Assembly (NCBI GenBank): GCA_013141015.1
Contig: JABFRT010000007.1
Span: 72,992-136,991, forward strand
DNA from: Hyphomicrobium sp.
GTDB lineage: Bacteria > Pseudomonadota > Alphaproteobacteria > Rhizobiales > Hyphomicrobiaceae
Length of the DNA: 64,000 bases
Reading direction: 5' to 3'
Positions 1-64,000 of the stretch are shown here, in pieces. Positions within the stretch are counted from its first letter, which is position 1; each line of letters begins with the position of its first letter. A model generated the notes under the pieces. It was not told the DNA's origin and searched no databases. It saw only the letters and a program-made list of their open reading frames with translations. Made by a program: the position numbers and the translations under genes.

Positions 1-520
1 CCGACTTGGCGCGCAAGCCTTCAATGACTGGGATGACGCGACGCAATTCTTCATCCAGCGCAACGGCATCAGACCCGGGCCGCGTGCTCTCGCCGCCGAT
101 ATCAAGAATATCGGCACCCTCCTCGATCAGCCGCAAACCATGATCGATGGCGGCTTGCGTGGAGGCGTGCTTGCCGCCGTCCGAAAAGCTATCCGGCGTC
201 ACATTCACAATGCCCATGATGCGCGGGCGATTGAGATCAAGACCTGCAAAACGCGGACGCGGCTCAGTCAAATTTTTCATCAGGTCGGAGGCGGCGAGCG
301 CGTCGCGGCCCCAGTCGCCACTGAAGGCGTCTCCCAGCACCACAGTCTTGCGCTTGGTTCCTGACGCGTTGCGCATCAGAATATCAATCGCCGCGAACGA
401 CATGCACCCGCCGGCCAGCGGAAGCCCGCGCCACAGCAGCTGCTCGGCCTCGTCCAGCGCCCGCGCCGCGACCCGGTCGTAATAGATGGCTGTTGGCTGA
501 AGGTAGATTGAGCGTTTCAC
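1..520 (-). CDS. folP: Dihydropteroate synthase (5' part, runs off left edge)
   Basis: FolP condenses 6-hydroxymethyl-7,8-dihydropterin diphosphate with p-aminobenzoate in cytoplasmic folate synthesis. Translating the minus strand from a GTG at 520 gives an N-terminal extension of about 95 residues followed by the family signature [16 protein letters not shown] and then [14 protein letters not shown], the pterin-binding segments. The N-terminal extension is usual in alphaproteobacterial FolP. The GTG start overlaps the TGA stop of the upstream gene (GTGA), so translation is probably coupled. About 173 codons are inside the window; the rest of the TIM barrel lies to the left. FtsH next to FolP is a common bacterial order; here two small genes separate them. 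Confidence 0.93.
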
Positions 521-1110
521 TTGATGGCTTCCAAGTCTGCTTTGGGAACGCGGAATATGCCTCTGATCACCGCTGGATTACAAACGGCGATCTGAACGTG
601 CGTCTTGCTCCGGAAACCCGAACCCTCATAAATCGGCTCGCCTTCGACGAAGATGCCCTTCACGGTATCGACCGGATCGCGGCTCATGCTATCCCGGATA
701 TCATGCAGCTGACGCACTACGGCGCAATATAGCGGACGTAGCAACACTTCTGCGCCTCCGGAATTTGAAGGTAGTTGCAGATCAGCTGCCTTGTATATGT
801 CAACGAGGAGTTGATGCGACAGTCGGACTTCCTCGATTCCGGCCTCCGTCGTCAAGTCGAGGCAATTGCCAAGATCGATCGCCGCGCCGACAACCGCCGG
901 CTTCCAAGTCGCTCGTTCGCGCTTGCGCTTTTCCCTGGCGAACTGAAGCGCACGAAGTGGATTTGACTGCCAGAAGTAGATTCCAGGACCAAGCCAATCA
1001 TAGTTATTATCGCTGGCTTTGAATTGCATTGCGCCAGATAACAATTGCTCCGCCACGTGGGCGGAGCAACCGTGATAGCCAAGTATGAACGAGCTGTTCA
1101 GCCGATGCAT
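517..1110 (-). CDS. Putative ADP-ribosyltransferase-like protein (possible toxin)
   Basis: This 197-aa protein has no signal peptide or membrane segment. Its layout resembles the PARP/ART fold: GYHGC near residues 11-15 (His13), then [10 protein letters not shown] at residues 38-47 (Tyr45), then [13 protein letters not shown], and a C-terminal [11 protein letters not shown] followed by THVQIAV (residues 170-176). In H-Y-type ADP-ribosyltransferases a His in the first strand and a Tyr in the second bind NAD; a catalytic Glu is not obvious, with Glu156 or Gln173 as candidates. Its ATG overlaps the stop of the preceding 66-aa gene (TAATG), and its own stop overlaps the folP start. The tight small-protein/enzyme pairing suggests an antitoxin-toxin or effector module. 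Fold and function are inference; I do not recognise a named family with certainty. Confidence 0.6.
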
Positions 1111-1310
1111 TATTTGTAGTTATCGGACAACCGCCCATCGCTCGTAAGAATGCCAAGCTCTTTCAATTTTGAGCGTGCGATTTCTGGAGTGGCCGTGTTC
1201 GCCTGCCGCATAGTCTCGACGGTTCGGATGAATTCCTTCATGGCCGCGTCTTGAACCAAACTGGGTTTCTTCGCTGCCTTTGGGATCTTGGTCTTTTGCG
1301 TCTTTGACAT
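1110..1310 (-). CDS. Small 66-aa protein, putative antitoxin partner
   Basis: This short cytoplasmic protein has a basic N-terminus (SKTQKTKIPKAAKK) followed by a helical body ending in LKELGILTSDGRLSDNYK. That C-terminal pattern (LGIL.. DG.L...Y) is one I associate with small proteins encoded just before putative toxins, but I cannot name the family. The ATG at 1310 is preceded by GAGAGGAA at about 10 bases. It starts 32 bp downstream of the ftsH stop, so it may be read from the ftsH transcript. Its TAA shares a base with the ATG of the ADP-ribosyltransferase-like gene (TAATG), implying tightly linked stoichiometry. The antitoxin role is inferred from size, order and coupling only. Confidence 0.6.
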   Translation of the reverse strand: MSKTQKTKIPKAAKKPSLVQDAAMKEFIRTVETMRQANTATPEIARSKLKELGILTSDGRLSDNYK

Positions 1311-1342
1311 TCTGGCGTATTCCTCTCAAAACACGCCCCGCA

Positions 1343-3286
<1,944 letters not shown>

Positions 3287-3535
3287 CTTTGTTCCTAAAG
3301 TCGCCGGCCAGGGGGCGGACGCGGCGCGCCAGGGTAGGCGGGGTTAACCGCCAGGATCAGTGGTCGTAGAGCGTAACATAGGTGCCAAGGGTAGGGAGCA
3401 CAAGTTTACCCTTTTCGTGAACATCACCTTCTGGTTTGGCCTGCAACAGACGCCGGCGCAACGAGAGCCGGCGAACCGGCCGACTTCCCGCCAATGTTCT
3501 GCAATGGACGTGCCGGGCCTATTGTAATCCGTGCG

Positions 3536-4858
3536 TTACCTATCAATTGGATCACAGGTGAAGTGTAATCCCTTAAAATCGGCGCTTGTGACGGGTTCGA
3601 TGCCAAGGCTCGGCACCGCCAGCAGCGCGCCTCGTGCAAAAAACGCCGGTAGACCATAGGCAGCCCCGGCGGGGGGGCGCAGCCGGCCGGGAAAATCGCC
3701 GCCGATTGCCTCATATTGGGTGCGCCCAAGCGGGGCAACGGTAATGGCTGAATCAGCATTCCCCGTATAGCCGACACGAAAGCGCGCGTCCCAAATGATC
3801 GGCGTGCCCGGGGTTAAAGCAACCGCTCTACCGTCCAGCCGGCCGGCCTCGCGCCAAATCCGGACGGACCGCGCGTTTGCGCGGATCATTGCGCCGCCAA
3901 GCGTGGCGCCCGATTCCGTTTCAGCCTCAAGCCGCCCAACGAGGCTCTCGATTTCCAAAAGTTCAGGCGCGGCCGATGCGCCACCGGATTTTGCAATCAA
4001 ATCTGCAAGCACCATCTGCCGGACGATACGCGGACCGGCGTTGTACGCTGCCCGGTCGAGCGACGCGTAGATACCGCCATTCCAATTGAGTTGTAGCGAC
4101 GCTTTGAATTGCGCCACCGCATACGCCAAACCGTCACGCGCATCGCTCATCCGCCGCGCAGTGCGCGCCAAAGCCTCAGCCGTTACCCCGGACTGTTTCA
4201 AGTTTTCCATTAACCGGCGCACGCGCACGCGCTCGTAGGAAACATCTGAATTCGTCGGATCTTCGCACCACGTCTGGCCGCGCACTTCGAGGGTTGCAAT
4301 CAAGCGTGACTTCTCAATTGCAAGCAACGGACGCACGAGCCGAATGTCTGAAGCATCAGCGAGTGCCCGCTCCATTGGAATACTCGCCAACCCTTCAACG
4401 CCCGATCCACGCTTTAAGCGCATCAGCACAGTCTCAGCTTGATCATCGAGAGTGTGTGCGGTCAGGATAGCCGTCCTGCCTGAGCCCCCGATAGCGCGCG
4501 CATTCTCACAAAGAAGCCTGTAGCGATTGGTTCGCGCCAGTTCTGCAACACCTGAAAATGGTTTCGGCCCAATCCACCGCAACGTTGAATGGAGGAGACC
4601 GAGTTCAGCACAGCGTTCGGCCACAAAGCGCGCTTCCATTTCGGAGAAATTGCGCAACTGATGATCGACGGTCGCCGCGAACAGTCTCTCTGTAGGAAGG
4701 CCTTTGCGTTTTGCCCACTCGGCCACGAGATAGAGTAGCGCCAAGCTATCTGGCCCACCTGAGACGGCGAGCAGCAGCGTCTCAAACCGTTCAAGACAAG
4801 CAAACGCCTGATCCGCTTCTTCAGCAGAGACCGGTTGATGCGCTTGTCCCGCCGTCAC
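3536..4858 (-). CDS. tilS: tRNA(Ile)-lysidine synthetase TilS
   Basis: TilS converts C34 of the CAU-anticodon tRNA-Ile to lysidine with ATP and lysine, so that the tRNA reads AUA and is charged with isoleucine. The 440-aa product has the PP-loop SGGPDS at 33-38, then AATVDHQLR and HTLDDQAETVLMRL, which are standard N-type ATP pyrophosphatase segments. The C-terminal region is longer and more divergent. It lies between cpoB and ftsH, the usual alphaproteobacterial order, and starts 10 bp after the cpoB stop, so it probably belongs to the pal-cpoB-tilS transcript. Confidence 0.95.
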   Translation of the reverse strand: MTAGQAHQPVSAEEADQAFACLERFETLLLAVSGGPDSLALLYLVAEWAKRKGLPTERLFAATVDHQLRNFSEMEARFVAERCAELGLLHSTLRWIGPKPFSGVAELARTNRYRLLCENARAIGGSGRTAILTAHTLDDQAETVLMRLKRGSGVEGLASIPMERALADASDIRLVRPLLAIEKSRLIATLEVRGQTWCEDPTNSDVSYERVRVRRLMENLKQSGVTAEALARTARRMSDARDGLAYAVAQFKASLQLNWNGGIYASLDRAAYNAGPRIVRQMVLADLIAKSGGASAAPELLEIESLVGRLEAETESGATLGGAMIRANARSVRIWREAGRLDGRAVALTPGTPIIWDARFRVGYTGNADSAITVAPLGRTQYEAIGGDFPGRLRPPAGAAYGLPAFFARGALLAVPSLGIEPVTSADFKGLHFTCDPIDR

Positions 4859-4868
4859 GCCTGCACGC

Positions 4869-5894
4869 TTACGGGCAGCCGACGCGCTGGCGCTCTGACT
4901 GCGCGCGCGCCTTCACGCTTTGCGGCGCCGCCGGGAACTTGGTGTTAAGTTCCGCGAACGACGAGCAGGCCGCATCCTTCTGACCAAGACGGTCCAGCGA
5001 CATGGCCAGTTTCAACAAGCTATCAGGCGCCTTGGCGCCCGACGCATAAGACTGATAGCCCTTCAAAAATGCGCCCGCAGCCGCTTTGTACTGACCGCGC
5101 ACGAAATGCGATTCACCCAACCAGTATTGGGCATTTCCAGCCAGCGAATCGGATGGGAACTTTTTCAGGAAATCATCAAACGCCGCTTCCGCCGCGCCGT
5201 AATCGCGCTGCAGCAGATAGCCGTAGGCCGTTTCATATTGCTGCTTAGGGTCGCCGCCGTCGCCCGCGGGCGGCAGGGCAGCTGTCTGCACGGGCGGCGG
5301 CGTTGCGCCGAGCGTGCCTGTGGCGGGCGGCCCGTCTCCCGCAATCAATCCGCCAATCGCGTCACCGCCTGGCGTTACCGTCGTTGAGCCAAACGCCGGC
5401 TGAGCGGCGGCCTGGGCGGGAAGCGCGGCACCCGTCGTCTCTGAGCGCCGTTGCGCGCCGCCCTGCCCACTGCCCTGGGTGCGCAGCTGATCAGTCAATT
5501 GCTGGACCTGGCTTGCGAGCGAGCGCACCTGGGTTTCTAACGCTTCGACGCGTGACGCATCGGCGCCGCCGCTGACGCCAGATTTGAAAGCCGGCGCCGA
5601 AGATGCGCCGCCCGGCTTGGCCATGCTTTCAAGCGTGCCGACCACCACCTGCATATCAACCAGTTGCTCTTCAAGACTTTCGACACGGGCTTTAAGTCCG
5701 CCTTCAGCGGCCGGGGCCGGAACTGTGGCGGCTGCGCCCGCTGCGGCCTTTGCAGCCGCCTTGGCGGCAGGGGGAGCGGGCTTTGCGCCATCCGGCGACT
5801 GCGCCTGTGCGGCGCCCGCGCTGACCGCCAGCACGGCGGCTGCCAGCAGAGTCAATTTGGTCAGAGTTTGCTTGGCCATGCCGTTACCGATCAT
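4869..5894 (-). CDS. cpoB: Cell division coordinator CpoB / YbgF-type periplasmic TPR protein
   Basis: CpoB links Tol-Pal outer-membrane constriction to peptidoglycan synthesis at the division site. The product has a signal peptide (MAKQTLTKLTLLAAAVLAV.. ending AQA), a coiled-coil-prone segment containing VESLEEQLVDMQVVVGTLE and VEALETQVRSLASQVQQL, a Pro/Ala/Gly-rich linker, and a C-terminal TPR block from about DPKQQYETAYGYLLQRDYGAAEAAF onward. The open frame runs further upstream (to 6050), but a GAGGTGGG sits about 8-11 bases before the ATG at 5894 and the signal peptide begins just inside it; ATG 5879 is the alternative. It sits next to pal and tilS, as expected. Confidence 0.88.
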   Translation of the reverse strand: MIGNGMAKQTLTKLTLLAAAVLAVSAGAAQAQSPDGAKPAPPAAKAAAKAAAGAAATVPAPAAEGGLKARVESLEEQLVDMQVVVGTLESMAKPGGASSAPAFKSGVSGGADASRVEALETQVRSLASQVQQLTDQLRTQGSGQGGAQRRSETTGAALPAQAAAQPAFGSTTVTPGGDAIGGLIAGDGPPATGTLGATPPPVQTAALPPAGDGGDPKQQYETAYGYLLQRDYGAAEAAFDDFLKKFPSDSLAGNAQYWLGESHFVRGQYKAAAGAFLKGYQSYASGAKAPDSLLKLAMSLDRLGQKDAACSSFAELNTKFPAAPQSVKARAQSERQRVGCP

Positions 5895-6057
5895 ACCGTT
5901 ACCCACCTCAGCAGCCCACTTCACCGTCACACACAGTAAAAGCGCACAGCGCCCGCGTCTTCGAAACCATCGCAACGCCCAAACAGCCAACGGCGCAATC
6001 CAGCCCGGCGCATTGGAGCAAATATTCGCCAAGGCATCCAGGGATCGCATCCGCTTG

Positions 6058-6912
6058 TCAACGGGAGACCGTCAGATCGCGGTCAAGTCCGCCGCCCGCA
6101 GCCCCGCCAAGCGTGGTCGCACGGGCACGCCCCAAATCCTGCGACCGGCCGGCGGCAGGCACCCCTGCCTCGCCCGCATCGAACGCGCCGTTCCGGGGTT
6201 CGGCAAGCGTAATGAATGTTTCCGCATGGCGGTTCTGCGCCTGACACAAGTCTGTGCGGCAGGTCGCGACCGGATCGCGCGTGCCGCGAGCATCGATTTG
6301 CATACGCGCGGCGGCGATGCCGCTGGCAATCAACTTTTCACGCACCGCTTCGGCACGCTTGGCCGAGAGTTCGCGTGAGGCATCCGCCGATGCGCCGTCG
6401 TCAGCGCGTCCGATAATGGTAATACTCAGATCCTTGCGGACGGCGAGCCAGCGCGCCTGATGCTCAAGCAGTGCGCGGGCGCGGCCGCCGATCACCGCAC
6501 TGTTTTCCGCGAAGAATACCCGGTCACCCGCATCGGCCGCAAACTTCAAGCGCAGCGCCGGTTCATCACGCGGGTTGCGGTGTGCAAACACATCCGCCTC
6601 TTCCGGTTGCCGTTCTGCGCGTGACGCCGTGCCGAGCACACCGAGTTCGCGTTCGGCGCGGGCTGATTCCGGCGACCCTGGGAAAGTAAGCATGAGTTGT
6701 TCAAACAGCTGGCCGGCCAGATCCGTTTGCCGGTCGAGCAGCGCATCCAATCCGTCTTGCAGCATTTCAGCAGCGCTTTGCTGTGACTGCTCGGCGTGGG
6801 CCTGAGGCGTCAAGGCGATGGCAGACGTCAGAACAGCAAGCGCGGCAAGACCGGTCGCAAGCCACGACCGGCGAAGCTGAGCTTTGAAGTTTAATGTGAT
6901 GAACACGGACAT
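6058..6912 (-). CDS. Exported OmpA/Pal-like protein with short helical-repeat N-half
   Basis: This 284-aa protein has a signal peptide (hydrophobic residues about 15-38, cleavage after AHA) and no lipobox cysteine. Residues about 45-95 (LQDGLDALLDRQTDLAGQLFEQL) look like one TPR-like hairpin. Residues about 115-235 resemble an OmpA/Pal peptidoglycan-binding domain: GDRVFFAENSAVI, ARWLAVRKDLSITIIGRADD, then SAKRAEAVREKLIASGI and DPVATCRTDLCQAQNRHAETFI, which parallels the end of Pal in the next gene. It is transcribed between pal and cpoB. It is probably a soluble periplasmic Pal paralogue of the Tol-Pal system; that role is inferred from position and domain. Confidence 0.75.
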   Translation of the reverse strand: MSVFITLNFKAQLRRSWLATGLAALAVLTSAIALTPQAHAEQSQQSAAEMLQDGLDALLDRQTDLAGQLFEQLMLTFPGSPESARAERELGVLGTASRAERQPEEADVFAHRNPRDEPALRLKFAADAGDRVFFAENSAVIGGRARALLEHQARWLAVRKDLSITIIGRADDGASADASRELSAKRAEAVREKLIASGIAAARMQIDARGTRDPVATCRTDLCQAQNRHAETFITLAEPRNGAFDAGEAGVPAAGRSQDLGRARATTLGGAAGGGLDRDLTVSR

Positions 6913-7087
6913 GCCAACAATACCCAGTGGACCCGCTCCTCTGGTCCTCTTTTGTCAACCCGCAATAGGGCCAAACTTAGCCGTTCGGGCGAGCCCCGGT
7001 GCGTTTGCCAACGCCTGTTGTTGCGCAACACATGAGTAACCATGCGAACTCCGCGGCGGCGCGGGCTCAACGCAAGTGGGCCTAACG

Positions 7088-7119
7088 CAAAACGGCGGAC
7101 CAATCTGGCCCGCCGCTTT
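7088..7119 (-). terminator. Rho-independent terminator after pal
   Basis: On the minus strand a GC-rich stem (gcggcgggcc / ggtccgccgt) with loop agatt is followed by TTTTG. It lies about 25 bp downstream of the pal stop and would separate pal from the OmpA-like gene or attenuate readthrough. Confidence 0.6.
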
Positions 7120-7144
7120 GAATTTTGAACGTCACAGTCTCCGC

Positions 7145-7675
7145 TCAGCGCTGGCTAACCTGACCGCCACCGGTGTTCAGCACTGTCTGCGCGCGGCGAT
7201 TCTGTGACCAGCACGAGATGTCGTTGCAGACCGCCACCGGGCGTTCCTTGCCATATGAAATGGTGCGGATACGCGAGGCGTTGATGCCGTTGCCCGACAG
7301 GTAGTTGCGCACCGAGGTGGCACGCTTGGCACCAAGCGCAATGTTGTATTCGCGCGTGCCGCGTTCGTCGGCATGGCCTTCAATGGTGATCGTGTACTGC
7401 GGATACTGCTGCAGCCACTGCGCCTGCTTGGCCAAAATCTGCGTGCCTTCCGGCGTCAGATCGGTCTGATCGGTCGAGAAGTAAACGATGTCGCCGACAT
7501 TCTGCGTGAAGTCGCGCTGCGAGCCGGGCGTTGCCGAACCGTACTTGCCACCGCTGCCATTGAGCGCGCCATCCGGCGACAGCTCTTTGTTGGCAGCGCA
7601 CGCGCCGAGCGACAGTGATCCTGCCACGAGTACGGCCATGCAAAGCCAACGGCGTCCCGCTGTAAAGGCCAGCAT
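7145..7675 (-). CDS. pal: Peptidoglycan-associated lipoprotein Pal
   Basis: Pal is the outer-membrane lipoprotein that binds meso-diaminopimelate in peptidoglycan and interacts with TolB. The 176-aa product has a lipoprotein signal peptide with lipobox LGAC (Cys25), a short linker, and an OmpA-like domain: VYFSTDQTDLTPEGTQIL, ITIEGHADERGTREYNIALGAKRA, and the closing CWSQNRRAQTVL. GHADERGTREYN carries the Asp/Arg that contact peptidoglycan. An AAGGGA ribosome site precedes the ATG at 7675. It is separated from tolB by a 1.1-kb region with two mini-lipoprotein genes. Confidence 0.97.
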   Translation of the reverse strand: MLAFTAGRRWLCMAVLVAGSLSLGACAANKELSPDGALNGSGGKYGSATPGSQRDFTQNVGDIVYFSTDQTDLTPEGTQILAKQAQWLQQYPQYTITIEGHADERGTREYNIALGAKRATSVRNYLSGNGINASRIRTISYGKERPVAVCNDISCWSQNRRAQTVLNTGGGQVSQR

Positions 7676-8142
7676 TGTTGTCTATCCCTTCATTGAGGCG
7701 GCCGGCGCATCAGATGCGCAATTCCAACGGCTACCCACGAACCCGCTTGATCCATCACGTTTAGTGATACCATTCGCCGAAAATATGGCCGTTTCAGTGG
7801 CATATCCGGCACGCGCTCTATTCTACGCCCCATCCGCCCGAATCCGAACATCCGCGATGTCGCAAACTGAGGATAAATGCGGAATTTGAGCGGTTTATGC
7901 CCGGCAACTGAGGCTTGTCAGGCCTCACGCGCAAAAAGCCGCATGCGGACCGAGGCTCGTGACCGCCAAAGACTGGCCGTGATTCTGCCGCGCAATTTTC
8001 ACTGTGGCGGATCGCGATGAGAGCGTCAGCGTTGTGCCGGGCGCATAAGCGCGGGCGGAGAAATGTGCCGCTGCATTGCGCCGCGGCAGCGCCATCACGC
8101 GCCCGATGCGGCAGCCCAAATCCGGCAGGCGCGCCGGGTCGT
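7676..8142. other. Intergenic region upstream of pal, no convincing gene
   Basis: About 470 bp between the pal start and the terminator of the mini-lipoprotein unit. It presumably contains the pal promoter. A 73-codon minus-strand frame (8146 to 7925) has coding-like composition, but its only start is a TTG inside the terminator T-tract with no ribosome site, so I do not call it a gene. Confidence 0.4.
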
Positions 8143-8198
8143 CCAAAAAAGTTCAAGACCGAGATGATGGCGCACGAGACGCCAACAACTCGGTCTTG
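8143..8198 (-). terminator. Rho-independent terminator for the mini-lipoprotein genes
   Basis: A perfect 10-bp inverted repeat (caagaccgag at 8154-8163, ctcggtcttg at 8189-8198) is followed on the minus strand by aacttttttgg. It lies 40 bp downstream of the first mini-lipoprotein stop and points the right way. Confidence 0.75.
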
Positions 8199-8237
8199 AT
8201 GGTAGATCGAAAGTAGCTTCGACGAACCAGACAGCTC

Positions 8238-8363
8238 TTAGCGAGCAACCTGAACCGACGAAACGTCTGCGCCGAGCTTCATCGGGGTGTGCTCAACTTC
8301 TTTACGGCATGCGCCGAGAGCAACAGCAGCGATAACGGTGGCGAGAACGATTGCGCCCTTCAT
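8238..8363 (-). CDS. Mini-lipoprotein, 41 aa (copy 2 of a tandem pair)
   Basis: Reading the minus strand from ATG 8363 gives a 41-aa protein: a lysine, a hydrophobic helix, lipobox LGAC with Cys19, then a short tail RKEVEHTPMKLGADVSSVQVAR. AAGGAG lies 7 bases before the ATG, and a strong terminator follows the stop. It is a paralogue of the next upstream gene; both share HTPMKLGADV and a final VAR. The mature lipopeptide would be only about 23 residues. Similar tiny lipoproteins (entericidin-like in size only) are often missed in annotation. Location near pal suggests an outer-membrane role, but function is unknown. Confidence 0.8.
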   Translation of the reverse strand: MKGAIVLATVIAAVALGACRKEVEHTPMKLGADVSSVQVAR

Positions 8364-8404
8364 AGATCTTCTCCTTGGTTGTCCTGAGCAAGATTGCTCA
8401 AGGC

Positions 8405-8542
8405 TTAGCGAGCGACCTGCTCGGTAGCCGGGACATCCGCGCCGAGCTTCATCGGCGTATGTGCTTCTTCACGACGGCAAGCGGCAAGCGCCACCGAAGC
8501 AATAACTGCTGACAAAACGATCAGCCCCTTAACACCCTGCAT
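8405..8542 (-). CDS. Mini-lipoprotein, 45 aa (copy 1 of a tandem pair)
   Basis: A 45-aa lipoprotein precursor: MQGVKGLIVLSAVIASVALAAC with lipobox LAAC, then RREEAHTPMKLGADVPATEQVAR. An AGGAG lies 8 bases before ATG 8542; a second in-frame ATG at 8548 sits only 2 bases from it, so 8542 is preferred. It is followed 41 bp later by its paralogue, and the two very likely share one transcript ending at the 8143-8198 hairpin. The conserved HTPMKLGADV tail, rather than just the signal peptide, argues that the short mature peptide is under selection. Function unknown. Confidence 0.8.
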   Translation of the reverse strand: MQGVKGLIVLSAVIASVALAACRREEAHTPMKLGADVPATEQVAR

Positions 8543-8797
8543 GGTCATATCTCCTGATACGATTCCGGCTAAAGCCGTACTCTGGGGTAACTACCCTCGC
8601 CGCTTCGATCAAGAACCGAGGCGGCATTTCTCAAGTTTTCCAACCCCATAGGTGCGAAAATGCAACGGCATGACACACCCCAATCCAGCTGAAAATGCGC
8701 ACCCTGAGTCGCACCGTAAGGCGTTGGAAAATAGCACCTTTTCAAGAGTTGTGAGCAGCTGCGAGAAGACCCCGCCCAGCAACCTATGAATAAGCTC

Positions 8798-10108
8798 TTA
8801 ATTGAGCAGAGGGGACCACGCCGGATCCGAGCCGAACGACGGTGTCGCCACCTGGCGCTCGTTGTAACCGGTCAGATCGACCGAAAAGAGCTTGGGGCCG
8901 GCATTCGCGCCTTGTGATTCCCGGAAGAACATCACCACCCGGCCGTTCGGCGCCCAGGTTGGGCCTTCGTTATGGTAGCCCTCGGTCAGCACCCGCTCGC
9001 CGGTGCCGTCCGGGCGCATCACGCCGATCAGGAACCGCCCGCTGGTCTGCTTGGTGAAGGCGATGTAGTCGCCGCGCGGCGACCAGACCGGCGTTGAATA
9101 GCGCCCGTCCGTGCCCGAGATGCGGCGCACGCCGGAACCGTCGGCGTTCATGACGTAGAGTTGCTGAGACCCCTCACGGTCCGATTCAAACACCACTTGC
9201 CGGCCATCCGGCGAATAGCTCGGGCCGGTGTCGATGCCGCTCGACTGCGTCAGACGGCGCGACTGGCGGGTGCGCAAATCCATTTCATAGATGCTGCTCA
9301 AGCCTTCCGGCGTGCCAAGGCTCATGACCACGCGCTGGCCATCGGGCGAGAATCGCGGCGCAAACGTCATGTTCGGAAAATCGCCGACCAGCTCACGCCG
9401 GCCCGTTTCAAGGTTCATGATGAAAACCTTGGGCTGGTCTTTGGTGTAGCTCATGTAGGTGATTTCTTGGTTTGTAGGCGAGAAGCGCGGCGTCAGCACC
9501 AGTTCCTGACCCTGGCTGAGCAGGCGCACGTTGGCGCCGTCCTGATCCATGATCGCCAGGCGCTTGATGCGCTTTTCCTTCGGCCCCGTTTCGTCGATAT
9601 AGACGACGCGCGTGTCGAAATAGCCTTTTTCGCCTGTCAAACGCTCATAAACCTGATCCGCGATCAGATGGCCGATGCGCCGCCAATTCTGCGCCGCCGT
9701 GTTGAAGCGCTGGCCCGCGAGCTGCTTACCCGACGCCACATCCCAAAGCCGGAATTCCGCGCCAACTTTGCCGTCGCCGCCTTTGACGATTCGGCCAACG
9801 ACCAATGCGTCGGCCTTGATCGAGCGCCAATCGGGAAAGCGCGGTGCTGCGTTCACATCGCGGATTTGTTCGAGAAACGACGCGCGGTCGAGCGGCTGGA
9901 ACAGGCCTGAGCGCTCAAGGTCGGCCTGCACGACGTTGGAAATATCATTGGCCAGCTGCGGGTCGTCGCCGAGCATCAGCGGCACCGCAATCGGGATCGG
10001 CGCGATTGTGCCCTGCGTCTGCGTGCCCTGCAGCTGGGCGTGGGCCGGCGTCGTCGCAATCGTCGCCGCAAGTGTCGCGGCAACCAGCAAAGTGACAAGC
10101 GTCTTCAT
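8798..10108 (-). CDS. tolB: Tol-Pal system beta-propeller protein TolB
   Basis: TolB is the periplasmic protein that binds Pal and TolA. The 436-aa product starts with a signal peptide ([24 protein letters not shown]), followed by the N-terminal alpha/beta domain ([39 protein letters not shown]) and a six-bladed propeller with repeats such as [27 protein letters not shown] and [13 protein letters not shown]. The reading frame is open to 10345, but the upstream part runs through a palindromic repeat, so ATG 10108 is chosen. It lies downstream of tolA, about 400 bp away. Confidence 0.97.
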
Positions 10109-10178
10109 CAGAAATCCAAACTCATGTGCCCGGTGATTGGCTGTGACGCGTTTTAGGGATGGCGTCGCCACACCCATT

Positions 10179-10273
10179 GTCATCCCAGGCCTCGTGCCTG
10201 GGATCCATCGTGCCACAAACGCAGGCCTCAGCGTGTCGATGAATGGATCCTGGGCACAAGGCCCAGGATGACA
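10179..10273. repeat. Palindromic repeat family A, copy 1
   Basis: Begins gtcatcccaggcctcgtgcc and ends ggcccaggatgac, with two inner half-palindromes (cctgggatccat / atggatcctggg). Similar units lie at 21132, 37798 and 38020. It occupies the tolA-tolB gap. Confidence 0.8.
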
Positions 10274-10510
10274 GCACAGGGACGGCACAACCACTGACCC
10301 ACGAAACGCCTGCAAGGCTTCATTGATCTGGCGGGGAAACGTCATGGGCTTGATCTCATTTCACGTCAGGTGATTCGCGCAAGGTTTAACGCGCAACGTC
10401 TTAGTCCGGTCCCGTTTCGCTGTCGAATGAAGCAACTGTTAGGCGGGACGTGGTGTTAGTGGCGCCGCGCTCCCTCTCCCCGTCTAGGACGGGGCAAGGG
10501 GAAAATCTCC
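10274..10510. other. tolA-tolB intergenic remainder
   Basis: Together with repeat A1 this makes a 400-bp gap. A hairpin of the ccctctccccgtc / gacggggcaagggg type lies at about 10472-10502, just after the tolA stop. It has no T-tract; it may attenuate or stabilise the tolQRA message. No gene seen. Confidence 0.4.
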
Positions 10511-11584
10511 TCACATCATTTGCCGCGGGTCGAACACCCACTCGATGTCTTTCCAGCCGTCATAACTTTCAGGCGGCAGTTTGAACGGCTGGCAGCTGCG
10601 CACCGCGCGCAGCGCCGCTTCTGACGCCGCGTGCCCGAGCGTATCGTTGGGCGCTGATTTGACCGACGGCTCGCCGTTGAGACTGCCGTCCTGCAGCAAA
10701 TGCCAGCTCAATGTGACGGCTGGAATTTCCGAGCCGCCACCCGCGCCCGGCAAGCGCCAGCATCGCTCGAGCTGGCTCTTGATCATGCCTTTCAGCAAAT
10801 CCTGCTCGCGCGCCGACAGCACCGGCGCAGTACCCGTCGCGGTTCCGGCTTCCTTGCCGGTCGCGGTTGCGGACTGACTGGTTCCGGCGGCCTGCTGACC
10901 CTTCTTCTTCGGGTCCTTATCGAGCAGCGCTTTTTGCTGGGCGTCGTCGGGCGCTTTGTCGATCAGGCTCGCAAGCTTATTGGCGTCGAATTTCTTGGCT
11001 TCCTCGGCTTTTTTCTTAGCCGCCTCGGCAAGCTTTTTCTTTTTCAATTCCTCAGCCAGCTTCTTCTTGCGCGCCTCTTCCTCAGCCTTCTTTTTGGCCT
11101 CGTCCGCCTTGCGCTGCTCTTCGATTTTTTGCTCAAGCGCCTTCTGCTCGTCGGGTGTCGGACCCGGCGTTGGTTCAGGTGGTGGCGGCGGCTCGTCGAT
11201 CTTTTTGGCGATCGGGTCAGGTTCAGGAGGCTTTGGCGGCTCTACCTTCGGCGGCTCAACTTCTGGAGGTTTGGGCGGCGGCGGCGGCTCAACCTTGGCA
11301 ACTTCCTGGGGCGGCGGAGGCGGCGCGGGTGGCGGCGCGTTATCCGGCTTTTTGGTATCGTTTTTGCTGTCGTCTTCGGTTGGCTTGTCGTTGGCCTTGG
11401 TCTCTAGATTCTTCGCGTCTTCGCTGCCTTTTTTGAGGCTCAGGAACTCCGACGGCGTGATGAGTTCAGCTGAAATCGCGGGCGTATCGGGCGCCGGTAA
11501 TTGCTGCACGGCGCGCATGGAAAACATCGCCCACAAAATGAGGGCGGCATGGCACGCAAACGATACGAGAAGCCCGAACGGCAC
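10511..11584 (-). CDS. tolA: TolA, inner-membrane spanning protein of Tol-Pal
   Basis: TolA connects the TolQR motor to TolB/Pal. The 357-aa product starts at a GTG (11584), 7 bp after the tolR stop. It has one N-terminal TM segment (about residues 3-22, FGLLVSFACHAALILWAMFS), a long proline-rich then Lys/Ala/Glu-rich helical domain II (PPPPQEVAKVEPPPPPKPP; KKAEEEARKKKLAEELKKKK), and a C-terminal domain from about residue 265 with LLKGMIKSQLERCWRLPGAG, the TolA/TonB-C fold signature. Order tolQ-tolR-tolA confirms the identity. Confidence 0.94.
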   Translation of the reverse strand: MPFGLLVSFACHAALILWAMFSMRAVQQLPAPDTPAISAELITPSEFLSLKKGSEDAKNLETKANDKPTEDDSKNDTKKPDNAPPPAPPPPPQEVAKVEPPPPPKPPEVEPPKVEPPKPPEPDPIAKKIDEPPPPPEPTPGPTPDEQKALEQKIEEQRKADEAKKKAEEEARKKKLAEELKKKKLAEAAKKKAEEAKKFDANKLASLIDKAPDDAQQKALLDKDPKKKGQQAAGTSQSATATGKEAGTATGTAPVLSAREQDLLKGMIKSQLERCWRLPGAGGGSEIPAVTLSWHLLQDGSLNGEPSVKSAPNDTLGHAASEAALRAVRSCQPFKLPPESYDGWKDIEWVFDPRQMM

Positions 11585-11591
11585 GCGCGCC

Positions 11592-11975
11592 TCAGCCTCC
11601 CTTTTCCTCGTCGAGCACGAACGACAGCTTTTTGAATCCGCCGGCGTTGATGCGGCTCATCACCTTCATCACCACGCCATAGGGCACCCCCTTGTCGCCA
11701 CGCACATAGATCGGTTCGTCATAGCCGTTCTTGGCAATCGCTTTGAGTTTCGCGGCCATGTCTTCAAGTTTGATTTGCGTCTCGCCAATGAACGCGTCGC
11801 CGTTGGCTTTGACGGTGACGGCCAGCGGATCGGACTTCGGTTGCGGCAGCGTTGTGCCTTTGGCTTCCGGCAATTCCACCTGCACGCCTGTCTGCAGCAG
11901 CGGCGCGGCGACCATGAAGATGATCAGCAGCACCAGCATCACGTCGACCATCGGGGTCACGTTGATTTCGCTCAT
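11592..11975 (-). CDS. tolR: TolR, 5' end apparently frameshifted
   Basis: TolR is the proton-channel partner of TolQ. From ATG 11975 the protein is MSEINVTPMVDVMLVLLIIFMV, with the TM helix and its conserved Asp11, then a periplasmic domain ending KKLSFVLDEEKGG. The only good ribosome site (GAGGA, 9 bases upstream) belongs to an ATG at 12043, which opens MGMSLGGGGGGG and then runs into a TGA at about 11975. The expected continuation GRGRRGRKAP directly before MSEINV is present, but shifted by one base after the GGC run. So either one base was lost in the GGC tract (mutation or assembly error), or translation starts at 11975 without a ribosome site. Confidence 0.85.
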   Translation of the reverse strand: MSEINVTPMVDVMLVLLIIFMVAAPLLQTGVQVELPEAKGTTLPQPKSDPLAVTVKANGDAFIGETQIKLEDMAAKLKAIAKNGYDEPIYVRGDKGVPYGVVMKVMSRINAGGFKKLSFVLDEEKGG

Positions 11976-12047
11976 CGGCGCTTTGCGCCCGCGCCGTCCG
12001 CGGCCACGCCGCCGCCGCCGCCGCCGCCAAGACTCATACCCATGAGA

Positions 12048-12764
12048 CTAGTTCCTCACGTCGATCTGGCGCGAGACGATGGCCGCGAATTCATCAGAAA
12101 AGGCATATAAACGCTGCGAAATCGCGGAACTATCCGCTGAAAACTTGTTGTAGAAAACAACCGCCGGAATAGCCGCCATCAGGCCGAGGGCGGTTGCAAA
12201 CAACGCCTCCGCAATGCCCGGCGCGACCACCGACAGGTTGGTATTTTTGGAAACCGCAATCGCCTGGAACGAGGTCATGATGCCCCACACCGTGCCAAAC
12301 AATCCGACGAACGGCGCCGTCGAGCCGACGGTTGCCAGGAACAGCAAGCGCCGGTCCAAGCGCTCCATCTCGCGGCCGATCGTAACGTCCATGACCTTTT
12401 CTACACGCAGCTGAATGCCGCCGAGCGCGCGGATATTACCTTCAACCGAGCGCTTCCATTCGCGCATCGCGGCGACAAAAAGTGCCGACATTGTAATCGT
12501 CTTGCCGCGCGAGAGGCCCGCATACAGTTCGTCCAGCGACTGGCCCGACCAGAACAAGGCTTCGAACTTGTCGCTTTCGATGCGCGCTTTGCGGAATGCG
12601 AAAATCTTTTCGACAATAATCGCCCACGACCAGACGGAGGCGAGGCCAAGCCCGATCATCACCAGCTTGACGACCAGCGACGCCTGCAAAAACAATTCGA
12701 AAAACGAAAAGCCGGCGCCGTGCACGGGAGCCACAACACCTTGAGCAACGTCTACGGGGTTCAT
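12048..12764 (-). CDS. tolQ: TolQ, proton-channel subunit of the Tol motor
   Basis: TolQ is the MotA/ExbB-type inner-membrane protein that, with TolR, uses the proton gradient to energise TolA. The 238-aa product from ATG 12764 (MNPVDVAQGVV) has a first TM near residues 18-42 (LFLQASLVVKLVMIGLGLAS) and two further TM helices in the C-terminal half with the family core APFVGLFGTVWGIMTSFQAI and GIAEALFATALGLMAAIPAVV. The frame is open to 13052, but the upstream part is not TolQ-like. Its stop lies 4 bp before the SD-supported tolR ATG. In most Gram-negatives ybgC precedes tolQ directly; here a 3.3-kb cassette intervenes. Confidence 0.95.
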   Translation of the reverse strand: MNPVDVAQGVVAPVHGAGFSFFELFLQASLVVKLVMIGLGLASVWSWAIIVEKIFAFRKARIESDKFEALFWSGQSLDELYAGLSRGKTITMSALFVAAMREWKRSVEGNIRALGGIQLRVEKVMDVTIGREMERLDRRLLFLATVGSTAPFVGLFGTVWGIMTSFQAIAVSKNTNLSVVAPGIAEALFATALGLMAAIPAVVFYNKFSADSSAISQRLYAFSDEFAAIVSRQIDVRN

Positions 12765-13252
12765 CTCATCATCCAGGTCGCGCCGGATTGCCCGGCATAT
12801 CCAAAATTTCCCAAGTCGGCAGAACGTGGCCCAACGAACCGCACCACCCGGCAACCAGTGCCATGCAAGCACCGAAACACGGCAGGCGCGCGGCTTGCGA
12901 TCTCGCGAACGTGCGGGACAGATCCATATCCGACTCGTTGATCCCCGGCACGGTCCCTCGTGCACACCCGGCGTGCGCGCTGTGCTAGTCCCGAGCTTTT
13001 CAGCCTGCAATATGACTAAACAAGGGCTTAGGTCCGCATCCCACAGCGACACAGCTGCGCGTTATCCACCGGAAAGGCGGTTTCCCAGGTGCGTGGCTTG
13101 GTATGCCATCCGGCGTGTGAGGAAGGCCTTTGGACGCTGCCGCCCAAAAAAATGGCAGGGACGACGCAACTGCGGCAGTCACGCCACTTATGTTATCGTG
13201 CATCGATTCCGTGACCGGATGATCAGCGTGACCGCCGGAATTTGGGGACGTT
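12765..13252. other. Divergent intergenic region between tolQ and the inserted cassette
   Basis: About 490 bp between two divergent units, expected to hold the tolQ promoter and the promoter of the four-gene plus-strand cassette. Frames crossing it are shadows without ribosome sites. No clear RNA or repeat was seen. Confidence 0.4.
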
Positions 13253-13975
13253 ATGTCGGGGAACAAAATTTTCGCCTTTCTTTTGGTCGCAGCCAGTGCG
13301 GTTGCTTCAAACGCGTGTGGCGATCCGCTATTCAAATTCCGTTACAAGCTATCGATCGAAGCCAACATCAACGGGCAAGTTAAGAAAGCGTCGAGTGTCG
13401 CAGAGGTTGCCTATTGGTTGGACATCGACAACTCAAGCCATGGCTCCGTTAAGGGCGAGGCTCTGTATTTGGATTTGGGCTCAAGTTGCCGTCCTTTGAT
13501 TGCCCTGTTAACTGCGCGACCGCGCAACGGTGCCCGGAATACATCGTGTCAGTGGGGTGAGAATGGGCCCGGCTGTCTGCATGATCTTTACGGAACTGAT
13601 AAGCTAGATTGGAACGACAAGGCGCGACGCCTTGATGGAGGGGAGGCGCTGCTTCGCCAGCGTGGTGCGCGCGCATTGCCAATTGAGCGCCTGCCCGATC
13701 TTGTCACCTTCGAAGATATCACCGATCCCGCGACGGTGAAGGAAGTCAGTCCGAATGATCCAAGCAAAGCTCTGGGTTGCGACTTCGGTTGGCAAAAAAT
13801 CACGCTCGAGATCACGGATGAGCCGGTGACAACGGGGATCGAGAAGAAATTGAGTTGGCTTCCGGACTATTACGATAAGGCTCTCGATGGGCGCAGGCCC
13901 GGCCAGCGAGGGAAGGAAATGGGACTGGCCTCGGAAATGAGCACTGTCGGTTTTCAAATGGGAATGAAGCGATGA
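13253..13975 (+). CDS. Exported protein, cassette paralogue 1
   Basis: A 240-aa protein with an N-terminal hydrophobic export signal ending SNAC (Cys22; non-ideal lipobox). It belongs to a family with two more members in this cassette. Shared blocks are an early FRYKLSIEA (residues 29-37), VKGEALYLDLGSSC (66-79), LPDLVTFEDITDPATVKEV and the closing ITDEPVTTGIEKKLSWL. This copy is the most divergent, with extra cysteines (a CQWGENGPGC loop). GGGGA precedes the ATG. Its stop overlaps the ATG of the next gene (ATGA). I do not recognise the family; an envelope location is inferred from the signal. Confidence 0.8.
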   Translation: MSGNKIFAFLLVAASAVASNACGDPLFKFRYKLSIEANINGQVKKASSVAEVAYWLDIDNSSHGSVKGEALYLDLGSSCRPLIALLTARPRNGARNTSCQWGENGPGCLHDLYGTDKLDWNDKARRLDGGEALLRQRGARALPIERLPDLVTFEDITDPATVKEVSPNDPSKALGCDFGWQKITLEITDEPVTTGIEKKLSWLPDYYDKALDGRRPGQRGKEMGLASEMSTVGFQMGMKR

Positions 13976-14514
13976 CCATAAGTCACGACTTGTTTTTGGC
14001 GCTTCTCGCGATGGATTCGTACAATCGTGGCTACGGTCAGGGGGTTGTCGTTGACGGCAACGCGATAGGCAATGCAACTTTCGAATTGCCGACGGTGCCT
14101 CAGGCTTGGAAGGATGCTGGCTTTTACGCCATTGCATATAATTGGAACGGCAAGACGGTCATCTCGTACCGCGGTACTGATACATTTGCCAGCGATCCAT
14201 TCACAGGCGGTAGTGACATCTTCAACGGATGGGTCTCAGCTCTAGGCACTCGGACGCTTCAGGTTGATCAAGCCCTCCAGTTCTATGCTGATGTGACGGG
14301 TCAGTCAGTTTTTAATGGGCCAGCTTCTAACGTCATTCTGACAGGGCACTCGCTCGGTGGCGCACTTGCAGGGGCCTTGGCAGAACTCGCGCATGGGCCG
14401 CTCAAAGACAAGCCGGTGAACATAGTCATTCCGAACTCCGAAGGAAAACCCCACCTCGAAGACTTGCACACCGTGCTTGCGCGTGCGGTGGCAAGTGAAG
14501 CGAGGCCGGGATGA
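13972..14514 (+). CDS. Truncated lipase-like alpha/beta hydrolase
   Basis: The 180-aa product begins like large alphaproteobacterial lipases: MTISHDLFLALLAMDSYNRG, then GFYAIAYNW, TVISYRGTD (62-70) and VILTGHSLGG (121-130), the nucleophile elbow with Ser127. A lipase domain should continue for another 80 or more residues to supply the Asp and His of the triad. Here the frame ends about 50 residues later, after a different-looking tail (NSEGKPHLEDLHTVLARA). So it is truncated, or fused to a foreign end. There is no signal peptide. ATGA overlaps at both ends couple it to the flanking exported-protein genes. It may be an effector remnant, an inactive hydrolase or a non-catalytic binding partner. 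Confidence 0.7.
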   Translation: MTISHDLFLALLAMDSYNRGYGQGVVVDGNAIGNATFELPTVPQAWKDAGFYAIAYNWNGKTVISYRGTDTFASDPFTGGSDIFNGWVSALGTRTLQVDQALQFYADVTGQSVFNGPASNVILTGHSLGGALAGALAELAHGPLKDKPVNIVIPNSEGKPHLEDLHTVLARAVASEARPG

Positions 14515-15236
14515 GGGGTGTTCTTTTGGTCGCCACCATCATTGTCGCTGGGTGCGGTTTAATCGTTGCTGGATGCGCAAACTATCACACGTATCGCTAT
14601 CGTTTGACGCTTGAAGTCGAGACGCCTGCAGGCATCAAAACGGGCACCGGCGTCTACGAAGTCAGCGTCTCAAGCGGCAAACCCAATTTGATCTCTCCTG
14701 GGGGGACTGCCGGATCGGTCAAAGGGGAGGCGATTTCCATCGACCTTGGGCCATCGGGACGGTTGTTCGCTCTGCTCACAAAAGGCCAAGGCGGAGAATA
14801 CCAGCATAGTTATGTGGGATCATTGCCCAATATCGTCACGACGCGCGCCGGATTGGTTGTCGATGGTCGCCGCCCAGATCCACCTCGATACGGCAATCTG
14901 GCGAGTTTCACGCGCGAAGTAGCATCGCTGAAAGGCAAGATCGAAGTTCTGTTTGACGAACTTCCAATGCTTGTGCGCTTCGCGGATGCCACCGATCCCA
15001 AAAGCGTTGAGTTGGTCCTTCCGGCCAACCTCGAAGCAGCGTTCGGTCCAGGCATATATCTGCGGCGTGCTTGGATCGAGATGACGAGTGCTCATGTGAC
15101 ATCAGGGCTGGAAAAGCATTTGCCATGGATCACGAGTTTGAGAACAGGCCTCGACGGTACAATCGATCACTACCCTTACGGACCGAAAGCAACGTTGGCT
15201 AACGCCCTTTCTGCTCGAAACTTCATTCGCAGGTGA
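14511..15236 (+). CDS. Putative lipoprotein, cassette paralogue 2
   Basis: A 241-aa protein starting with a lipoprotein signal (MRGVLLVATIIVAGC, with a second VAGC at Cys22). The mature part begins YRYRLTLEVETPAGIKTGTG and carries VKGEAISIDLGPSGRLFALLT, LPMLVRFADATDPKSVELV and FGPGIYLRRAWIEMTSAHVTSGLEKHLPWI. These blocks align in order with the genes at 13253 and 15277. The ATG overlaps the lipase stop (ATGA). Probably an outer-membrane or periplasmic-face lipoprotein. Function unknown; with a lipase beside it, an inhibitor or immunity role is conceivable but unproven. Confidence 0.8.
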   Translation: MRGVLLVATIIVAGCGLIVAGCANYHTYRYRLTLEVETPAGIKTGTGVYEVSVSSGKPNLISPGGTAGSVKGEAISIDLGPSGRLFALLTKGQGGEYQHSYVGSLPNIVTTRAGLVVDGRRPDPPRYGNLASFTREVASLKGKIEVLFDELPMLVRFADATDPKSVELVLPANLEAAFGPGIYLRRAWIEMTSAHVTSGLEKHLPWITSLRTGLDGTIDHYPYGPKATLANALSARNFIRR

Positions 15237-15276
15237 CATTGATGAGCCTCGTCACTTTCTCGAATAGACAAACCCC

Positions 15277-16032
15277 GTGAAAACTTTCGCGATCATTCTC
15301 GCTCTTGTGTTCGTGGCATTTCTTTTTCGATGCACCAGCCTTGGCGACCAGCGTGGCGATGTTCGCTATCGCATTGCGGTGGAAGTGGAAACCCCGGAGG
15401 GGACGAAAACCGGTTCGGGCGTTATCGAATCCCGCTTGATCCGGCCGTCTTGGGATTTCCGGGAGTATCACGACAGCCTTGCTGGTGAAGCTATCCCCGT
15501 CGATCTTGGCAAAGCGGGAACCGTCTATTTTACACTGGCAGGAAACGCGTCGAGTTATGAAAAGGCCGGCAGAATCGACGACAAGTGGGACGGCTTCTAC
15601 GGGCTCTGGAATGATTTGCTGCCAACAGAGGCCGAGATGAAGAAGCGGTGTTGGGGCCGCATACCATTTTGCCGGCAGACGGCCCTTTCCAAGATCCGCA
15701 AGCCGGTCGAACTGCCGTTCGACGCGCATCCTCTGTTGGTCCGCTTTGCCAATGAAGCCGACCCGCAGTCCATCGAATATGTGTCACCGGGCGGGACGGC
15801 GATGACCAAGGCGTTCGGACCCGGCATTTACTTGCGGCGCACCACTATCGTTCCGACTTCTGACCGGACCACGACCGGCATCACGAAGCGCTTGCCCTGG
15901 ATTGATAAGATGTTGGCTCAGTATCCAGGCATTCGCGCTGATGGCGGGATACATGGGTTGACCAATTGGCAGTTCGCACCGCTTCCGCATCAATTCTATA
16001 TCAAATATCTAAAAATGGAGCATCGGCCATAG
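15277..16032 (+). CDS. Exported or membrane-anchored protein, cassette paralogue 3
   Basis: A 251-aa product from a GTG start 40 bp after paralogue 2. Its N-terminus is a hydrophobic signal or anchor (ILALVFVAFLF, then RCTSLGD; Arg before Cys makes a lipobox doubtful). The mature part matches paralogue 2 closely: VRYRIAVEVETPEGTKTGSG, LAGEAIPVDLGKAGTVYFTLAG, LLVRFANEADPQSIEYV and FGPGIYLRRTTIV followed by TTTGITKRLPWI. It has its own insertion with two cysteines (KKRCWGRIPFCRQ). It ends 4 bp from the convergent ybgC stop. Confidence 0.8.
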   Translation: MKTFAIILALVFVAFLFRCTSLGDQRGDVRYRIAVEVETPEGTKTGSGVIESRLIRPSWDFREYHDSLAGEAIPVDLGKAGTVYFTLAGNASSYEKAGRIDDKWDGFYGLWNDLLPTEAEMKKRCWGRIPFCRQTALSKIRKPVELPFDAHPLLVRFANEADPQSIEYVSPGGTAMTKAFGPGIYLRRTTIVPTSDRTTTGITKRLPWIDKMLAQYPGIRADGGIHGLTNWQFAPLPHQFYIKYLKMEHRP

Positions 16033-16035
16033 GCC

Positions 16036-16533
16036 TCAGCGGTGAACTGCTTTACCCCCGCCCGCTTTCCCATGCGCCAGAAACGCTTCCCGCACCGCAT
16101 CGCTGAGCCGCAGCGGCTTACCGGCCATCGACACCAGCACCACCGTAACCTCCGCTTCAAAGATGCGGCGGCCCGCACTCGTCACCGCCTGCAACAGCGT
16201 TACGCTGGCGCCGCCGAGTTCCTTCACGTGCGTTTCAACTTCCAGCAGATCGTCCATGCGCGCGGGGCGTAGAAAATCGCAATTCATCCGCCTGACGACG
16301 AACGCCGCCGGCGCGCGGCTATCGGACCCGTCGATCATACCGCGGGCGTCCGTGCCGAGCAGCCGCAGGAAATCGGTGCGCCCGCGTTCGCAAAACCGCA
16401 CGTACGAGGCGTGATACACAACGCCGCCCGCGTCCGTATCTTCGAAGTACACCCGCACCGGCAGCACATGGTGCTGGCCCGTCTCATCCCGCAAAATCTT
16501 GCCCGCCAGATCGGGCCACACATTACCGCTCAA
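16036..16533 (-). CDS. ybgC: YbgC-type acyl-CoA thioesterase of the tol-pal cluster
   Basis: YbgC is a hot-dog-fold thioesterase usually encoded just before tolQ. The 165-aa product has VRVYFEDTDAGGVVYHASYVRFCERGRTD: the Asp in DTDAGGVVYH is the active-site motif of the family. The TTG start at 16533 overlaps the TGA of the upstream phosphoesterase gene (TTGA), and a GGAGGG lies 6 bases before it. It is therefore in one operon with the two phosphoesterases and is separated from tolQ by a 3.3-kb head-on cassette. Confidence 0.92.
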   Translation of the reverse strand: MSGNVWPDLAGKILRDETGQHHVLPVRVYFEDTDAGGVVYHASYVRFCERGRTDFLRLLGTDARGMIDGSDSRAPAAFVVRRMNCDFLRPARMDDLLEVETHVKELGGASVTLLQAVTSAGRRIFEAEVTVVLVSMAGKPLRLSDAVREAFLAHGKAGGGKAVHR

Positions 16534-17468
16534 ACCAATCCCTCCCCGCCCAACTCGACCACCACGATCTCAGGCGGCATCCCGAAGCGAACCGGCATGA
16601 TTGCACACCCTAAGCCGCCAGATACAACCAAATGGCGCGGTAGAGCAGCCACTTCCATCATGCTTGCTTCAACAATGTGCCCATAGGCATAGCGGTTGCG
16701 GTATCTCGACGGAACGACCGGCGAATAGCCGAACACGCGCACTTGCCCTCCATGCGTGTGACCTGAAAGCGTCAGCGAAACACGCTCCGGCACGACGGGG
16801 AAAATGTCGGGCTCGTGGGCGAGAAGGATCACCGGAGAGTGATCGGTAATTTTGGCCATCGTCGCGGGTAGATCATCGACGCCTGTCATGCGCTTGCGGC
16901 CGTATTTCTTTCCGGGCAATAGAGCCAATTGATCGCCCAGTCCTGCAATCCAGAATGGCTGGTCTGCCTTTGAAAGCCGCACAGCGTCATTGTCGTAGAC
17001 GCGAATGCCAAATTTCTCGAGCGCCGTTTGGCTGAACACCGGGCCATGTCCCTGGCGCTGTGCCGTCTTGTCTTCCCACCAATCATGATTGCCGAGCACG
17101 GCATGAACACCAAGGGGAGCTTTCAATTCACCCAATGCTGCCGACCATTCGCTCGAATGAACCCAATCCGTCACCCAATGATGGCCAGCACAATAGTCAC
17201 CCAGCAAAACGATGATATCGGCGCCAAGCGCGTTTGTCTGGTGAGCAAGGTCGCGAATGCGCTCAACAGTCATCCACGGTTTGCAAGCATGGATATCGGC
17301 AAGAACCGCAATCTTGAGCTTCAATCCCTCTGGCCAATTGCCTGGACGAATTGCGTATCGCGTGACGAGCGTGCGCATTGGCTCTACGCCAAAAGCATAC
17401 CCCGCAAGTCCCACACCGCCAGCAACAAACGCGGCTGCCCCTTTCAGAAATCCGCGACGGGAAATCAC
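16530..17468 (-). CDS. Tat-exported metallophosphoesterase (tandem copy 2)
   Basis: A 312-aa protein with a twin-arginine signal (SRRGFLKGAAAF) and the five calcineurin-type metal motifs: VLADIH at about 54-59, LLGDY near 87, VLGNHDWW near 123, LLAHEPD, and LSGHTHGGQ. Such YkuE/YaeI-like enzymes hydrolyse phosphodiesters or phosphoanhydrides with two metals; the substrate is not visible from sequence. The GTG start overlaps the stop of its paralogue upstream (GTGA). Sequence similarity along the whole length shows a tandem duplication. Confidence 0.9.
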   Translation of the reverse strand: MISRRGFLKGAAAFVAGGVGLAGYAFGVEPMRTLVTRYAIRPGNWPEGLKLKIAVLADIHACKPWMTVERIRDLAHQTNALGADIIVLLGDYCAGHHWVTDWVHSSEWSAALGELKAPLGVHAVLGNHDWWEDKTAQRQGHGPVFSQTALEKFGIRVYDNDAVRLSKADQPFWIAGLGDQLALLPGKKYGRKRMTGVDDLPATMAKITDHSPVILLAHEPDIFPVVPERVSLTLSGHTHGGQVRVFGYSPVVPSRYRNRYAYGHIVEASMMEVAALPRHLVVSGGLGCAIMPVRFGMPPEIVVVELGGEGLV

Positions 17469-18403
17469 GCAACCGCCTCCCCGCCAAACTCGACCACCAC
17501 GATCTCAGGCGGTGACCCGAGCCGCACGGGCATTGCCGAACAGCCAAGCCCGCCGGAGACGATCAGGTGGCGCGCATCTTCAACGACATGCCCATACGCG
17601 AAGCGATTGCCAAACAGAGACGGCACCACCGGCGAATATCCAAATATCCGCAACTGGCCGCCATGCGTATGCCCCGACAACGTCAGCGCCACCCGCTTGG
17701 GCACTTCTGGAAAAACATCAGGCTCATGCGCCATCAAAATCACCGGTGCATCGTCGGTCACCTGTGCGAGCGTTGCCGGCAAATCATCAACGCCCGTGTA
17801 GCGCACGCGGGTGCGCCGCTTCATGCTGTCATAGTCGTCCGCATCCGGCCAGAACGCCCATTGATCACCCAGCCCGGCAATCCAAAACGGCCGGCCATCT
17901 TTGACCAACCGCACAGCTTTGTTTTCATAAACCGGAATACCAACGGCTTCGAGTGCCAGCCCCGCCCGCGTTGGCCCTGAGCGGCGCACCTGCACCTCGT
18001 ACTCGTCCCACCAATCGTGATTACCAAGCACCGCATGCACGCCAAGTGGCGCCTTCAAACGGCCAAGCGGCTTGGCCCAATCTTGCACCGCGACCGGCCT
18101 CGAGAACTTTCCCAAGCGATGTCCAACCACGTAATCGCCAAGCAGTAAAATCGCGTCGGCGCCAAGCGCATTGGTTTGCGCAACGATGGCCTCGACACGC
18201 TCCAGAGACATCCACGGCTCGCAAATGTGCATGTCCGCCAAAACCGCGATACGCAGCTTGAGGCCCGGCGTCCATCCCGGCGGCGATATCGCATACCGCG
18301 TCACGCGCTGGCGCAAACTCTCGGCCACCGCATAGCCGCCAAATGCCGTTCCGCTGAACCCGAGCACAGCCAGCGCTTTCAAAAGATCACGGCGGGAAAT
18401 CAC
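17465..18403 (-). CDS. Tat-exported metallophosphoesterase (tandem copy 1)
   Basis: The paralogue of the following gene, with Tat signal SRRDLLKALAVLGFSG and the same metal motifs: VLADMH, LLGDYVVGH, VLGNHDWWDEY, LMAHEPD and LSGHTHGGQL. The start is set at GTG 18403, which gives MISRRD in register with the copy-2 start; a TTG at 18421 is also open. It heads the small operon phosphoesterase-phosphoesterase-ybgC. Export by Tat suggests folding with metal before transport to the periplasm or membrane face. Confidence 0.9.
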   Translation of the reverse strand: MISRRDLLKALAVLGFSGTAFGGYAVAESLRQRVTRYAISPPGWTPGLKLRIAVLADMHICEPWMSLERVEAIVAQTNALGADAILLLGDYVVGHRLGKFSRPVAVQDWAKPLGRLKAPLGVHAVLGNHDWWDEYEVQVRRSGPTRAGLALEAVGIPVYENKAVRLVKDGRPFWIAGLGDQWAFWPDADDYDSMKRRTRVRYTGVDDLPATLAQVTDDAPVILMAHEPDVFPEVPKRVALTLSGHTHGGQLRIFGYSPVVPSLFGNRFAYGHVVEDARHLIVSGGLGCSAMPVRLGSPPEIVVVEFGGEAVA

Positions 18404-18548
18404 GGCTATGCCTGCCCTCAAGTCTTGATTGCGCTGAATTGGTCCGACCCGGAATTTTTAAGCACGAACCCTGCCACGCGGCCGTCACTAGGCCAAAGAG
18501 TCCGGCGAGAAAATGGTTGAAACCGCGTTAGGCTCTAAGCTGTTAGCT

Positions 18549-19604
18549 TTAAGCGGCACCTGTCTCGCCGCCGTCTTCGTCAAAAATCGGCAACTCTGGC
18601 GCCGCCGCCCGCGCCGGACCTGGCACGCCCAGATGCCGGTAGGCTTTGAGCGTCAACACCCGCCCGCGCGGTGTCCGGCTGATAAACCCTTGCTGCAGCA
18701 AATACGGCTCGACGATTTCTTCGAGTGCGTCGCGCGGTTCAGAAAGTGCTGCCGCCATCGTCTCAATGCCGACCGGCCCGCCGTCGTAGTTGCGCAGAAT
18801 GCAGCCCAAATAGCGATGATCGAGCGCGTCCAAGCCTTCGGCATCGACCTCCAGCATGCGCAGCGCTTTGTCAGCGACCGCCGCATTGATAATGCTCGCG
18901 CCATCCACCGCCGCGAAGTCGCGCACGCGGCGCAGCAAGCGGCCTGCAATGCGCGGCGTGCCGCGAGAGCGTTTGGCAATCTCGCGCGACCCATCGGCCG
19001 ACATCGCCGCGCCCAGCACCCGCGCACCGCGCGAGACAACCAGTTCCAATTCTTCGGTCGTATAAAAATTCAGCCGCACCGGAATGCCGAACCGGTCGCG
19101 CAGTGGATTGGTCAGAAGCCCGGCCCGCGTCGTCGCACCGACGAGGGTAAACTTCGGCAGATCGATGCGCACCGAACGCGCCGCCGGCCCCTCGCCGATC
19201 ATCAAATCAAGTTGGAAATCTTCCATCGCCGGATAAAGGATTTCTTCAACCGCCGGGCTCAAGCGATGAATTTCGTCGATGAACAGTACGTCGCGGTCTT
19301 CAAGGTTGGTCAGCAGCGCCGCGAGATCGCCGGCCTTTGAAATCACAGGCCCCGAGGTTGCCCGGAACCCAACGCCCAGCTCCTTGGCCATGATTTGCGA
19401 CAGCGTGGTTTTGCCAAGTCCGGGCGGGCCCGCAAACAGCACATGATCGAGCGCATCGCCGCGCGCTTTTGCGGCCTGGATGAACACCCGCAGATTTGCG
19501 CGCGCCTGCTCCTGCCCGATGAACTCATCAAGCGACTGTGGGCGTATGGTCGCCTCGAAGGCATCCGCTTCCTTGCGGGCACTGGTGACAAGTCTGTCGG
19601 TCAT
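18549..19604 (-). CDS. ruvB: Holliday junction branch-migration helicase RuvB
   Basis: RuvB is the AAA+ motor that drives branch migration with RuvA. The 351-aa product has [15 protein letters not shown], Walker [11 protein letters not shown] near 59-68, DEIHRLSP (Walker B region), the RuvB sensor [18 protein letters not shown], and a C-terminal winged helix ending near [13 protein letters not shown]. It is separated from ruvC-ruvA by about 2 kb containing a PilZ gene, two membrane proteins and a YaiI gene on the same strand. Confidence 0.98.
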
Positions 19605-19647
19605 GATTTGTTCGTGACCCTATTCGCGCACGAGGTCAAGCGGGCAC

Positions 19648-19676
19648 AAAAAAACCCCGCAAATCCGCAGGGTTTC
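19648..19676 (-). terminator. Terminator after the PilZ gene
   Basis: On the minus strand aaaccctgcggatttgcggggttt forms a stem and is followed by a T-run. It lies about 60 bp downstream of the PilZ stop, before ruvB. Confidence 0.7.
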
Positions 19677-19736
19677 CAGTCTACAAAAAATACCACAACC
19701 AGCGTCACGCTGCAACGAAGATCAGCGTTAACCGGC

Positions 19737-20108
19737 TTAACGGATCACTTTGGTCATCGGCTTTGGAGCGGCAGTGAACTTGACGCCAAGTTCGGTTTCC
19801 GAGCGGCGCACAATTTTGCAATCGTACATCACGCGGTCCATGCGGATGACCAAACGGATGCGCTCCATCTGGCTGGCATCGGATTTGAACGGATTGTCCC
19901 AGCCGGTGCGCAACTCAAGCTTTGCTCCGGTGGTCGACATATCCTTGATCAGGCACGGCACGGACGTCACGGTGCCGTCGAAATAGATCTGCGCCGGGAT
20001 AGCGCTTGGGCGGCGCGGCGCGAAACGGTTCTCGCCATTGGCTTTTTGCGCGGCAAAGGTTTCCGCGGATTTCACGGTTCCCGTACGACGGCCAAATCCA
20101 CCTTCCAT
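19737..20108 (-). CDS. PilZ-domain protein
   Basis: A 123-aa cytoplasmic protein. FAPRRPSAIPAQIYFDG (about residues 29-45) and IKDMSTTGAKLEL (about 55-67) give the RxxxR and D/NxSxxG elements that bind cyclic di-GMP in PilZ domains; the spacing fits, though the RxxxR form is not exact. PilZ proteins change partner or self behaviour in response to c-di-GMP. It is single-domain, so the partner is unknown. The start is ATG 20108, followed by its own terminator. Confidence 0.8.
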   Translation of the reverse strand: MEGGFGRRTGTVKSAETFAAQKANGENRFAPRRPSAIPAQIYFDGTVTSVPCLIKDMSTTGAKLELRTGWDNPFKSDASQMERIRLVIRMDRVMYDCKIVRRSETELGVKFTAAPKPMTKVIR

Positions 20109-20167
20109 AGCTCAGACTTTCCTTGACGCTGCAAGACACATAGACCCGCAGTCTGCCCTAGCGACCG

Positions 20168-20659
20168 TTAATGTCGCGCTAATGAAGTCTGCGCCGCGTC
20201 CCGCAGCAGTCCGGTTTTACCGATCAGCCACCGGCAAATTAGCGCTGACAGCAGCGCGAACGGCAGCAGGAATACCGCCATCCCGGGAGTGAGAGCATCT
20301 TCAGACTTTATCAAGACTGCAAGACCGGCCCCACCCACGATTGCACCGGCTGCGCCCGCAAGCGCACTGGCGCCATAGCCAAATGTGCCATCGCGCGCGG
20401 TGAGCCAGCCGAGCAGCAACGCCGACAGCAGCGCCGGAACGCCGCCAAAAACATATCCGTACAGTAGAACGAACAGCAGCACGCCACCCATGTCAGCGAG
20501 CGTTGACAAGCTAAACGCCGCGCTCGTCGCGCTCATCGCCAAGCGCACAGCAGGGATGGCCATGAACACGAGTGTGCCGGTCAGTGGCCCAATCAGCGCG
20601 ATAAACAGAGCAACTTTCAAGCCGCGTCCCTTGAACGGCAACCGGGCATTGTCCGTCAT
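20168..20659 (-). CDS. Small integral membrane protein, unknown function
   Basis: A 163-aa protein with about four hydrophobic segments (LKVALFIALIGPLTGTLVF, MGGVLLFVLLYGYVFGG, ALAGAAGAIVGGAGLAVLI, GMAVFLLPFALLSALICRW). No recognisable domain. The ATG overlaps the stop of the membrane-protein gene upstream (ATGA), so the two are probably made together and may form one complex. Confidence 0.75.
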   Translation of the reverse strand: MTDNARLPFKGRGLKVALFIALIGPLTGTLVFMAIPAVRLAMSATSAAFSLSTLADMGGVLLFVLLYGYVFGGVPALLSALLLGWLTARDGTFGYGASALAGAAGAIVGGAGLAVLIKSEDALTPGMAVFLLPFALLSALICRWLIGKTGLLRDAAQTSLARH

Positions 20660-21069
20660 GGCAATATAATTTTTCCCCCGATCAAAACCCAGCGCATGGC
20701 AATCGCGATCAGACCAGCTGCGAACGCCAGCACCGGCATCAACGGTCCGCCGTTGAACGGCATCAGCATCGCACTCGCGCCAAACGCGATCACACCTGCC
20801 ACCGCCGCGTTCAGCCAGCTATACGTGCCCGATTGCAGAACGTAGGGGAGAAGCGCCAGCGCTGTGATCAGCGCCGGAATGATGGCCCAGGCGAACGCAA
20901 CAACCGCCACGTCGCCGAGCGGCGCCTCAGGCCCCGCAATCAACGGAGCGCCAAATTGCAAGCCGGTGATCCGCACCGCGACCGCGACGAGCCCTGCCAA
21001 AAACGGTGCCGCCAGCGACGTGATCAGCACGCTCCAAACCGCCCGCACCTTGTTTGAGATTTTGGCCAT
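20656..21069 (-). CDS. Small integral membrane protein, unknown function
   Basis: A 137-aa product from ATG 21069 (MAKISNKVRAVW), chosen because AAGGAA lies about 6 bases upstream; the frame is open to 21099. It has four predicted TM helices (LITSLAAPFLAGLVAVAV, VAVVAFAWAIIPALITALALL, AAVAGVIAFGASAML, VLAFAAGLIAIAM). It is coupled by ATGA overlap to the next membrane gene. Function unknown. Confidence 0.75.
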   Translation of the reverse strand: MAKISNKVRAVWSVLITSLAAPFLAGLVAVAVRITGLQFGAPLIAGPEAPLGDVAVVAFAWAIIPALITALALLPYVLQSGTYSWLNAAVAGVIAFGASAMLMPFNGGPLMPVLAFAAGLIAIAMRWVLIGGKIILP

Positions 21070-21131
21070 GCGCATTTCCTTGACTGATGATTGCGGCAAT
21101 TCATCAGACCTGAACTTGCCCCACCATGTCT

Positions 21132-21222
21132 GTCATCCCGGGCCTTGTGCCCGGGATCCATTGAACTACTTGCCCCGGCACTTGTAGCCCGATGGATCCC
21201 GGCAATAAATGCCGGGATGACA
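21132..21222. repeat. Palindromic repeat family A, copy 2
   Basis: Starts gtcatcccgggccttgtgcc and ends aaatgccgggatgac, with inner ggatcca and atggatcc. It lies just upstream of the membrane-protein pair and just downstream of the YaiI gene. Confidence 0.8.
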
Positions 21223-21247
21223 ATTGATACTTGTCAGCAGTCCACCA

Positions 21248-21697
21248 TCACCCGCTCCGCTTAATCGCATGCACGGCATGTTCCATGGCTTCCAGAAAGC
21301 GCGAGCGGTCTTGTTTTGTGAAAGCCGCGTTGAAGCCGCGGCTCTCGCCGGTTTCGCGCAAGTGTTGGGAAAGTTCGCGCATCGCCAGCGCCATACCAAT
21401 CGACGCATCCGTAAACGGCTTACCCGTGTTGCCAATGGCCCGCGCGCCAGCTTTCAAGCAGCGCGACGCGAGCGGAATATCCTGCGTCACGCAAATGTCT
21501 TTTGGTCCGATGCGCTCAGCGATCCAGTTGTCCGCCGCGTCCGGCCCTTCCTGGACCACGACGCGCGAGACCAGCGCGCTTTCCGGCAGCCGCATCCAGG
21601 AATTCGACACGAACGTAATTGGGATACCGTGCCGCTCAGCAACCTTCAGCGCTTCGTCCTTCACAGGGCAGGCATCGGCATCGATGTAGATGTGCAC
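21248..21697 (-). CDS. YaiI/YqxD family protein (UPF0178)
   Basis: A 149-aa cytoplasmic protein starting MHIYIDADACPVKDEALKVA, the hallmark of the YaiI/YqxD family, with VTQDIPLASRCL and GKPFTDASIGMALAMREL as further conserved blocks. The family has a PIN/NYN-like fold with conserved Asp residues, suggesting a metal-dependent nuclease, but no activity is established to my knowledge. It starts 20 bp after the ruvA stop and may be read through from ruvCA. Confidence 0.92.
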   Translation of the reverse strand: MHIYIDADACPVKDEALKVAERHGIPITFVSNSWMRLPESALVSRVVVQEGPDAADNWIAERIGPKDICVTQDIPLASRCLKAGARAIGNTGKPFTDASIGMALAMRELSQHLRETGESRGFNAAFTKQDRSRFLEAMEHAVHAIKRSG

Positions 21698-21716
21698 GCC
21701 AACGCTCCTGCGTCTG

Positions 21717-22340
21717 CTACCGCGCCAGTTCCTTCAAGCCCCGCCGGATCAGTTTGGCGGTGTCGGCGTCGGAGCCCAATTCCTTCATCGCAACCGCTAC
21801 CGCGCCCGACGCTTGGCTCGGGTTGTATCCCAAATTGGTCAGCGCTGAAATCGCCTCCGCCGCCGCATGACCGTGAATAGGTCCAGACGGCGCGCCGCCC
21901 GGCCCGGACGCCACCGGCACATGCAGGCCCGCAACCGACAACGCGGGCGCCTTGTCTTTCAACTCAAGCACCATGCGCTGCGCCAGCTTTTTGCCGACGC
22001 CCGGCGTTTCTTCAAGCGCTGCTGAATTGCCAAGTGCAATCGCGTTGGCCAGATCCTGCGGCGCCATGACGCCAAGCACCGCGAGCGCGACCTTCGAGCC
22101 GACGCCCTGAATGGTTTGAAGCGTGCGGAACCAGCTGCGCTCCAATTCGCTCTGGAAGCCGAACAAGCGGATCGCGTCTTCGCGCACATGCGTGTCGATG
22201 GTCAGCGAAACTTCGTCGCCCACCTTCAAATTGCGCAGCGTCCGGCTCGACGCCTGCACCTCGTAGCCGACGCCGCCGACGTCGATTATCAGAAAGCTCT
22301 CGCCGATCGCGTCGACCTTGCCGCGCAGTTTACCGATCAT
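21717..22340 (-). CDS. ruvA: Holliday junction DNA-binding protein RuvA
   Basis: RuvA binds four-way junctions and loads RuvB. The 207-aa product starts [10 protein letters not shown] and has the OB domain, the two helix-hairpin-helix motifs ([30 protein letters not shown]) and the RuvB-binding C-terminal three-helix domain ([19 protein letters not shown]). The ATG overlaps the ruvC stop. Confidence 0.97.
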
Positions 22341-22864
22341 AATCTGGCAACCTTCAACTGGTGCGCCGCCAGCATCGCATTGCTTGCGCGGTGGTTGGCA
22401 TGCGTGATTGCAATCGCCAAGGCGTCGGCTTCGTCGGCGCTGCCGAACGTCGCTTTGGGCATCAGGAATTTGACCATTGCCTGGATCTGAATCTTGTCTG
22501 CGTGTCCCGACCCGACCACCGATTTCTTGATCAGGTTCGGCGTGTATTCAGCCACCTTCAAGCCGCACATGGCAGGCGCCAGCAACACCGTGCCGCGGGC
22601 TTGCCCAAGCTTCAAAGTCGAGCGCGGGTTTTCGTTGACGAAGGTTTCTTCAACCGCCGCCTCGCGCGGTTTGAACGACGCGATGACACCCGACACGCCC
22701 TCATAAAGGGCGCGCAGCCGGTAAGCTAAATCGTCATCCGTTGCCGGTGTAATGACGCCCGACGCCACGTAAATCAGGCGCACGCCATCGCTGTCGACCA
22801 CACCCCAGCCGGTGCGGCGCAGACCTGGGTCAAGTCCGATGATCCGAATCGTTCGCTCTTGCAT
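22337..22864 (-). CDS. ruvC: Crossover junction endodeoxyribonuclease RuvC
   Basis: RuvC resolves Holliday junctions by paired nicks. The 175-aa product has [16 protein letters not shown] (catalytic Asp), [22 protein letters not shown] (catalytic Glu) and the C-terminal [14 protein letters not shown] (acidic pair), matching the four-carboxylate RNase H-fold site. It is the first gene of the ruvCA unit. Confidence 0.97.
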
Positions 22865-22932
22865 CGAAAAATGCTACCACAGCCGCAGGCAGGATGGGCA
22901 GTAACGCCCGGCGGCCCGGGGGGAGAATAATC

Positions 22933-23286
22933 ATGGGCGGAATTTCGATACTTCATCCGGCTTGGCTGGCGCTTGGGATTGTCATGATCGCGGCTGGCAT
23001 CTGGCTGATCCGCTGGGCCAACCGCAACAACATGGCATCGGCAATAGCGGGCGCAACGGCGGACGCGGCGTTCAAGGCGGTACGGCACGGGGCCGCACCC
23101 GAAGTGCCAGCCGGCATCAAAGCCCGGCTCGACGAGGTGCGCGCGGAGCAGTCCACAACCGGCAAAGCCAAAAAGATCGCCGGCTACGGCATTCGCCATG
23201 CCATGTCGCAGCTGTTTGGCGTGATCGGTTTTTTCGCGCTGATCATCGGCTTGATGCTGGTGGTGCTCGGCCTGTTTTACCCCTGA
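22933..23286 (+). CDS. Small two-TM membrane protein, unknown
   Basis: A 117-aa product from ATG 22933, preceded by GGGGGGAG at about 8 bases. TM helix near residues 8-27 (PAWLALGIVMIAAGIWLI), an Ala-rich soluble middle with charged residues (PEVPAGIKARLDEVRAEQS), and a second TM at the end (VIGFFALIIGLMLVVLGLF). No family recognised. It is divergent from ruvC. Confidence 0.65.
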   Translation: MGGISILHPAWLALGIVMIAAGIWLIRWANRNNMASAIAGATADAAFKAVRHGAAPEVPAGIKARLDEVRAEQSTTGKAKKIAGYGIRHAMSQLFGVIGFFALIIGLMLVVLGLFYP

Positions 23287-23313
23287 CCGGGTGGCCGCGA
23301 AGACTGGTCAGTG

Positions 23314-23520
23314 TTAGCCGCCTAACACCGGCGTGCGGTGGCGGAAGTATTCAAACGTCGGCGCAAGGCTTTCCATTTCGACGGTCGCCGTTGGAGCAGC
23401 CATCGCCGATTGCGAGGCCGCCCGCCGCATCTGCGTCTGCACGTCAATGAACTCAGCCCAATAAATGCGCCGCAAATTGCGCGTGTAGCTGTCGAACATG
23501 GGAGAGCCGTGGGTCGCCAT
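23314..23520 (-). CDS. Short hypothetical protein
   Basis: A 68-aa product from ATG 23520 (MATHGSPMFDSYTRNLRRIYWAEF); a GTG at 23577 would add 19 residues. AGAGG lies about 11 bases upstream of the ATG. It has no signal peptide or TM and no known motif. Convergent with the membrane protein at 22933. Confidence 0.45.
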   Translation of the reverse strand: MATHGSPMFDSYTRNLRRIYWAEFIDVQTQMRRAASQSAMAAPTATVEMESLAPTFEYFRHRTPVLGG

Positions 23521-23690
23521 CTGCCGGTAAACCTCTGGGAGAGATCGTACCGCCGAGCGTAGCGAAGCTGCGTTCACAGATTGCCTGAATCGCGGAAAAA
23601 CTTTGAAACACTGCGTTAGTGATGCGTTAACCTGAGCAATCCAGCGCGCGAAGCCGAACAGGCGCCGCCTACCCTCAAGTCAAACTCAAC

Positions 23691-23939
23691 TCAGCCTGCC
23701 GCACGGCCACGGTGATAGGCAAAGGCCGCTGACAAATTGGCATTTTGCGGCTTAGCTTCGTCAACCAGAGAGGCGCGAAACGTTGAGCGTTGCACGGCTT
23801 TTTCCTGGGCAATTTCCGCTTCCACAGCCAGCACATGGCGCAGGTTTTCCGCAAACCGCATAAACCCAGCTGATCCTGCACCTGCCACAACACGCCTCGC
23901 GTCTTCGCCGGATGATCCCGGCCGTCCTATCAACTGCAA
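23691..23939 (-). CDS. Short hypothetical protein
   Basis: Up to 82 aa from a TTG start, or 56 aa from ATG 23861 (MRFAENLRHVLAVEAEIAQEKAVQRS). It looks like an amphipathic helical protein. Codon composition matches neighbours, but start and reality are uncertain. Confidence 0.4.
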   Translation of the reverse strand: MQLIGRPGSSGEDARRVVAGAGSAGFMRFAENLRHVLAVEAEIAQEKAVQRSTFRASLVDEAKPQNANLSAAFAYHRGRAAG

Positions 23940-24035
23940 TTCAAGACGAAAGTTGCGTCCTCACCATGACGCAGGCGCTGGTTATCTGGTTGCGTGGTAA
24001 AACGCGGGTTAATCCGGCAGATCAACTTGCGATGA

Positions 24036-24785
24036 TTACGCCGCGGTCAGCTTCTTCATGACCTCTTCGGAAACTTCGAAGTTGGCATAGACGTTTTGCA
24101 CGTCTTCGTCGTCATCGAGCGCCGCAATCATTTTCATGATTGTCTGAGCGGTCTCTTCGTCAACCTGGGTCGAGATGTTCGGCTTCCAGATAGCTTTGAC
24201 GCTTTGCGGCTCGCCGAGCTTTTTTTCCAGCGTGGCGGCGACCGTACCCAGACTTTCAAACGCGCAAACGATGGTGAACGCATGCTCATCCGAGACGACG
24301 TCGTCGGCGCCGGCTTCGATCGCCGCTTCAAACATCGTGTCGGGCGTGCCCTTGTCGGCCTTGTAGACGATTTCGCCGACGTGGCTGAACATGTGGCTAA
24401 CCGATCCTGTCGAGCCGAGATTGCCATCATACTTCGTGAACACTGCGCGCACATTGCCCCCGGTGCGGTTGCGGTTGTCGGTCAAGGCTTCGGCGATAAT
24501 CGCAATGCCGCCCGGCCCATAGCCTTCATAGCGGACAGAGTCATAGTTGGCGGTGTCGTTGCCGGCGGCCTTCTTGATCGCCCGCTCGATGTTATCCTTC
24601 GGCATGTTTTCAGCGCGGGCTTCCTGGATCGCAAGGCGCAGGCGCGCATTCATGGCCGGATCGGGCAGGCCCATTTTGGCGGCAACGGTGATTTCGCGGC
24701 TGAACTTCGCGAACGCCTTGGCGCGGGCCGCATCCGCCCGGCCCTTCTTGTGCATGATGTTCTTAAAAGCTGAATGGCCGGCCAT
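24036..24785 (-). CDS. yebC: YebC/PmpR family transcription/translation factor
   Basis: A 249-aa product from ATG 24785 ([20 protein letters not shown]), the universal YebC start; the frame is open to 24908, but the extra part is not YebC-like. Other conserved blocks are [35 protein letters not shown] and the acidic [18 protein letters not shown] end. Family members act as DNA-binding regulators or as ribosome-associated factors relieving proline stalls. yebC near ruvC is a common bacterial association. Confidence 0.96.
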
Positions 24786-24899
24786 AGGTGCGTGTCCGAT
24801 ATTGCGAGTTGGAATCCGAAGTCCGTCTTTTGCAAGCGCTCGCGGGGTTAGGTCAAGGACCGAGTAACGCCAAATTGCGGAATGCTTGCCTCTTGCTAC

Positions 24900-24918
24900 G
24901 TACGGCAATTTACCGTAC
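24900..24918. promoter_or_regulatory. Palindromic operator upstream of DUF1778/GNAT module
   Basis: gtacgg-caattta-ccgtac is a perfect 6-bp inverted repeat 43 bp upstream of the antitoxin ATG. Ribbon-helix-helix antitoxins of this type bind palindromes over their own promoter, so this is the likely autoregulatory site. Confidence 0.55.
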
Positions 24919-24960
24919 AGTTTAACTGCAACAATTTTCCTCCCAGCAGGACACCGTAAA

Positions 24961-25230
24961 ATGCCTCGCAGCGCCAGGCTCGAAACGCGCCTCGCCCCAG
25001 ACGCGCATGCGCTTTTAAAGCGCGCCGCCGAAATTCAGGGCCGGTCGGTTAGCGACTTCGTCGTCACCGCCGCACAGGAAGCCGCGCGCAAGGTGATCGC
25101 CGACGTTGAGGTGATTCAGTTGTCGCGCGCAGCTCAGGAACGCTTTGCGGATATGCTGCTCTCGCCGCCACCGGCCGCACCTGCATTACGCAAAGCCTTC
25201 AAACGCCGCCGCCAGCTGTTGAGAGATTAG
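24961..25230 (+). CDS. DUF1778 ribbon-helix-helix antitoxin (TacA-like)
   Basis: An 89-aa product from ATG 24961. [37 protein letters not shown] (residues 5-41) is the DUF1778 RHH DNA-binding domain. The C-terminal part ([22 protein letters not shown]) has the proline-containing toxin-wrapping segment typical of TacA. The stop abuts the GTG of the GNAT toxin without a gap. It should neutralise the acetyltransferase and repress the operon through the upstream palindrome. Confidence 0.9.
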
Positions 25231-25734
25231 GTGTCGGCCGCCTTCCGCATTGAAGCTTTGAGCGCCAGCCACAATCGTGCTGTGTTCGATTGCGGCGTTG
25301 ACGCCTTGGACCGCTACTTCAAAGAGCAAGCCGCACAGGATGTGCGGCGCCGGATCGCAACATGCTTTGCGGCCGTCGAGATTGCGACCGGCACTATCGC
25401 CGGATATTACACACTCGCGGCAACCGGCGTTGCACTCGACAGCCTTGCGCCCGTGCTGGCCAAAAAACTGCCGCGCTATCCGGTCGTGCCTTCGGCCTTG
25501 ATTGGACGGCTCGCAATCACATCGACAGCTCAGCGGCAAGGACTTGGCGCGGCACTCCTGGCCGATGCCATCGCGCGCATCATCGCCAGCGATATCGGAA
25601 TATTCGCGATCTTAGTGGATGCCAAGAATGAACAAGCCAAAACGTTCTACAAGCATCACGGCTTTGAAGCGTTGCCCGAGCACCCGATGCGTCTTTGTTT
25701 GCCAGCCGCGACGGCGATGAAGTTTATAAAATAA
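25231..25734 (+). CDS. GNAT-family toxin (TacT-like tRNA acetyltransferase)
   Basis: A 167-aa product from GTG 25231. Its N-terminus resembles TacT/AtaT toxins (FDCGVDALDRYFKEQA.QD), and LIGRLAITSTAQRQGLGAALLADAI is the acetyl-CoA-binding motif A (Q/R-x-x-G-x-G). DAKNEQAKTFYKHHGFEAL is motif B with the catalytic Tyr region (FYKHHGF). Characterised relatives acetylate the amino group of aminoacyl-tRNA and stop translation. The pair lies between yebC and a phosphodiesterase gene, a typical accessory insertion. Confidence 0.9.
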   Translation: MSAAFRIEALSASHNRAVFDCGVDALDRYFKEQAAQDVRRRIATCFAAVEIATGTIAGYYTLAATGVALDSLAPVLAKKLPRYPVVPSALIGRLAITSTAQRQGLGAALLADAIARIIASDIGIFAILVDAKNEQAKTFYKHHGFEALPEHPMRLCLPAATAMKFIK

Positions 25735-25771
25735 TCGGCTTTGGCGATAGAACGGCGGTTACGACGGCCCT

Positions 25772-26599
25772 TTATGCTTCCAACCAAAACGCCGGAAGAG
25801 CCGGCTCCAAATGCGGCCCCTGCCGGAAAGCGGCGCACTTGGTGGCGAGCCCGGTCTTGTCGTCAATTTCAAGCGCGAAGCCGGACAGCGTGCCGGGCCC
25901 GGTCGCCGGTTCGAACCGCCCGCGCGGTATCTTGGTCAGAAAGCGCGTGATCGGCTCGTCGGTGTCCATGCCGAGTACGGAATTGTAATCGCCGCACATA
26001 CCAGCATCTGACATGTACGCGGTGCCGCCCGCCAGCACGCGGTGGTCGCTGGTTGGCGTGTGCGTGTGCGTGCCGACGACGCCCGATACGCGGCCATCGA
26101 GGAAGTGGCCGAGGGCCTGCTTTTCACTGGTGGCCTCGGCATGGAAATCGACGAAGATCACATCGGCGCCGGACTTCAATCCGCATGGCGTGATCGCGTT
26201 ATCGATCGCGCGGAATGGGCAATCGAGTTCGGTCATGAAAACGCGGCCCATCGCGTTGATGACCAGCACGTCGGCACCGTTCCGGGCTTTGAGCATCGTC
26301 GCGCCCTTGCCCGGCGTGCCCTTGGGATAATTTAACGGACGGATTAGCCGGTCATGCCGGTCGATGTAGACCAGCGTGTCCTTTTGATCGAAGGCGTGGT
26401 TGCCAAGTGTCACGCAATCGGCACCCGCGTCGATCAGCTCGTTCTGGATAGCTTCGGTGATACCAAACCCGCCGGCTGCGTTTTCGCCGTTGATCACAAC
26501 AAAATCGAGCGCGTACTTGGCAATCAGTCCCGGCAATTGCTCGCAAACGGCGGTGCGGCCCGGGCGGCCGACGATATCGCCGAGAAATAGAAATCGCAT
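25772..26599 (-). CDS. YmdB-family metallophosphoesterase (cyclic nucleotide phosphodiesterase type)
   Basis: A 275-aa cytoplasmic protein. MRFLFLGDIVGRPGR (metal Asp), VINGENAAGGFGIT (Asn/Glu), CVTLGNHAFDQ, VDFHAEATSEKQAL and VVGTHTHTPTSDHRVL are the successive motifs of the TIGR00282/YmdB family, which in Bacillus hydrolyses 2',3'-cAMP. It is transcribed 28 bp after the cyclo-ligase gene and is likely in one operon with it. No export signal. Confidence 0.93.
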   Translation of the reverse strand: MRFLFLGDIVGRPGRTAVCEQLPGLIAKYALDFVVINGENAAGGFGITEAIQNELIDAGADCVTLGNHAFDQKDTLVYIDRHDRLIRPLNYPKGTPGKGATMLKARNGADVLVINAMGRVFMTELDCPFRAIDNAITPCGLKSGADVIFVDFHAEATSEKQALGHFLDGRVSGVVGTHTHTPTSDHRVLAGGTAYMSDAGMCGDYNSVLGMDTDEPITRFLTKIPRGRFEPATGPGTLSGFALEIDDKTGLATKCAAFRQGPHLEPALPAFWLEA

Positions 26600-26627
26600 T
26601 CAAACGTCTTTCTAGAACCCGGCGGGT

Positions 26628-27203
26628 TCAATGGTGTTGGCAGCGTATGGGGCCAGACGGCGTCAGCACCCATTCCAGCGGCTGGTCATAGGCCTCAACC
26701 GGCACCGCGTCGACCCTTTGTTCGTCGTAAGCGACGCCGACCGCAATGACCGGCTTTTTGGCGCGCAAACGGGCGAGCGTGCGGTCATAAAATCCGCCGC
26801 CGTAGCCGAGCCGGTGGCCGCGTGCGTCAAACGCCAGCAGCGGCACCAGCACAATGTCAGGATCAACTTCGGGTTTATCAGCCACCGGCTCGGCAATGCC
26901 CCAGGCTGCTGCCTCCATCACGTCGCCGGGCGTCCAGGCGCGCATCAACAGCGCTTTCCCCTTGCCAACCATCACCGGCAGCGCCAGGCGAAAGCCTTCT
27001 TCGTGCAGCCACAGCATCAGATCGGCAGGATTGATCTCGTCGCGGATCGCCGCAAAGCCCGAGACGATTTTTCCGGCGGGCACGCGCAGAAAATCAAGGC
27101 CATGCGCCGCGAGACGCCGGCTGGCATCACTGCCGTGCAGCGCAAACGCTGCCGCGCGTGCTGCCATGGCCTGTTCCCGCAACGCCTTTTTCAATTCCGG
27201 CAT
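26628..27203 (-). CDS. 5-formyltetrahydrofolate cyclo-ligase (canonical copy)
   Basis: Converts 5-formyl-THF to 5,10-methenyl-THF with ATP. The 191-aa product from ATG 27203 (MPELKKALREQAMAARAA) has the nucleotide-binding block LGYGGGFYDRTLARLR and the C-terminal YDQPLEWVLTPSGPIRC. The frame is open to 27254, overlapping the paralogue upstream; the shorter start matches family length. It lies downstream of 6S RNA and its paralogue: the zapA-ssrS-cyclo-ligase neighbourhood known from many proteobacteria. Confidence 0.92.
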   Translation of the reverse strand: MPELKKALREQAMAARAAAFALHGSDASRRLAAHGLDFLRVPAGKIVSGFAAIRDEINPADLMLWLHEEGFRLALPVMVGKGKALLMRAWTPGDVMEAAAWGIAEPVADKPEVDPDIVLVPLLAFDARGHRLGYGGGFYDRTLARLRAKKPVIAVGVAYDEQRVDAVPVEAYDQPLEWVLTPSGPIRCQHH

Positions 27204-27231
27204 CTTACCCGGCGCTCGCTGAAGGTTGAAT

Positions 27232-27828
27232 TCATGTCCGGCATTTCTTGGCACCCGACGGGGTCAGCAACCAGTCGAGGCGCTGGTCGCCGTCCTCATG
27301 CGGCACGTGGTCAATCTTCTGTTCGTCGAAGGCGATGCCGATCACAATCAGCTTTTTGTTTTTGGATCTCAATGCCGCTATCGTTCGCGCGTATGAGCCG
27401 CCGCCCATGCCGAGCCGGTAGCCGGCACTATCGAACGCCAACAGCGGAACGAGGATGCAGCGCGGCTCAGCTGGAAGCGCTGTATCAAGCGGCTCTTTAA
27501 CGCCAAACCCATTCGCCTTGAGCGTGTCACCCGGCTTCCATGACCGGTAAAGCAGCGGACGTCCGTCACCCTGCACTACCGGCAGCGCCAACGGAAAGTC
27601 GTCGGCGTCAAGCTTGAGAACTAGCGCCAGCGGATCGAACTCATCGAGACGCGGCGAGAAGCAGCCGATCGTTGCACCAAAAGGGACGGACGCAAAATCG
27701 AGCCCGGTCATCGCGACCGACCGCCCAGCCAGAAAACCGTGGCGGGCGGCGGCAGTCTTGCGCACGGACTTAGCCGCCGTCCGTAAACCGGTGCGGCTCT
27801 CAGCGAGTACACCTGGAGCGTCGCTCAT
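27232..27828 (-). CDS. 5-formyltetrahydrofolate cyclo-ligase-like paralogue (divergent)
   Basis: A 198-aa product clearly related to the next gene (PLALPVVQGDGRPLLYRSWKPGD; ILVPLLAFDSAGYRLGMGGG; DQRLDWLLTPSGAKKC). The nucleotide-binding block reads MGGGSYARTIAALR instead of the usual GGGFYDRTL: the aromatic and Asp of FYDR are replaced by Ser and Ala. So catalysis may be altered or lost, or the substrate may differ. GGAG lies about 8 bases before ATG 27828. It is the first protein gene after 6S RNA on this strand. Confidence 0.85.
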   Translation of the reverse strand: MSDAPGVLAESRTGLRTAAKSVRKTAAARHGFLAGRSVAMTGLDFASVPFGATIGCFSPRLDEFDPLALVLKLDADDFPLALPVVQGDGRPLLYRSWKPGDTLKANGFGVKEPLDTALPAEPRCILVPLLAFDSAGYRLGMGGGSYARTIAALRSKNKKLIVIGIAFDEQKIDHVPHEDGDQRLDWLLTPSGAKKCRT

Positions 27829-27885
27829 CGCCCGTCACTCCGTTTGCGCAACGCGCCAACCATCCATCCGGCGTTCGAAGTTCCC

Positions 27886-27926
27886 GCGCTTTGCGGCTGG
27901 CTCGACGAGAGAGAGTCGCAAAGCGC
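27886..27926. repeat. Structured hairpin 1 of a tandem pair
   Basis: Arms gcgctttgcg and cgcaaagcgc pair perfectly around a loop containing gctggctc and gagagt. It is followed by atca, as is hairpin 2. Confidence 0.75.
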
Positions 27927-27940
27927 ATCAGCCCACTTCC

Positions 27941-27982
27941 GCGCCTTCCGGCCGGCTCTCCGCAAGGAGAGTCGGAAGGCGC
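27941..27982. repeat. Structured hairpin 2 of a tandem pair
   Basis: Arms gcgccttccg and cggaaggcgc pair perfectly; the loop gccggctctccgcaaggagagt contains a second inner stem. Loop and flanks resemble hairpin 1 while the arms differ in a compensatory way. Confidence 0.75.
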
Positions 27983-28004
27983 ATCAACAAAGTGCCGCGA
28001 AGGC

Positions 28005-28150
28005 CGTCGGGATCATGATCCCGCGTGGTCCCTACAATTGTAGGTGGGCACCGTGTATCCGGAGCCACGGCTCCAGTCAGGGACAGCACCCTTGCGGATC
28101 TTATAGGCCCCCGGGTCATTTTGCCCCTAACGGGCCCCGCAGCGCTGAGA
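28005..28150 (-). ncRNA. ssrS: 6S RNA
   Basis: The minus strand here has the alphaproteobacterial 6S pattern: a GC-rich 5' part, GGGGCC-TATAAGATCC-GCAAGGGTG, the conserved CTGACTGGAGCC...GGCTCCGG stem, GGTGCCCACCTACAATTGTAGG, and a closing GCGGGATCATGATC. 6S RNA mimics an open promoter and sequesters the housekeeping RNA polymerase in stationary phase. Placement between zapA and the 5-formyl-THF cyclo-ligase genes is the conserved synteny. Ends are approximate, to within about 15 bases. Confidence 0.82.
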
Positions 28151-28191
28151 ACCTAAGCGCTCAAGGCTCAGAAATCCAGGGGCGAGCGGCA

Positions 28192-28572
28192 CTAACGCAC
28201 ATACCATTGCCAGATCCACCAAGCCGATGCGGCGATGCCAATGATCCATAAACCAACAATCACCGCCGCGGCGATGCGGTTCGGCGGCAAACGTGCGCCC
28301 GAAGCAACGTTCGCCCGGTGTTCCGCCATGACATCCGCCGGAATCATTTTGCGCACCGCCCAGATGCCGAGCGGAAGCAAAATGACGTCGTCGAGAAATC
28401 CGAGCACCGGAATGAAATCCGGGATCAAATCAATCGGGCTCACCGCATAGGCGACGACGATCACGCCCAGCGCCTTGGCGTACCACGGCGTGCGAGGATC
28501 GCGCACCGCCGCCGCCAGGATCGCGATTTCGGCTTTCAGGGCGCGTGCCCAGCCTTTGAGTTTTTCAAGCAT
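28192..28572 (-). CDS. DUF1232 (YkvA-like) membrane protein
   Basis: A 126-aa product. DPRTPWYAKALGVIVVAYAVSPIDLIPDFIPVLGFLDDVILLPLG is the DUF1232 core: a helix followed by the SPIDLIPDFIPVLGxxDD signature. A C-terminal TM helix follows (AAAVIVGLWIIGIAASAWWI). Function of the family is unknown. It lies between zapA and 6S RNA. Confidence 0.92.
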   Translation of the reverse strand: MLEKLKGWARALKAEIAILAAAVRDPRTPWYAKALGVIVVAYAVSPIDLIPDFIPVLGFLDDVILLPLGIWAVRKMIPADVMAEHRANVASGARLPPNRIAAAVIVGLWIIGIAASAWWIWQWYVR

Positions 28573-28648
28573 TGGCAGGTCCCGTCATCCTTGACGCTTC
28601 GTCATCACCGCGCTCGCGGGTGCGGGATTTGACGGGAATCATGACGAC

Positions 28649-28972
28649 CTAGCTTGCCGGCTTGCGAGCGGGCTCAGCAGCGATCCGCGGCGATGATGGA
28701 GAAGCGCGCCCTTCGTCGGCGATAGCCCTGAGCTTTCCCGTCTGATCGCCGAGCAGATCATCAATATCGGCCCGGGCATCGAACAACTCGTCAGCAATCA
28801 TCAGCGCCGCCATGAGCACAAGCCTTTCGTCGGCGATACCGCTGTGTTCCCGCATCAATCCGTCGAGCTTGGTTTTGAGAAAATTGGCGATAGCTTCGAG
28901 GCGCCCGGCCTCTTCCTCGCCGCACTGAAAGCGGTAGGTCCGTTTATTGAAGCTGATTGCGACTTGGGCCAA
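28649..28972 (-). CDS. zapA: Cell division protein ZapA
   Basis: ZapA bundles FtsZ filaments. The 107-aa product has the usual short form: an N-terminal beta/alpha head (VAISFNKRTYRFQCGEEEAGRLEAIANFL) and an alpha coiled coil (RLVLMAALMIADELFDARADIDDLL), then a variable tail. It lies 63 bp downstream of a DUF4164-like coiled-coil gene and upstream of 6S RNA, as in related Hyphomicrobiales. Confidence 0.92.
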   Translation of the reverse strand: MAQVAISFNKRTYRFQCGEEEAGRLEAIANFLKTKLDGLMREHSGIADERLVLMAALMIADELFDARADIDDLLGDQTGKLRAIADEGRASPSSPRIAAEPARKPAS

Positions 28973-29035
28973 CCGTTTGCGGCTTTGCGCCGTCCCTCAC
29001 GTCCGACTCACTGCACAAGACGCCCGACCCTATCG

Positions 29036-29275
29036 TCAATCCGGCAATTTTTGAAGAGAATCGATCACCCGGTCAATGCGATTGACGATGTCGGCCTGCT
29101 TCATTTCAAGGTCGGCGATGCGTTCCAGAGCTTCGGCCAGGTCGGATTTAAGGCGCGCGTTCTCTAAGCCCAAAGCTCCGCCAGCGGCGGGTTTGGCTGC
29201 AGCTTTGGCCGGTGCCTTTGCCGTCCCAGCTGGCTTTACCTTTGACGTTACCTTTGACGTTGTGCGTTCAGCCAT
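29036..29275 (-). CDS. DUF4164-like coiled-coil protein
   Basis: A 79-aa product from ATG 29275 (MAERTTSKVTSKVKP). Ala/Lys-rich N-terminus, then a single coiled coil (LENARLKSDLAEALERIADLEMKQADIVNRID). Its place directly upstream of zapA fits the DUF4164 family of Hyphomicrobiales; a division-related role is inferred from context only. Confidence 0.75.
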   Translation of the reverse strand: MAERTTSKVTSKVKPAGTAKAPAKAAAKPAAGGALGLENARLKSDLAEALERIADLEMKQADIVNRIDRVIDSLQKLPD

Positions 29276-29442
29276 AGCCTCAATTCGCCTTTTGACGGCG
29301 ATACCTCCCAACGCGAACGCTGCTGCATGGTAAACACGTTACGTGGCAGACGCAAAGCACGTCAACAAACACCCGGCCGTTGTGCACGCAGAATTTGCCG
29401 CAAGGCTTTTGACCATGTTGTGCTCTCAGAGGGCATGCCGCA

Positions 29443-29471
29443 TTGACAGGCACCTGCCGCGTCAAGTTAAT
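29443..29471 (+). promoter_or_regulatory. Candidate housekeeping promoter of gap
   Basis: TTGACA at 29443-29448, a 17-bp spacer, and GTTAAT at 29466-29471 (4 of 6 to the -10 consensus), about 100 bp upstream of the gap ATG in the zapA-gap divergent gap. Confidence 0.5.
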
Positions 29472-29569
29472 GGCGCGCAAATTCTGCCCCCCGAGTGTCT
29501 GGACCGAGCGAAGCGGCGTTTGCCGCTCCCGAGCGAACGGCACTCACAGCATCCCGGAGGAACGTCCCT

Positions 29570-30580
29570 ATGACAGTGAAGGTCGCGATCAACGGTTTCG
29601 GACGCATTGGACGCAACGTGTTGCGCGCCATCATCGAAAGCGGGCGCACCGACATCGAGGTGGTTGCCATCAACGATCTCGGCCCGGTTGAAACGAATGC
29701 CCACTTGCTGCGCTTCGACAGCGTTCACGGACGCTTCCCGCACACCGTCACGGTCAAGGGCGACACGATTGACGCCGGCCGCGGCCCGATCAAAGTGACG
29801 GCGATCAAAAATCCGGCAGAGTTGCCGCACAAGGCAATGGGCGTCGATATCGCTCTCGAATGCACGGGCATCTTCACGTCCAAGGACAAGGCCAAGCTGC
29901 ACCTCGACGCGGGCGCTAAGCGCGTGCTGGTTTCGGCGCCTGCTGACGGCGCAGACCTGACCGTCGTTTACGGCGTCAACCACGACAAGCTGACCAAGGA
30001 CCACCTGGTTGTCTCGAACGCCTCGTGCACCACCAATTGTCTCGCTCCCGTCGCCAAGGTTCTGCATGACCTCGTCGGTATCGACAAAGGCTTCATGACC
30101 ACCATCCACGCTTACACCGGCGACCAGCCGACGCTCGACACGCTGCACAAGGACCTGTATCGCGGCCGCGCCGCTGCCTTGTCGATGATCCCGACCACGA
30201 CCGGTGCTGCCAAGGCCGTCGGCCTGGTGCTGCCGGAATTGAATGGCCGCCTCGACGGCACCTCGATCCGCGTGCCGACGCCGAACGTCTCTGTTGTAGA
30301 CTTCAAGTTCCTGTCTCAGCGCGAAACCACGGTCGCCGAAATCAATGCTGCTATTCTGAAGGCCGCGGCGTCCGGCCCATTGAAAGGCGTGCTCGGCACC
30401 ACCGATCAGCCCAACGTATCGAGCGACTTCAACCACGACCCGCACTCGTCAATCTTCCATCTCGACCAGACCAAGGTCATGGACGGCAAGCTGGTGCGTG
30501 TGATGTCGTGGTACGATAACGAGTGGGGCTTCTCCAACCGCATGGCCGACACCGCGGTTGCGATGGGCAAACTGCTTTAA
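29570..30580 (+). CDS. gap: Glyceraldehyde-3-phosphate dehydrogenase, type I
   Basis: Oxidises glyceraldehyde-3-phosphate to 1,3-bisphosphoglycerate with NAD(P). The 336-aa product from ATG 29570 begins with the Rossmann motif [17 protein letters not shown] and has the active site [12 protein letters not shown] (Cys153), [12 protein letters not shown] and the C-terminal [18 protein letters not shown] precedes the ATG. A strong terminator follows. Gene neighbours psiE, aldolase and ThiE-like suggest a central carbon metabolism block. Confidence 0.98.
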
Positions 30581-30612
30581 GCGGCGCGCCAAAAATTGCA
30601 TCACATGATCGA

Positions 30613-30644
30613 CGCGGCTGGCACTGGTGCCGGCCGCGTTTTTC
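30613..30644 (+). terminator. Rho-independent terminator after gap
   Basis: cgcggctggcac/gtgccggccgcg stem followed by ttttt, about 30 bp after the gap stop. Confidence 0.85.
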
Positions 30645-30652
30645 GTTGCCGG

Positions 30653-30946
30653 TTAAATCACCTCACCCGGCTCCGGCCTGCGCCGTGCGGTGTGCCGGAC
30701 GTGCAGAATGACAACTTCATTTTCGCCAACGGCATAAAAAACTAAGTGTGGAAAGTTCACAATCGAACGCACACGAACGCGCGGCATTTCGCTGACGCGA
30801 CCGAGGTACGGTTGTTCTTCCAATTGCTCTGTTGCACTCCGAATGCGAGCAATGACTTTGTTAGCCGCCCTGTCATCGTATTAGGCGATGTATTCAAAAA
30901 TTTCTGCTAGATCAGCAATAGCGCGGCGGTCGTAGCGCAGCTTCAC
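30653..30946 (-). pseudogene. ParE/RelE-type toxin gene with in-frame stop
   Basis: Starting from GTG 30946, the frame reads MKLRYDRRAIADLAEIFEYIA, then TAA at 30883-30881, then YDDRAANKVIARIRSATEQL, and later LGRVSEMPRVRVRSIVNFPHLVFYAV and VVILHVRHTARR up to a TAA at 30655. Both halves fit one ParE fold (helical hairpin plus beta sheet with the C-terminal VLHVRHTAR) without a shift, so a single nonsense codon at position 22 breaks it. The GTG overlaps the stop of the antitoxin gene (GTGA), the normal arrangement. The toxin is probably dead unless the stop is suppressed or is a sequencing error. Confidence 0.8.
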
Positions 30947-31161
30947 AGGCCACACTTTTTCCAAAGCGCAGCAACTTCAGCCTCAGACGCAAACTGATTT
31001 TTATCTGCTCGCTCGAGGGCAGGTTCTAGTACCGCACGCTCCGCCTCCGAGAGCACATAAGGCTTCTCGGCAAGCTGTTCCAACAGCTCGGCAGCAAGGC
31101 GCTGCTTATCCTCCGGCAGGGCGCGGACTTTCAGGATGGCCTGTTCAAGCGCTTTGATCAT
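30943..31161 (-). CDS. Antitoxin of a ParDE-like module
   Basis: A 72-aa protein: MIKALEQAILKVRALPEDKQRLAAELLEQL, then LSEAERAVLEPALERADKNQFASEAEVAALWKK. This acidic, helical layout ending in a VAALWKK-type tail fits antitoxins placed upstream of ParE toxins in proteobacteria. It overlaps the toxin start. With the toxin interrupted it may persist as an orphan antitoxin. Confidence 0.75.
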   Translation of the reverse strand: MIKALEQAILKVRALPEDKQRLAAELLEQLAEKPYVLSEAERAVLEPALERADKNQFASEAEVAALWKKCGL

Positions 31162-31279
31162 GATGGCATATTACCACAACCCGTCACCCGCGCCAAATTC
31201 GCTGCCCGCGGGCGCGGCCCTTTGATTTCCCGCCCGGACAGCTTAGCTTCGCCGCAGATCAGGCGAGGGAGCACGGACC

Positions 31280-31774
31280 ATGAGCGGCGGCGATGACAAC
31301 GACAGCCTTAAAATCCACAAGGCACTGCAAAAGTTCGCCCAACCGATCGGCTATCTCCTGACCGACGCGTTTCACCTGATCGGACTGTTCGCAATCTGGG
31401 CAGCAACTGTGTGGGCCGGGACCAAGTTCTTCATCGAGCTGATGGGCAAATCGCACGCCTCGATCGAAGACCTGCTGCTGCTGTTCATCTATCTCGAAAT
31501 CGGCTCGATGGTCGGCATCTACTTCAAGACCAACCATATGCCGCTGCGCTTCCTCATCTACATCGGCATCACCGCGTTGACGCGCCATTTGATCGGCTGG
31601 GTCAATCATCAGGCGCAACCCGATATGGGCGTGCTCATCCTGGCCGGCGGAATTTTGATCCTTTCGCTGGCCGTGTTGATCATCCGCTACGCCTCGGCCA
31701 AATACGGCTCCAGCCCCGGCATGGCCACCGCAATCGTTATGACCGACAGCGAAAGCGAAGCCAAGCGCGGGTAG
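31280..31774 (+). CDS. psiE: PsiE-like membrane protein
   Basis: A 164-aa protein with four TM helices and the PsiE family features: a first TM (LLTDAFHLIGLFAIWAATVW), then LLLLFIYLEIGSMVGIYFKTNHMPLRFLIYIGITALTRHLI, and a last TM (VLILAGGILILSLAVLII). PsiE is phosphate-starvation inducible in E. coli; function is unknown. GGGAG lies 8 bases before the ATG. Confidence 0.88.
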   Translation: MSGGDDNDSLKIHKALQKFAQPIGYLLTDAFHLIGLFAIWAATVWAGTKFFIELMGKSHASIEDLLLLFIYLEIGSMVGIYFKTNHMPLRFLIYIGITALTRHLIGWVNHQAQPDMGVLILAGGILILSLAVLIIRYASAKYGSSPGMATAIVMTDSESEAKRG

Positions 31775-31952
31775 TGTGCGGATGTCTTGATTTGGCGCAA
31801 CAAACCCCTGCGGACCGGGGCATTCTGCCCCGTTCCCGGGCCCATTTACCCCGTCCACGGCCTTGCGACCTTGGGGGACTGGTCCGGCCCGGCAAATGGC
31901 GCTAGATCAGGCGCCAAATCAAGCAATCCAAAGCAATCCGTCCGGAGGACAC

Positions 31953-32987
31953 ATGACCGAAAAGATCGAAGATATCGCCCGCGCACTTGTTGCGCCCGGG
32001 AAAGGCATTCTGGCGGCGGATGAAAGCTCCGGCACGATCAAGAAGCGCTTCGACAAGATCAATACCGTCTCGACCGAAGACAGCCGCCGCGATTATCGCG
32101 AAATGCTGTTCCGCTCAACCGACGCCATGAAGAACTACGTCTCGGGCGTGATCCTGTACGACGAAACGATCCGCCAGAAGGCCAAGGACGGCTCGACGCT
32201 GGTCTCGATTATGCAGGCCGTCGGCTCGATCCCTGGGATCAAGGTCGATATGGGCGCCAAGGCGCTGGCCGGTCCGACTGCCGCAATCGAAACCGTCACC
32301 GAAGGCCTCGACGGTCTGCGTGAACGCCTCGCCGAATATCACAAGCTCGGCGCACGCTTTGCGAAATGGCGCGCGGTCATCACCATCGCCGACGGCCTGC
32401 CGACGTGGAATTGCGTCAAGGCCAACAGCCACGCACTCGCCCGTTACGCAGCACTCTGCCAGGAAGCCGGCATCGTACCGATCGTCGAGCCGGAAATTCT
32501 GATGGACGGCGACCATTCCAGTCACGACATCAACGAGTGCTACCGCGTCACCGAGTGGACGCTGCGTTCGGTGTTCCGCGAACTCTATGATGCGCGCGTC
32601 AACCTCGAAGGCATCATCCTCAAGCCAAACATGATCGTTGCTGGCCAGAAGTGCAAAACGCAGCCGAGCGCTGCCGAAGTTGCCGAGAAAACCGTCAAGT
32701 GCTTGAAGGCGACTGTGCCATCGTCGGTGCCGGGCATCGCCTTCCTGTCGGGCGGCCAATCGGACGAACTTGCAACCGAGCATCTCTCGCGCATGAACGC
32801 CATCGGCGGTTTGCCGTGGGCGCTGACATTCTCGTACGGCCGCGCACTGCAGGCCGCAGCCTTGTCGGCCTGGGGTGGCAAGACCGAAAACGTCGCCGCC
32901 GGCCAACTCGCATTCGCGCACCGTGCCAAGATGAACTCGCTGGCCGCACTCGGCAAGTGGGACGCCAAGCAGGAGAAGGCGGCGTAA
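31953..32987 (+). CDS. fba: Fructose-bisphosphate aldolase, class I
   Basis: Cleaves fructose-1,6-bisphosphate by a Schiff-base mechanism. The 344-aa product from ATG 31953 has ILAADESSGTIKKRFDKIN, typical of eukaryote-type class I aldolases, and GIILKPNMIVAG with the Schiff-base Lys224; FLSGGQSDELATEHL is the phosphate-binding loop. CCGGAGG precedes the ATG. It ends at a strong terminator. Class I aldolase next to a ThiE-like and Sel1 gene recurs in Hyphomicrobiales. Confidence 0.97.
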   Translation: MTEKIEDIARALVAPGKGILAADESSGTIKKRFDKINTVSTEDSRRDYREMLFRSTDAMKNYVSGVILYDETIRQKAKDGSTLVSIMQAVGSIPGIKVDMGAKALAGPTAAIETVTEGLDGLRERLAEYHKLGARFAKWRAVITIADGLPTWNCVKANSHALARYAALCQEAGIVPIVEPEILMDGDHSSHDINECYRVTEWTLRSVFRELYDARVNLEGIILKPNMIVAGQKCKTQPSAAEVAEKTVKCLKATVPSSVPGIAFLSGGQSDELATEHLSRMNAIGGLPWALTFSYGRALQAAALSAWGGKTENVAAGQLAFAHRAKMNSLAALGKWDAKQEKAA

Positions 32988-33014
32988 CGCTGCGCCGCGC
33001 ATCCACTGACAACG

Positions 33015-33048
33015 AAAAAGGCGGACCCAGAACGGTCCGCCTTTTTTT
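33015..33048. terminator. Bidirectional terminator between fba and the L,D-transpeptidase gene
   Basis: aaaaaggcggacc-cagaac-ggtccgccttttttt: a 7-bp GC stem flanked by A and T runs, suitable for stopping both convergent transcripts. Confidence 0.9.
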
Positions 33049-33073
33049 ATACCGGCGTTCGTTGATTCCGGAC

Positions 33074-35143
33074 CTAATTCGCCAACAATCCCGACAACGC
33101 GTCCGACAGGATATCGCCCGCCGTCTCGGTGTTCTTCTTGACCTTCTTATTACCTGCGGTTTGCTGATGTTTTTTGGTGGCGGCCTGCGGGGCAGCGTCG
33201 CTCGCGTCCGAAATTGTTGCATCATCCTTGCTGGGATCGGGCGCGTAGTACTTCACCGCGCGACCTTGCAGGGCTGAGTTCACCCGCTCGTCGTGCCCGT
33301 AGAGATCAGCGAACGTCTGCAACTTGCCGTCTTCATTCACGCGGGCGGTAAAATAGGTCACGTGCACCGGAACTGGTTTCGACAAGGAGATGTCATTGGT
33401 TGAACCGGCATACAGCGTGCTGACCTTTTCAGCGCTCCAGCCCTTATCTTCGGCGAGCAATATTTCTGCGAACTTGCGAGGCTGATCGACCCGCATGCAA
33501 CCGTGGCTCAACGCGCGGTAGGACTGGTTGAACAGACTGCGCTGCGACGTATCGTGCATGTAAACATCGTGACGGTTCGGAAAGCGGAACTTGACGACAC
33601 CAAGCGGATTTTCAGCACCTGCCGGCTGCACGAAACTGAACTGCCGGATATCGACTTTGTTCCAATCGATCTGGTCAGCGTTGACCGGCTTGCCGTTGAT
33701 GGTCGGGTTGAGCTTATAGGCCGCCATGACGCGCGATCCGCCGCTGTTGGTGGTGCCGCCGCCGAACAGCTGATCGAAGAACCCGCCAGCCCCGCCACTG
33801 CTTTGAGCCGCAGCCTTTTTCAAGCGCGGCAGCAACTCCTTGACCTTGATGCCGTCCGGCACGCCCCATTCCGGGTTGAAGATCACGAACTGCATATTCG
33901 AAGTCAGCACCGGCGTCGGCCAAGATGGCTGGCCGACAATGATCTTTTGCTTGAGAATTTCCTGGTCGCCCTTGACGGTGCGGCTGACAAACTCGGGCAC
34001 GTTGTTGATCACATAGAATGGCCCCAATTCTTCCGGCAGCCAGCGCCAGCGCTCCATGTTGGCGATGATACGGTCAACATCGCGCTTGGGGTCGGCCTTT
34101 TTCGGCTCGCCCTCTTTGTTCAGCCCTTGCCGCGTCTTTGCCGTCAGCTGCCCATTGGCCTTAATGCCGTTGGCTTCCTGATAGCCTTTGACAGCCGTCT
34201 CAAGGATCGCGTCATAGAGTTTTTCGTTCGAAGCCGATTGCGCTTCGACCTTCAGCCGCTTGCGCAACAGCGCGATGTCGTCATGCGTTTCGCCCGGCTT
34301 GATGGTCTTGATCTGTTTGCCCTCAGGCAACTTGACCAACAGCGCTTCATCAATCTTTTCCTCAACCTGCGGACCGCGGGCTTTCTCTAGCGCCGCGCGC
34401 AACAGAGCGAATTGAGAATGCTTGGGGTGCAGGCCGCGCAAGTAAGCGTCCGGCGCAGAGCTGGCTGCGATCTCAGTCATCACGGCCACCGGATCTTTCA
34501 GCGGCGGCTTCATATCGAGAATGTTGCTGAGCGACAGCGGATCTATGCGGCCACCGCGCGCGTGATGCGCGTATTTCAATATCGCCAAGCCCAGGTTGGC
34601 TTCCGCCTCGGCTTGAGCTTCAACGCTCGCGCCAGCAGCCAACTCCGCCACCGCAAACTGCGACGCATCCAAGCCGTAGCTATCGGCCTTCTTGAGTTCA
34701 GCAATTGCGGCCACGGCGTTCGCGGTCAGCGCGCCGTCCTTAAGCCAAAGCGGCTCGGTCCGCGCCGCATAAAACGATTTCAACACATCGGCGTGCGGGC
34801 CCACCGCCTTGGCGGCGAAGGCCTTCTCTGAAAGCTTGGCGCGGACGGCATCCACCACGCCGTTGCCAGCAGCCGGACTGGGCGGCACCGCTGCCACGGG
34901 CGCGGCAGGTGCTGGAGTTGTAACGGCGCTGGCGGGCGCTGCGGCGGGCGCCTTGGCCGCCTCTGCCGCCGGGGCGGCATCCTTGGCCGGTTCGCCGAAA
35001 TAGGTGGTCACACCTTTGTTCGTGTCCCGGCTCGCATCCGGATTCTCGGCCGGTGCCGGATTTGCCATCACCGGCGCGGCGGCAGACATACTGAGCGTCA
35101 TCGCGGCTGATAAAGCCACCAAGGGCGCGCCAAAAAATTTCAT
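33074..35143 (-). CDS. L,D-transpeptidase, YcbB type
   Basis: A periplasmic enzyme forming 3-3 cross-links in peptidoglycan or attaching proteins to it. The 689-aa product has a signal peptide (cleavage near VMA-NPA), an Ala/Pro-rich linker, a YcbB-like scaffold, a peptidoglycan-binding segment (KGYQEANGIKANGQLTAKTRQGLN), and the YkuD catalytic domain with LSHGCMRVDQP; the nucleophile is Cys549 with the preceding His. The length agrees with YcbB/LdtD enzymes. It is monocistronic, between convergent and divergent neighbours. Confidence 0.95.
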   Translation of the reverse strand: MKFFGAPLVALSAAMTLSMSAAAPVMANPAPAENPDASRDTNKGVTTYFGEPAKDAAPAAEAAKAPAAAPASAVTTPAPAAPVAAVPPSPAAGNGVVDAVRAKLSEKAFAAKAVGPHADVLKSFYAARTEPLWLKDGALTANAVAAIAELKKADSYGLDASQFAVAELAAGASVEAQAEAEANLGLAILKYAHHARGGRIDPLSLSNILDMKPPLKDPVAVMTEIAASSAPDAYLRGLHPKHSQFALLRAALEKARGPQVEEKIDEALLVKLPEGKQIKTIKPGETHDDIALLRKRLKVEAQSASNEKLYDAILETAVKGYQEANGIKANGQLTAKTRQGLNKEGEPKKADPKRDVDRIIANMERWRWLPEELGPFYVINNVPEFVSRTVKGDQEILKQKIIVGQPSWPTPVLTSNMQFVIFNPEWGVPDGIKVKELLPRLKKAAAQSSGGAGGFFDQLFGGGTTNSGGSRVMAAYKLNPTINGKPVNADQIDWNKVDIRQFSFVQPAGAENPLGVVKFRFPNRHDVYMHDTSQRSLFNQSYRALSHGCMRVDQPRKFAEILLAEDKGWSAEKVSTLYAGSTNDISLSKPVPVHVTYFTARVNEDGKLQTFADLYGHDERVNSALQGRAVKYYAPDPSKDDATISDASDAAPQAATKKHQQTAGNKKVKKNTETAGDILSDALSGLLAN

Positions 35144-35437
35144 AATCGATCGGCTCCGACAGAAAAAATCAACAAACGGCCTCGTATCCAGGCAGACCTT
35201 ACCTCGGTCAACATGGCGTTTTCAGGCCAACCGCGCGAAAACATCAGCGCAGCATGACGTGAGTGGCGGCTGTGGTAAACAAGGTTTTCGCCACTGCCAC
35301 TCGAAATTCGGCCTGTGCGGCAGGATAGACTCGCGTGGCCGGTTCTGCCGCCGCTTTAAGCATCCCGGCCCGGCTTGCCGTTCTTCTTTCTGCCGCAATC
35401 GGCTTCGATAGCCCGCCTTCAAACTCCGGAGAGCCCC
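35144..35437. other. Divergent promoter region
   Basis: 294 bp between the L,D-transpeptidase and the ThiE-like gene. No gene, repeat or RNA stands out; both promoters must lie here. Confidence 0.4.
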
Positions 35438-36121
35438 TTGAGCCGCAAGCCAGAACTCTATGTCACGCTGCAGACCGCAGCACCCGGCCCCGATGGCGCG
35501 GCGGCGGCAATCGCTTGCCTGGACACCGTGCTGGCGGCAGCCCCCGTCGCCTGCCTGCTGATCGCGCCGGAGCCGGGCCGCCCGCTTGATGCCGGACTGA
35601 CCAAGACGCTGGCTGGCATGGCACAGAAAAAAGGTGTCGCGGCGCTGGTTGCAGACGACGCCAACCTCGCCCGCCTGATCAAAGCCGACGGAGTGCATCT
35701 GTCGTGGTCGAAAGATACCCTCAAGCATTACGATGCGGCCCGCGAATTGCTCGGCGAGCGCTTCATGATCGGCGCTGACGCTGGCCGCTCGCGCGATGAC
35801 GCGATGGAGCTTGGCGAAGCGGGCGCTGAATACGTGGCATTTGGCATCCCAGCTCATGTCGAGGACCGCGCAACAGCCGAAGACCGCCAACGCGATCTGA
35901 TTGGCTGGTGGAGCGAAATTTTCGAAATCCCGTGCGTCGCGTTTGACGTGACGCAACCGGACCACGCCAGCGCGTTGGCCGGTGACGGCGCCGACTTTGT
36001 TACGGTCACCATATCGTCAACGCTGCCGCCCGCAGAAATTCGCGCGCGGATTGCGGCCTTCGCGGATGCGATAACACCTGCAAGCACACCACCCATCACA
36101 CCGGCAGGGGCAGCCTCATGA
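35438..36121 (+). CDS. ThiE-like TIM-barrel protein (divergent thiamine-phosphate synthase paralogue)
   Basis: A 227-aa product from TTG 35438, chosen because CGGAGAG lies about 7 bases upstream. LYVTLQTAAPGPDGAAAAI, ALVADDANLARLIKADGVHLSWSKD, FMIGADAGRSRDDAMELGEAGAEYVAFG and the later barrel strands follow thiamine-phosphate synthase (compare DGVHLGQ). The pyrimidine/phosphate residues of true ThiE are only partly kept, and no other thi gene is near, so thiamine synthesis is doubtful. The stop overlaps the ATG of the Sel1 gene (ATGA). Confidence 0.78.
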   Translation: MSRKPELYVTLQTAAPGPDGAAAAIACLDTVLAAAPVACLLIAPEPGRPLDAGLTKTLAGMAQKKGVAALVADDANLARLIKADGVHLSWSKDTLKHYDAARELLGERFMIGADAGRSRDDAMELGEAGAEYVAFGIPAHVEDRATAEDRQRDLIGWWSEIFEIPCVAFDVTQPDHASALAGDGADFVTVTISSTLPPAEIRARIAAFADAITPASTPPITPAGAAS

Positions 36122-37179
36122 GGATCATCGCTCCAATAGTAATGGCAGCAGCTGGCTTCGCAGTCCTCAGTGCGGCGGCTTTGCCCGCGCACGCCGAAAG
36201 CAGTTCGTGGTTCTGGGGTTCTGAGAAAAAGGCGGACGAAAAAACAACAACCCTGCCGAAACCGGCTACCGAGCCAAAGCCCTCCGCACCCAATGTCCGC
36301 AAAGCATCTCCGTCGCTGGTGCCGGCAACAGGCGACGACGCGGCCTATACCGCCTTCGATCAGGGCCAATATCTGACAGCCTTGCAACTCGCCCAGGAAG
36401 CGGCGGCCCGCGGTGAGCCGCAGGCGCACACCTTGATCGCCCGCATCTATGCCGAAGGTCTGGGCGTGCCCAAGGACGACAAGGCGGCCGTCAACTGGTA
36501 CACGCGCGCGTCCGAAAAGGGCGACATTCCAGGCACCTTTGCACTTGGACTAATGCTGGCGGAAGGCCGCGGCGTCGGCAAAAACCGCGAGGCCGCAGCC
36601 CAGCTTTTTGAAAAAGCCGCGCTGACCGGACACGCTGAAGCCAATTACAATCTCGGCGTTCTGTTTTTGAAAGGCGACGGCAAACCGGAAAATCCGATCC
36701 GCGCCTTCCAGCACATCCGCTACGCCGCCGAAAAGGGCATTCCGCAAGCACAATACGATCTGGCCGCCATGTACCAAGCAGGATCAGGCGTCGATCCCAA
36801 CGCAGAGGAGGCCGCGCGCTGGCTGTCACGCGCCGCCGAGAAAGGTTTCGCCGCCGCCGAATACGATTACGCAGTGCTGCTGCTCAAAGGCTTCGGGCTG
36901 ACAAAGGACGAGCCGAAAATCATGGCCCTGCTGACATCGGCGGCAGTCAAGGGCATTGCCGGCGCGCAAAACCGCTTGGCTTATGTGCACATGGATGGCG
37001 TCGGCACAGACAAGAATATCGTCGAAGCGGCCAAGTGGCGGATCATCGCCGCCAAAGGCGGTGTCGAAGACAAAACGCTCGACGCGATGATCGCCAAACT
37101 CTCCAAAGCCGACCGCGCAAAAGCAGAGACCGCCGCCTCCGAATGGGCCGACAAGATCCAGGTGCAGGGCTTGGAGTGA
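36118..37179 (+). CDS. Exported Sel1-like repeat protein
   Basis: A 353-aa protein with a signal peptide (cleavage after AHA), a short Lys/Pro-rich linker, and about six Sel1/TPR-like repeats, for example EGLGVPKDDKAAVNWYTRASEKGD, EGRGVGKNREAAAQLFEKAALTG and AGSGVDPNAEEAARWLSRAAEKG. These repeats form a helical solenoid for protein binding in the periplasm. Translationally coupled to the ThiE-like gene; function unknown. Confidence 0.92.
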   Translation: MRIIAPIVMAAAGFAVLSAAALPAHAESSSWFWGSEKKADEKTTTLPKPATEPKPSAPNVRKASPSLVPATGDDAAYTAFDQGQYLTALQLAQEAAARGEPQAHTLIARIYAEGLGVPKDDKAAVNWYTRASEKGDIPGTFALGLMLAEGRGVGKNREAAAQLFEKAALTGHAEANYNLGVLFLKGDGKPENPIRAFQHIRYAAEKGIPQAQYDLAAMYQAGSGVDPNAEEAARWLSRAAEKGFAAAEYDYAVLLLKGFGLTKDEPKIMALLTSAAVKGIAGAQNRLAYVHMDGVGTDKNIVEAAKWRIIAAKGGVEDKTLDAMIAKLSKADRAKAETAASEWADKIQVQGLE

Positions 37180-37286
37180 GTGTGGGCTGCACGCCGGAAG
37201 TCGTAACGTGCAAAACGTCATCCATGATGACGACTTGCCGGCTCAGCCATTCGAGAATGACGGCGCGCCGGCGGCGGCGGCTGAAA

Positions 37287-37589
37287 TCAACTCAATTTGC
37301 ACAGCGTCGCGGATCCGCGGCACTGCCAGCCGATGGCTTGGCCTTCGCATTTGTAAGCGCGCGGGCTGAACGACCAGCCGGGCGTGCCGTTGCCCGTCAC
37401 CCACGTGCCGTATGCGCCCCAGCTGACCGATTGCAGCAACGCGGCATCGACCTGGAACTTAGCGAGCGTCTCGGTCAACGCGTTGCCGACAGCGGCTTTC
37501 TTATAGCAAGTCTTGGCGTTGGCCGGTGCCGCGCTGATAACAGAGAGCACGGCTACAGCGGCAATCGACAGGTTCGACATTTTGCGCAT
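37287..37589 (-). CDS. Small secreted cysteine-containing protein
   Basis: A 100-aa protein with signal peptide (IAAVAVLSVISAAPANA) and a mature part with five cysteines (TCYKKAAVGNAL, YKCEGQAIGWQCRGSATLCKLS). AALLQSVSWGAYGTW follows a helical section. GGGGGAA lies upstream of the ATG. No family recognised; disulfide-stabilised periplasmic or secreted protein inferred. Confidence 0.75.
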   Translation of the reverse strand: MRKMSNLSIAAVAVLSVISAAPANAKTCYKKAAVGNALTETLAKFQVDAALLQSVSWGAYGTWVTGNGTPGWSFSPRAYKCEGQAIGWQCRGSATLCKLS

Positions 37590-37662
37590 TGAAAAATTCC
37601 CCCTGCCCCGAGCACATCACGCACCCGCGCTGGCGTTAGGTTTTAGACGAGTCGCGTGGAAT

Positions 37663-37790
37663 TTCCTTCTCCCTTGGGGGGAGTGCCCGGCCCGGGACCT
37701 AGACACTTCCTTCTCCCTTGGGGGAAGTGCCCGGTCCGGGACCTAGACACTTCCTTCTCCCTTGGGGAGAAGGTGCCCGGCCCGCGCCAC
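37663..37790. repeat. 44-bp tandem repeat, about 2.9 copies
   Basis: The unit ttccttctcccttggggg.. gtgcccggcccgggacctagacac starts at 37663, 37707 and 37751 with exact 44-bp periodicity; the third copy is partial and diverges at its end. Confidence 0.9.
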
Positions 37791-37797
37791 CCACAGT

Positions 37798-37912
37798 GTC
37801 ATCCTAGGGCCCCGATGCGCAGCATCGATACAAGAATGTCCCTGGGATCCATTCATCCGCTTGTGCTGGCGTTTGTTGCACGATGGATCCTAGACACGAG
37901 GCCTAGGATGAC
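37798..37912. repeat. Palindromic repeat family A, copy 3
   Basis: Starts gtcatcctagggcc and ends gaggcctaggatgac, with a longer inner section than the other copies. Followed by agcatttgttgaggc, shared with copy 4. Confidence 0.8.
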
Positions 37913-38019
37913 AGCATTTGTTGAGGCTGTTGACGTACGCGAGTGACGTGCAATACGCCCAACTCTCCCTGCTTGCATTCCCGGCCGAAGGCGCACGGAA
38001 ACGTAGGCCAAAGACAATT

Positions 38020-38110
38020 GTCATCCCAGGGCTTGTCCCTGGGATCCATCGTGCCGCAAACGCCGGCGCAAGTTGTGAAATGGATCCTAGCCACAAGGGC
38101 TAGGATGACA
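38020..38110. repeat. Palindromic repeat family A, copy 4
   Basis: Starts gtcatcccagggcttgtcc and ends aagggctaggatgac; followed by the same agcatttgttgaggc flank as copy 3, so the element and its flank were duplicated together. Confidence 0.85.
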
Positions 38111-38142
38111 GCATTTGTTGAGGCGATTGACGTTGCCACTCG

Positions 38143-38730
38143 CTACTCGACAATTTGCTTTTGGAATTTCAAGCCCGTTGTCAGGCCCTTTTGCACTAAG
38201 CGATCATGCAATTCACCAGAAACAAGGAGAATATTGCAGCGGCGGTTCCACCAGATATGTTTGCCGACAATCGATGGCTGAGGCAATGCAATGACCCCCC
38301 CAAATCGCCGAGACCAATATCGAAGTCCGCTCATCTCTAACCATTCAACTTCCGATTTCTCGACGATCACGTCGTCTGCCCGATCGGCAACGTGAATTGA
38401 GTAGTAGGGGTATTCTTTGCGTTGTGCGTTAGGCCCTGCTTCAAGCTTTAATGGAACGAACTGATGGACACCCGGCGCCAAAGTTTCGATCACGTCTTTG
38501 ACCTCTGGACGGACACTATAGCCGGCGGCATTGATCCAAGCGGTCGGTTCGGTTTCACTCGGCGGACCAGAAGCACGAGACGGCCAGTGCTGAAGCCATT
38601 CTTCGGGCACTTTGCCGCCACCACCCGTCTTCAGAAGCCAGCTCCCGAAAGGATCGAATTGTGCAGCACTTCTATTTGCCTGCGCTTGAGTAACGGACTC
38701 AAGGTCCAACTCAACCATGTACGCTTGCAT
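38143..38730 (-). CDS. DUF1629/Imm11-like protein (orphan immunity-type)
   Basis: A 195-aa product from ATG 38730 (MQAYMVELDLESV), with GGGGGATC 8 bases upstream. The C-terminal half, VHQFVPLKLEA, YYSIHVADRADDVIVEKSEVEWL, VIALPQPSIVGKHIWWNRRCNILLVSGELHDRLVQKGLTTGLKF, matches the DUF1629 / Imm11 pattern (ligand-like domain ending in tGlxF). In polymorphic toxin loci such proteins protect against a neighbouring toxin. No toxin is visible here; the gene is flanked by repeats. Family assignment from memory of the pattern. Confidence 0.65.
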   Translation of the reverse strand: MQAYMVELDLESVTQAQANRSAAQFDPFGSWLLKTGGGGKVPEEWLQHWPSRASGPPSETEPTAWINAAGYSVRPEVKDVIETLAPGVHQFVPLKLEAGPNAQRKEYPYYSIHVADRADDVIVEKSEVEWLEMSGLRYWSRRFGGVIALPQPSIVGKHIWWNRRCNILLVSGELHDRLVQKGLTTGLKFQKQIVE

Positions 38731-39012
38731 CAGTGATCCCCCTGCGTGCGCCCGCATTGTCCGCAGAAACTTCCTCCGCTAACTGCTCGCGTTAAGTCAA
38801 GGCAATCAACCCAGGGGCTCCCCCTCCCCCCGCGACACTTCCCCCGCAGTGCAGCAATTCCTTGACTTTACAACCGAACACGGTCATACACCGCGCATTG
38901 CTCTTCTATGGCGCTCGGGTCCTCGTGCCACTTCTAAGCGTTTGAACAAACGCGCTCGACCCTGCATTCAAGACCAATCCGAACAAACTAGGCCACCCCC
39001 GCAAGCGCCGGT
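38731..39012. other. Intergenic region before the RNA helicase
   Basis: 282 bp between divergent genes, with no recognised element. It must contain the helicase promoter and 5' leader; cold-shock-type leaders are common for such helicases but not demonstrable here. Confidence 0.35.
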
Positions 39013-40914
39013 GTGGGCCATGGGACGAGAATTCCGAGCCAGAGTGCCGGTCTCGAAGCCCTTGGGAAAACTTCTACTTTGACATCTCCGACATTCGAGA
39101 CCTTCGGCTTTGCCGAACCTCTCGCCCGTGCCCTGACGCAAGTTGGGTACACGACGCCGACCCCTATTCAGGTGCAGGCGCTGACCCCGCAACTTGAAGG
39201 CCGCGACCTGCTTGGCATGGCCGAAACCGGCTCGGGTAAAACCGCAACCTTCGTGCTGCCGCTGCTCCAAGACATCATCACCAAGCAGTTGGAGCCCGGC
39301 TATAAGCAAGTCGGCACGCTGATACTTGCCCCGACGCGCGAACTGGCCGTCCAGATCGATCTGGAAGTCGCGTCTCTCGCCCGCAACATGAATATCCGCC
39401 GTGCGGTTATTCTGGGCGGCGTCAGCAAGGGTCCGCAGATCAACGCGTTGAAGCGCGGCGTGCATGTGTGCGTTGCGACGCCCGGCCGGTTGCTCGATCA
39501 CGTCAATATGCGCTCGTGCGATCTCTCGGGCGTGCACACGCTGATCCTCGACGAAGCCGACCGCATGTTCGACATGGGCTTCATCCGCGACATCCGCAAA
39601 ATCGTGTCGCTGATCCCTATGAAGCGCCGCACGGCGTTGTTCTCGGCAACCATGCCCCCCGAAATCCGCAAGTTCGCTTACGAAGTTTTGCAGGATCCAT
39701 TCCGCGTCGATCTCTCCACCAAGACGATGGTTGTCGACCGGATCGACCAGAAGGTGATGATCGTGCGCAATGCTGAAAAGCAGAGCCGCTTGCACACCAT
39801 TCTCGCCGACGCCGCATGCGAACGCGTGATCGTGTTCACGCGCACCAAGCGTGGCGCCGACCGCGTGGCCGACCGTCTCGGCATGGCTGGCATTTCGTCA
39901 GCCGCGTTCCACGGCAACAAGGCGCAGAACGCCCGTCAGCGCGCGTTGAACGACTTCATGGCGGGCCACACCCGCGTGCTGGTCGCGACCGACATCGCGG
40001 CGCGCGGCATCGACGTCAACAACATCACGCATGTCATCAACTTCGACATGCCACTAGACCCCGAGACCTACGTCCACCGCGTTGGCCGTACCGCCCGCAA
40101 GGGCACCAACGGCATCGCGATCTCGCTGTGCGATCCGTCGGAAAAGCCGGAAATCTCGGCCATCGAAAAGATGATGAAGCAGAAGATCGAAGTCATCGGC
40201 GACGTTGGCGGCGAACATTTGGCCATGCCGGAAAAGCGTCCGCATCACGCGCACGAAGATCCGCGCCGGGTTGGCGCGCACCGCAAGGGCCCATCCAAGG
40301 GTCCGTCGCAGACCCGCGAACGCACACCGCGCGAAGGTGGTCAATTCAACGAGCAGCGCCGTGATGTGCACGCTGGACGTGGCGCAGACCGCCGCTCTGC
40401 TGACCGTTTCGGTGATGACCGCGCCCCGCGTGCGGTCGAAGCTGGCGGATTTAATCCGGCCGCGTCGTTGCATCGTCCAGATGCGCCGCGTTCGGAGGCC
40501 CCGCGCCGTGAACGTCCGCGCTTTGATGGCCCGCGTTCAGAAGGGTCACGCTCTGAACGTCCGGAACGCTCAGCCGATGCGCGTGGTCCTCGTCATGAGG
40601 GTCCGCGCCGTGAAGGAACACGTTCGGACGGTCCGCGTCACAACGGCCCGCGCCCGGAACGCTCAGCCGACGCTCGCGGTCCTCGTCCTGAGGGCCCGTC
40701 GCGAAGGATCACGTACGGATGGCCCTCGTCACGAAGGCCCGCGCGCTCATGCTCCACGCAACGATGCGCCGCGCTCACACGCACCGCGTTCGGACTCAGA
40801 CCGGCCGCAGCGTTCAGACGCCAAGCCGCACGGCAAACCGCAAGGTGGCCCAGGCGGCGAGCGCAACTGGAACGGCCAGAAGCCGCCGAAGTTTTTAGGC
40901 TCGCGCGGTGGTGA
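39013..40914 (+). CDS. DEAD-box RNA helicase (RhlE-like), C-terminal tail frameshifted
   Basis: An ATP-dependent RNA helicase of the RhlE type. Core motifs: FETFGFAEPLARAL..TPTPIQ (Q motif), AETGSGKT (I), PTRELA (Ia), LDEADRMFDMGF (II), FSATMP (III), ARGIDVN (V), HRVGRTAR (VI). The start is uncertain: GTG 39013, or TTG 39079 directly before TSPTFETF. The tail is a low-complexity Arg/Gly/Pro-rich RNA-binding segment with repeats of the form RS-EGPR-RE. Near 40700 the repeat frame moves to the +2 register: REGSRTDGPRHEGPRAHAPR..GGDRPNRKPAA continues to a stop at 40942. So the 40914 end is probably an artefact of a 2-base loss (or 1-base gain). Confidence 0.88.
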   Translation: MGHGTRIPSQSAGLEALGKTSTLTSPTFETFGFAEPLARALTQVGYTTPTPIQVQALTPQLEGRDLLGMAETGSGKTATFVLPLLQDIITKQLEPGYKQVGTLILAPTRELAVQIDLEVASLARNMNIRRAVILGGVSKGPQINALKRGVHVCVATPGRLLDHVNMRSCDLSGVHTLILDEADRMFDMGFIRDIRKIVSLIPMKRRTALFSATMPPEIRKFAYEVLQDPFRVDLSTKTMVVDRIDQKVMIVRNAEKQSRLHTILADAACERVIVFTRTKRGADRVADRLGMAGISSAAFHGNKAQNARQRALNDFMAGHTRVLVATDIAARGIDVNNITHVINFDMPLDPETYVHRVGRTARKGTNGIAISLCDPSEKPEISAIEKMMKQKIEVIGDVGGEHLAMPEKRPHHAHEDPRRVGAHRKGPSKGPSQTRERTPREGGQFNEQRRDVHAGRGADRRSADRFGDDRAPRAVEAGGFNPAASLHRPDAPRSEAPRRERPRFDGPRSEGSRSERPERSADARGPRHEGPRREGTRSDGPRHNGPRPERSADARGPRPEGPSRRITYGWPSSRRPARSCSTQRCAALTRTAFGLRPAAAFRRQAARQTARWPRRRAQLERPEAAEVFRLARW

Positions 40915-40949
40915 CCGCCCGAACCGCAAACCGGCGGCGTAACATTCCA

Positions 40950-41080
40950 CCCGTCATCCCATGCGCGATGCGGCATGTCTTTCATGACGCTTCGCAGACA
41001 CGGGATCTTCGGTCGCAATAAGATCCCGGATCAGCGCCGCAACAATATAGGATTGCTGCGCCGCATCCGGGATGACGGGT
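40950..41080. repeat. Palindromic repeat family B, copy 1
   Basis: 131 bp from cccgtcatcccatgcgcgatgcgg to cgcatccgggatgacgggt, with tcgcagacacgggatctt and agatcccggatcagcg inside. Copy 2 is at 52484. Confidence 0.85.
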
Positions 41081-41090
41081 AAAAAAACAA

Positions 41091-41126
41091 AAAGGCCGGA
41101 GACAGTGTCTCCGGCCTTTTTTATTT
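41091..41126 (+). terminator. Terminator after the helicase
   Basis: ggccggagacagtgtctccggcc is a near-perfect hairpin followed by ttttttattt and preceded by an A-run, so it may act both ways. Confidence 0.9.
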
Positions 41127-41629
41127 GAGGGACCGTCGGGCGCGATAAATGCCGGCGCCAAAAACTCCGACCCCGCGAGACGGTCTCCTTGGAGGCCGTC
41201 TCATCACACTATGCCAGAAAGCCAAGAGACAAGGTTGGGTCAAGCGTTCGCGCAGACTCAACACAAAGCGGAATCAAAAGATCGTTGGGTTTGCGCTCCG
41301 CTTGACGCCAACCTACAAGTGGATTGTTCTTTGACCCGTCCTACTTACTGGGTTCCGGCCTGTCGCCGCTTCGCGACGATCTGCTTCGCAGACGCGGGGA
41401 TGAAGTGTGGGGGCTTCGCATCTTCGCTTTATTTGATCCGTGCTACGCGAGCTTTTTTATTTGCGGCCGCCGATTGCCAGTACGCCGTCAAAGAATATAA
41501 TTGGATAAGCTCGGCACTTAAATGAATTTGACGCTTGAAGCGTAAGCCCTCAACTGATGGGGAGCCTTGCTCCGCATCACTGCGCAGCACGACACCCTCG
41601 CCGCTGGTTCACCGTTCGGGAGACCTCAC
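41127..41629. other. 500-bp region without a gene; inverted repeat and repeat debris
   Basis: Contains an inverted repeat with 15-16 base arms (aggttgggtcaagcg at 41232-41246, cgcttgacgccaacct at 41299-41314), and at about 41350-41402 a stretch (gccgcttcgcgacgatctgcttcgcagacgcgggga) resembling the left part of family B. Short frames crossing it have no ribosome site or family signal. Confidence 0.5.
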
Positions 41630-42700
41630 ATGAAAACTTTGCTCACGCGATTGCTGCCCTTGAGCTTGGCAGCTGGCGTTTTTGCCGCTGCATGCGGGGC
41701 ACCTGTTGCTGCCGAAACGCCCGCCGCCGCGCAGATCACCATCCTCAACGACGCGTTTGGACCAGCCTCGTCGTTGCGCAAGGATTGGGGCTTCGCGGCC
41801 TTCATCGAATACGGTGGTAAGCGGATCTTGTTCGACACAGGCAACAACGCCGAGATCTTTGCGCACAACGTGAAAGAGAAGGGCATTGACCTCACGCGGC
41901 TCGATTTCGCGGTCGTTTCGCACCGGCACGGCGACCACACGAGCGGCATTAGCCACCTTCTGAAGGTCAATCCGGGCGTCACGATCCATGCGCCGCAGGA
42001 GAACTTTGGCGTGTTCGGTGCGGCACTGCCCGGCACGTTTTTAAAGCCGGTAGAGTCTTTACCGGCCGAGCAACGATATTTCGACGGCAAGCCGCCTGAA
42101 ACGCTGCGCTTCGGTTCACCTTGGCCAGATGCAAAATTCAATTGGATCAGCAAAACCAGCGAGATTGCACCGGGCATTCATGCGATCCTTCTCAACGGAC
42201 CATGGGGCGTCGACCTCGAAGTTAAGGAACTCTCGCTGGCAATCGATACGCCGGACGGTATCGTGCTGATCGTCGGGTGCAGTCATCCAACAATCGAAAA
42301 GATTGCGGAGGCCGCGGAGGCCGCGATCAACAAGCCGATCCATCTCGTCGTCGGCGGCTTGCATCTGCTGCCCGCCAAAGAGGATCAGCTGAAGTCGGTC
42401 ACAACCACGCTGCATGATACGCTGAAGATCAACTTTATCGCTCCGGCACATTGCAGTGGCGAGGCGGCTTTTGCAGCGCTCAAAGCGGCGTTCGGCGAAA
42501 AGTACGTCTATGCTGGGTTGGGCAGCACGATTGTACTTGGTGCACAGGTGACGACGCGCGCCGATGCAGGCACGCCAATTAAGCACGCCTTCGACAGTGA
42601 TGACCAGCGTACCTACCGCGAGGTCATGGCCGGCGGACCACTGCGCGCTCTTCTCAAAGGCTCGGCCAGTCTTGCAAGACTGGAGCGCAGAGAACGCTAA
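41630..42700 (+). CDS. Exported metallo-beta-lactamase-fold hydrolase (MJ0301/DHPS-like type)
   Basis: A 356-aa protein from ATG 41630 with a signal peptide (LLPLSLAAGVFAAACGAPVAAE; AAAC could be a weak lipobox). The metal site is SHRHGDH at 97-103, preceded by KRILFDTGNN; later VGCSHPTIEKI and APAHCSGEAAF supply further ligands. This arrangement (GCSH, then HLVVGGLHL, then PxHC) fits the group annotated as beta-ribofuranosylaminobenzene phosphate synthase-like. The substrate in a secreted version is unknown. A terminator follows immediately. Confidence 0.9.
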   Translation: MKTLLTRLLPLSLAAGVFAAACGAPVAAETPAAAQITILNDAFGPASSLRKDWGFAAFIEYGGKRILFDTGNNAEIFAHNVKEKGIDLTRLDFAVVSHRHGDHTSGISHLLKVNPGVTIHAPQENFGVFGAALPGTFLKPVESLPAEQRYFDGKPPETLRFGSPWPDAKFNWISKTSEIAPGIHAILLNGPWGVDLEVKELSLAIDTPDGIVLIVGCSHPTIEKIAEAAEAAINKPIHLVVGGLHLLPAKEDQLKSVTTTLHDTLKINFIAPAHCSGEAAFAALKAAFGEKYVYAGLGSTIVLGAQVTTRADAGTPIKHAFDSDDQRTYREVMAGGPLRALLKGSASLARLERRER

Positions 42701-42742
42701 AAGGCCAGGGCTTCCCTTTTCAGGAACCCTGGCCTTTCCATT
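42699..42742 (+). terminator. Terminator after the MBL-fold gene
   Basis: aaaggccaggg / ccctggccttt stem with loop cttcccttttcaggaa, overlapping the stop codon region. Confidence 0.8.
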
Positions 42743-42781
42743 TGCACGCTATCCGATGCGCATATATCGCGTGCGGGGGGA

Positions 42782-43540
42782 TTAAAGCTTGTCAGCTGGC
42801 TTCGGCGCGTCGCCAGCCGGCGGCGTTGGCGCGTTGCCGGGAGCTGCATCGTCATCAGGACCACCATCGTCCATCATCGGGCCGCCGCGACCACCGTACT
42901 CACCACCACGCTCGTGGTGGCGTCCACCACCCCAGCCGCCATGGCCCTTGCCATGATGGCCGCCACGGCCACCCCAGCCACCGTCTTCGCCGCCACCGCG
43001 GGCGAAGCGGCCACCCTTATGACCGCGACCGCCCATGCCGGGCATCAAGTCACGTGCTAAAGGCCGCAGCACTTCCTTCTGCTCATCCGACAGCGACGCA
43101 TAGAACGGCTTGAATGCGCCAGCGAAGGCCTTCATGCGTTCGGCACGCTCGCTCATGTTCTGGCTCATCTTGTCGAGACGCTCAGCCATGTCGGGGCGCT
43201 TCTTGGCGGTATCACCGGTCTTACCATCCGTCTTGTCATCAGCACGAGCTGCGCGGCGCTCGTCGCGCATCTTCATGCGCTCAGCCATCTTGGCGTCGCG
43301 GTCCTTGAAGAAGGTGCGGACCTGCGCTTCAACAGGCGCCCAAAGCTTTTCCTGATCTGCCGACAGCTTCAACGCGGTCTTGGCCATCGCCAACTTGCCT
43401 TCGTCGAGGCGCGCGCGCATCTCCGGGCTCATCTGATTCCAGCCGCCACGGTGATCGACGGCCTTGGCAACGGCGATGGTCGCGGGCACGGCAACAACAG
43501 CCGCAATCGCAATCCATGCGGTACGTGAGAGTTTCAGCAT
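42782..43540 (-). CDS. LTXXQ (Spy/CpxP-like) periplasmic protein
   Basis: A 252-aa protein with signal peptide/anchor (WIAIAAVVAVPATIAVAKA) and a helical body with LSADQEKLWAPVEAQVRTF and LSDEQKEVLRPL, the paired LTxxQ-type motifs of Spy/CpxP chaperones. The last 90 residues are a Gly/His/Arg-rich low-complexity tail (GGWGGRGGHHGKGHGGWGG) that could bind metal. GGAGA precedes ATG 43540. Spy-like proteins respond to envelope stress or metal. Confidence 0.85.
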   Translation of the reverse strand: MLKLSRTAWIAIAAVVAVPATIAVAKAVDHRGGWNQMSPEMRARLDEGKLAMAKTALKLSADQEKLWAPVEAQVRTFFKDRDAKMAERMKMRDERRAARADDKTDGKTGDTAKKRPDMAERLDKMSQNMSERAERMKAFAGAFKPFYASLSDEQKEVLRPLARDLMPGMGGRGHKGGRFARGGGEDGGWGGRGGHHGKGHGGWGGGRHHERGGEYGGRGGPMMDDGGPDDDAAPGNAPTPPAGDAPKPADKL

Positions 43541-43883
43541 TCTTGTTTCTCCTCAGTTGAGGTCCTGTTGGCAGCGCCGGGGGGAGGTCTGCCAGGCCTT
43601 CGAGGATAAGAACGCAGGCAATGTTCGTTTCCGTCGCGGCTTGCGCGGCCGGATCAGCGGCCTACCAATTTGTAATGCTGGTTTGTAACCCTTGAAGGTT
43701 GCCGGATTGCGCCACGAACGGCCCGAGCATGGCCGCTCAGCCACACCAGGCAATTGAATCAGCGCCAAATATGGCTTGTGCGCGGTCTGCGGTTTGATGG
43801 GCGCCGCGTCAATGCGATAAAACCGCTGGAAGGCGCAGGGCCGAAAGCCTGGCGGACTTCAGTGAACAGGGAGCGGGGCCTTG
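43541..43883. other. Divergent intergenic region
   Basis: 343 bp between the LTXXQ gene and the YiiX-like hydrolase. No repeat or RNA recognised. It should contain both promoters. Confidence 0.4.
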
Positions 43884-44825
43884 ATGAACAAATCGGGTGT
43901 TTGGCGGACAATGCTCTGCGCCGCCGTGATCGCGGGTGCGGCGTGCGGAAGCGCGCTGGCCGTGACCTCCAGCAGTACGCCGCAGCAAAAGGCGGCTCAG
44001 GCGCCGGGAAAAGCGCTCGATGATGTTTGGCCGAAACCTGTCACCGAATTCCTCAGCGGCAATTATCTGGAACGCGCTGACGTGGTGCTGACGCGCCGCG
44101 CCGGCGATATAGCTTCGTCGCTGATCCGCTGGGCTACCAACTCGGCGTTCTCACATGCGGCGATGGTCTATACCGGCGCCCAATTCGACCAAGGCATTTC
44201 CGGCACCTTCGTGATTGAAGCCGGCACCAGCGGCGTCGACTTGACGGCGCTGCGCGACTACGCCACCAACAAAAGCACATTCGTTGCCATCAAGCGCTTC
44301 AAGCGCGACTGGTTTAACGGAGCGCGCCAAGCGCGCGTGCGCGGCGTGTTGCTCGACAAGATTAAAGATAGCTACGACTTCTGGACCATCTGGCGGATCA
44401 CCCGCAACATCTGGTTCGGCGTGCAATCAAAAATGCGCTCCCGTGAGAAGACCGTCGAGGCTTACCACAAACGCGACTGGGAGCCGCCGAATGAATACAT
44501 TTGTTCGGGGCTTGTGCAGATTGGCTTTGTGCAAGCGGTGATCGAGGGCATCAAGCGCGGCGAACTCTCGCCTGAAGTTTTGCGCGATGTGGTGTTCTCG
44601 AAGAGCGCAGCCAGCCGTCTACCGGCGCCTGGCGATTGGAAATATCTCGGCGCCGACGCCAAGGATACCGCGATCAACTTCCAGGATATCTTGAACGACG
44701 AGTTATACGCCATCACGCCTGAAGATCTGGCCCAGACCGAAAAGCTCGAATGGCTGTATCTGATCAAGGACGGCGTGGTCCACAAAGTGGCAAGCTACGC
44801 CGATGTGCTTAAACTGGTGCGCTGA
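43884..44825 (+). CDS. YiiX/NlpC-P60-like permuted papain-fold hydrolase
   Basis: A 313-aa exported protein (signal MLCAAVIAGAACGSALA; ATG 43884 preferred over TTG 43881). ERADVVLTRRAGDIASSLIRWATNSAFSHAAMV (His91) and EYICSGLVQ (Cys207) are the His-first, Cys-second catalytic order of permuted NlpC/P60 enzymes such as YiiX (C92). Such enzymes cleave peptide or lipid amide/ester bonds at the envelope. Position-only context gives no substrate. Confidence 0.85.
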   Translation: MNKSGVWRTMLCAAVIAGAACGSALAVTSSSTPQQKAAQAPGKALDDVWPKPVTEFLSGNYLERADVVLTRRAGDIASSLIRWATNSAFSHAAMVYTGAQFDQGISGTFVIEAGTSGVDLTALRDYATNKSTFVAIKRFKRDWFNGARQARVRGVLLDKIKDSYDFWTIWRITRNIWFGVQSKMRSREKTVEAYHKRDWEPPNEYICSGLVQIGFVQAVIEGIKRGELSPEVLRDVVFSKSAASRLPAPGDWKYLGADAKDTAINFQDILNDELYAITPEDLAQTEKLEWLYLIKDGVVHKVASYADVLKLVR

Positions 44826-44831
44826 AAAACG

Positions 44832-44866
44832 ACAACGCCGGTGAGGGAAACCCTTACCGGCGCCGG
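44832..44866 (-). terminator. Hairpin terminator between convergent genes
   Basis: cgccggtaaggg-ttt-ccctcaccggcg on the minus strand, followed by ttgtcgttttt; lies after the stop of the gene at 44903 and after the YiiX-like stop. Confidence 0.55.
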
Positions 44867-44902
44867 AACGATTCATTCTGTAAGTCTTGAACGCTTGCCC
44901 CG

Positions 44903-45643
44903 TTAGTCCTTGCGGATCGTGCGCGGCTTGCGGTCCTCATCCTCGGATTTGGCTGCGCTTCCGGCGTCTGCGCCAGACTTGTCGCCTTCAGCTTGAGGTG
45001 CGGCGCCAGATTTGGGTGCGGCCGACGATGGCATGAACTGGGGAACCGCCGGCTCGTTGGCGGTTGTCGCACGGGCCGCTGGCGCAAGTGCTGGCTGGCT
45101 GGCGGATGCTTCTTCAGGTGCCTTGACTTTGACGGCTGGCGTGGCGGCCGGCGTCGCCGCAACCGGCACAGCGGCCGGTTTCGCGTCCACGGGCGCTACT
45201 GGCGCTGTCATTTTGACGGGTTCTTTGGCCGGCTCAACGGCTGCCGGTTTTTCGGCTTGAGCTTGTGGCGCAGGTGCGTCCGCGGGCGCCGCATCGGAAA
45301 CGGCCGCCGCAGGTTTTGGTGCGAGCGCATCGGCGGGCTGGGCGTAGACCACGCGGTCTTGTTTTTCAACGCAGCCTGCGACGCAAATAATCAGATCTTC
45401 TTTGGGGCGCTTGGCGAGCAATTCGCGGACCACGCGCGTTGCGCCCGAAAGCCAACCCTTGTCGCCCATACCGTCTTCAGGAACGGAGTGCAGCTGCTTG
45501 ACGGCATTGTCCATGCCAAGGCCGGACGATTGTTCCGCCGCCGGCGTTGATGGCGCATCAGCCACTGCGATCGGGATCAATGTCCAACTGATCGCCGCAG
45601 ACAAGATCAGTCTGCCAGAAACGCGAACACTTTTACGAACCAT
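44903..45643 (-). CDS. Exported Ala/Pro-rich protein with CxxGC segment
   Basis: A 246-aa product from ATG 45643 with an export signal (LILSAAISWTLIPIAVA). The short ordered part holds KEDLIICVAGCVEKQDRVVYAQ; then a long Ala/Pro/Lys-rich disordered region ends in charged residues. The ICVAGCxxxxDRVVY segment matches VIVCEAGCRTLKDEVVYTA in the neighbouring gene at 45766. Unknown function; envelope location inferred. It appears to be last of three consecutive exported proteins. Confidence 0.75.
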   Translation of the reverse strand: MVRKSVRVSGRLILSAAISWTLIPIAVADAPSTPAAEQSSGLGMDNAVKQLHSVPEDGMGDKGWLSGATRVVRELLAKRPKEDLIICVAGCVEKQDRVVYAQPADALAPKPAAAVSDAAPADAPAPQAQAEKPAAVEPAKEPVKMTAPVAPVDAKPAAVPVAATPAATPAVKVKAPEEASASQPALAPAARATTANEPAVPQFMPSSAAPKSGAAPQAEGDKSGADAGSAAKSEDEDRKPRTIRKD

Positions 45644-45765
45644 AACAATTACCCACAACGCTGAACGAACACTCCAGGACTCTGCCCGGCCATAGTGAAA
45701 AAAGAGTTACGAAATCGCCGCGCTTTCAAATTATCGCTGGCACCGCGTCAGCAAACAGGCCGCGC

Positions 45766-46860
45766 TTAGTGCGCTCCAGCACGGGCCAATCGCGCTGGCC
45801 GGAACGCATTGCGCACGTGTTTCAGCACCCGCAAAGCCGGTGTTTTGTGTGCCTTCTCTTGGGGCCGCACCATAACAACCGTGGTGCGCCAGCCGGGCAA
45901 GGTTTTGGCCTTCGCATCGCTGTCGCGCGTGGCCTTGGCCGGGCGCAGTTTCAACAGACGCAGTGCTGTGCGGCCTTTATGAAAACCAGTGCGCACCGAT
46001 TTGCGTTGCTCTGGACGCACTTCGACAATGGCGCCGTTGTAGCCGATCTGTTGGGCCCGCACGGCGCGGCCCGGAGTGGCCGCAACGGTGAGCGGCGCAA
46101 TGGCGCCGGTGATGAGTTGCGGCGGCGGCACACGCTTTTCAACAACACCACTGGCTGAAACAACCGTGCGTTCGCCATCGTGCAAACCGGCTTGACGGCG
46201 CGGCGATGAGGCCGGCCGCTCTGGCCGCTCATAGCATCCGGCGATGCACGGCAGGCTACCTTCATCCAACGCGGGCTCTGCCGCTGGACCAGCGTTCGGC
46301 GGCGACGATGCGGGCTCAAACGTCCGCGCCGGTGGAACAGCCGGCACGTAGGCTGCCGTATAGACGACTTCGTCTTTCAGCGTCCGGCAGCCCGCTTCGC
46401 AGACAATCACCGACACATCGGGTGTCGCAGCCTGCAGCGGATGCAGCACAAATTTTTTCCCGCTCGCTTCTTCTTTCAAGCGTTCGTTGGCGTCCTTCTG
46501 CCAACGGTCGAAGTAGGGGTCGGCGGCAGCAACCATGATCATTCGCGGACCGGGTGGCGCTATATCAGCCGCAGGCGCCGGTTGATCCGTCAGCGCGGCT
46601 TTTGCAATTCCGAAGGCGCGATTGAAAGCGCTTGTACCGGCATCCCCCTCAAGGGCGGCAAGGAAATGCATGAGGCTGTCGCGTGGGCCATCCGGCTGAG
46701 CCACTTCAACGACCGGCCGGAAAATGCCCGGCGTTTCACTGGCGGATGCCGGCGCGGCACTGGCGATCACTGCGCACGCAAGCAATCCCCCTGCCAATGG
46801 ACGGACAGCCCCAAATTGAAAATGCGGCATTGCGCTGAGAAACATGAAACAAGCCATCAC
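45766..46860 (-). CDS. Exported protein with CxAGC segments
   Basis: A 364-aa product with an export signal (LAGGLLACAVIASAAPASA) and a helical section (DSLMHFLAALEGDAG). VIVCEAGCRTLKDEVVYTAAYVP is the block shared with the downstream gene; a second pair SLPCIAGCYERP follows. The C-terminal part is basic (RKSVRTGFHKGRTALRLLKLRP). The real start may be ATG 46857 or 46827. No named domain. Confidence 0.75.
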   Translation of the reverse strand: MMACFMFLSAMPHFQFGAVRPLAGGLLACAVIASAAPASASETPGIFRPVVEVAQPDGPRDSLMHFLAALEGDAGTSAFNRAFGIAKAALTDQPAPAADIAPPGPRMIMVAAADPYFDRWQKDANERLKEEASGKKFVLHPLQAATPDVSVIVCEAGCRTLKDEVVYTAAYVPAVPPARTFEPASSPPNAGPAAEPALDEGSLPCIAGCYERPERPASSPRRQAGLHDGERTVVSASGVVEKRVPPPQLITGAIAPLTVAATPGRAVRAQQIGYNGAIVEVRPEQRKSVRTGFHKGRTALRLLKLRPAKATRDSDAKAKTLPGWRTTVVMVRPQEKAHKTPALRVLKHVRNAFRPARLARAGAH

Positions 46861-46881
46861 AAAATCAGAAAATATCCGGTC

Positions 46882-47346
46882 CTAGCGGACGTGGTGAAAC
46901 CACGCGGCGTCAGGCGTTGCAGCGTTCAAGATTTTTACATTGCGGTAGTCCGTGCCGGGCATGGCGCGCGGCGTCTCAAGCGACGCTTGGCGGCCGGGCC
47001 TGCCAATGACGCGCGGCGCGACTTCCGCATCCGACAATGGCTTTAATTCCGCAATCAATGCAGGAGCTGGCGTTGGCGGCGCGGGTTTGGCGGCCACAGG
47101 AGCGGGTGCGGCGGCTTCCTGCTTCGCCGGTTCTTCGATCTTCAAACCGTAGTAAGCGGCAATGCACGGGTCTGTGCGCTTCTTCATTTCAAGATCGGCA
47201 ACCGACACGTAGACAATCCTGTCGGGACCACACAGATAGGCTTCATCCGCCAACGCTGACGCGGACATAGCTGCCAATGCCAGAACCGCTGTAAGACCAG
47301 CACCGACGCCGAACGGCATACACGCCATGACCCATACCCTCGTCAC
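46882..47346 (-). CDS. Exported protein, related small cysteine-pair type
   Basis: A 154-aa protein with signal peptide (VGAGLTAVLALAAMSASALA). AYLCGPDRIVYVSVADLEMKKRTDPCIAAYYGL contains two cysteines and DRIVYV, reminiscent of the D-x-VVY in the next two genes; then an Ala/Pro linker. It begins the run of three exported proteins on this strand, 21 bp before the next start. Function unknown. Confidence 0.75.
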   Translation of the reverse strand: MTRVWVMACMPFGVGAGLTAVLALAAMSASALADEAYLCGPDRIVYVSVADLEMKKRTDPCIAAYYGLKIEEPAKQEAAAPAPVAAKPAPPTPAPALIAELKPLSDAEVAPRVIGRPGRQASLETPRAMPGTDYRNVKILNAATPDAAWFHHVR

Positions 47347-47433
47347 TACGGAAAACTCCGAGTGTCACGATATGAGACAGACGTTGATAAAGCGTTGACC
47401 GCCCGCTGACGGCTGTCAGGCCGCTCTCACGCC

Positions 47434-49026
47434 CTAGGGCGTACGTGCCGGATACCTCCAGAAAACTCCCGCAGCGCTTTCGATCTTTTTCAAGACCGGC
47501 ACACGTTTGTCGGGCGGGCGCTCACCGGTCTGCAACAACAGCGCAATGTCTTCCAGCAGCGTGGTGTTCTCGGCATAGCCTGAGTGATTGAGACTGAGGC
47601 TGTCGGTCGAGAGCGCCGTGACGTCGATTGTATCAACACCATTGATGATCAGCGGGCCGGAGGCTGGCACATCGCCGGCGCGCGGCACACCGCCCCAGAA
47701 GCGCGCCGAATAGCTGAGCGCCTTATCGTTCGAGGCCGCATACAGCGTCACGCCCTTGGCGAAGTTGGTGATCTGGCGGGCGATGTTGGTGAACTTATCG
47801 CGATCAACGTCAGGCGCAGCCAAAATCACTTGGCTGATGACCACGCCATCGGGCACGGCCGGCCGCATCCGTTCCAGCACGCGCATCAGCAGCTCGTTGC
47901 CCATCGAGTGGGCGATCAGGCTGATGGACTTGGCGCCGCTCTCCTTGACGACAATGTCCAGGAACTCAGCCAAGTGTGGCTCGGACTGTTCGGCGCTGCC
48001 GCGGTCATAAGTATAGCTCGCGACCTTGCCGCCTGACGGCCAGCTGTAGACGAATGGCACGCCGTCGAACTTCATGTCGTTGGCAATCTGCGCCGAGCGG
48101 TACACAGCGGCATCGAACGACGTGTTGAAGCCATGCACAAACACGAACGCGTGGTCTTTGAAATTTGCCGATTTCGCCAGCCGCTCTTTGACGTAGGCGA
48201 GCATCTGCTCTTTGGATAATGCCGCCACTTCCTGCATGGTGAAGTGCTTGGCCGGATCTTCCTTCTCTTCATAAACTTTGTATTTGAAGTACGGGATTTC
48301 CACCACCCATGGCCGCTCGATGTTCGGCACCTTGTGCGCTGTCGGCACGGTTACAACGGCGCGGCCGAGTTGCAGTTTGTGCCCGCGTTCGGTGCCATAT
48401 TGCAGGCGCTTGGCGTTTGGCTCGACCACGCGGTCGGTGCCGTAGAATACGGGCACGGTATCAAATGCTTTGGGCGGGGCCGCCGCTGGCGCACCAGCAG
48501 GTGTGCCGATGCCAAGCCCGCGTGACGGCGATCCGACGGCTGCATCAGTGTCGCCGCTACTGGCGCTTGGGGCCGGAGCCGGCGCTGTGACTGGCGACGG
48601 TGGGGGCGGAGGCGGTGGCACGGCTGCAACTTCAGCCGGCGGCGCTGAACCACCTGCGGGTGCGCCAGCTCCGGCTCCCTCCTGGTCATCCGGCGGCTTT
48701 GCCGCGGTGATCGCCCGTGGCGCTCCCGTGCGTGGACGCCCGGCCTTTTTTTCCGGTGCAGGTTTTTCCGCGCCGGCCGCCGCCGCCGGTTCTTCCGCTG
48801 CAGGCTGCGCGCCGCCGTCTTTGTCCGGCATGGATTTATCAACATCGCCCGCGGGCGCGCCGGTGGTTGGCGGCTTGGCGCTTGTGGTTTCGGAGCGCGG
48901 CGCCTCGGGTAGTTTCGGCGCTTCGCTACTGCACGCGGTCAGCGCGGCGCTCAACGGCAACAGCGCGCTGAGACACAAAATGGCGGCCGGGCGCCGGTCA
49001 TTAAAAAATCGGGAAATCAAAGACAT
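47434..49026 (-). CDS. Lipoprotein alpha/beta hydrolase (DUF900 esterase/lipase)
   Basis: A 530-aa lipoprotein precursor with lipobox LTAC (Cys32), about 160 residues of low-complexity Pro/Ala linker, then a DUF900 hydrolase domain: VFYGTDRVVEPNAKRLQYGTERG, FVHGFNTSFDAAVYRSAQIANDM (oxyanion region), VYSWPSGG, and ISLIAHSMGNELLM with the Ser nucleophile; the late LNHSGY can supply the His. Probably an outer- or inner-membrane-tethered esterase. Substrate unknown. Confidence 0.9.
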   Translation of the reverse strand: MSLISRFFNDRRPAAILCLSALLPLSAALTACSSEAPKLPEAPRSETTSAKPPTTGAPAGDVDKSMPDKDGGAQPAAEEPAAAAGAEKPAPEKKAGRPRTGAPRAITAAKPPDDQEGAGAGAPAGGSAPPAEVAAVPPPPPPPSPVTAPAPAPSASSGDTDAAVGSPSRGLGIGTPAGAPAAAPPKAFDTVPVFYGTDRVVEPNAKRLQYGTERGHKLQLGRAVVTVPTAHKVPNIERPWVVEIPYFKYKVYEEKEDPAKHFTMQEVAALSKEQMLAYVKERLAKSANFKDHAFVFVHGFNTSFDAAVYRSAQIANDMKFDGVPFVYSWPSGGKVASYTYDRGSAEQSEPHLAEFLDIVVKESGAKSISLIAHSMGNELLMRVLERMRPAVPDGVVISQVILAAPDVDRDKFTNIARQITNFAKGVTLYAASNDKALSYSARFWGGVPRAGDVPASGPLIINGVDTIDVTALSTDSLSLNHSGYAENTTLLEDIALLLQTGERPPDKRVPVLKKIESAAGVFWRYPARTP

Positions 49027-49232
49027 GAAAGCCTCTTAGGTGACGGCCAAACAAAGTGCGGTAAATCTCGCCCGTTGAGGACGCGCCTCAAGACCCGTCA
49101 ATCTACGGCTCCCGGCCCGCCCCGGCAATGCAATGTGCATGACAGCCAACAGCGGCGAAATCCCGGCTTGCGGGCCGCCCGTTTCCTGCTCATGGTCGGA
49201 ACCCAACTCTATGGCTTCGATAAAACACAACA

Positions 49233-50234
49233 ATGTCAGCCCTCTCACTCCCCGCCCATCGCATCTCCGTTGACACCTACGTGGCTGGCATTCCGGCCGG
49301 TGACCGGGCCTTGCTGGCCCGCGCGATCACGCTGGTGGAAAGCACCAACCCCGAGCATGGCCGCCTGGCACAAGCCGTGTTGCAGCAGCTTCTGCCAAGA
49401 ACCGGCAACGCCATCCGCCTTGGCATCACCGGCGTGCCGGGTGTCGGCAAATCGACAACCATCGACCAGCTCGGCATGAATCTCGTCGCTGACGGCAAGC
49501 TGGTTGCCGTGCTGGCCATCGATCCAACTTCGAAGCGCACCGGCGGCTCGATCCTCGGCGACAAGACGCGCATGAGTTCGCTGGCTGCTGAAAAAAATGC
49601 CTTCATCCGCCCGTCGCCGTCGTCCGGCACGCTCGGCGGCGTGACCCGCAAGACGCGCGAAACGATGGCGCTGGTCGAGGCCGCCGGGTTCGATGTGGTG
49701 ATTGTCGAGACGGTCGGCGTCGGCCAATCGGAAGTTGCGGTCGCCGACATGGTCGATTTCTTTCTGGTGCTGCTGCTGGCGGGTGGTGGCGACGACTTGC
49801 AGGGCATCAAAAAGGGCATCATCGAACTTGCCGATATGATCGCCATCAACAAGGCGGACGGCGATAACATCACGCGGGCGGAACGCGCCGCCAACGAATA
49901 TCGCGGCGCCTTGCAGATTTTCACGCCCCACGGCGCGACCTGGTTTCCGCCGGTCGTCACCGTGTCGGGGCTGGATAACCGCGGCTTGAAAGAGCTGTGG
50001 TCCAAGGTTGTCGATCATCGCGCAAAGATGACCGCGACCGGAGAATTCGCAACGCGGCGCCAGCAACAAGCGGTGCAGTGGATGCGCGACATGCTGGAAA
50101 ACCGCATGATGGCAGCGCTGAAAGCCAACCCGCAAGTCGCCGCCGAACTCGACGGCATCGAAGCGTCTGTCCGCCAGGGCACGCTGCTGCCGACGCTGGC
50201 GGTAGACCGCATCATGGGGCTGATGGGCCTGTAA
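49233..50234 (+). CDS. meaB: MeaB-type GTPase, chaperone of methylmalonyl-CoA mutase family
   Basis: MeaB (ArgK family) guards adenosylcobalamin loading into methylmalonyl-CoA or ethylmalonyl-CoA mutases. The 333-aa product has P-loop GVPGVGKST at 67-75, DPTSKRTGGSILGDKTRM, SPSSGTLGGVTRKTRE, VETVGVGQSE and NKADGD (G4), with the C-terminal dimerisation arm. Nearby cobS/cobT fit a cobalamin-using organism, though the mutase itself is not in the window. Confidence 0.96.
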   Translation: MSALSLPAHRISVDTYVAGIPAGDRALLARAITLVESTNPEHGRLAQAVLQQLLPRTGNAIRLGITGVPGVGKSTTIDQLGMNLVADGKLVAVLAIDPTSKRTGGSILGDKTRMSSLAAEKNAFIRPSPSSGTLGGVTRKTRETMALVEAAGFDVVIVETVGVGQSEVAVADMVDFFLVLLLAGGGDDLQGIKKGIIELADMIAINKADGDNITRAERAANEYRGALQIFTPHGATWFPPVVTVSGLDNRGLKELWSKVVDHRAKMTATGEFATRRQQQAVQWMRDMLENRMMAALKANPQVAAELDGIEASVRQGTLLPTLAVDRIMGLMGL

Positions 50235-50339
50235 GCCTTTCAGCCCCCCCGCAGTTTCTTGGTCTTGTAAGTTGCGGTTTGGCGGGCCACATGCTGCGGC
50301 CTTGAGGATATAGGCTTTGGCTGGGCAACAGGTCGTCAC

Positions 50340-51515
50340 ATGACACTTCTAGAAACGCTCTTCAACGCGATCCAGTCCAACCCGATTCTCGCCGGCGGCA
50401 TCGGCACATTGGCGTTTGGCTCGCTGATGTACGTGCTGCGCGCGGTGCCTTCAATGCTGCTCGATCTGATCGAGCGGACGGTGTGGACCAAGGTGTTTGT
50501 CGAAAGCCTGTCGAATGAATACCGCGATGTCGATGCCTACATCGAAGGCCGCCGCCTCGGGTTTTTCAGCCGCTCGCTGGAGATGAAAGACGGCCGCCTG
50601 AAAACCGGCTTCGGGCGCGGCTGGGGCACGTACGGCGGCATACTGTTTCGCTATTCGAAAAACAAATCCACGCAGCAGATCGCCCCATTCGAGACGATCA
50701 CGCTGTCGTTCCTGACCCGCGACCGCCGCGTGGTTGAGCGGTTCATGACCGACTGCAAGCCGGAAGACCACAGAAACTCGATCAATGTTGCCATGTATTC
50801 TGCGGGGGGAAGCTCGGGCGGATTGCGGCGGCGCAAGCGCGGGCTCAACACCGTGTTTGTCGATCAAGCCATCAAAGACCGGCTGGTTGAGCGCTTCACC
50901 TGGTTTCTGGGTGCCGAGGAGTGGCATTCGTCGCGCGGCATTCCGTGGAAGCTTGGTATTGTGCTGCACGGGCCGCCCGGCACCGGCAAGACCAGCCTGA
51001 TCCACGCGCTCGCCTCCGACTTCGGCTTCGACATCAAGTACATCAAATCGCTTCACGGCGTCGGGGCCGCGTTCCTGACGGGCGGCAAGACCGATTTGTT
51101 CGTGATCGAGGATATCGACACCATATCCGGCAGCTTGAACCGGGAGGCGGCGAAGGCGGGTGATCTGCAAGGCCCCGGTGCCGGGGTGGGCGCGCGCGGA
51201 TCGCCGCTGCATGAGATCCTCAATTCGATGGACGGTATGCAGACGCCGGACGGCCTGAAGTTCATCGTCACGACCAATCACATCACCAAACTCGACCCGG
51301 CGATTGTACGCCCCGGCCGCATCGACGACGTAATTGAGGTTGGCCCCCTGTCGCTCGAGTCCGCGCGGCAGATGTTCAAGGCTTTCTATGGCCGCGACGG
51401 TATCGAGCGCTACACGCCGAGGACGGGCGCTGAGTTGCAGCAGCTGTTTTCAACGCTTGGGCCGGAGGCAGCGGAAGCGGCGCTTAGCGCGGCCACGAAA
51501 TCGGCGTCTGGCTGA
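50340..51515 (+). CDS. BCS1-like AAA ATPase
   Basis: A 391-aa protein with an N-terminal TM helix (about 16-33), a BCS1-N-like beta-rich region (about 60-145), and an AAA module: Walker A GPPGTGKT at 211-218, Walker B LFVIEDID at 253-260, then NSMDGMQTPDGLKFIVTTNH and RPGRIDDVIEV (arginine finger). The layout TM-BCS1_N-AAA is that of mitochondrial Bcs1, which translocates folded Rieske protein. No Rieske/bc1 gene is adjacent, so the bacterial substrate is unknown. Confidence 0.88.
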   Translation: MTLLETLFNAIQSNPILAGGIGTLAFGSLMYVLRAVPSMLLDLIERTVWTKVFVESLSNEYRDVDAYIEGRRLGFFSRSLEMKDGRLKTGFGRGWGTYGGILFRYSKNKSTQQIAPFETITLSFLTRDRRVVERFMTDCKPEDHRNSINVAMYSAGGSSGGLRRRKRGLNTVFVDQAIKDRLVERFTWFLGAEEWHSSRGIPWKLGIVLHGPPGTGKTSLIHALASDFGFDIKYIKSLHGVGAAFLTGGKTDLFVIEDIDTISGSLNREAAKAGDLQGPGAGVGARGSPLHEILNSMDGMQTPDGLKFIVTTNHITKLDPAIVRPGRIDDVIEVGPLSLESARQMFKAFYGRDGIERYTPRTGAELQQLFSTLGPEAAEAALSAATKSASG

Positions 51516-51825
51516 AACGCGCGGCCTGCAAAACTATTTTGAACGCCCAATACTCTGGCAAACCACAAAGATTTGGCTTGTCCACAGGCTCGGCCTAAAC
51601 ATAACGGAATAGACCGCGCAACGGCGCGTTGTCTTTGTAATTCCGGCGAACAAACTGATTGTTTCGCGTCTCACAGTGCGGTCCCGGACGACGTCTCGAA
51701 AGTACCTGCGTATCAGAATTCGAGACGACAATGAAGGCGAGACCAGCTTCCCCGCTAGTTGGTCTCGCCTTCTGTCGTTTTGGCGCCATCTGTCTTTTGC
51801 GCACGCCGTTGCGTATGCTCGGCCC
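51516..51825. other. Intergenic region with a strong hairpin
   Basis: 310 bp after the AAA gene. It contains the hairpin described next and otherwise nothing recognisable. Confidence 0.4.
51725..51778 (+). terminator. Long hairpin, probable terminator of the BCS1-like gene
   Basis: acgaca-at-gaaggcgagacca pairs with tggtctcgccttc-tgtcgt, leaving a short loop; gttttgg follows. It would also block translation of any frame through it, supporting ATG 51826 as the start of the next gene. Confidence 0.7.
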
Positions 51826-52473
51826 ATGCCACGCGCCTCGATGAAAACAAACACACGCCCGGCTGCAGCGTTCCGGCCCGCTGTTCTGCTGACAGGCTTC
51901 GGGCCGTTTCCCGGCGTCGCAGACAATGTCAGTGGACGGCTGGTTGAAGCCTTGCGCCAACGGGCGGCGCGAAAATTTCCGCACTATCGTTTCGCGTGCG
52001 AAGTTCTCGACACCGAATGGCGCCAAGCGCCGGCCCGCATCGGTGCGCTGATCGAAGATCTGCAACCGGTGCTGTCGCTGCACTTCGGTGTGGCGCAAGG
52101 ATCGCGCACACTGCGCATCGAAACGCAAGCATCGAACCTGTGCCGCTCAGCCGTTGATGCGGCAGGACTGCCGCCGCTATCTCCTTTGCTGGTGCGAGAC
52201 GGAGCGGCGTTTCATCAAGCCAGTATTCCGGTGTCTGACATTTACCAAAAGCTCGAACAGCGTGGTGTGCCTGTGTCGATTTCAGACGATGCGGGCGGCT
52301 ATTTATGCAACGCGGTTCTTTACCAATCGCTGTCTCATTCCCGTGCGCAAGGGCGCCCGGCGATGTCCGGCTTCATCCACCTACCCGATGACCTTTCACG
52401 CCCGCCCTTGACCTTCTCCGTGGCTTTAAACGCCTGTCTGATCGTGATCGAGACCTGCCTTGCGAACGGCTGA
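51826..52473 (+). CDS. Pyroglutamyl-peptidase I-like protein (peptidase C15)
   Basis: Family members remove N-terminal pyroglutamate. The 215-aa product from ATG 51826 (MPRASMKTNTRP) has LLTGFGPFPGVADNVSG, LRIETQASN (Glu99), SDDAGGYLCNAVLYQSL (Cys161) and SGFIHLP (His185), giving the Glu-Cys-His triad in the correct order. It is cytoplasmic by lack of signal. The upstream open frame (to 51676) runs through a terminator hairpin and is not used. Confidence 0.88.
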   Translation: MPRASMKTNTRPAAAFRPAVLLTGFGPFPGVADNVSGRLVEALRQRAARKFPHYRFACEVLDTEWRQAPARIGALIEDLQPVLSLHFGVAQGSRTLRIETQASNLCRSAVDAAGLPPLSPLLVRDGAAFHQASIPVSDIYQKLEQRGVPVSISDDAGGYLCNAVLYQSLSHSRAQGRPAMSGFIHLPDDLSRPPLTFSVALNACLIVIETCLANG

Positions 52474-52483
52474 GGCGTTAACC

Positions 52484-52618
52484 GGTTTACCCGTCATCCC
52501 GTGCGCGATGCGGCACCCTCCTTGCCGCTTCGCAGACACGGGATCTTATTCCCCTCAAAGATCCCGGATCAGCGTTGCACCAATTTAGGATTGCTGCATC
52601 GCATCCGGGATAACCGGT
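52484..52618. repeat. Palindromic repeat family B, copy 2
   Basis: From accggtttacccgtcatcccgtgcgc to gcatccgggataaccggt; aligns with copy 1 at 40950 along its whole length, including gatcccggatcagcg and aggattgctgc. Confidence 0.85.
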
Positions 52619-52708
52619 CGTGTGGGATGAGGGGTCGAAGCCGGTTTAACGTTTACCTTTCTGGCGCAAGGCTTGCTTGAATTGAGCGATCACTTTGGGA
52701 GCGCCGCC

Positions 52709-54070
52709 ATGACCTTCGACCGCCGATCCATCCTCGCTGCAAGCCTTGGGCTTGGTGCCGCAACGGCTGCGGCCCATGCCGGGCAAATCAAAGCGCCGCG
52801 TGAGGCAGCGGCGGCGGTGACACCTGCAAATGCCCCCACTTTGCAGCCGGACGCCGCCCACGATCAAACAGCGATCCTGCAAGCGGCAATCGATGCCGCG
52901 GCGGCCAAAGACGTGCCACTGGTTCTGCCGCCCGGCACCTTCCGCGTCAGCGATTTGCGGTTGCGCGCCGGCACACGTTTGCTTGGCGCGTCGCGCACAA
53001 CCGTTCTGCAATTTGCAGGCGGCGACGCGTTCGTAACCGCAGATAAGGCCGACGGACTTGTGCTGCAGGGCCTCGTCTTCGACGGCGCCTTCCAAACCTT
53101 CAACGATGCGCGCGGCGAAGGCTTGCTGACGATCGCCAACGCCAAAGGCCTCGCAATCGACGATATCGAAATCAGAAACAGTGCGCGCGGCGGCCTGTCG
53201 CTGATCGCATGCGCGGGACGCGTCTCGAACATCACAATTTCAGACATGCTGGATTTTGGCATCAAGAGCCTGGATGCCTCGGGCCTCGACATCACCGGCA
53301 ACACCGTCACCGGCTGCGCCAACAACGGCATTCTGGTTTGGCGGACTGAGAAAGGCGAGGACGGCACCACCGTTACCGGCAACCGGATTTCAAAAATCCG
53401 CAACGCGTCGGGCGGCACCGGCGAATACGGCAACGCCATCAATGTCTATAAGGCAGCCAGCGTTCTGGTGGCGCAGAACCGGATTTCCGATTGCGCCTAT
53501 ACCGCCATTCGCGGCAACGCGGCGTCCAACATCCAGATCTTGTCGAACAGCTGCGAGCGCTTGGGCGAAGTCGCGATCTATTCGGAGTTCGGATTTGAAG
53601 GCGCGCTGATCGCCAACAATACAATCGAATTTGCGGCAACCGGAATTTCCGTGACCAACTTCAACGAGGGCGGACGCCTTGCCGTGATCCAGGGCAACCT
53701 GATCCGCAACCTGTTTCGCCGCGAGCACGAAAAGGAAGACAAGCGCGGCGAGGGCATCGGCGTTGAAGCCGACGCTGTTGTGTCCGGCAACACCATCGAA
53801 GGCGCGCCAACGGTTGGCATTCAAATCGGCTGGGGTTCGTTCATGCGCGACGTCGCTGTGACCGGCAACGTTGTCCGCCGCTCGAAGGTCGGCATCTCAG
53901 TCACCTCGGCGCCGGACGCGGGTGCCTGCCTGATCGCCAATAACCTGATTTCAAAAACCGATGACGGCGCAATCCGCCGCATGACGCTCGGCGTCACCTC
54001 AGGCCCAGACCTCGCCCGTGAACCGTCAATCAGCGGCCGCATGACGGTCACCGGCAACGTCGCTGTTTAA
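52709..54070 (+). CDS. Tat-exported parallel beta-helix repeat protein (TIGR03808-like)
   Basis: A 453-aa product from ATG 52709 (GGGAG 8 bases upstream). Twin-arginine signal DRRSILAASLGLGAATAAAHA, then ALQAAIDAAAAKDVPLVLPPG-type start of a pectate-lyase-like helix, and many right-handed beta-helix rungs with N-rich turns (ITGNTVTGCANNGILVW, VAQNRISDCAYTAIRGNAAS, IANNTIEFAATGISVTNF). It fits the alphaproteobacterial twin-Arg repeat family of unknown function; polysaccharide binding or cleavage is plausible. Confidence 0.9.
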   Translation: MTFDRRSILAASLGLGAATAAAHAGQIKAPREAAAAVTPANAPTLQPDAAHDQTAILQAAIDAAAAKDVPLVLPPGTFRVSDLRLRAGTRLLGASRTTVLQFAGGDAFVTADKADGLVLQGLVFDGAFQTFNDARGEGLLTIANAKGLAIDDIEIRNSARGGLSLIACAGRVSNITISDMLDFGIKSLDASGLDITGNTVTGCANNGILVWRTEKGEDGTTVTGNRISKIRNASGGTGEYGNAINVYKAASVLVAQNRISDCAYTAIRGNAASNIQILSNSCERLGEVAIYSEFGFEGALIANNTIEFAATGISVTNFNEGGRLAVIQGNLIRNLFRREHEKEDKRGEGIGVEADAVVSGNTIEGAPTVGIQIGWGSFMRDVAVTGNVVRRSKVGISVTSAPDAGACLIANNLISKTDDGAIRRMTLGVTSGPDLAREPSISGRMTVTGNVAV

Positions 54071-54371
54071 AATTTTTGGATTTTTGAGGGGATGACGGTC
54101 CCGGCCAGACCGGGGGGATGGGGGAAGTCTGGCCGGGAACCGCTGATCTGGAGCACGGGGGGCGTATCTCCAGCATGGGTAGGACCATACAGCCGAAAAG
54201 ATGAACTGATGCTGAACGGCCACTGAAAAGCATTTAGACTCGTAAATTTTCTATTTTACCTAACTTTTTCAATGCGTTTTGCGTGCGGATAAGTTCGCCG
54301 ACGGGCCGGGATGAGCGCAGAATCACACTAGGGTTGCTGATCATAGTTGTCGTTGATCAGGAATTTCGCCG
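54071..54371. other. Intergenic region with hairpin and AT-rich stretch
   Basis: A stem ggtcccggccagac / gtctggccgggaacc lies at about 54097-54141, shortly after the beta-helix stop, but lacks a T-tract. About 54240-54280 is AT-rich for this genome (aaattttctattttaccta) and may hold the recQ promoter. Confidence 0.5.
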
Positions 54372-56591
54372 ATGCCGGCCAGCGCCGCGTCTCTCGCCCT
54401 GTCTGTTGCGCTTGGATCTGATGAGCCCGCCCCCCACCGGTTGATGGCGGACGCGCATGCCAAGCTCGAAGACGTGTTCGGGTACAAAAGTTTCCGCCTG
54501 CATCAATCGAAGATCATCGAAACGCTGGTCTCGGGCCGCGATTGCCTGGCACTGATGCCAACCGGCGGCGGCAAGTCGCTGTGCTATCAAATTCCAGCCC
54601 TGGTCCGTTCCGGCACCGGCATCGTTGTGTCGCCGCTGATCGCGTTGATGCAGGATCAGGTCGATGCACTGCTCGATGTTGGCGTCAAAGCGGCGTTCCT
54701 CAATTCAACGCTTGATCGCAACAAGCAGGATTCGATTGAACGCGAATTCGCAGGCGGCGCGCTGGACCTTTTATACGTCGCACCCGAGCGGCTGGTGCAG
54801 GAACGCACGCTGGCGCTGCTTGCCCGGCATGAGGTCGCGCTATTTGCCATCGATGAAGCCCATTGCGTGTCGCAGTGGGGCCATGACTTCAGGCCAGAGT
54901 ATCGCCAGCTCAAGATCTTGGCTGAACGCTTTCCCAATGTGCCGCGCATCGCACTGACCGCGACCGCGGACGAACGCACCCGCCAGGAAATCGTCACCGA
55001 ACTCTCGCTCGAAGATGCCGATTGCTATATCGCGTCATTCGACCGGCCCAATATCCGCTACACAATTTCCGAAACCGGATCGATGAGCGGACGCGAGCGG
55101 CTGTGGCAATTCCTCGAAGCCGAGCATCCAAGCGATGCCGGCATCGTCTATTGCCTGTCGCGCAAATCAGTTGAGGAGACGGCTGCCTGGTTGAACGCCA
55201 AGGGACGCCGGGCACTGGCCTATCACGCAGGCCTCGACGCCAACATCCGCGCGGCCGCCCAAACCAAGTTCTTGAGCGATGACGGGCTGATCATCGTCGC
55301 CACCGTTGCTTTCGGCATGGGCATAGACAAGCCGGACGTGCGGTTTGTGGCGCATCTCAATCTGCCAAAATCGATTGAAGCCTATTATCAGGAGACCGGC
55401 CGCGCAGGCCGCGATGGCGAACCGGCGGACGCGTGGATGGCGTACGGCCTGCAAGACGTCGTGCAATTGCGCCAATGGATTGCGCAGGGCGAAGGCGCTG
55501 ACGCGTTCAAGCAGGTGCAGCGCCAGAAACTCGACGCGCTGATCGGCTTGGCCGAGATGCCCGGATGCCGCCGTCAAGCCCTTCTCGCCTACTTCGGCGA
55601 ACGGCTGCGCGAGCCATGTGGCAACTGTGATAACTGCTTGAACCCGCCTCTCACAGAAGACGGCACTGTGCTCGCGCAAAAGGCTTTGTCCGCCGTCTAC
55701 CGCACCGGCCAGCGCTACGGCGTCACCTATTTAAGCGATGTTTTGACCGGCAAACCCGAAGAACGCGTGATCCGCAACAGTCACGACAAGCTCAGTGTGT
55801 TTGGCGTCGGCAAGGATGTGCCGGCTGCCGCCTGGAAGGGCCTGTTCCGCCAACTTGTCGCCGCTGGATATTTGAGCGGCGATGACGACGGCCACGGCAC
55901 GCTTGTTTTGACAGATCGCGCGCGGCCGCTGCTGCGCGGTGAAGACAAATTTCTGATGCGCGTGACGCGCGCCGCACCGGCAAAGGGCAAGCGTGACGCC
56001 AAAGCCCGAGACGGCAAGACGGCGCTCAAAGTCACAGGCGAAGCCGAAACGCTGTATCAGGCACTGAAAGCGCTGCGTCTGAAACTGGCGGCCGCGGCGA
56101 AACTTCCGCCTTACGTCATCGCGCAAGACCGCACACTTATAGAACTTGCTGAAAAGCGCCCTGAAACCGAAGACGCACTGCACGACATAACGGGCCTCGG
56201 CACCAGCAAGATTGCGCGCTACGGCAAGGCACTGCTGCAAACCATCAGCCAGTTCAAAGCTCATCCGCTGTTGAAGAACCGGCTGTCGGCAACCGTCAAT
56301 CAGACGCTTGCCGCCCATTTGCGCGGGCTTGATCCGGACGCCATTGCAAAAGATCGCGGCATCGAAGTCTCAACCGTCTACGGGCATTTTGCCGACGCCA
56401 TTGAAGCCGGTCTACTCGACGTCAAGGATGCTTTGAAGCTGGATGCAGCCGGGATCGACGAGATCGAAAGCGCATTCGAGCGCTGCCACACAATCGACAC
56501 CGGCAAGCTTGGCGCCGCCCACGCAGCGCTTGAAGGCCGCTACGACTACGGCATTCTCAAATGTATGTTGATGGCCGCCGCCAATAGATAA
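54372..56591 (+). CDS. recQ: ATP-dependent DNA helicase RecQ
   Basis: A 3'-5' helicase of RecF-pathway recombination. The 739-aa product has [17 protein letters not shown] (motif 0), [12 protein letters not shown] (I, 64-75), [18 protein letters not shown] (II, 160-177), ALTATAD (III), GRAGRDG (VI), the zinc-binding [24 protein letters not shown], a winged helix, an HRDC domain and an extra helix-turn-helix-like C-terminal part ([19 protein letters not shown]). Start ATG 54372; ATG 54444 ([18 protein letters not shown]) is closer to the usual RecQ N-terminus. Confidence 0.96.
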
Positions 56592-56713
56592 CGAGAAGTT
56601 GGGGCGCACCGTTGCGTCAACCGCTCTTCGGCATCCCGGCAATATATGCCGGAATGGCACCTGCGCTGTTCGTCATGGCCAGCGCAAACCGCTGATTGAT
56701 GAACCCGGCGTGC

Positions 56714-57061
56714 CTACCGCCGCGACGGATGGCCTTCTGACATCCAAGGCGCTAGTTCATTGACGGAAATAACGCCCTTGGCCGTGTTCTCGGTTTTCTG
56801 CGTGACGAACATCACACCGACGCGGCCACCGTTTTGATGGCGCGCTTCGCAGTCTTCCTCGCGCTTGGTGCCTTCCCAGATCAACTTGAATTGAAACGGC
56901 AGCCAGACTTCGGTGCCAAAATCCAAGAGCGCGCCACCTTCTGAAATATCGCGGATCACGCAGCGCATCGGCGGGCGCCCGGCCACGCGGACGATGGCGT
57001 GATCCTGCGTTGGGCGGCGGCCAAAGGCGCGCTTGTCCGCAGGGTTTCTTGAAATAGCCAT
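56714..57061 (-). CDS. PilZ-domain protein
   Basis: A 115-aa cytoplasmic protein. DKRAFGRRPTQDHAIVRVAG with RCVIRDISEGGALLDF gives the N-terminal Arg pair and DxSxxG motif for cyclic di-GMP. It is the second stand-alone PilZ gene of the window; the two share no close similarity outside the motif. Upstream of it, transcribed in the same direction, are hisG and hisZ on the other side of a 100-bp gap. Confidence 0.82.
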   Translation of the reverse strand: MAISRNPADKRAFGRRPTQDHAIVRVAGRPPMRCVIRDISEGGALLDFGTEVWLPFQFKLIWEGTKREEDCEARHQNGGRVGVMFVTQKTENTAKGVISVNELAPWMSEGHPSRR

Positions 57062-57159
57062 TTCACAATCTCCGGACTGCTAACGGCTGGGCAATATCCA
57101 GCCAGCATCATTAGTCCGCAGAGTGCCGCATGCTGGTTAACAGGGTTTTACCGCGCGCG

Positions 57160-57855
57160 TCACGATTGCATGCGTGACAGAATTTCTGCGCGCACAGCGT
57201 CAAGCCGCGGGGTCCACGCCGCAACATTGGAGGCCAGCAAATTCGCTTCAGATTTGAGAATAATGCCGTCGTCCAGAATTTTGAGGCCGTTGGCACGCAG
57301 CGTCTCACCCGTCGTTGTGATATCGACGATCAATTCCGCAGTGCCCGATGAGCATGTGCCCTCTGTCGCGCCTAAACTCTCGACGATGCGATAATCGCCG
57401 AAGCCTTTGCAGGCAAAAAACCGCCGGGTGATATTCATATATTTGGTGGCGACGCGCGGGTATCGGCCATGCACGCGGCGGAACGGCAGACTTGCAGCTT
57501 CCAGATCGGCAACGGTTGCTACGTCGATCCACCAGGCAGGCACCGCGACGACCACATCAGCAAAGCCAAAGCCGAGCTTCTTCAAGAACTGCAACCGCTG
57601 ATCAGCGTCCGACATCGACTCGCGCACCAGGTCTTCACCGGTAATGCCCATGTGCACGCTGCCGCTTTTCAACGCGGCGGCGATTTCCGACGACGACACA
57701 TACGCAACATCGACCTGCGGCAGGCCGGCAATCTCACCGCGATAGCCGCGCGCGTGGCCGACCTTGCTGACGACCAGGCCTTTGGCTGCGAACATCTCTG
57801 TGGTCTGTTCCATCAAGCGGCCCTTGGATGGAATGGCGAGTGTGAGGCGAGTCAT
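57160..57855 (-). CDS. hisG: ATP phosphoribosyltransferase, short form HisG(S)
   Basis: First enzyme of histidine synthesis: PRPP + ATP to phosphoribosyl-ATP. The 231-aa length marks the short form lacking the regulatory C-domain, needing His[42 protein letters not shown] and the PRPP motif near [21 protein letters not shown] are visible. Its ATG overlaps the hisZ stop (ATGA), so subunits are made together. Confidence 0.96.
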
Positions 57856-59030
57856 GAGCGGCCTCCATCGAGTGCTGCGAGTAAGCGTTCGGTGTGGATG
57901 GCGCCGCCGACAGCGGGCACATCGGCGTTCGCACCTGCGGCACGCATCAGGCCGTCATAACGCCCGCCGCCGGCAACCGGGCTTTGCGCGCCAAGCGCGG
58001 GGGCGAGAACCTCAAACACCAGCCCGGTGTAATATTCGAGACTGCGACCGAACTCGGCTGAGAAACTGACGCGGTCGAGCGGCACACCAGCGTTGGCCAA
58101 CAGCGCCAAGCGGCGGTCATAGGCATCCAGCGCCGCGCCGGTGCCGCCTTTGGTGCCGGCGAGCAGACGGCCGATTTCCACGCCCGCCGTTTTTGCTGGA
58201 CCACGCACCGCGACATAGGATTCAATCAGCGCCGCAGACTTTGCGTCCAGCGGCGTCGCCAACATATCGGCTGCAACCTCGATCAGATGCTCGGCCATTT
58301 CTTCAAGCGTGCGCGTACCGATGATCTCGATTTTATTGCGTTCAAGATATGCCTGCACGGCCAATGCGCTGGCTGCAATGTCGTGCGGCTTTAAGCCGGC
58401 AATGAGATCAGCCGGCAGCGCTTTGGCAGCCGCACCCGGCGCGGTCGTTAAGCGCTTGAGTTCAGCGCGGAACGCATCCGGGCGCCAGAAGGCGTCACTT
58501 AAGCGCTTCTGCCAGCGCTTTGGAATTTGCACCGCATTGAGCACGGCGCGGAACAGACCGAGATCGCCGGTTTGCAGCGTCCAATCTTGCAATCCGGCAG
58601 CACTCAGCGCCTTCACGATCAGCGCGATGGTTTCGGCCTCGGCACGCTCGGCTTCCTTGTCGCCGAAGCGTTCGATACCGGCTTGGCGGAACTCGCGCGG
58701 GTGGGCGGCGTCGGCGCCTTGCGGCTGAAAGCGGAACGCCGGGCCGTTGTAGCAATACTTAGCCGGTGTCGCGGGGTCGCTCTGCCGGGCGATGTGCAGG
58801 CGGCAAGCGGGCACGGTCAGATCCGGTCGCAAGCACAGCTCGGCGCCATCGGGATCGGTGAACACATAGGTGCGGGCGCGCAGGCTTTCGCCGATGCAAT
58901 CGAGAAACACACCGGCCGGTTGGATGACGGCAGGCGCGACCGATTCATGCCCGGCCTTGGTGAAGACCGACATCACGACTTGGGCCTGCGCCTCTAGGCG
59001 GGCAAACTGTTGCGCGGATTCAGCGGCCAT
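57852..59030 (-). CDS. hisZ: ATP phosphoribosyltransferase regulatory subunit HisZ
   Basis: A class II aminoacyl-tRNA synthetase-fold protein lacking tRNA-charging function, forming the hetero-octameric HisGS-HisZ enzyme. The 392-aa product has [43 protein letters not shown] and [14 protein letters not shown], the HisS-like motifs 2 and 3. It lies 240 bp downstream of hisS. Confidence 0.94.
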
Positions 59031-59061
59031 ATTGGGTCTCGATGATCTGGTTCGGACCTGT

Positions 59062-59217
59062 TCCCCTCCCCAGCGGGGAGGGGTTAGGGGTGGGGAGAAA
59101 ATGCGAGCGTGATGTGCGCGCCATTAGAAGGTTTGTCTTGGCATATACGACAAAAATTTCATTCGTATCCGCTCTTTGCTTCACCCCACCCCTAACCCCT
59201 CCCCTGAGGGGAGGGGG
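59062..59217. repeat. Large inverted repeat between hisS and hisZ
   Basis: Left element cccctccccagcggggagggg-ttaggggtgggg and right element ccccacccctaacccctcccct-gaggggaggggg are inverted copies, 80 bp apart, each containing its own small palindrome. The centre holds AT-rich DNA. Confidence 0.8.
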
Positions 59218-59272
59218 ATTTGAGCGGTGCGTGATGCAATGACGGTGACTTTGCTGCGAGGTCATCACGGCG

Positions 59273-60772
59273 CTAACTCGCTTGACCGGAATGCAGCTCA
59301 ACGATTTTGCGGACTTCGGCGACCAGATCGGCTTCGGCAACCGTCACCTGCCCGGCGCGCGCTTCTTTCCATTCCTTGTTGTCTTTGATCGAGGCTGCGG
59401 CCTGCGCGCCAACGATCAAGTCTTTCAGCGTCACGGTTTTCGCGTCGCGTTCATTGGACCCTTGAATGACGACGCACGGGCAGTTGCGCTTGTTGGCGTA
59501 TTTCATCTGCGCATTCATGCCGGACGTGCCGAGATACATCTCAGTGCGGATACCAGCATCACGCAGCTGCTTGACCATTTTCTGGTACGACGCGATCTCG
59601 GCTTTATCCATGACCAGCACGACCACGGGGCCGAGCGCCGCTTTCGGTTTAGCGCCGATGTGGGCGAGCGCTGCCTGCAATCGTGAGACGCCAATCGAGA
59701 ATCCGGTGGCTGGAACTTTCTGGCCGGTGAAGCGGGAGACGAGATCATCGTAACGCCCGCCGCCGCCGACCGAACCGAAGCGCACAGTCTGGCCGTCGTC
59801 GCCTTTGACCTCGAACGTCAACTCGGCTTCGAACACCGGCCCGGTGTAGTATTCAAGACCGCGTACGACGGACGTATCAATGCGGATGCGATCATTGCCG
59901 TATCCAGCCGCGTCAAACAGGCTGGCAATGCCGTCAAGCTCGTCAAGGCCCTGACGGCTGATTTCGGTGTCTGCAAACAATTTGCGCAGGTGCGCAACGG
60001 TCGAAGTGCCAGAATTTGCATAGCCGACATTGAACAGGCTTAGGATCTTACCAATCTGCGCGGCATCGAGTCCGGCGCCAGCAGTATAGTCGCCACTCTC
60101 ATCCTTGCGGCCTTTGCCGAGCAACAGGGAGACGCCCTCTTCACCGAACTTGTCGAACTTATCAATGGCGCGCAGCACGATCAGGCGGCGCGCCGCGTTT
60201 TCATCACCGCTGAGGCCGACTGACTCCATCAAGCCATCCAACACCTTGCGATTATTGACCTTGATCACGTAATCGCCGCGCTTGATGCCGAGCGCTTCGA
60301 GCGTATCTGCGGCCAGCATGCAAATCTCGGCGTCGGCCGCGACGCTGTCGGTGCCGACCGTATCGGCGTCGAACTGCATGAACTGGCGGAAGCGGCCCGG
60401 GCCCGGCTTCTCGTTGCGGTAGACGGGTCCATAGGCATAGCGCCGGTAGGGCTTTGGCAGACGATCGAAATTCTGCGCCACGTACCGCGCCAGCGGCGCC
60501 GTTAAATCGTAGCGGAGAGACATCCACTGCTCATCCTCGTCCTGGAACGAGAACACGCCGGCGTTCGGCCGGTCCTGATCGGGCAGGAACTTGCCGAGCG
60601 CGTCAGTGTATTCGAGCGCCGGCGTTTCAAGCGCTTCAAATCCGTAGCGCTCATAGACGCCGCGGATCGTTTGCAGCATCTGCGCGAGGCCTGCGAGTTC
60701 CGCCGTCTCGATGTCGCGAAAACCTTTGGCGATGCGCGCCTCTGGCAACGCGTCCTTCTTTTTCTGTGTCAT
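59273..60772 (-). CDS. hisS: Histidyl-tRNA synthetase
   Basis: Charges tRNA-His. The 499-aa product from ATG 60772 ([20 protein letters not shown]) has [60 protein letters not shown] (motif 2) and [13 protein letters not shown] with GFSIGVSRL (motif 3), and the HisS anticodon-binding domain. The frame is open to 60904, but the extra N-terminus is not conserved. It precedes hisZ-hisG, a common grouping. Confidence 0.95.
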
Positions 60773-60869
60773 GACTTTTTGAGAGTTGCAGCTAACGCTT
60801 AAAGGTGCGCGCGCCTGGAATGAATAAGCCCGCCTTATAGCGGAAGCGCTGCCCGTGCGAAAGCGGCCT

Positions 60870-62081
60870 TCAGCCGCCGCCAAGCCGCGCCAACCCCCGG
60901 GCAAATGCGCGTAACCGCTGGTTTTTGCGGGCCCGGCCTTTGACGCGGTGGAAGGTCGCGCGGGGCACAGCCGCCAGATCGCGGGCGACGATCAGGTCGA
61001 ATAGTGGAACTTCCAAAGCGCCGAACGAGGCTGTGAGTGCCGCTTCGCCCCGCCCCAGGTCAAAATCGCGGATGCCGCGATCAACGAAGTAGCGCAACAT
61101 CTCGATCAGGATCAGCCGGGCCGGACCAATGTCGTTCCATGTCTCTCCCGCATCACCGACCCGCAGCACGGTGAAGCGGCCTTCGTGCAGAATGCCAAAC
61201 AACGTGGCGATGGCTTCACCACCGACTTCCAACTGGAACAGATAGCCAAACTCGACGTCGCTGCCGTCCATAGCAACGCGTTCATAGAACTGGCGGAAGG
61301 CGGGCTCGGTGCTGTTCGATTTGCGCTCCCGCACCGGTTGGCGGGCGGCCTGCTGTTCTTCAAGAACCGAATAGGCGCGCGCAATATCTTCAGGCGTTGT
61401 CGCGCGGAAAAACCGCGATTGGCCTTCCTTGGCCAGAAGTTTCAGCGCGTGGACGAAATCGGTGCTGAAGCCTTCGCCACGGCTCTCGATAAATTCGTTG
61501 ACGGAGGCTGCAATGTGCAACACGTGGCCAGGGTTGCGCGCGGGCGCGATGCCGGCACGCGACAGAAGCGGATTGGGCCGGCCCGCGATTTCCGCCGGCA
61601 TGTTTTCGAGCCGGATCAGATCGACATCGCGAAGTGCTTGGCGGACCGCGCGCCACGCCCGGCGCATCGAGCGGCTTTTGCTGAGAAGTGCAGGGCCGAG
61701 GATCGGCGCTCCATAGTCCGACACGCCAAGGTCCGCAAACCGCGCGACCCGCAGAGACCGCTTCTTCTTGATGACCAGCGGCAGGATCATCGCGACTTCG
61801 CCGGAGTTGCGTTCGGTTACGACAACCAAGCGCGGCATGGCACGCTGCGCGGGCGCAAGCTCCTCATAGAGAACCGTCAGCCAATTGAGCGATTGAAATC
61901 CGGTTGAGGTCAGCGCGCCATTAGACGTCATTCCGCCCTGTACGGCCTCCAGCGCGTCGAGCGCTTCATCCGCGCCGTCGAACACTTCGACCAGAAAGCG
62001 CGGGCCACGCCACCACGAGGCGCGCCGCTTTGGGGATGCGTCGGGAAGCATTGTCTCATGCGAGAAGGTTGCGGTGGTCAT
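60870..62081 (-). CDS. CelD/GNAT-type acetyltransferase (Acetyltransf_6)
   Basis: A 403-aa product from ATG 62081 ([11 protein letters not shown]). [85 protein letters not shown] and [32 protein letters not shown] match the CelD-like double-GNAT family of polysaccharide or aminoacyl transfer enzymes. Substrate unknown. The downstream end is 97 bp before hisS. Confidence 0.85.
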
Positions 62082-62317
62082 AGCCGGCACGCAACCGCTG
62101 CCGTGCGGACCATCAGCCCACACCGCGCGACCCATGCTGCAGCGCTCAACGCGCCAATGCTTTCCGGCATAACCATACGCAATACTCAAACCTAACGCCG
62201 TCAGCGGATGCTTGGGCCTCGCCATCCACCATTGGACTTCAAGTATCGCGCATACGGACGAGACGTCAATCCTGCAGCTTATAGACAATGTATTGCCAAA
62301 TGTGCACGCCTCAGGTG

Positions 62318-63088
62318 CTAACCGGGCCCGGCAATCACAGCCGCAGCTGCAACCAGAAACGTGGTTTCAAACACCTGTTCAATGGCGCCAAGCACGTCGC
62401 CCGTGTATCCGCCAATCAGGCGTTGTGCCTGATAGGCCAGCAGCAAAGCAGCCAAAATGGCAGCAAACAGAGATATCAAAAACGTCACAGGGTTCAGCAA
62501 AAGCGCACCGGGCAACAGGCCAAAGACCAGGGCAACGCCAAGTTCTGTGGCGGTGACGCCGGTTGCGAGCGGCTTAACCTTTGCGGCGTCTGCGTCTCCC
62601 GCATACGTCATGACGCGGATTGCGATCACCGTCGCCAGCCGCGCGCTGGCGTGGGCCGCAATCAATGACAGAGCCATTTGAATGGGCCCGATCGACAGCA
62701 ACGCCGCCGCTTTGATGGCGAGCATGCTGATCAGCGCAACCGCGCCATAGGTGCCGATGCGGCTGTCCTTCATGATCTCCAAGCGGCGCTCGCGCGTCAG
62801 CCCGCCGCCCAAACCGTCTGCGGTATCCGCCAGCCCATCTTCATGGAACGCGCCGGTAACCGCGATGGCGGCAAGCAAACCAAACAGCATCGGCAACGGC
62901 TGCGGCAACACGGCGCTGGAGCCGATCATAACAGCGGCGGCGATGGCGCCAACCAAGGCGCCAACGAGCGGAAAATATTTGGCCGCCCGATCAAGCCAGG
63001 CCGGATCGAAGCCGTCGAACGAACCAACCGGAATGCGGGTCAGGAATTGCAGCGCGACTAGAAACAGCCGCCATTCGCGTTCAATCAT
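62318..63088 (-). CDS. cobS: Adenosylcobinamide-GDP ribazoletransferase CobS
   Basis: Joins adenosylcobinamide-GDP to alpha-ribazole in cobalamin synthesis at the inner membrane. The 256-aa product from ATG 63088 has LVALQFLTRIPV, AAKYFPLVGALVG, TGAFHEDGLADTADGLGGG (metal-binding Asp-rich motif), MKDSRIGTYGAVAL and several TM helices. The ATG overlaps the cobT stop (ATGA). Confidence 0.96.
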   Translation of the reverse strand: MIEREWRLFLVALQFLTRIPVGSFDGFDPAWLDRAAKYFPLVGALVGAIAAAVMIGSSAVLPQPLPMLFGLLAAIAVTGAFHEDGLADTADGLGGGLTRERRLEIMKDSRIGTYGAVALISMLAIKAAALLSIGPIQMALSLIAAHASARLATVIAIRVMTYAGDADAAKVKPLATGVTATELGVALVFGLLPGALLLNPVTFLISLFAAILAALLLAYQAQRLIGGYTGDVLGAIEQVFETTFLVAAAAVIAGPG

Positions 63089-64000
63089 TGCGGGTGCTCG
63101 CCTGGAAGATCGGCCATGCCGGTTAAAATCCCGGCGGCGGCCATCACGACCGGCAGCGCAAGTGCGGCGCCCGTGCCTTCGCCAAGGCGCATACCGAAGA
63201 GAAGCAAAGGTTCGACGCCTAGATTTTCGAGCAGCTGCCAATGGCCAATATCGGCGGAAGCATGCGCGAAGATGCAGTGGTCACGCACGCGCGGATCTCG
63301 CGCAATCGCCGCTGCTGCGACGGCAGTCGCGATGAAGCCGTCAACCACGACGATGCATGCGTGCCGCGCAGCAGCATTGATCGCGCCCGCCATCATGACC
63401 ATTTCGAACCCGCAAAATTCGGAAAGTGCGGCCTCGGCTCGCGCTCCGGGTGGCGACGCCGGCAGCGCAGCGCGTGCAAAGGTCTGTGCGAGAATTTCAC
63501 GCTTATGCGCAAGTCCTAGCGGTGGCACACCAGCACCATTTCCAACCAGAAAATACAAACCAAGCCCGGTCAGGGCGTGCGCGAGCAGCGCACTGGCCGA
63601 CGTATTGCCGATGCCGACTTCGCCAAATGCGAACACGCGTGTGCCGTCGCGCACGGCGGCCTCAACAATGTCTTCACCAGCGCGCAACGCCGCATCGCGC
63701 TCATCGGTGGTCATCGCTGGACCGAGCCGTGCGTTGCGTGTGCCAGCCGCGATGCGCCGGTCGATCAAGCGCGGATGCGCATCCAACGGCGCGAGTAGCC
63801 CGGCATCTACCAGCACAACGCCGGCATTGGCCGCACGCGCACACACCGAAATTCCTGCTGTGCCTGCCAGGATCAGCTTGGCAATTTCCCGGGTCACTTC
63901 GGATGGGTATGCGGTCACGCCTTCCGCTGTGAGGCCGTGGTCACCGGCGAACACGATAATTTTCGCCAAGCCCAAATCAGGCGACAACGAGCCCGTCGCC
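63085..64000 (-). CDS. cobT: Nicotinate-nucleotide--dimethylbenzimidazole phosphoribosyltransferase CobT (5' end off the right edge)
   Basis: Makes alpha-ribazole phosphate from nicotinate mononucleotide and dimethylbenzimidazole. The visible about 300 residues contain IIVFAGDHGLTAEGVTAYPSEVT, GEVGIGNTSASALLAHALTG, CIFAHASADIGHWQLLENLG and MRLGEGTGAALALPVVMAA, standard CobT blocks. The N-terminal 40-60 residues lie outside the window; the frame stays open to base 64000. Confidence 0.95.
   Translation of the reverse strand, partial: ATGSLSPDLGLAKIIVFAGDHGLTAEGVTAYPSEVTREIAKLILAGTAGISVCARAANAGVVLVDAGLLAPLDAHPRLIDRRIAAGTRNARLGPAMTTDERDAALRAGEDIVEAAVRDGTRVFAFGEVGIGNTSASALLAHALTGLGLYFLVGNGAGVPPLGLAHKREILAQTFARAALPASPPGARAEAALSEFCGFEMVMMAGAINAAARHACIVVVDGFIATAVAAAAIARDPRVRDHCIFAHASADIGHWQLLENLGVEPLLLFGMRLGEGTGAALALPVVMAAAGILTGMADLPGEHPQ

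Follow-up and report, generated by a model that had tools for sequence, protein, structure and literature searches.

The system closest in layout to the locus described here is the TslA/TilA pair of Staphylococcus, which belongs to the T7SS. According to the published study, TslA is an N-terminal phospholipase that is secreted by its C-terminal part, its TilA lipoprotein immunity paralogues are encoded 5' of the toxin in variable number and are present even without toxin, and tilA genes shuffle through a conserved central stretch (PMC10730906). For the Tle6-type T6SS phospholipase of Enterobacter cloacae, two papers describe Tli as all-helical, with ankyrin repeats (PMC11470151, PMC10294624). 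In the Vibrio cholerae T6SS, effectors were displaced while their immunity genes remained, in arrays that also contain remnants of effectors and lie 3' of the effector (PMC5361080). Cdz, from the alphaproteobacterium Caulobacter, pairs an antibacterial toxin secreted by a type I system with an immunity protein of the envelope (PMC5380434). Finally, RzcA and other RTX bacteriocins are rhizobial RTX proteins linked to competition, and their mechanism is called uncharacterised in a 2010 review (PMC3034196).

Here we analyzed a four-gene cassette within the window, that is, the whole 64,000-nucleotide stretch of Hyphomicrobium sp. DNA under study. We named X the family formed by three paralogues of the window and their relatives, and LIP the partner lipase. 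We consider it probable, at roughly 0.7, that the cassette is an orphan immunity array, the remnant of an effector-immunity operon of a type I-secreted RTX lipase toxin.

Organization of the cassette

The cassette and its surroundings comprise the following features:

12764-12048, minus strand: tolQ, flanking the cassette on the opposite strand
12765..16035, no strand: tolQ-ybgC intervening stretch, 3.3 kb in the window, whose junction was compared across congeners
13253..13975, plus strand: X1, paralogue of 240 aa, candidate orphan immunity protein (ORF, X profile match, alignment)
13972..14514, plus strand: truncated N terminus of an RTX-type lipase, 180 aa (ORF, alignment to intact relatives)
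14511..15236, plus strand: X2, paralogue of 241 aa with a hydrophobic N terminus and a lipobox-like VAGC (ORF, alignment, AlphaFold)
15277..16032, plus strand: X3, paralogue of 251 aa, GTG start (ORF, alignment, tree)
16533-16036, minus strand: ybgC, flanking the cassette on the opposite strand

The earlier note had described four plus-strand ORFs running against the tol genes, with ATGA overlaps joining genes 1-2 and 2-3. The sequence agrees, the overlaps being at 13972 (X1/lipase fragment) and 14511 (lipase fragment/X2), and X2 and X3 are separated by a 40-nt gap. The three proteins are also alignable paralogues, as had been proposed, X1 and X3 sharing 31% and 40% identity with X2; a fourth X of the same genome, on contig C17, shares 38%. 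In a rough tree with long branches, X2 and X3 were sisters (support 0.914) and X1 fell outside their clade. All three window X genes are intact ORFs, and no close relatives of X1 to X3 were found. Their N-terminal hydrophobic stretches reach best 15-residue means of 2.0, 2.8, and 3.0, respectively, from which export is predicted, and among the three only X2 has the VAGC site.

In both X loci of this genome, in the window and on C17, lipase N-termini come after X, and no full-length lipase is in view of either. A lipase start directly 3' of X3 was looked for, and none was detected. Apart from these loci, the lipase query matched the genome only twice, and weakly (E 0.07 and 0.19). The lipase start that follows X on C17 ends beside an IS110-like transposase gene. 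This contig harbors two such genes, near identical by eye and one of them shortened (L005:3747-4613 and L005:6045-7055), which flank a 292-aa protein without Pfam match. In the window, ybgC is adjoined on the minus strand by a pair of neighboring metallophosphoesterase-like paralogues (16530-17468 and 17465-18421), whose starts look twin-arginine-like by eye.

The lipase fragment lacks the conserved Asp and His

A truncated GHSLGG lipase had been reported between copies 1 and 2. The motif is indeed there, and the fragment barely passed the Pfam Lipase_3 model (23.9 bits, cut-off 22). As a reference, we aligned 42 intact N-terminal lipase domains picked by length and a GHSLG-type elbow. His265 is present in 42/42 of them, Asp152 in 36/42, and Ser131 in 42/42, the latter by construction since the domains were selected for this elbow. 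The window fragment aligns with these relatives up to about residue 141; it retains Ser127 within GHSLG and lacks the conserved Asp and His. As the similarity stops past the Ser neighborhood, the triad cannot be complete. The tail of about 39 aa had no match elsewhere in the genome, and no RTX repeats were found in the 180-aa fragment.

The cassette was acquired between tolQ and ybgC

Twenty-two genomes of the genus were searched, 20 of which had ybgC including the window's own, leaving 19 congeners for comparison. The tolQ-ybgC spacing is about 305 to 383 nt in 15 of these 19, and in the remaining 4 tolQ lies further from ybgC, with other DNA between them. X and lipase models matched at this site in none of the 19 congeners. 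Moreover, the GC content of the cassette is 54.9%, compared to 60.4% for the window, and lies below that of all 613 sliding windows of 2780 nt. Because congeners lack the cassette and its GC content is low, we conclude that it was acquired at the tolQ-ybgC site and is not ancestral there. The cassette does break the ybgC-tolQ order, as the earlier note had it; an ancestral cassette conserved at this site, which would have spoken against the note's reading, is not what the 19 congeners show. The 4 congeners with other DNA at the junction are L217, L218, L219, and L220, the first with a permease-like ORF (by eye), and because of them the junction may be a recurrent insertion site.

X is a family absent from Pfam and NCBIfam

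We found X in 57/397 genomes of the order (8-row profile, E 1e-4) and, by a single-sequence search, in 6/103 of the family. A 79-row profile (seven of 83 candidate rows excluded; E 1e-6) detected X in 5/387 genomes of the class and in 23/397 of the phylum, all 23 from the same class, the own genome being counted and at least 90% completeness requested in both searches. Screening 79 X against Pfam and NCBIfam at E 0.01 yielded no family but three single matches (Wzz, DUF1189, and LptM). X is thus a family absent from both databases and, in these 79 sequences, did not turn out to be a known housekeeping family, the outcome that would have weakened the earlier reading. Lipase chaperone/foldase (Lif) models of Pfam and NCBIfam matched 0/79 X at E 0.01, the sole chaperone-named match being LptM (1/79, E 0.0064). 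The AlphaFold model of X2 is fairly confident and strand-rich (mean pLDDT 84.6, pTM 0.81) and gave no clear fold match in a structure search. Having neither a clear fold nor a family match, X shows no homology to a known immunity protein. By simple patterns, 149 of the 153 X with a complete N terminus have a hydrophobic stretch there, and 52 have a lipobox-like site. Among the papers listed (up to 20 per search of open-licence PubMed Central text), titles and abstract starts contained no description of X or of an X-RTX lipase pair.

Some X genes are plasmid borne. On pRle248d of Rhizobium leguminosarum bv. viciae 248, which the 2010 review of RTX bacteriocins mentions by name (PMC3034196), a lone X lies among caspase-family genes (L225:8905-9687). 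The conjugative plasmid pMLb of Mesorhizobium japonicum carries two tandem X genes (L226:6826-7515 and 7911-8600), followed on the other strand by an alpha/beta hydrolase gene. X-lipase pairs or lipase pieces were also seen outside Alphaproteobacteria, in MAGs of Saprospiraceae (L162), Nitrospira (L181), Nitrosomonas (L119), and Burkholderiales (L124 and L149) and in Nostoc (L184-L185); most are MAGs, and binning error is possible.

X precedes the gene of a large RTX lipase

Two sets of loci were compared. Set A contains 67 X-found loci besides the window; its 60 regions cover 65/77 non-own places of the order search, the 12 omitted being mostly the weakest matches, and some loci are cut at contig ends. 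Set B contains lipase-found loci, namely the best 80 of 91 confirmed (145 stretches matched), all 80 named. Six contigs are common to both sets.

In set A plus the window, a profile-detectable lipase start lies directly 3' of 21/77 X ORFs. Eleven more X ORFs, in 9 set A loci, are followed by what by eye and without chance control looks like a degraded lipase start, e.g., LLAMD-Y, and no lipase trace was seen after the remaining set A X ORFs, including most f35 copies. A lipase ORF of at least 350 aa occurs in 2/67 set A loci. In set B, X lies just 5' of 88/100 lipase ORFs (82/90 when those at the 5' locus end are left aside), which is not an unbiased rate and describes this subfamily rather than lipases in general, since the query consisted of fragments and one gene that are all X-linked. 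X also lies just 5' of 36/42 LIP ORFs of at least 350 aa, mostly overlapping or within a few nucleotides. The 12/100 set B lipase ORFs without X in view include the full-length L124, L149, L155, L157, and L178.

Intact LIPs are large RTX proteins. GGxGxD nonapeptide repeats are present in 38 of the 42 LIP ORFs of at least 350 aa and were not found in the 870-aa LIP of plasmid L230; a GxSxG motif is present in 41/42, and LIPs P0001 and P0002 match Pfam HemolysinCabind. Type I secretion genes occur nearby: all four loci given to NCBIfam, picked by an ABC motif among 26 scanned, had HlyB and HlyD matches above cut-off (TIGR01846 and TIGR01843). Similar matches were found in further loci, including plasmids L228 and L230, and none within view in many others. 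The fullest gene order, hlyC-X-lipase-hlyB-hlyD, was found on a Shinella plasmid. Among non-edge set B loci, an HlyC-type acyltransferase gene lies beside X in 12/35 intact and 5/27 toxin-less loci. HlyC suggests membrane-active RTX toxins; these may target eukaryotes, in which case X would not have to provide bacterial immunity.

The lipase domain of LIP adopts a lipase fold whose top structural match is 9cys, an antibacterial T6SS lipase whose structure was determined together with that of its immunity protein; next, no more than 1 to 2 Z units behind, come a feruloyl esterase and other lipases. NCBIfam SA1320_fam, a model that may include TslA, was matched by 12/20 LIP domains (best E 2.4e-9, the fully displayed one far below the model cut-off). 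The earlier note had suggested an envelope lipase/inhibitor module or a remnant of one, with T6SS effectors as the frame. A remnant with duplicated inhibitor genes fits best. The T6SS frame does not fit, as the intact lipases of relatives are large RTX proteins and several loci have HlyB/HlyD and HlyC close by.

Extra X genes and lipase fragments accumulate 5' of LIP

Of 37 LIPs of at least 700 aa, 34 have more than 2.5 kb visible 5' and 17 more than 1.5 kb visible 3', the two groups overlapping. On the 5' side, extra X genes were found in 13/34 and lipase fragments in 9/34; on the 3' side, neither was found (0/17; Fisher p 0.0022, with L126/L127 and L159/L168 being related pairs and the extra X of L168 being split). 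Truncated lipase ORFs occur at every length from 48 to 273 aa stop to stop. In the fragment of L097, the lipase start is immediately followed by two GGxGxD motifs, as if by internal deletion, and in Rhizorhapis (L125) the displaced fragment is 99% identical to the intact gene over 245 nt. In sets A and B, the breakpoints of the fragments seem to cluster near two places of the profile, 70-76 (following YRGTD) and 132-139 (following GHSLGG); as the profile ends at 139, the second cluster is partly an artefact. Two fragments of one genome (L082:7660-7989 and L115:5275-5664) end, immediately behind YRGT, in almost identical short tails that may be a dispersed repeat.

Frigidibacter illustrates how such arrays change. 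Strain SD6-1 has X1-fragment-X2-LIP and strain RF13 a single X-LIP, and the RF13 X matches SD6-1 X1 in its 5' part and SD6-1 X2 in its 3' part, the copies sharing a 300-nt block at 98%. One X-X recombination would therefore interconvert the array and single states, by gain or loss alike. In a rough tree with long branches, the nearest relative was the own array mate for 15/48 X. X genes adjoining an intact LIP did not outdo their array mates in matching the X of LIP relatives (20/45, about guessing), and cognate specificity is thus not apparent at these distances.

X is conserved where the toxin is missing

Among X pairs from loci without intact LIP (at least 60% identity, finite dS above 0, pairs non-independent), dN/dS ranged from 0.13 to 0.49. 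X thus persists without toxin under purifying selection in other genomes. Two close pairs have X identities of 90.3% and 96.0%, and over the next 400 nt the identity falls to 77.6% and 73.9% (14 and 18 gaps). In a third pair, where no lipase was detected, no such drop appeared (X 89.6%, following stretch 88.9%), and in a fourth, with intact LIP, the values were 99.8% and 99.5%. The suggestion that the lipase serves as a scaffold found no support, given that truncated ORFs come in all lengths and that sequence decay in two close pairs is faster behind X than within it.

Discussion

We favor an immunity role of X, based on its linkage to LIP, the 5' accumulation, the mosaic arrays, the loss of the toxin with X kept, the predicted envelope location, and the effector-like lipase fold. 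The ancestral operon, in its fullest form hlyC-X-LIP-hlyB-hlyD, would encode LIP as a type I-exported RTX protein of large size, whose N-terminal part is a class-3-like lipase domain. X would sit in the envelope, anchored by its N terminus, and would most likely bind this domain, and so block it, when LIP comes in from sister cells. Since T1SS signals are located at the C terminus, the toxic domain would be N-terminal and the immunity gene 5', extra X genes and truncated lipase N-termini piling up on that side. In the window, the body of the toxin would have been lost, leaving three diverged X and one dead lipase fragment. We infer that X neutralizes LIP, that LIP is antibacterial, and that the window copies are still protective, presumably retained as a defense against the lipases of relatives.

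X could instead be devoted to folding, activating, or exporting the lipase, its antidote role not being primary and lone X genes being relics. Lif, the foldase for T2SS lipases, and the cytosolic Tli of Tle would be precedents, and the tight placement of X before most LIP ORFs of at least 350 aa is consistent with such a partner. We nevertheless consider this unlikely, since X is under purifying selection at toxin-less loci, is multiplied in mosaic arrays, and matched no lipase foldase model, and since family I.3 RTX lipases need no additional gene product, as stated in the review (PMC3034196). E. cloacae Tli also activates its lipase according to PMC10294624, which makes a dual role realistic, and X may possibly act as both immunity protein and activator.

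Less probable still is a neutral, decaying relic, in which an RTX lipase operon was acquired and broken and X1 to X3 are merely not yet lost. The missing Asp and His of the window fragment, the fourth X-lipase pair of the genome stopping at a transposase gene, and the congeners without cassette would all agree with decay. On the other hand, X1 to X3 are all intact ORFs despite their divergence, which may predate the acquisition, and toxin-less X are under constraint in other genomes. Finally, an RTX lipase acting on eukaryotic hosts or environmental lipids, with X as a surface protein tethering or regulating it, appears very improbable: the HlyC-type acyltransferases beside X and the occurrence of some plasmid copies in root-nodule bacteria would suit it, but a tether kept and multiplied without its enzyme would not be expected, and the closest solved fold is that of an antibacterial effector, though other lipases score nearly as well.

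Beyond the orphan immunity array of the window, we lean slightly towards the view that X and LIP represent an undescribed class of type I-secreted polymorphic toxins in Alphaproteobacteria, a mirror of CDI/Rhs with an N-terminal lipase toxin, a C-terminal RTX secretion part, a 5' immunity gene of an unannotated family, and orphan arrays growing 5' by recombination through X. If X is the cognate immunity family, the giant alphaproteobacterial RTX lipases gain a testable role in competition and a marker, and orphan immunity arrays would arise whichever end of the protein carries the toxin.

Comparison with known systems

LIP resembles TslA in having an N-terminal lipase domain with GxSxG and a lipase fold, its phospholipase activity being putative. 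X-LIP differs from TslA/TilA in secretion route, host group, and candidate immunity family: LIP shows RTX repeats, whereas TslA has a helical C-terminal T7SS targeting domain and Tla partners, and the TilA family DUF576 matched 0/79 X in Pfam at E 0.01. LIP is also similar to the Tle6-type phospholipase of E. cloacae by its top fold match, other lipases being close behind. However, Tle6/Tli is delivered by the T6SS, unlike the RTX/type I context of LIP, and X is predicted to be strand-rich, in contrast to the all-helical ankyrin Tli, with no ankyrin Pfam match among 79 X. No reference position of the LIP alignment has Lys in at least 25 of 42 sequences, and the crosslinking Lys of the Tle6 system therefore has no evident counterpart.

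Unlike X-LIP, Cdz consists of two small glycine-zipper proteins and a three-TM immunity protein, without lipase or giant RTX protein. LIP and the RTX bacteriocins are both RTX proteins, any closer identity being hypothetical; in the plasmids searched, the lipase matched 7 records, and pRle248d of strain 248, with its lone X, is none of them. The X arrays share the displacement logic of V. cholerae, yet extra X genes and remnants lie 5' instead of 3'. The layout of X-LIP would mirror CDI/Rhs/T6SS modules with the toxin end reversed. A TslA/TilA-like layout and a V. cholerae-like displacement logic are already known; the secretion route and the candidate immunity family are what differ here.
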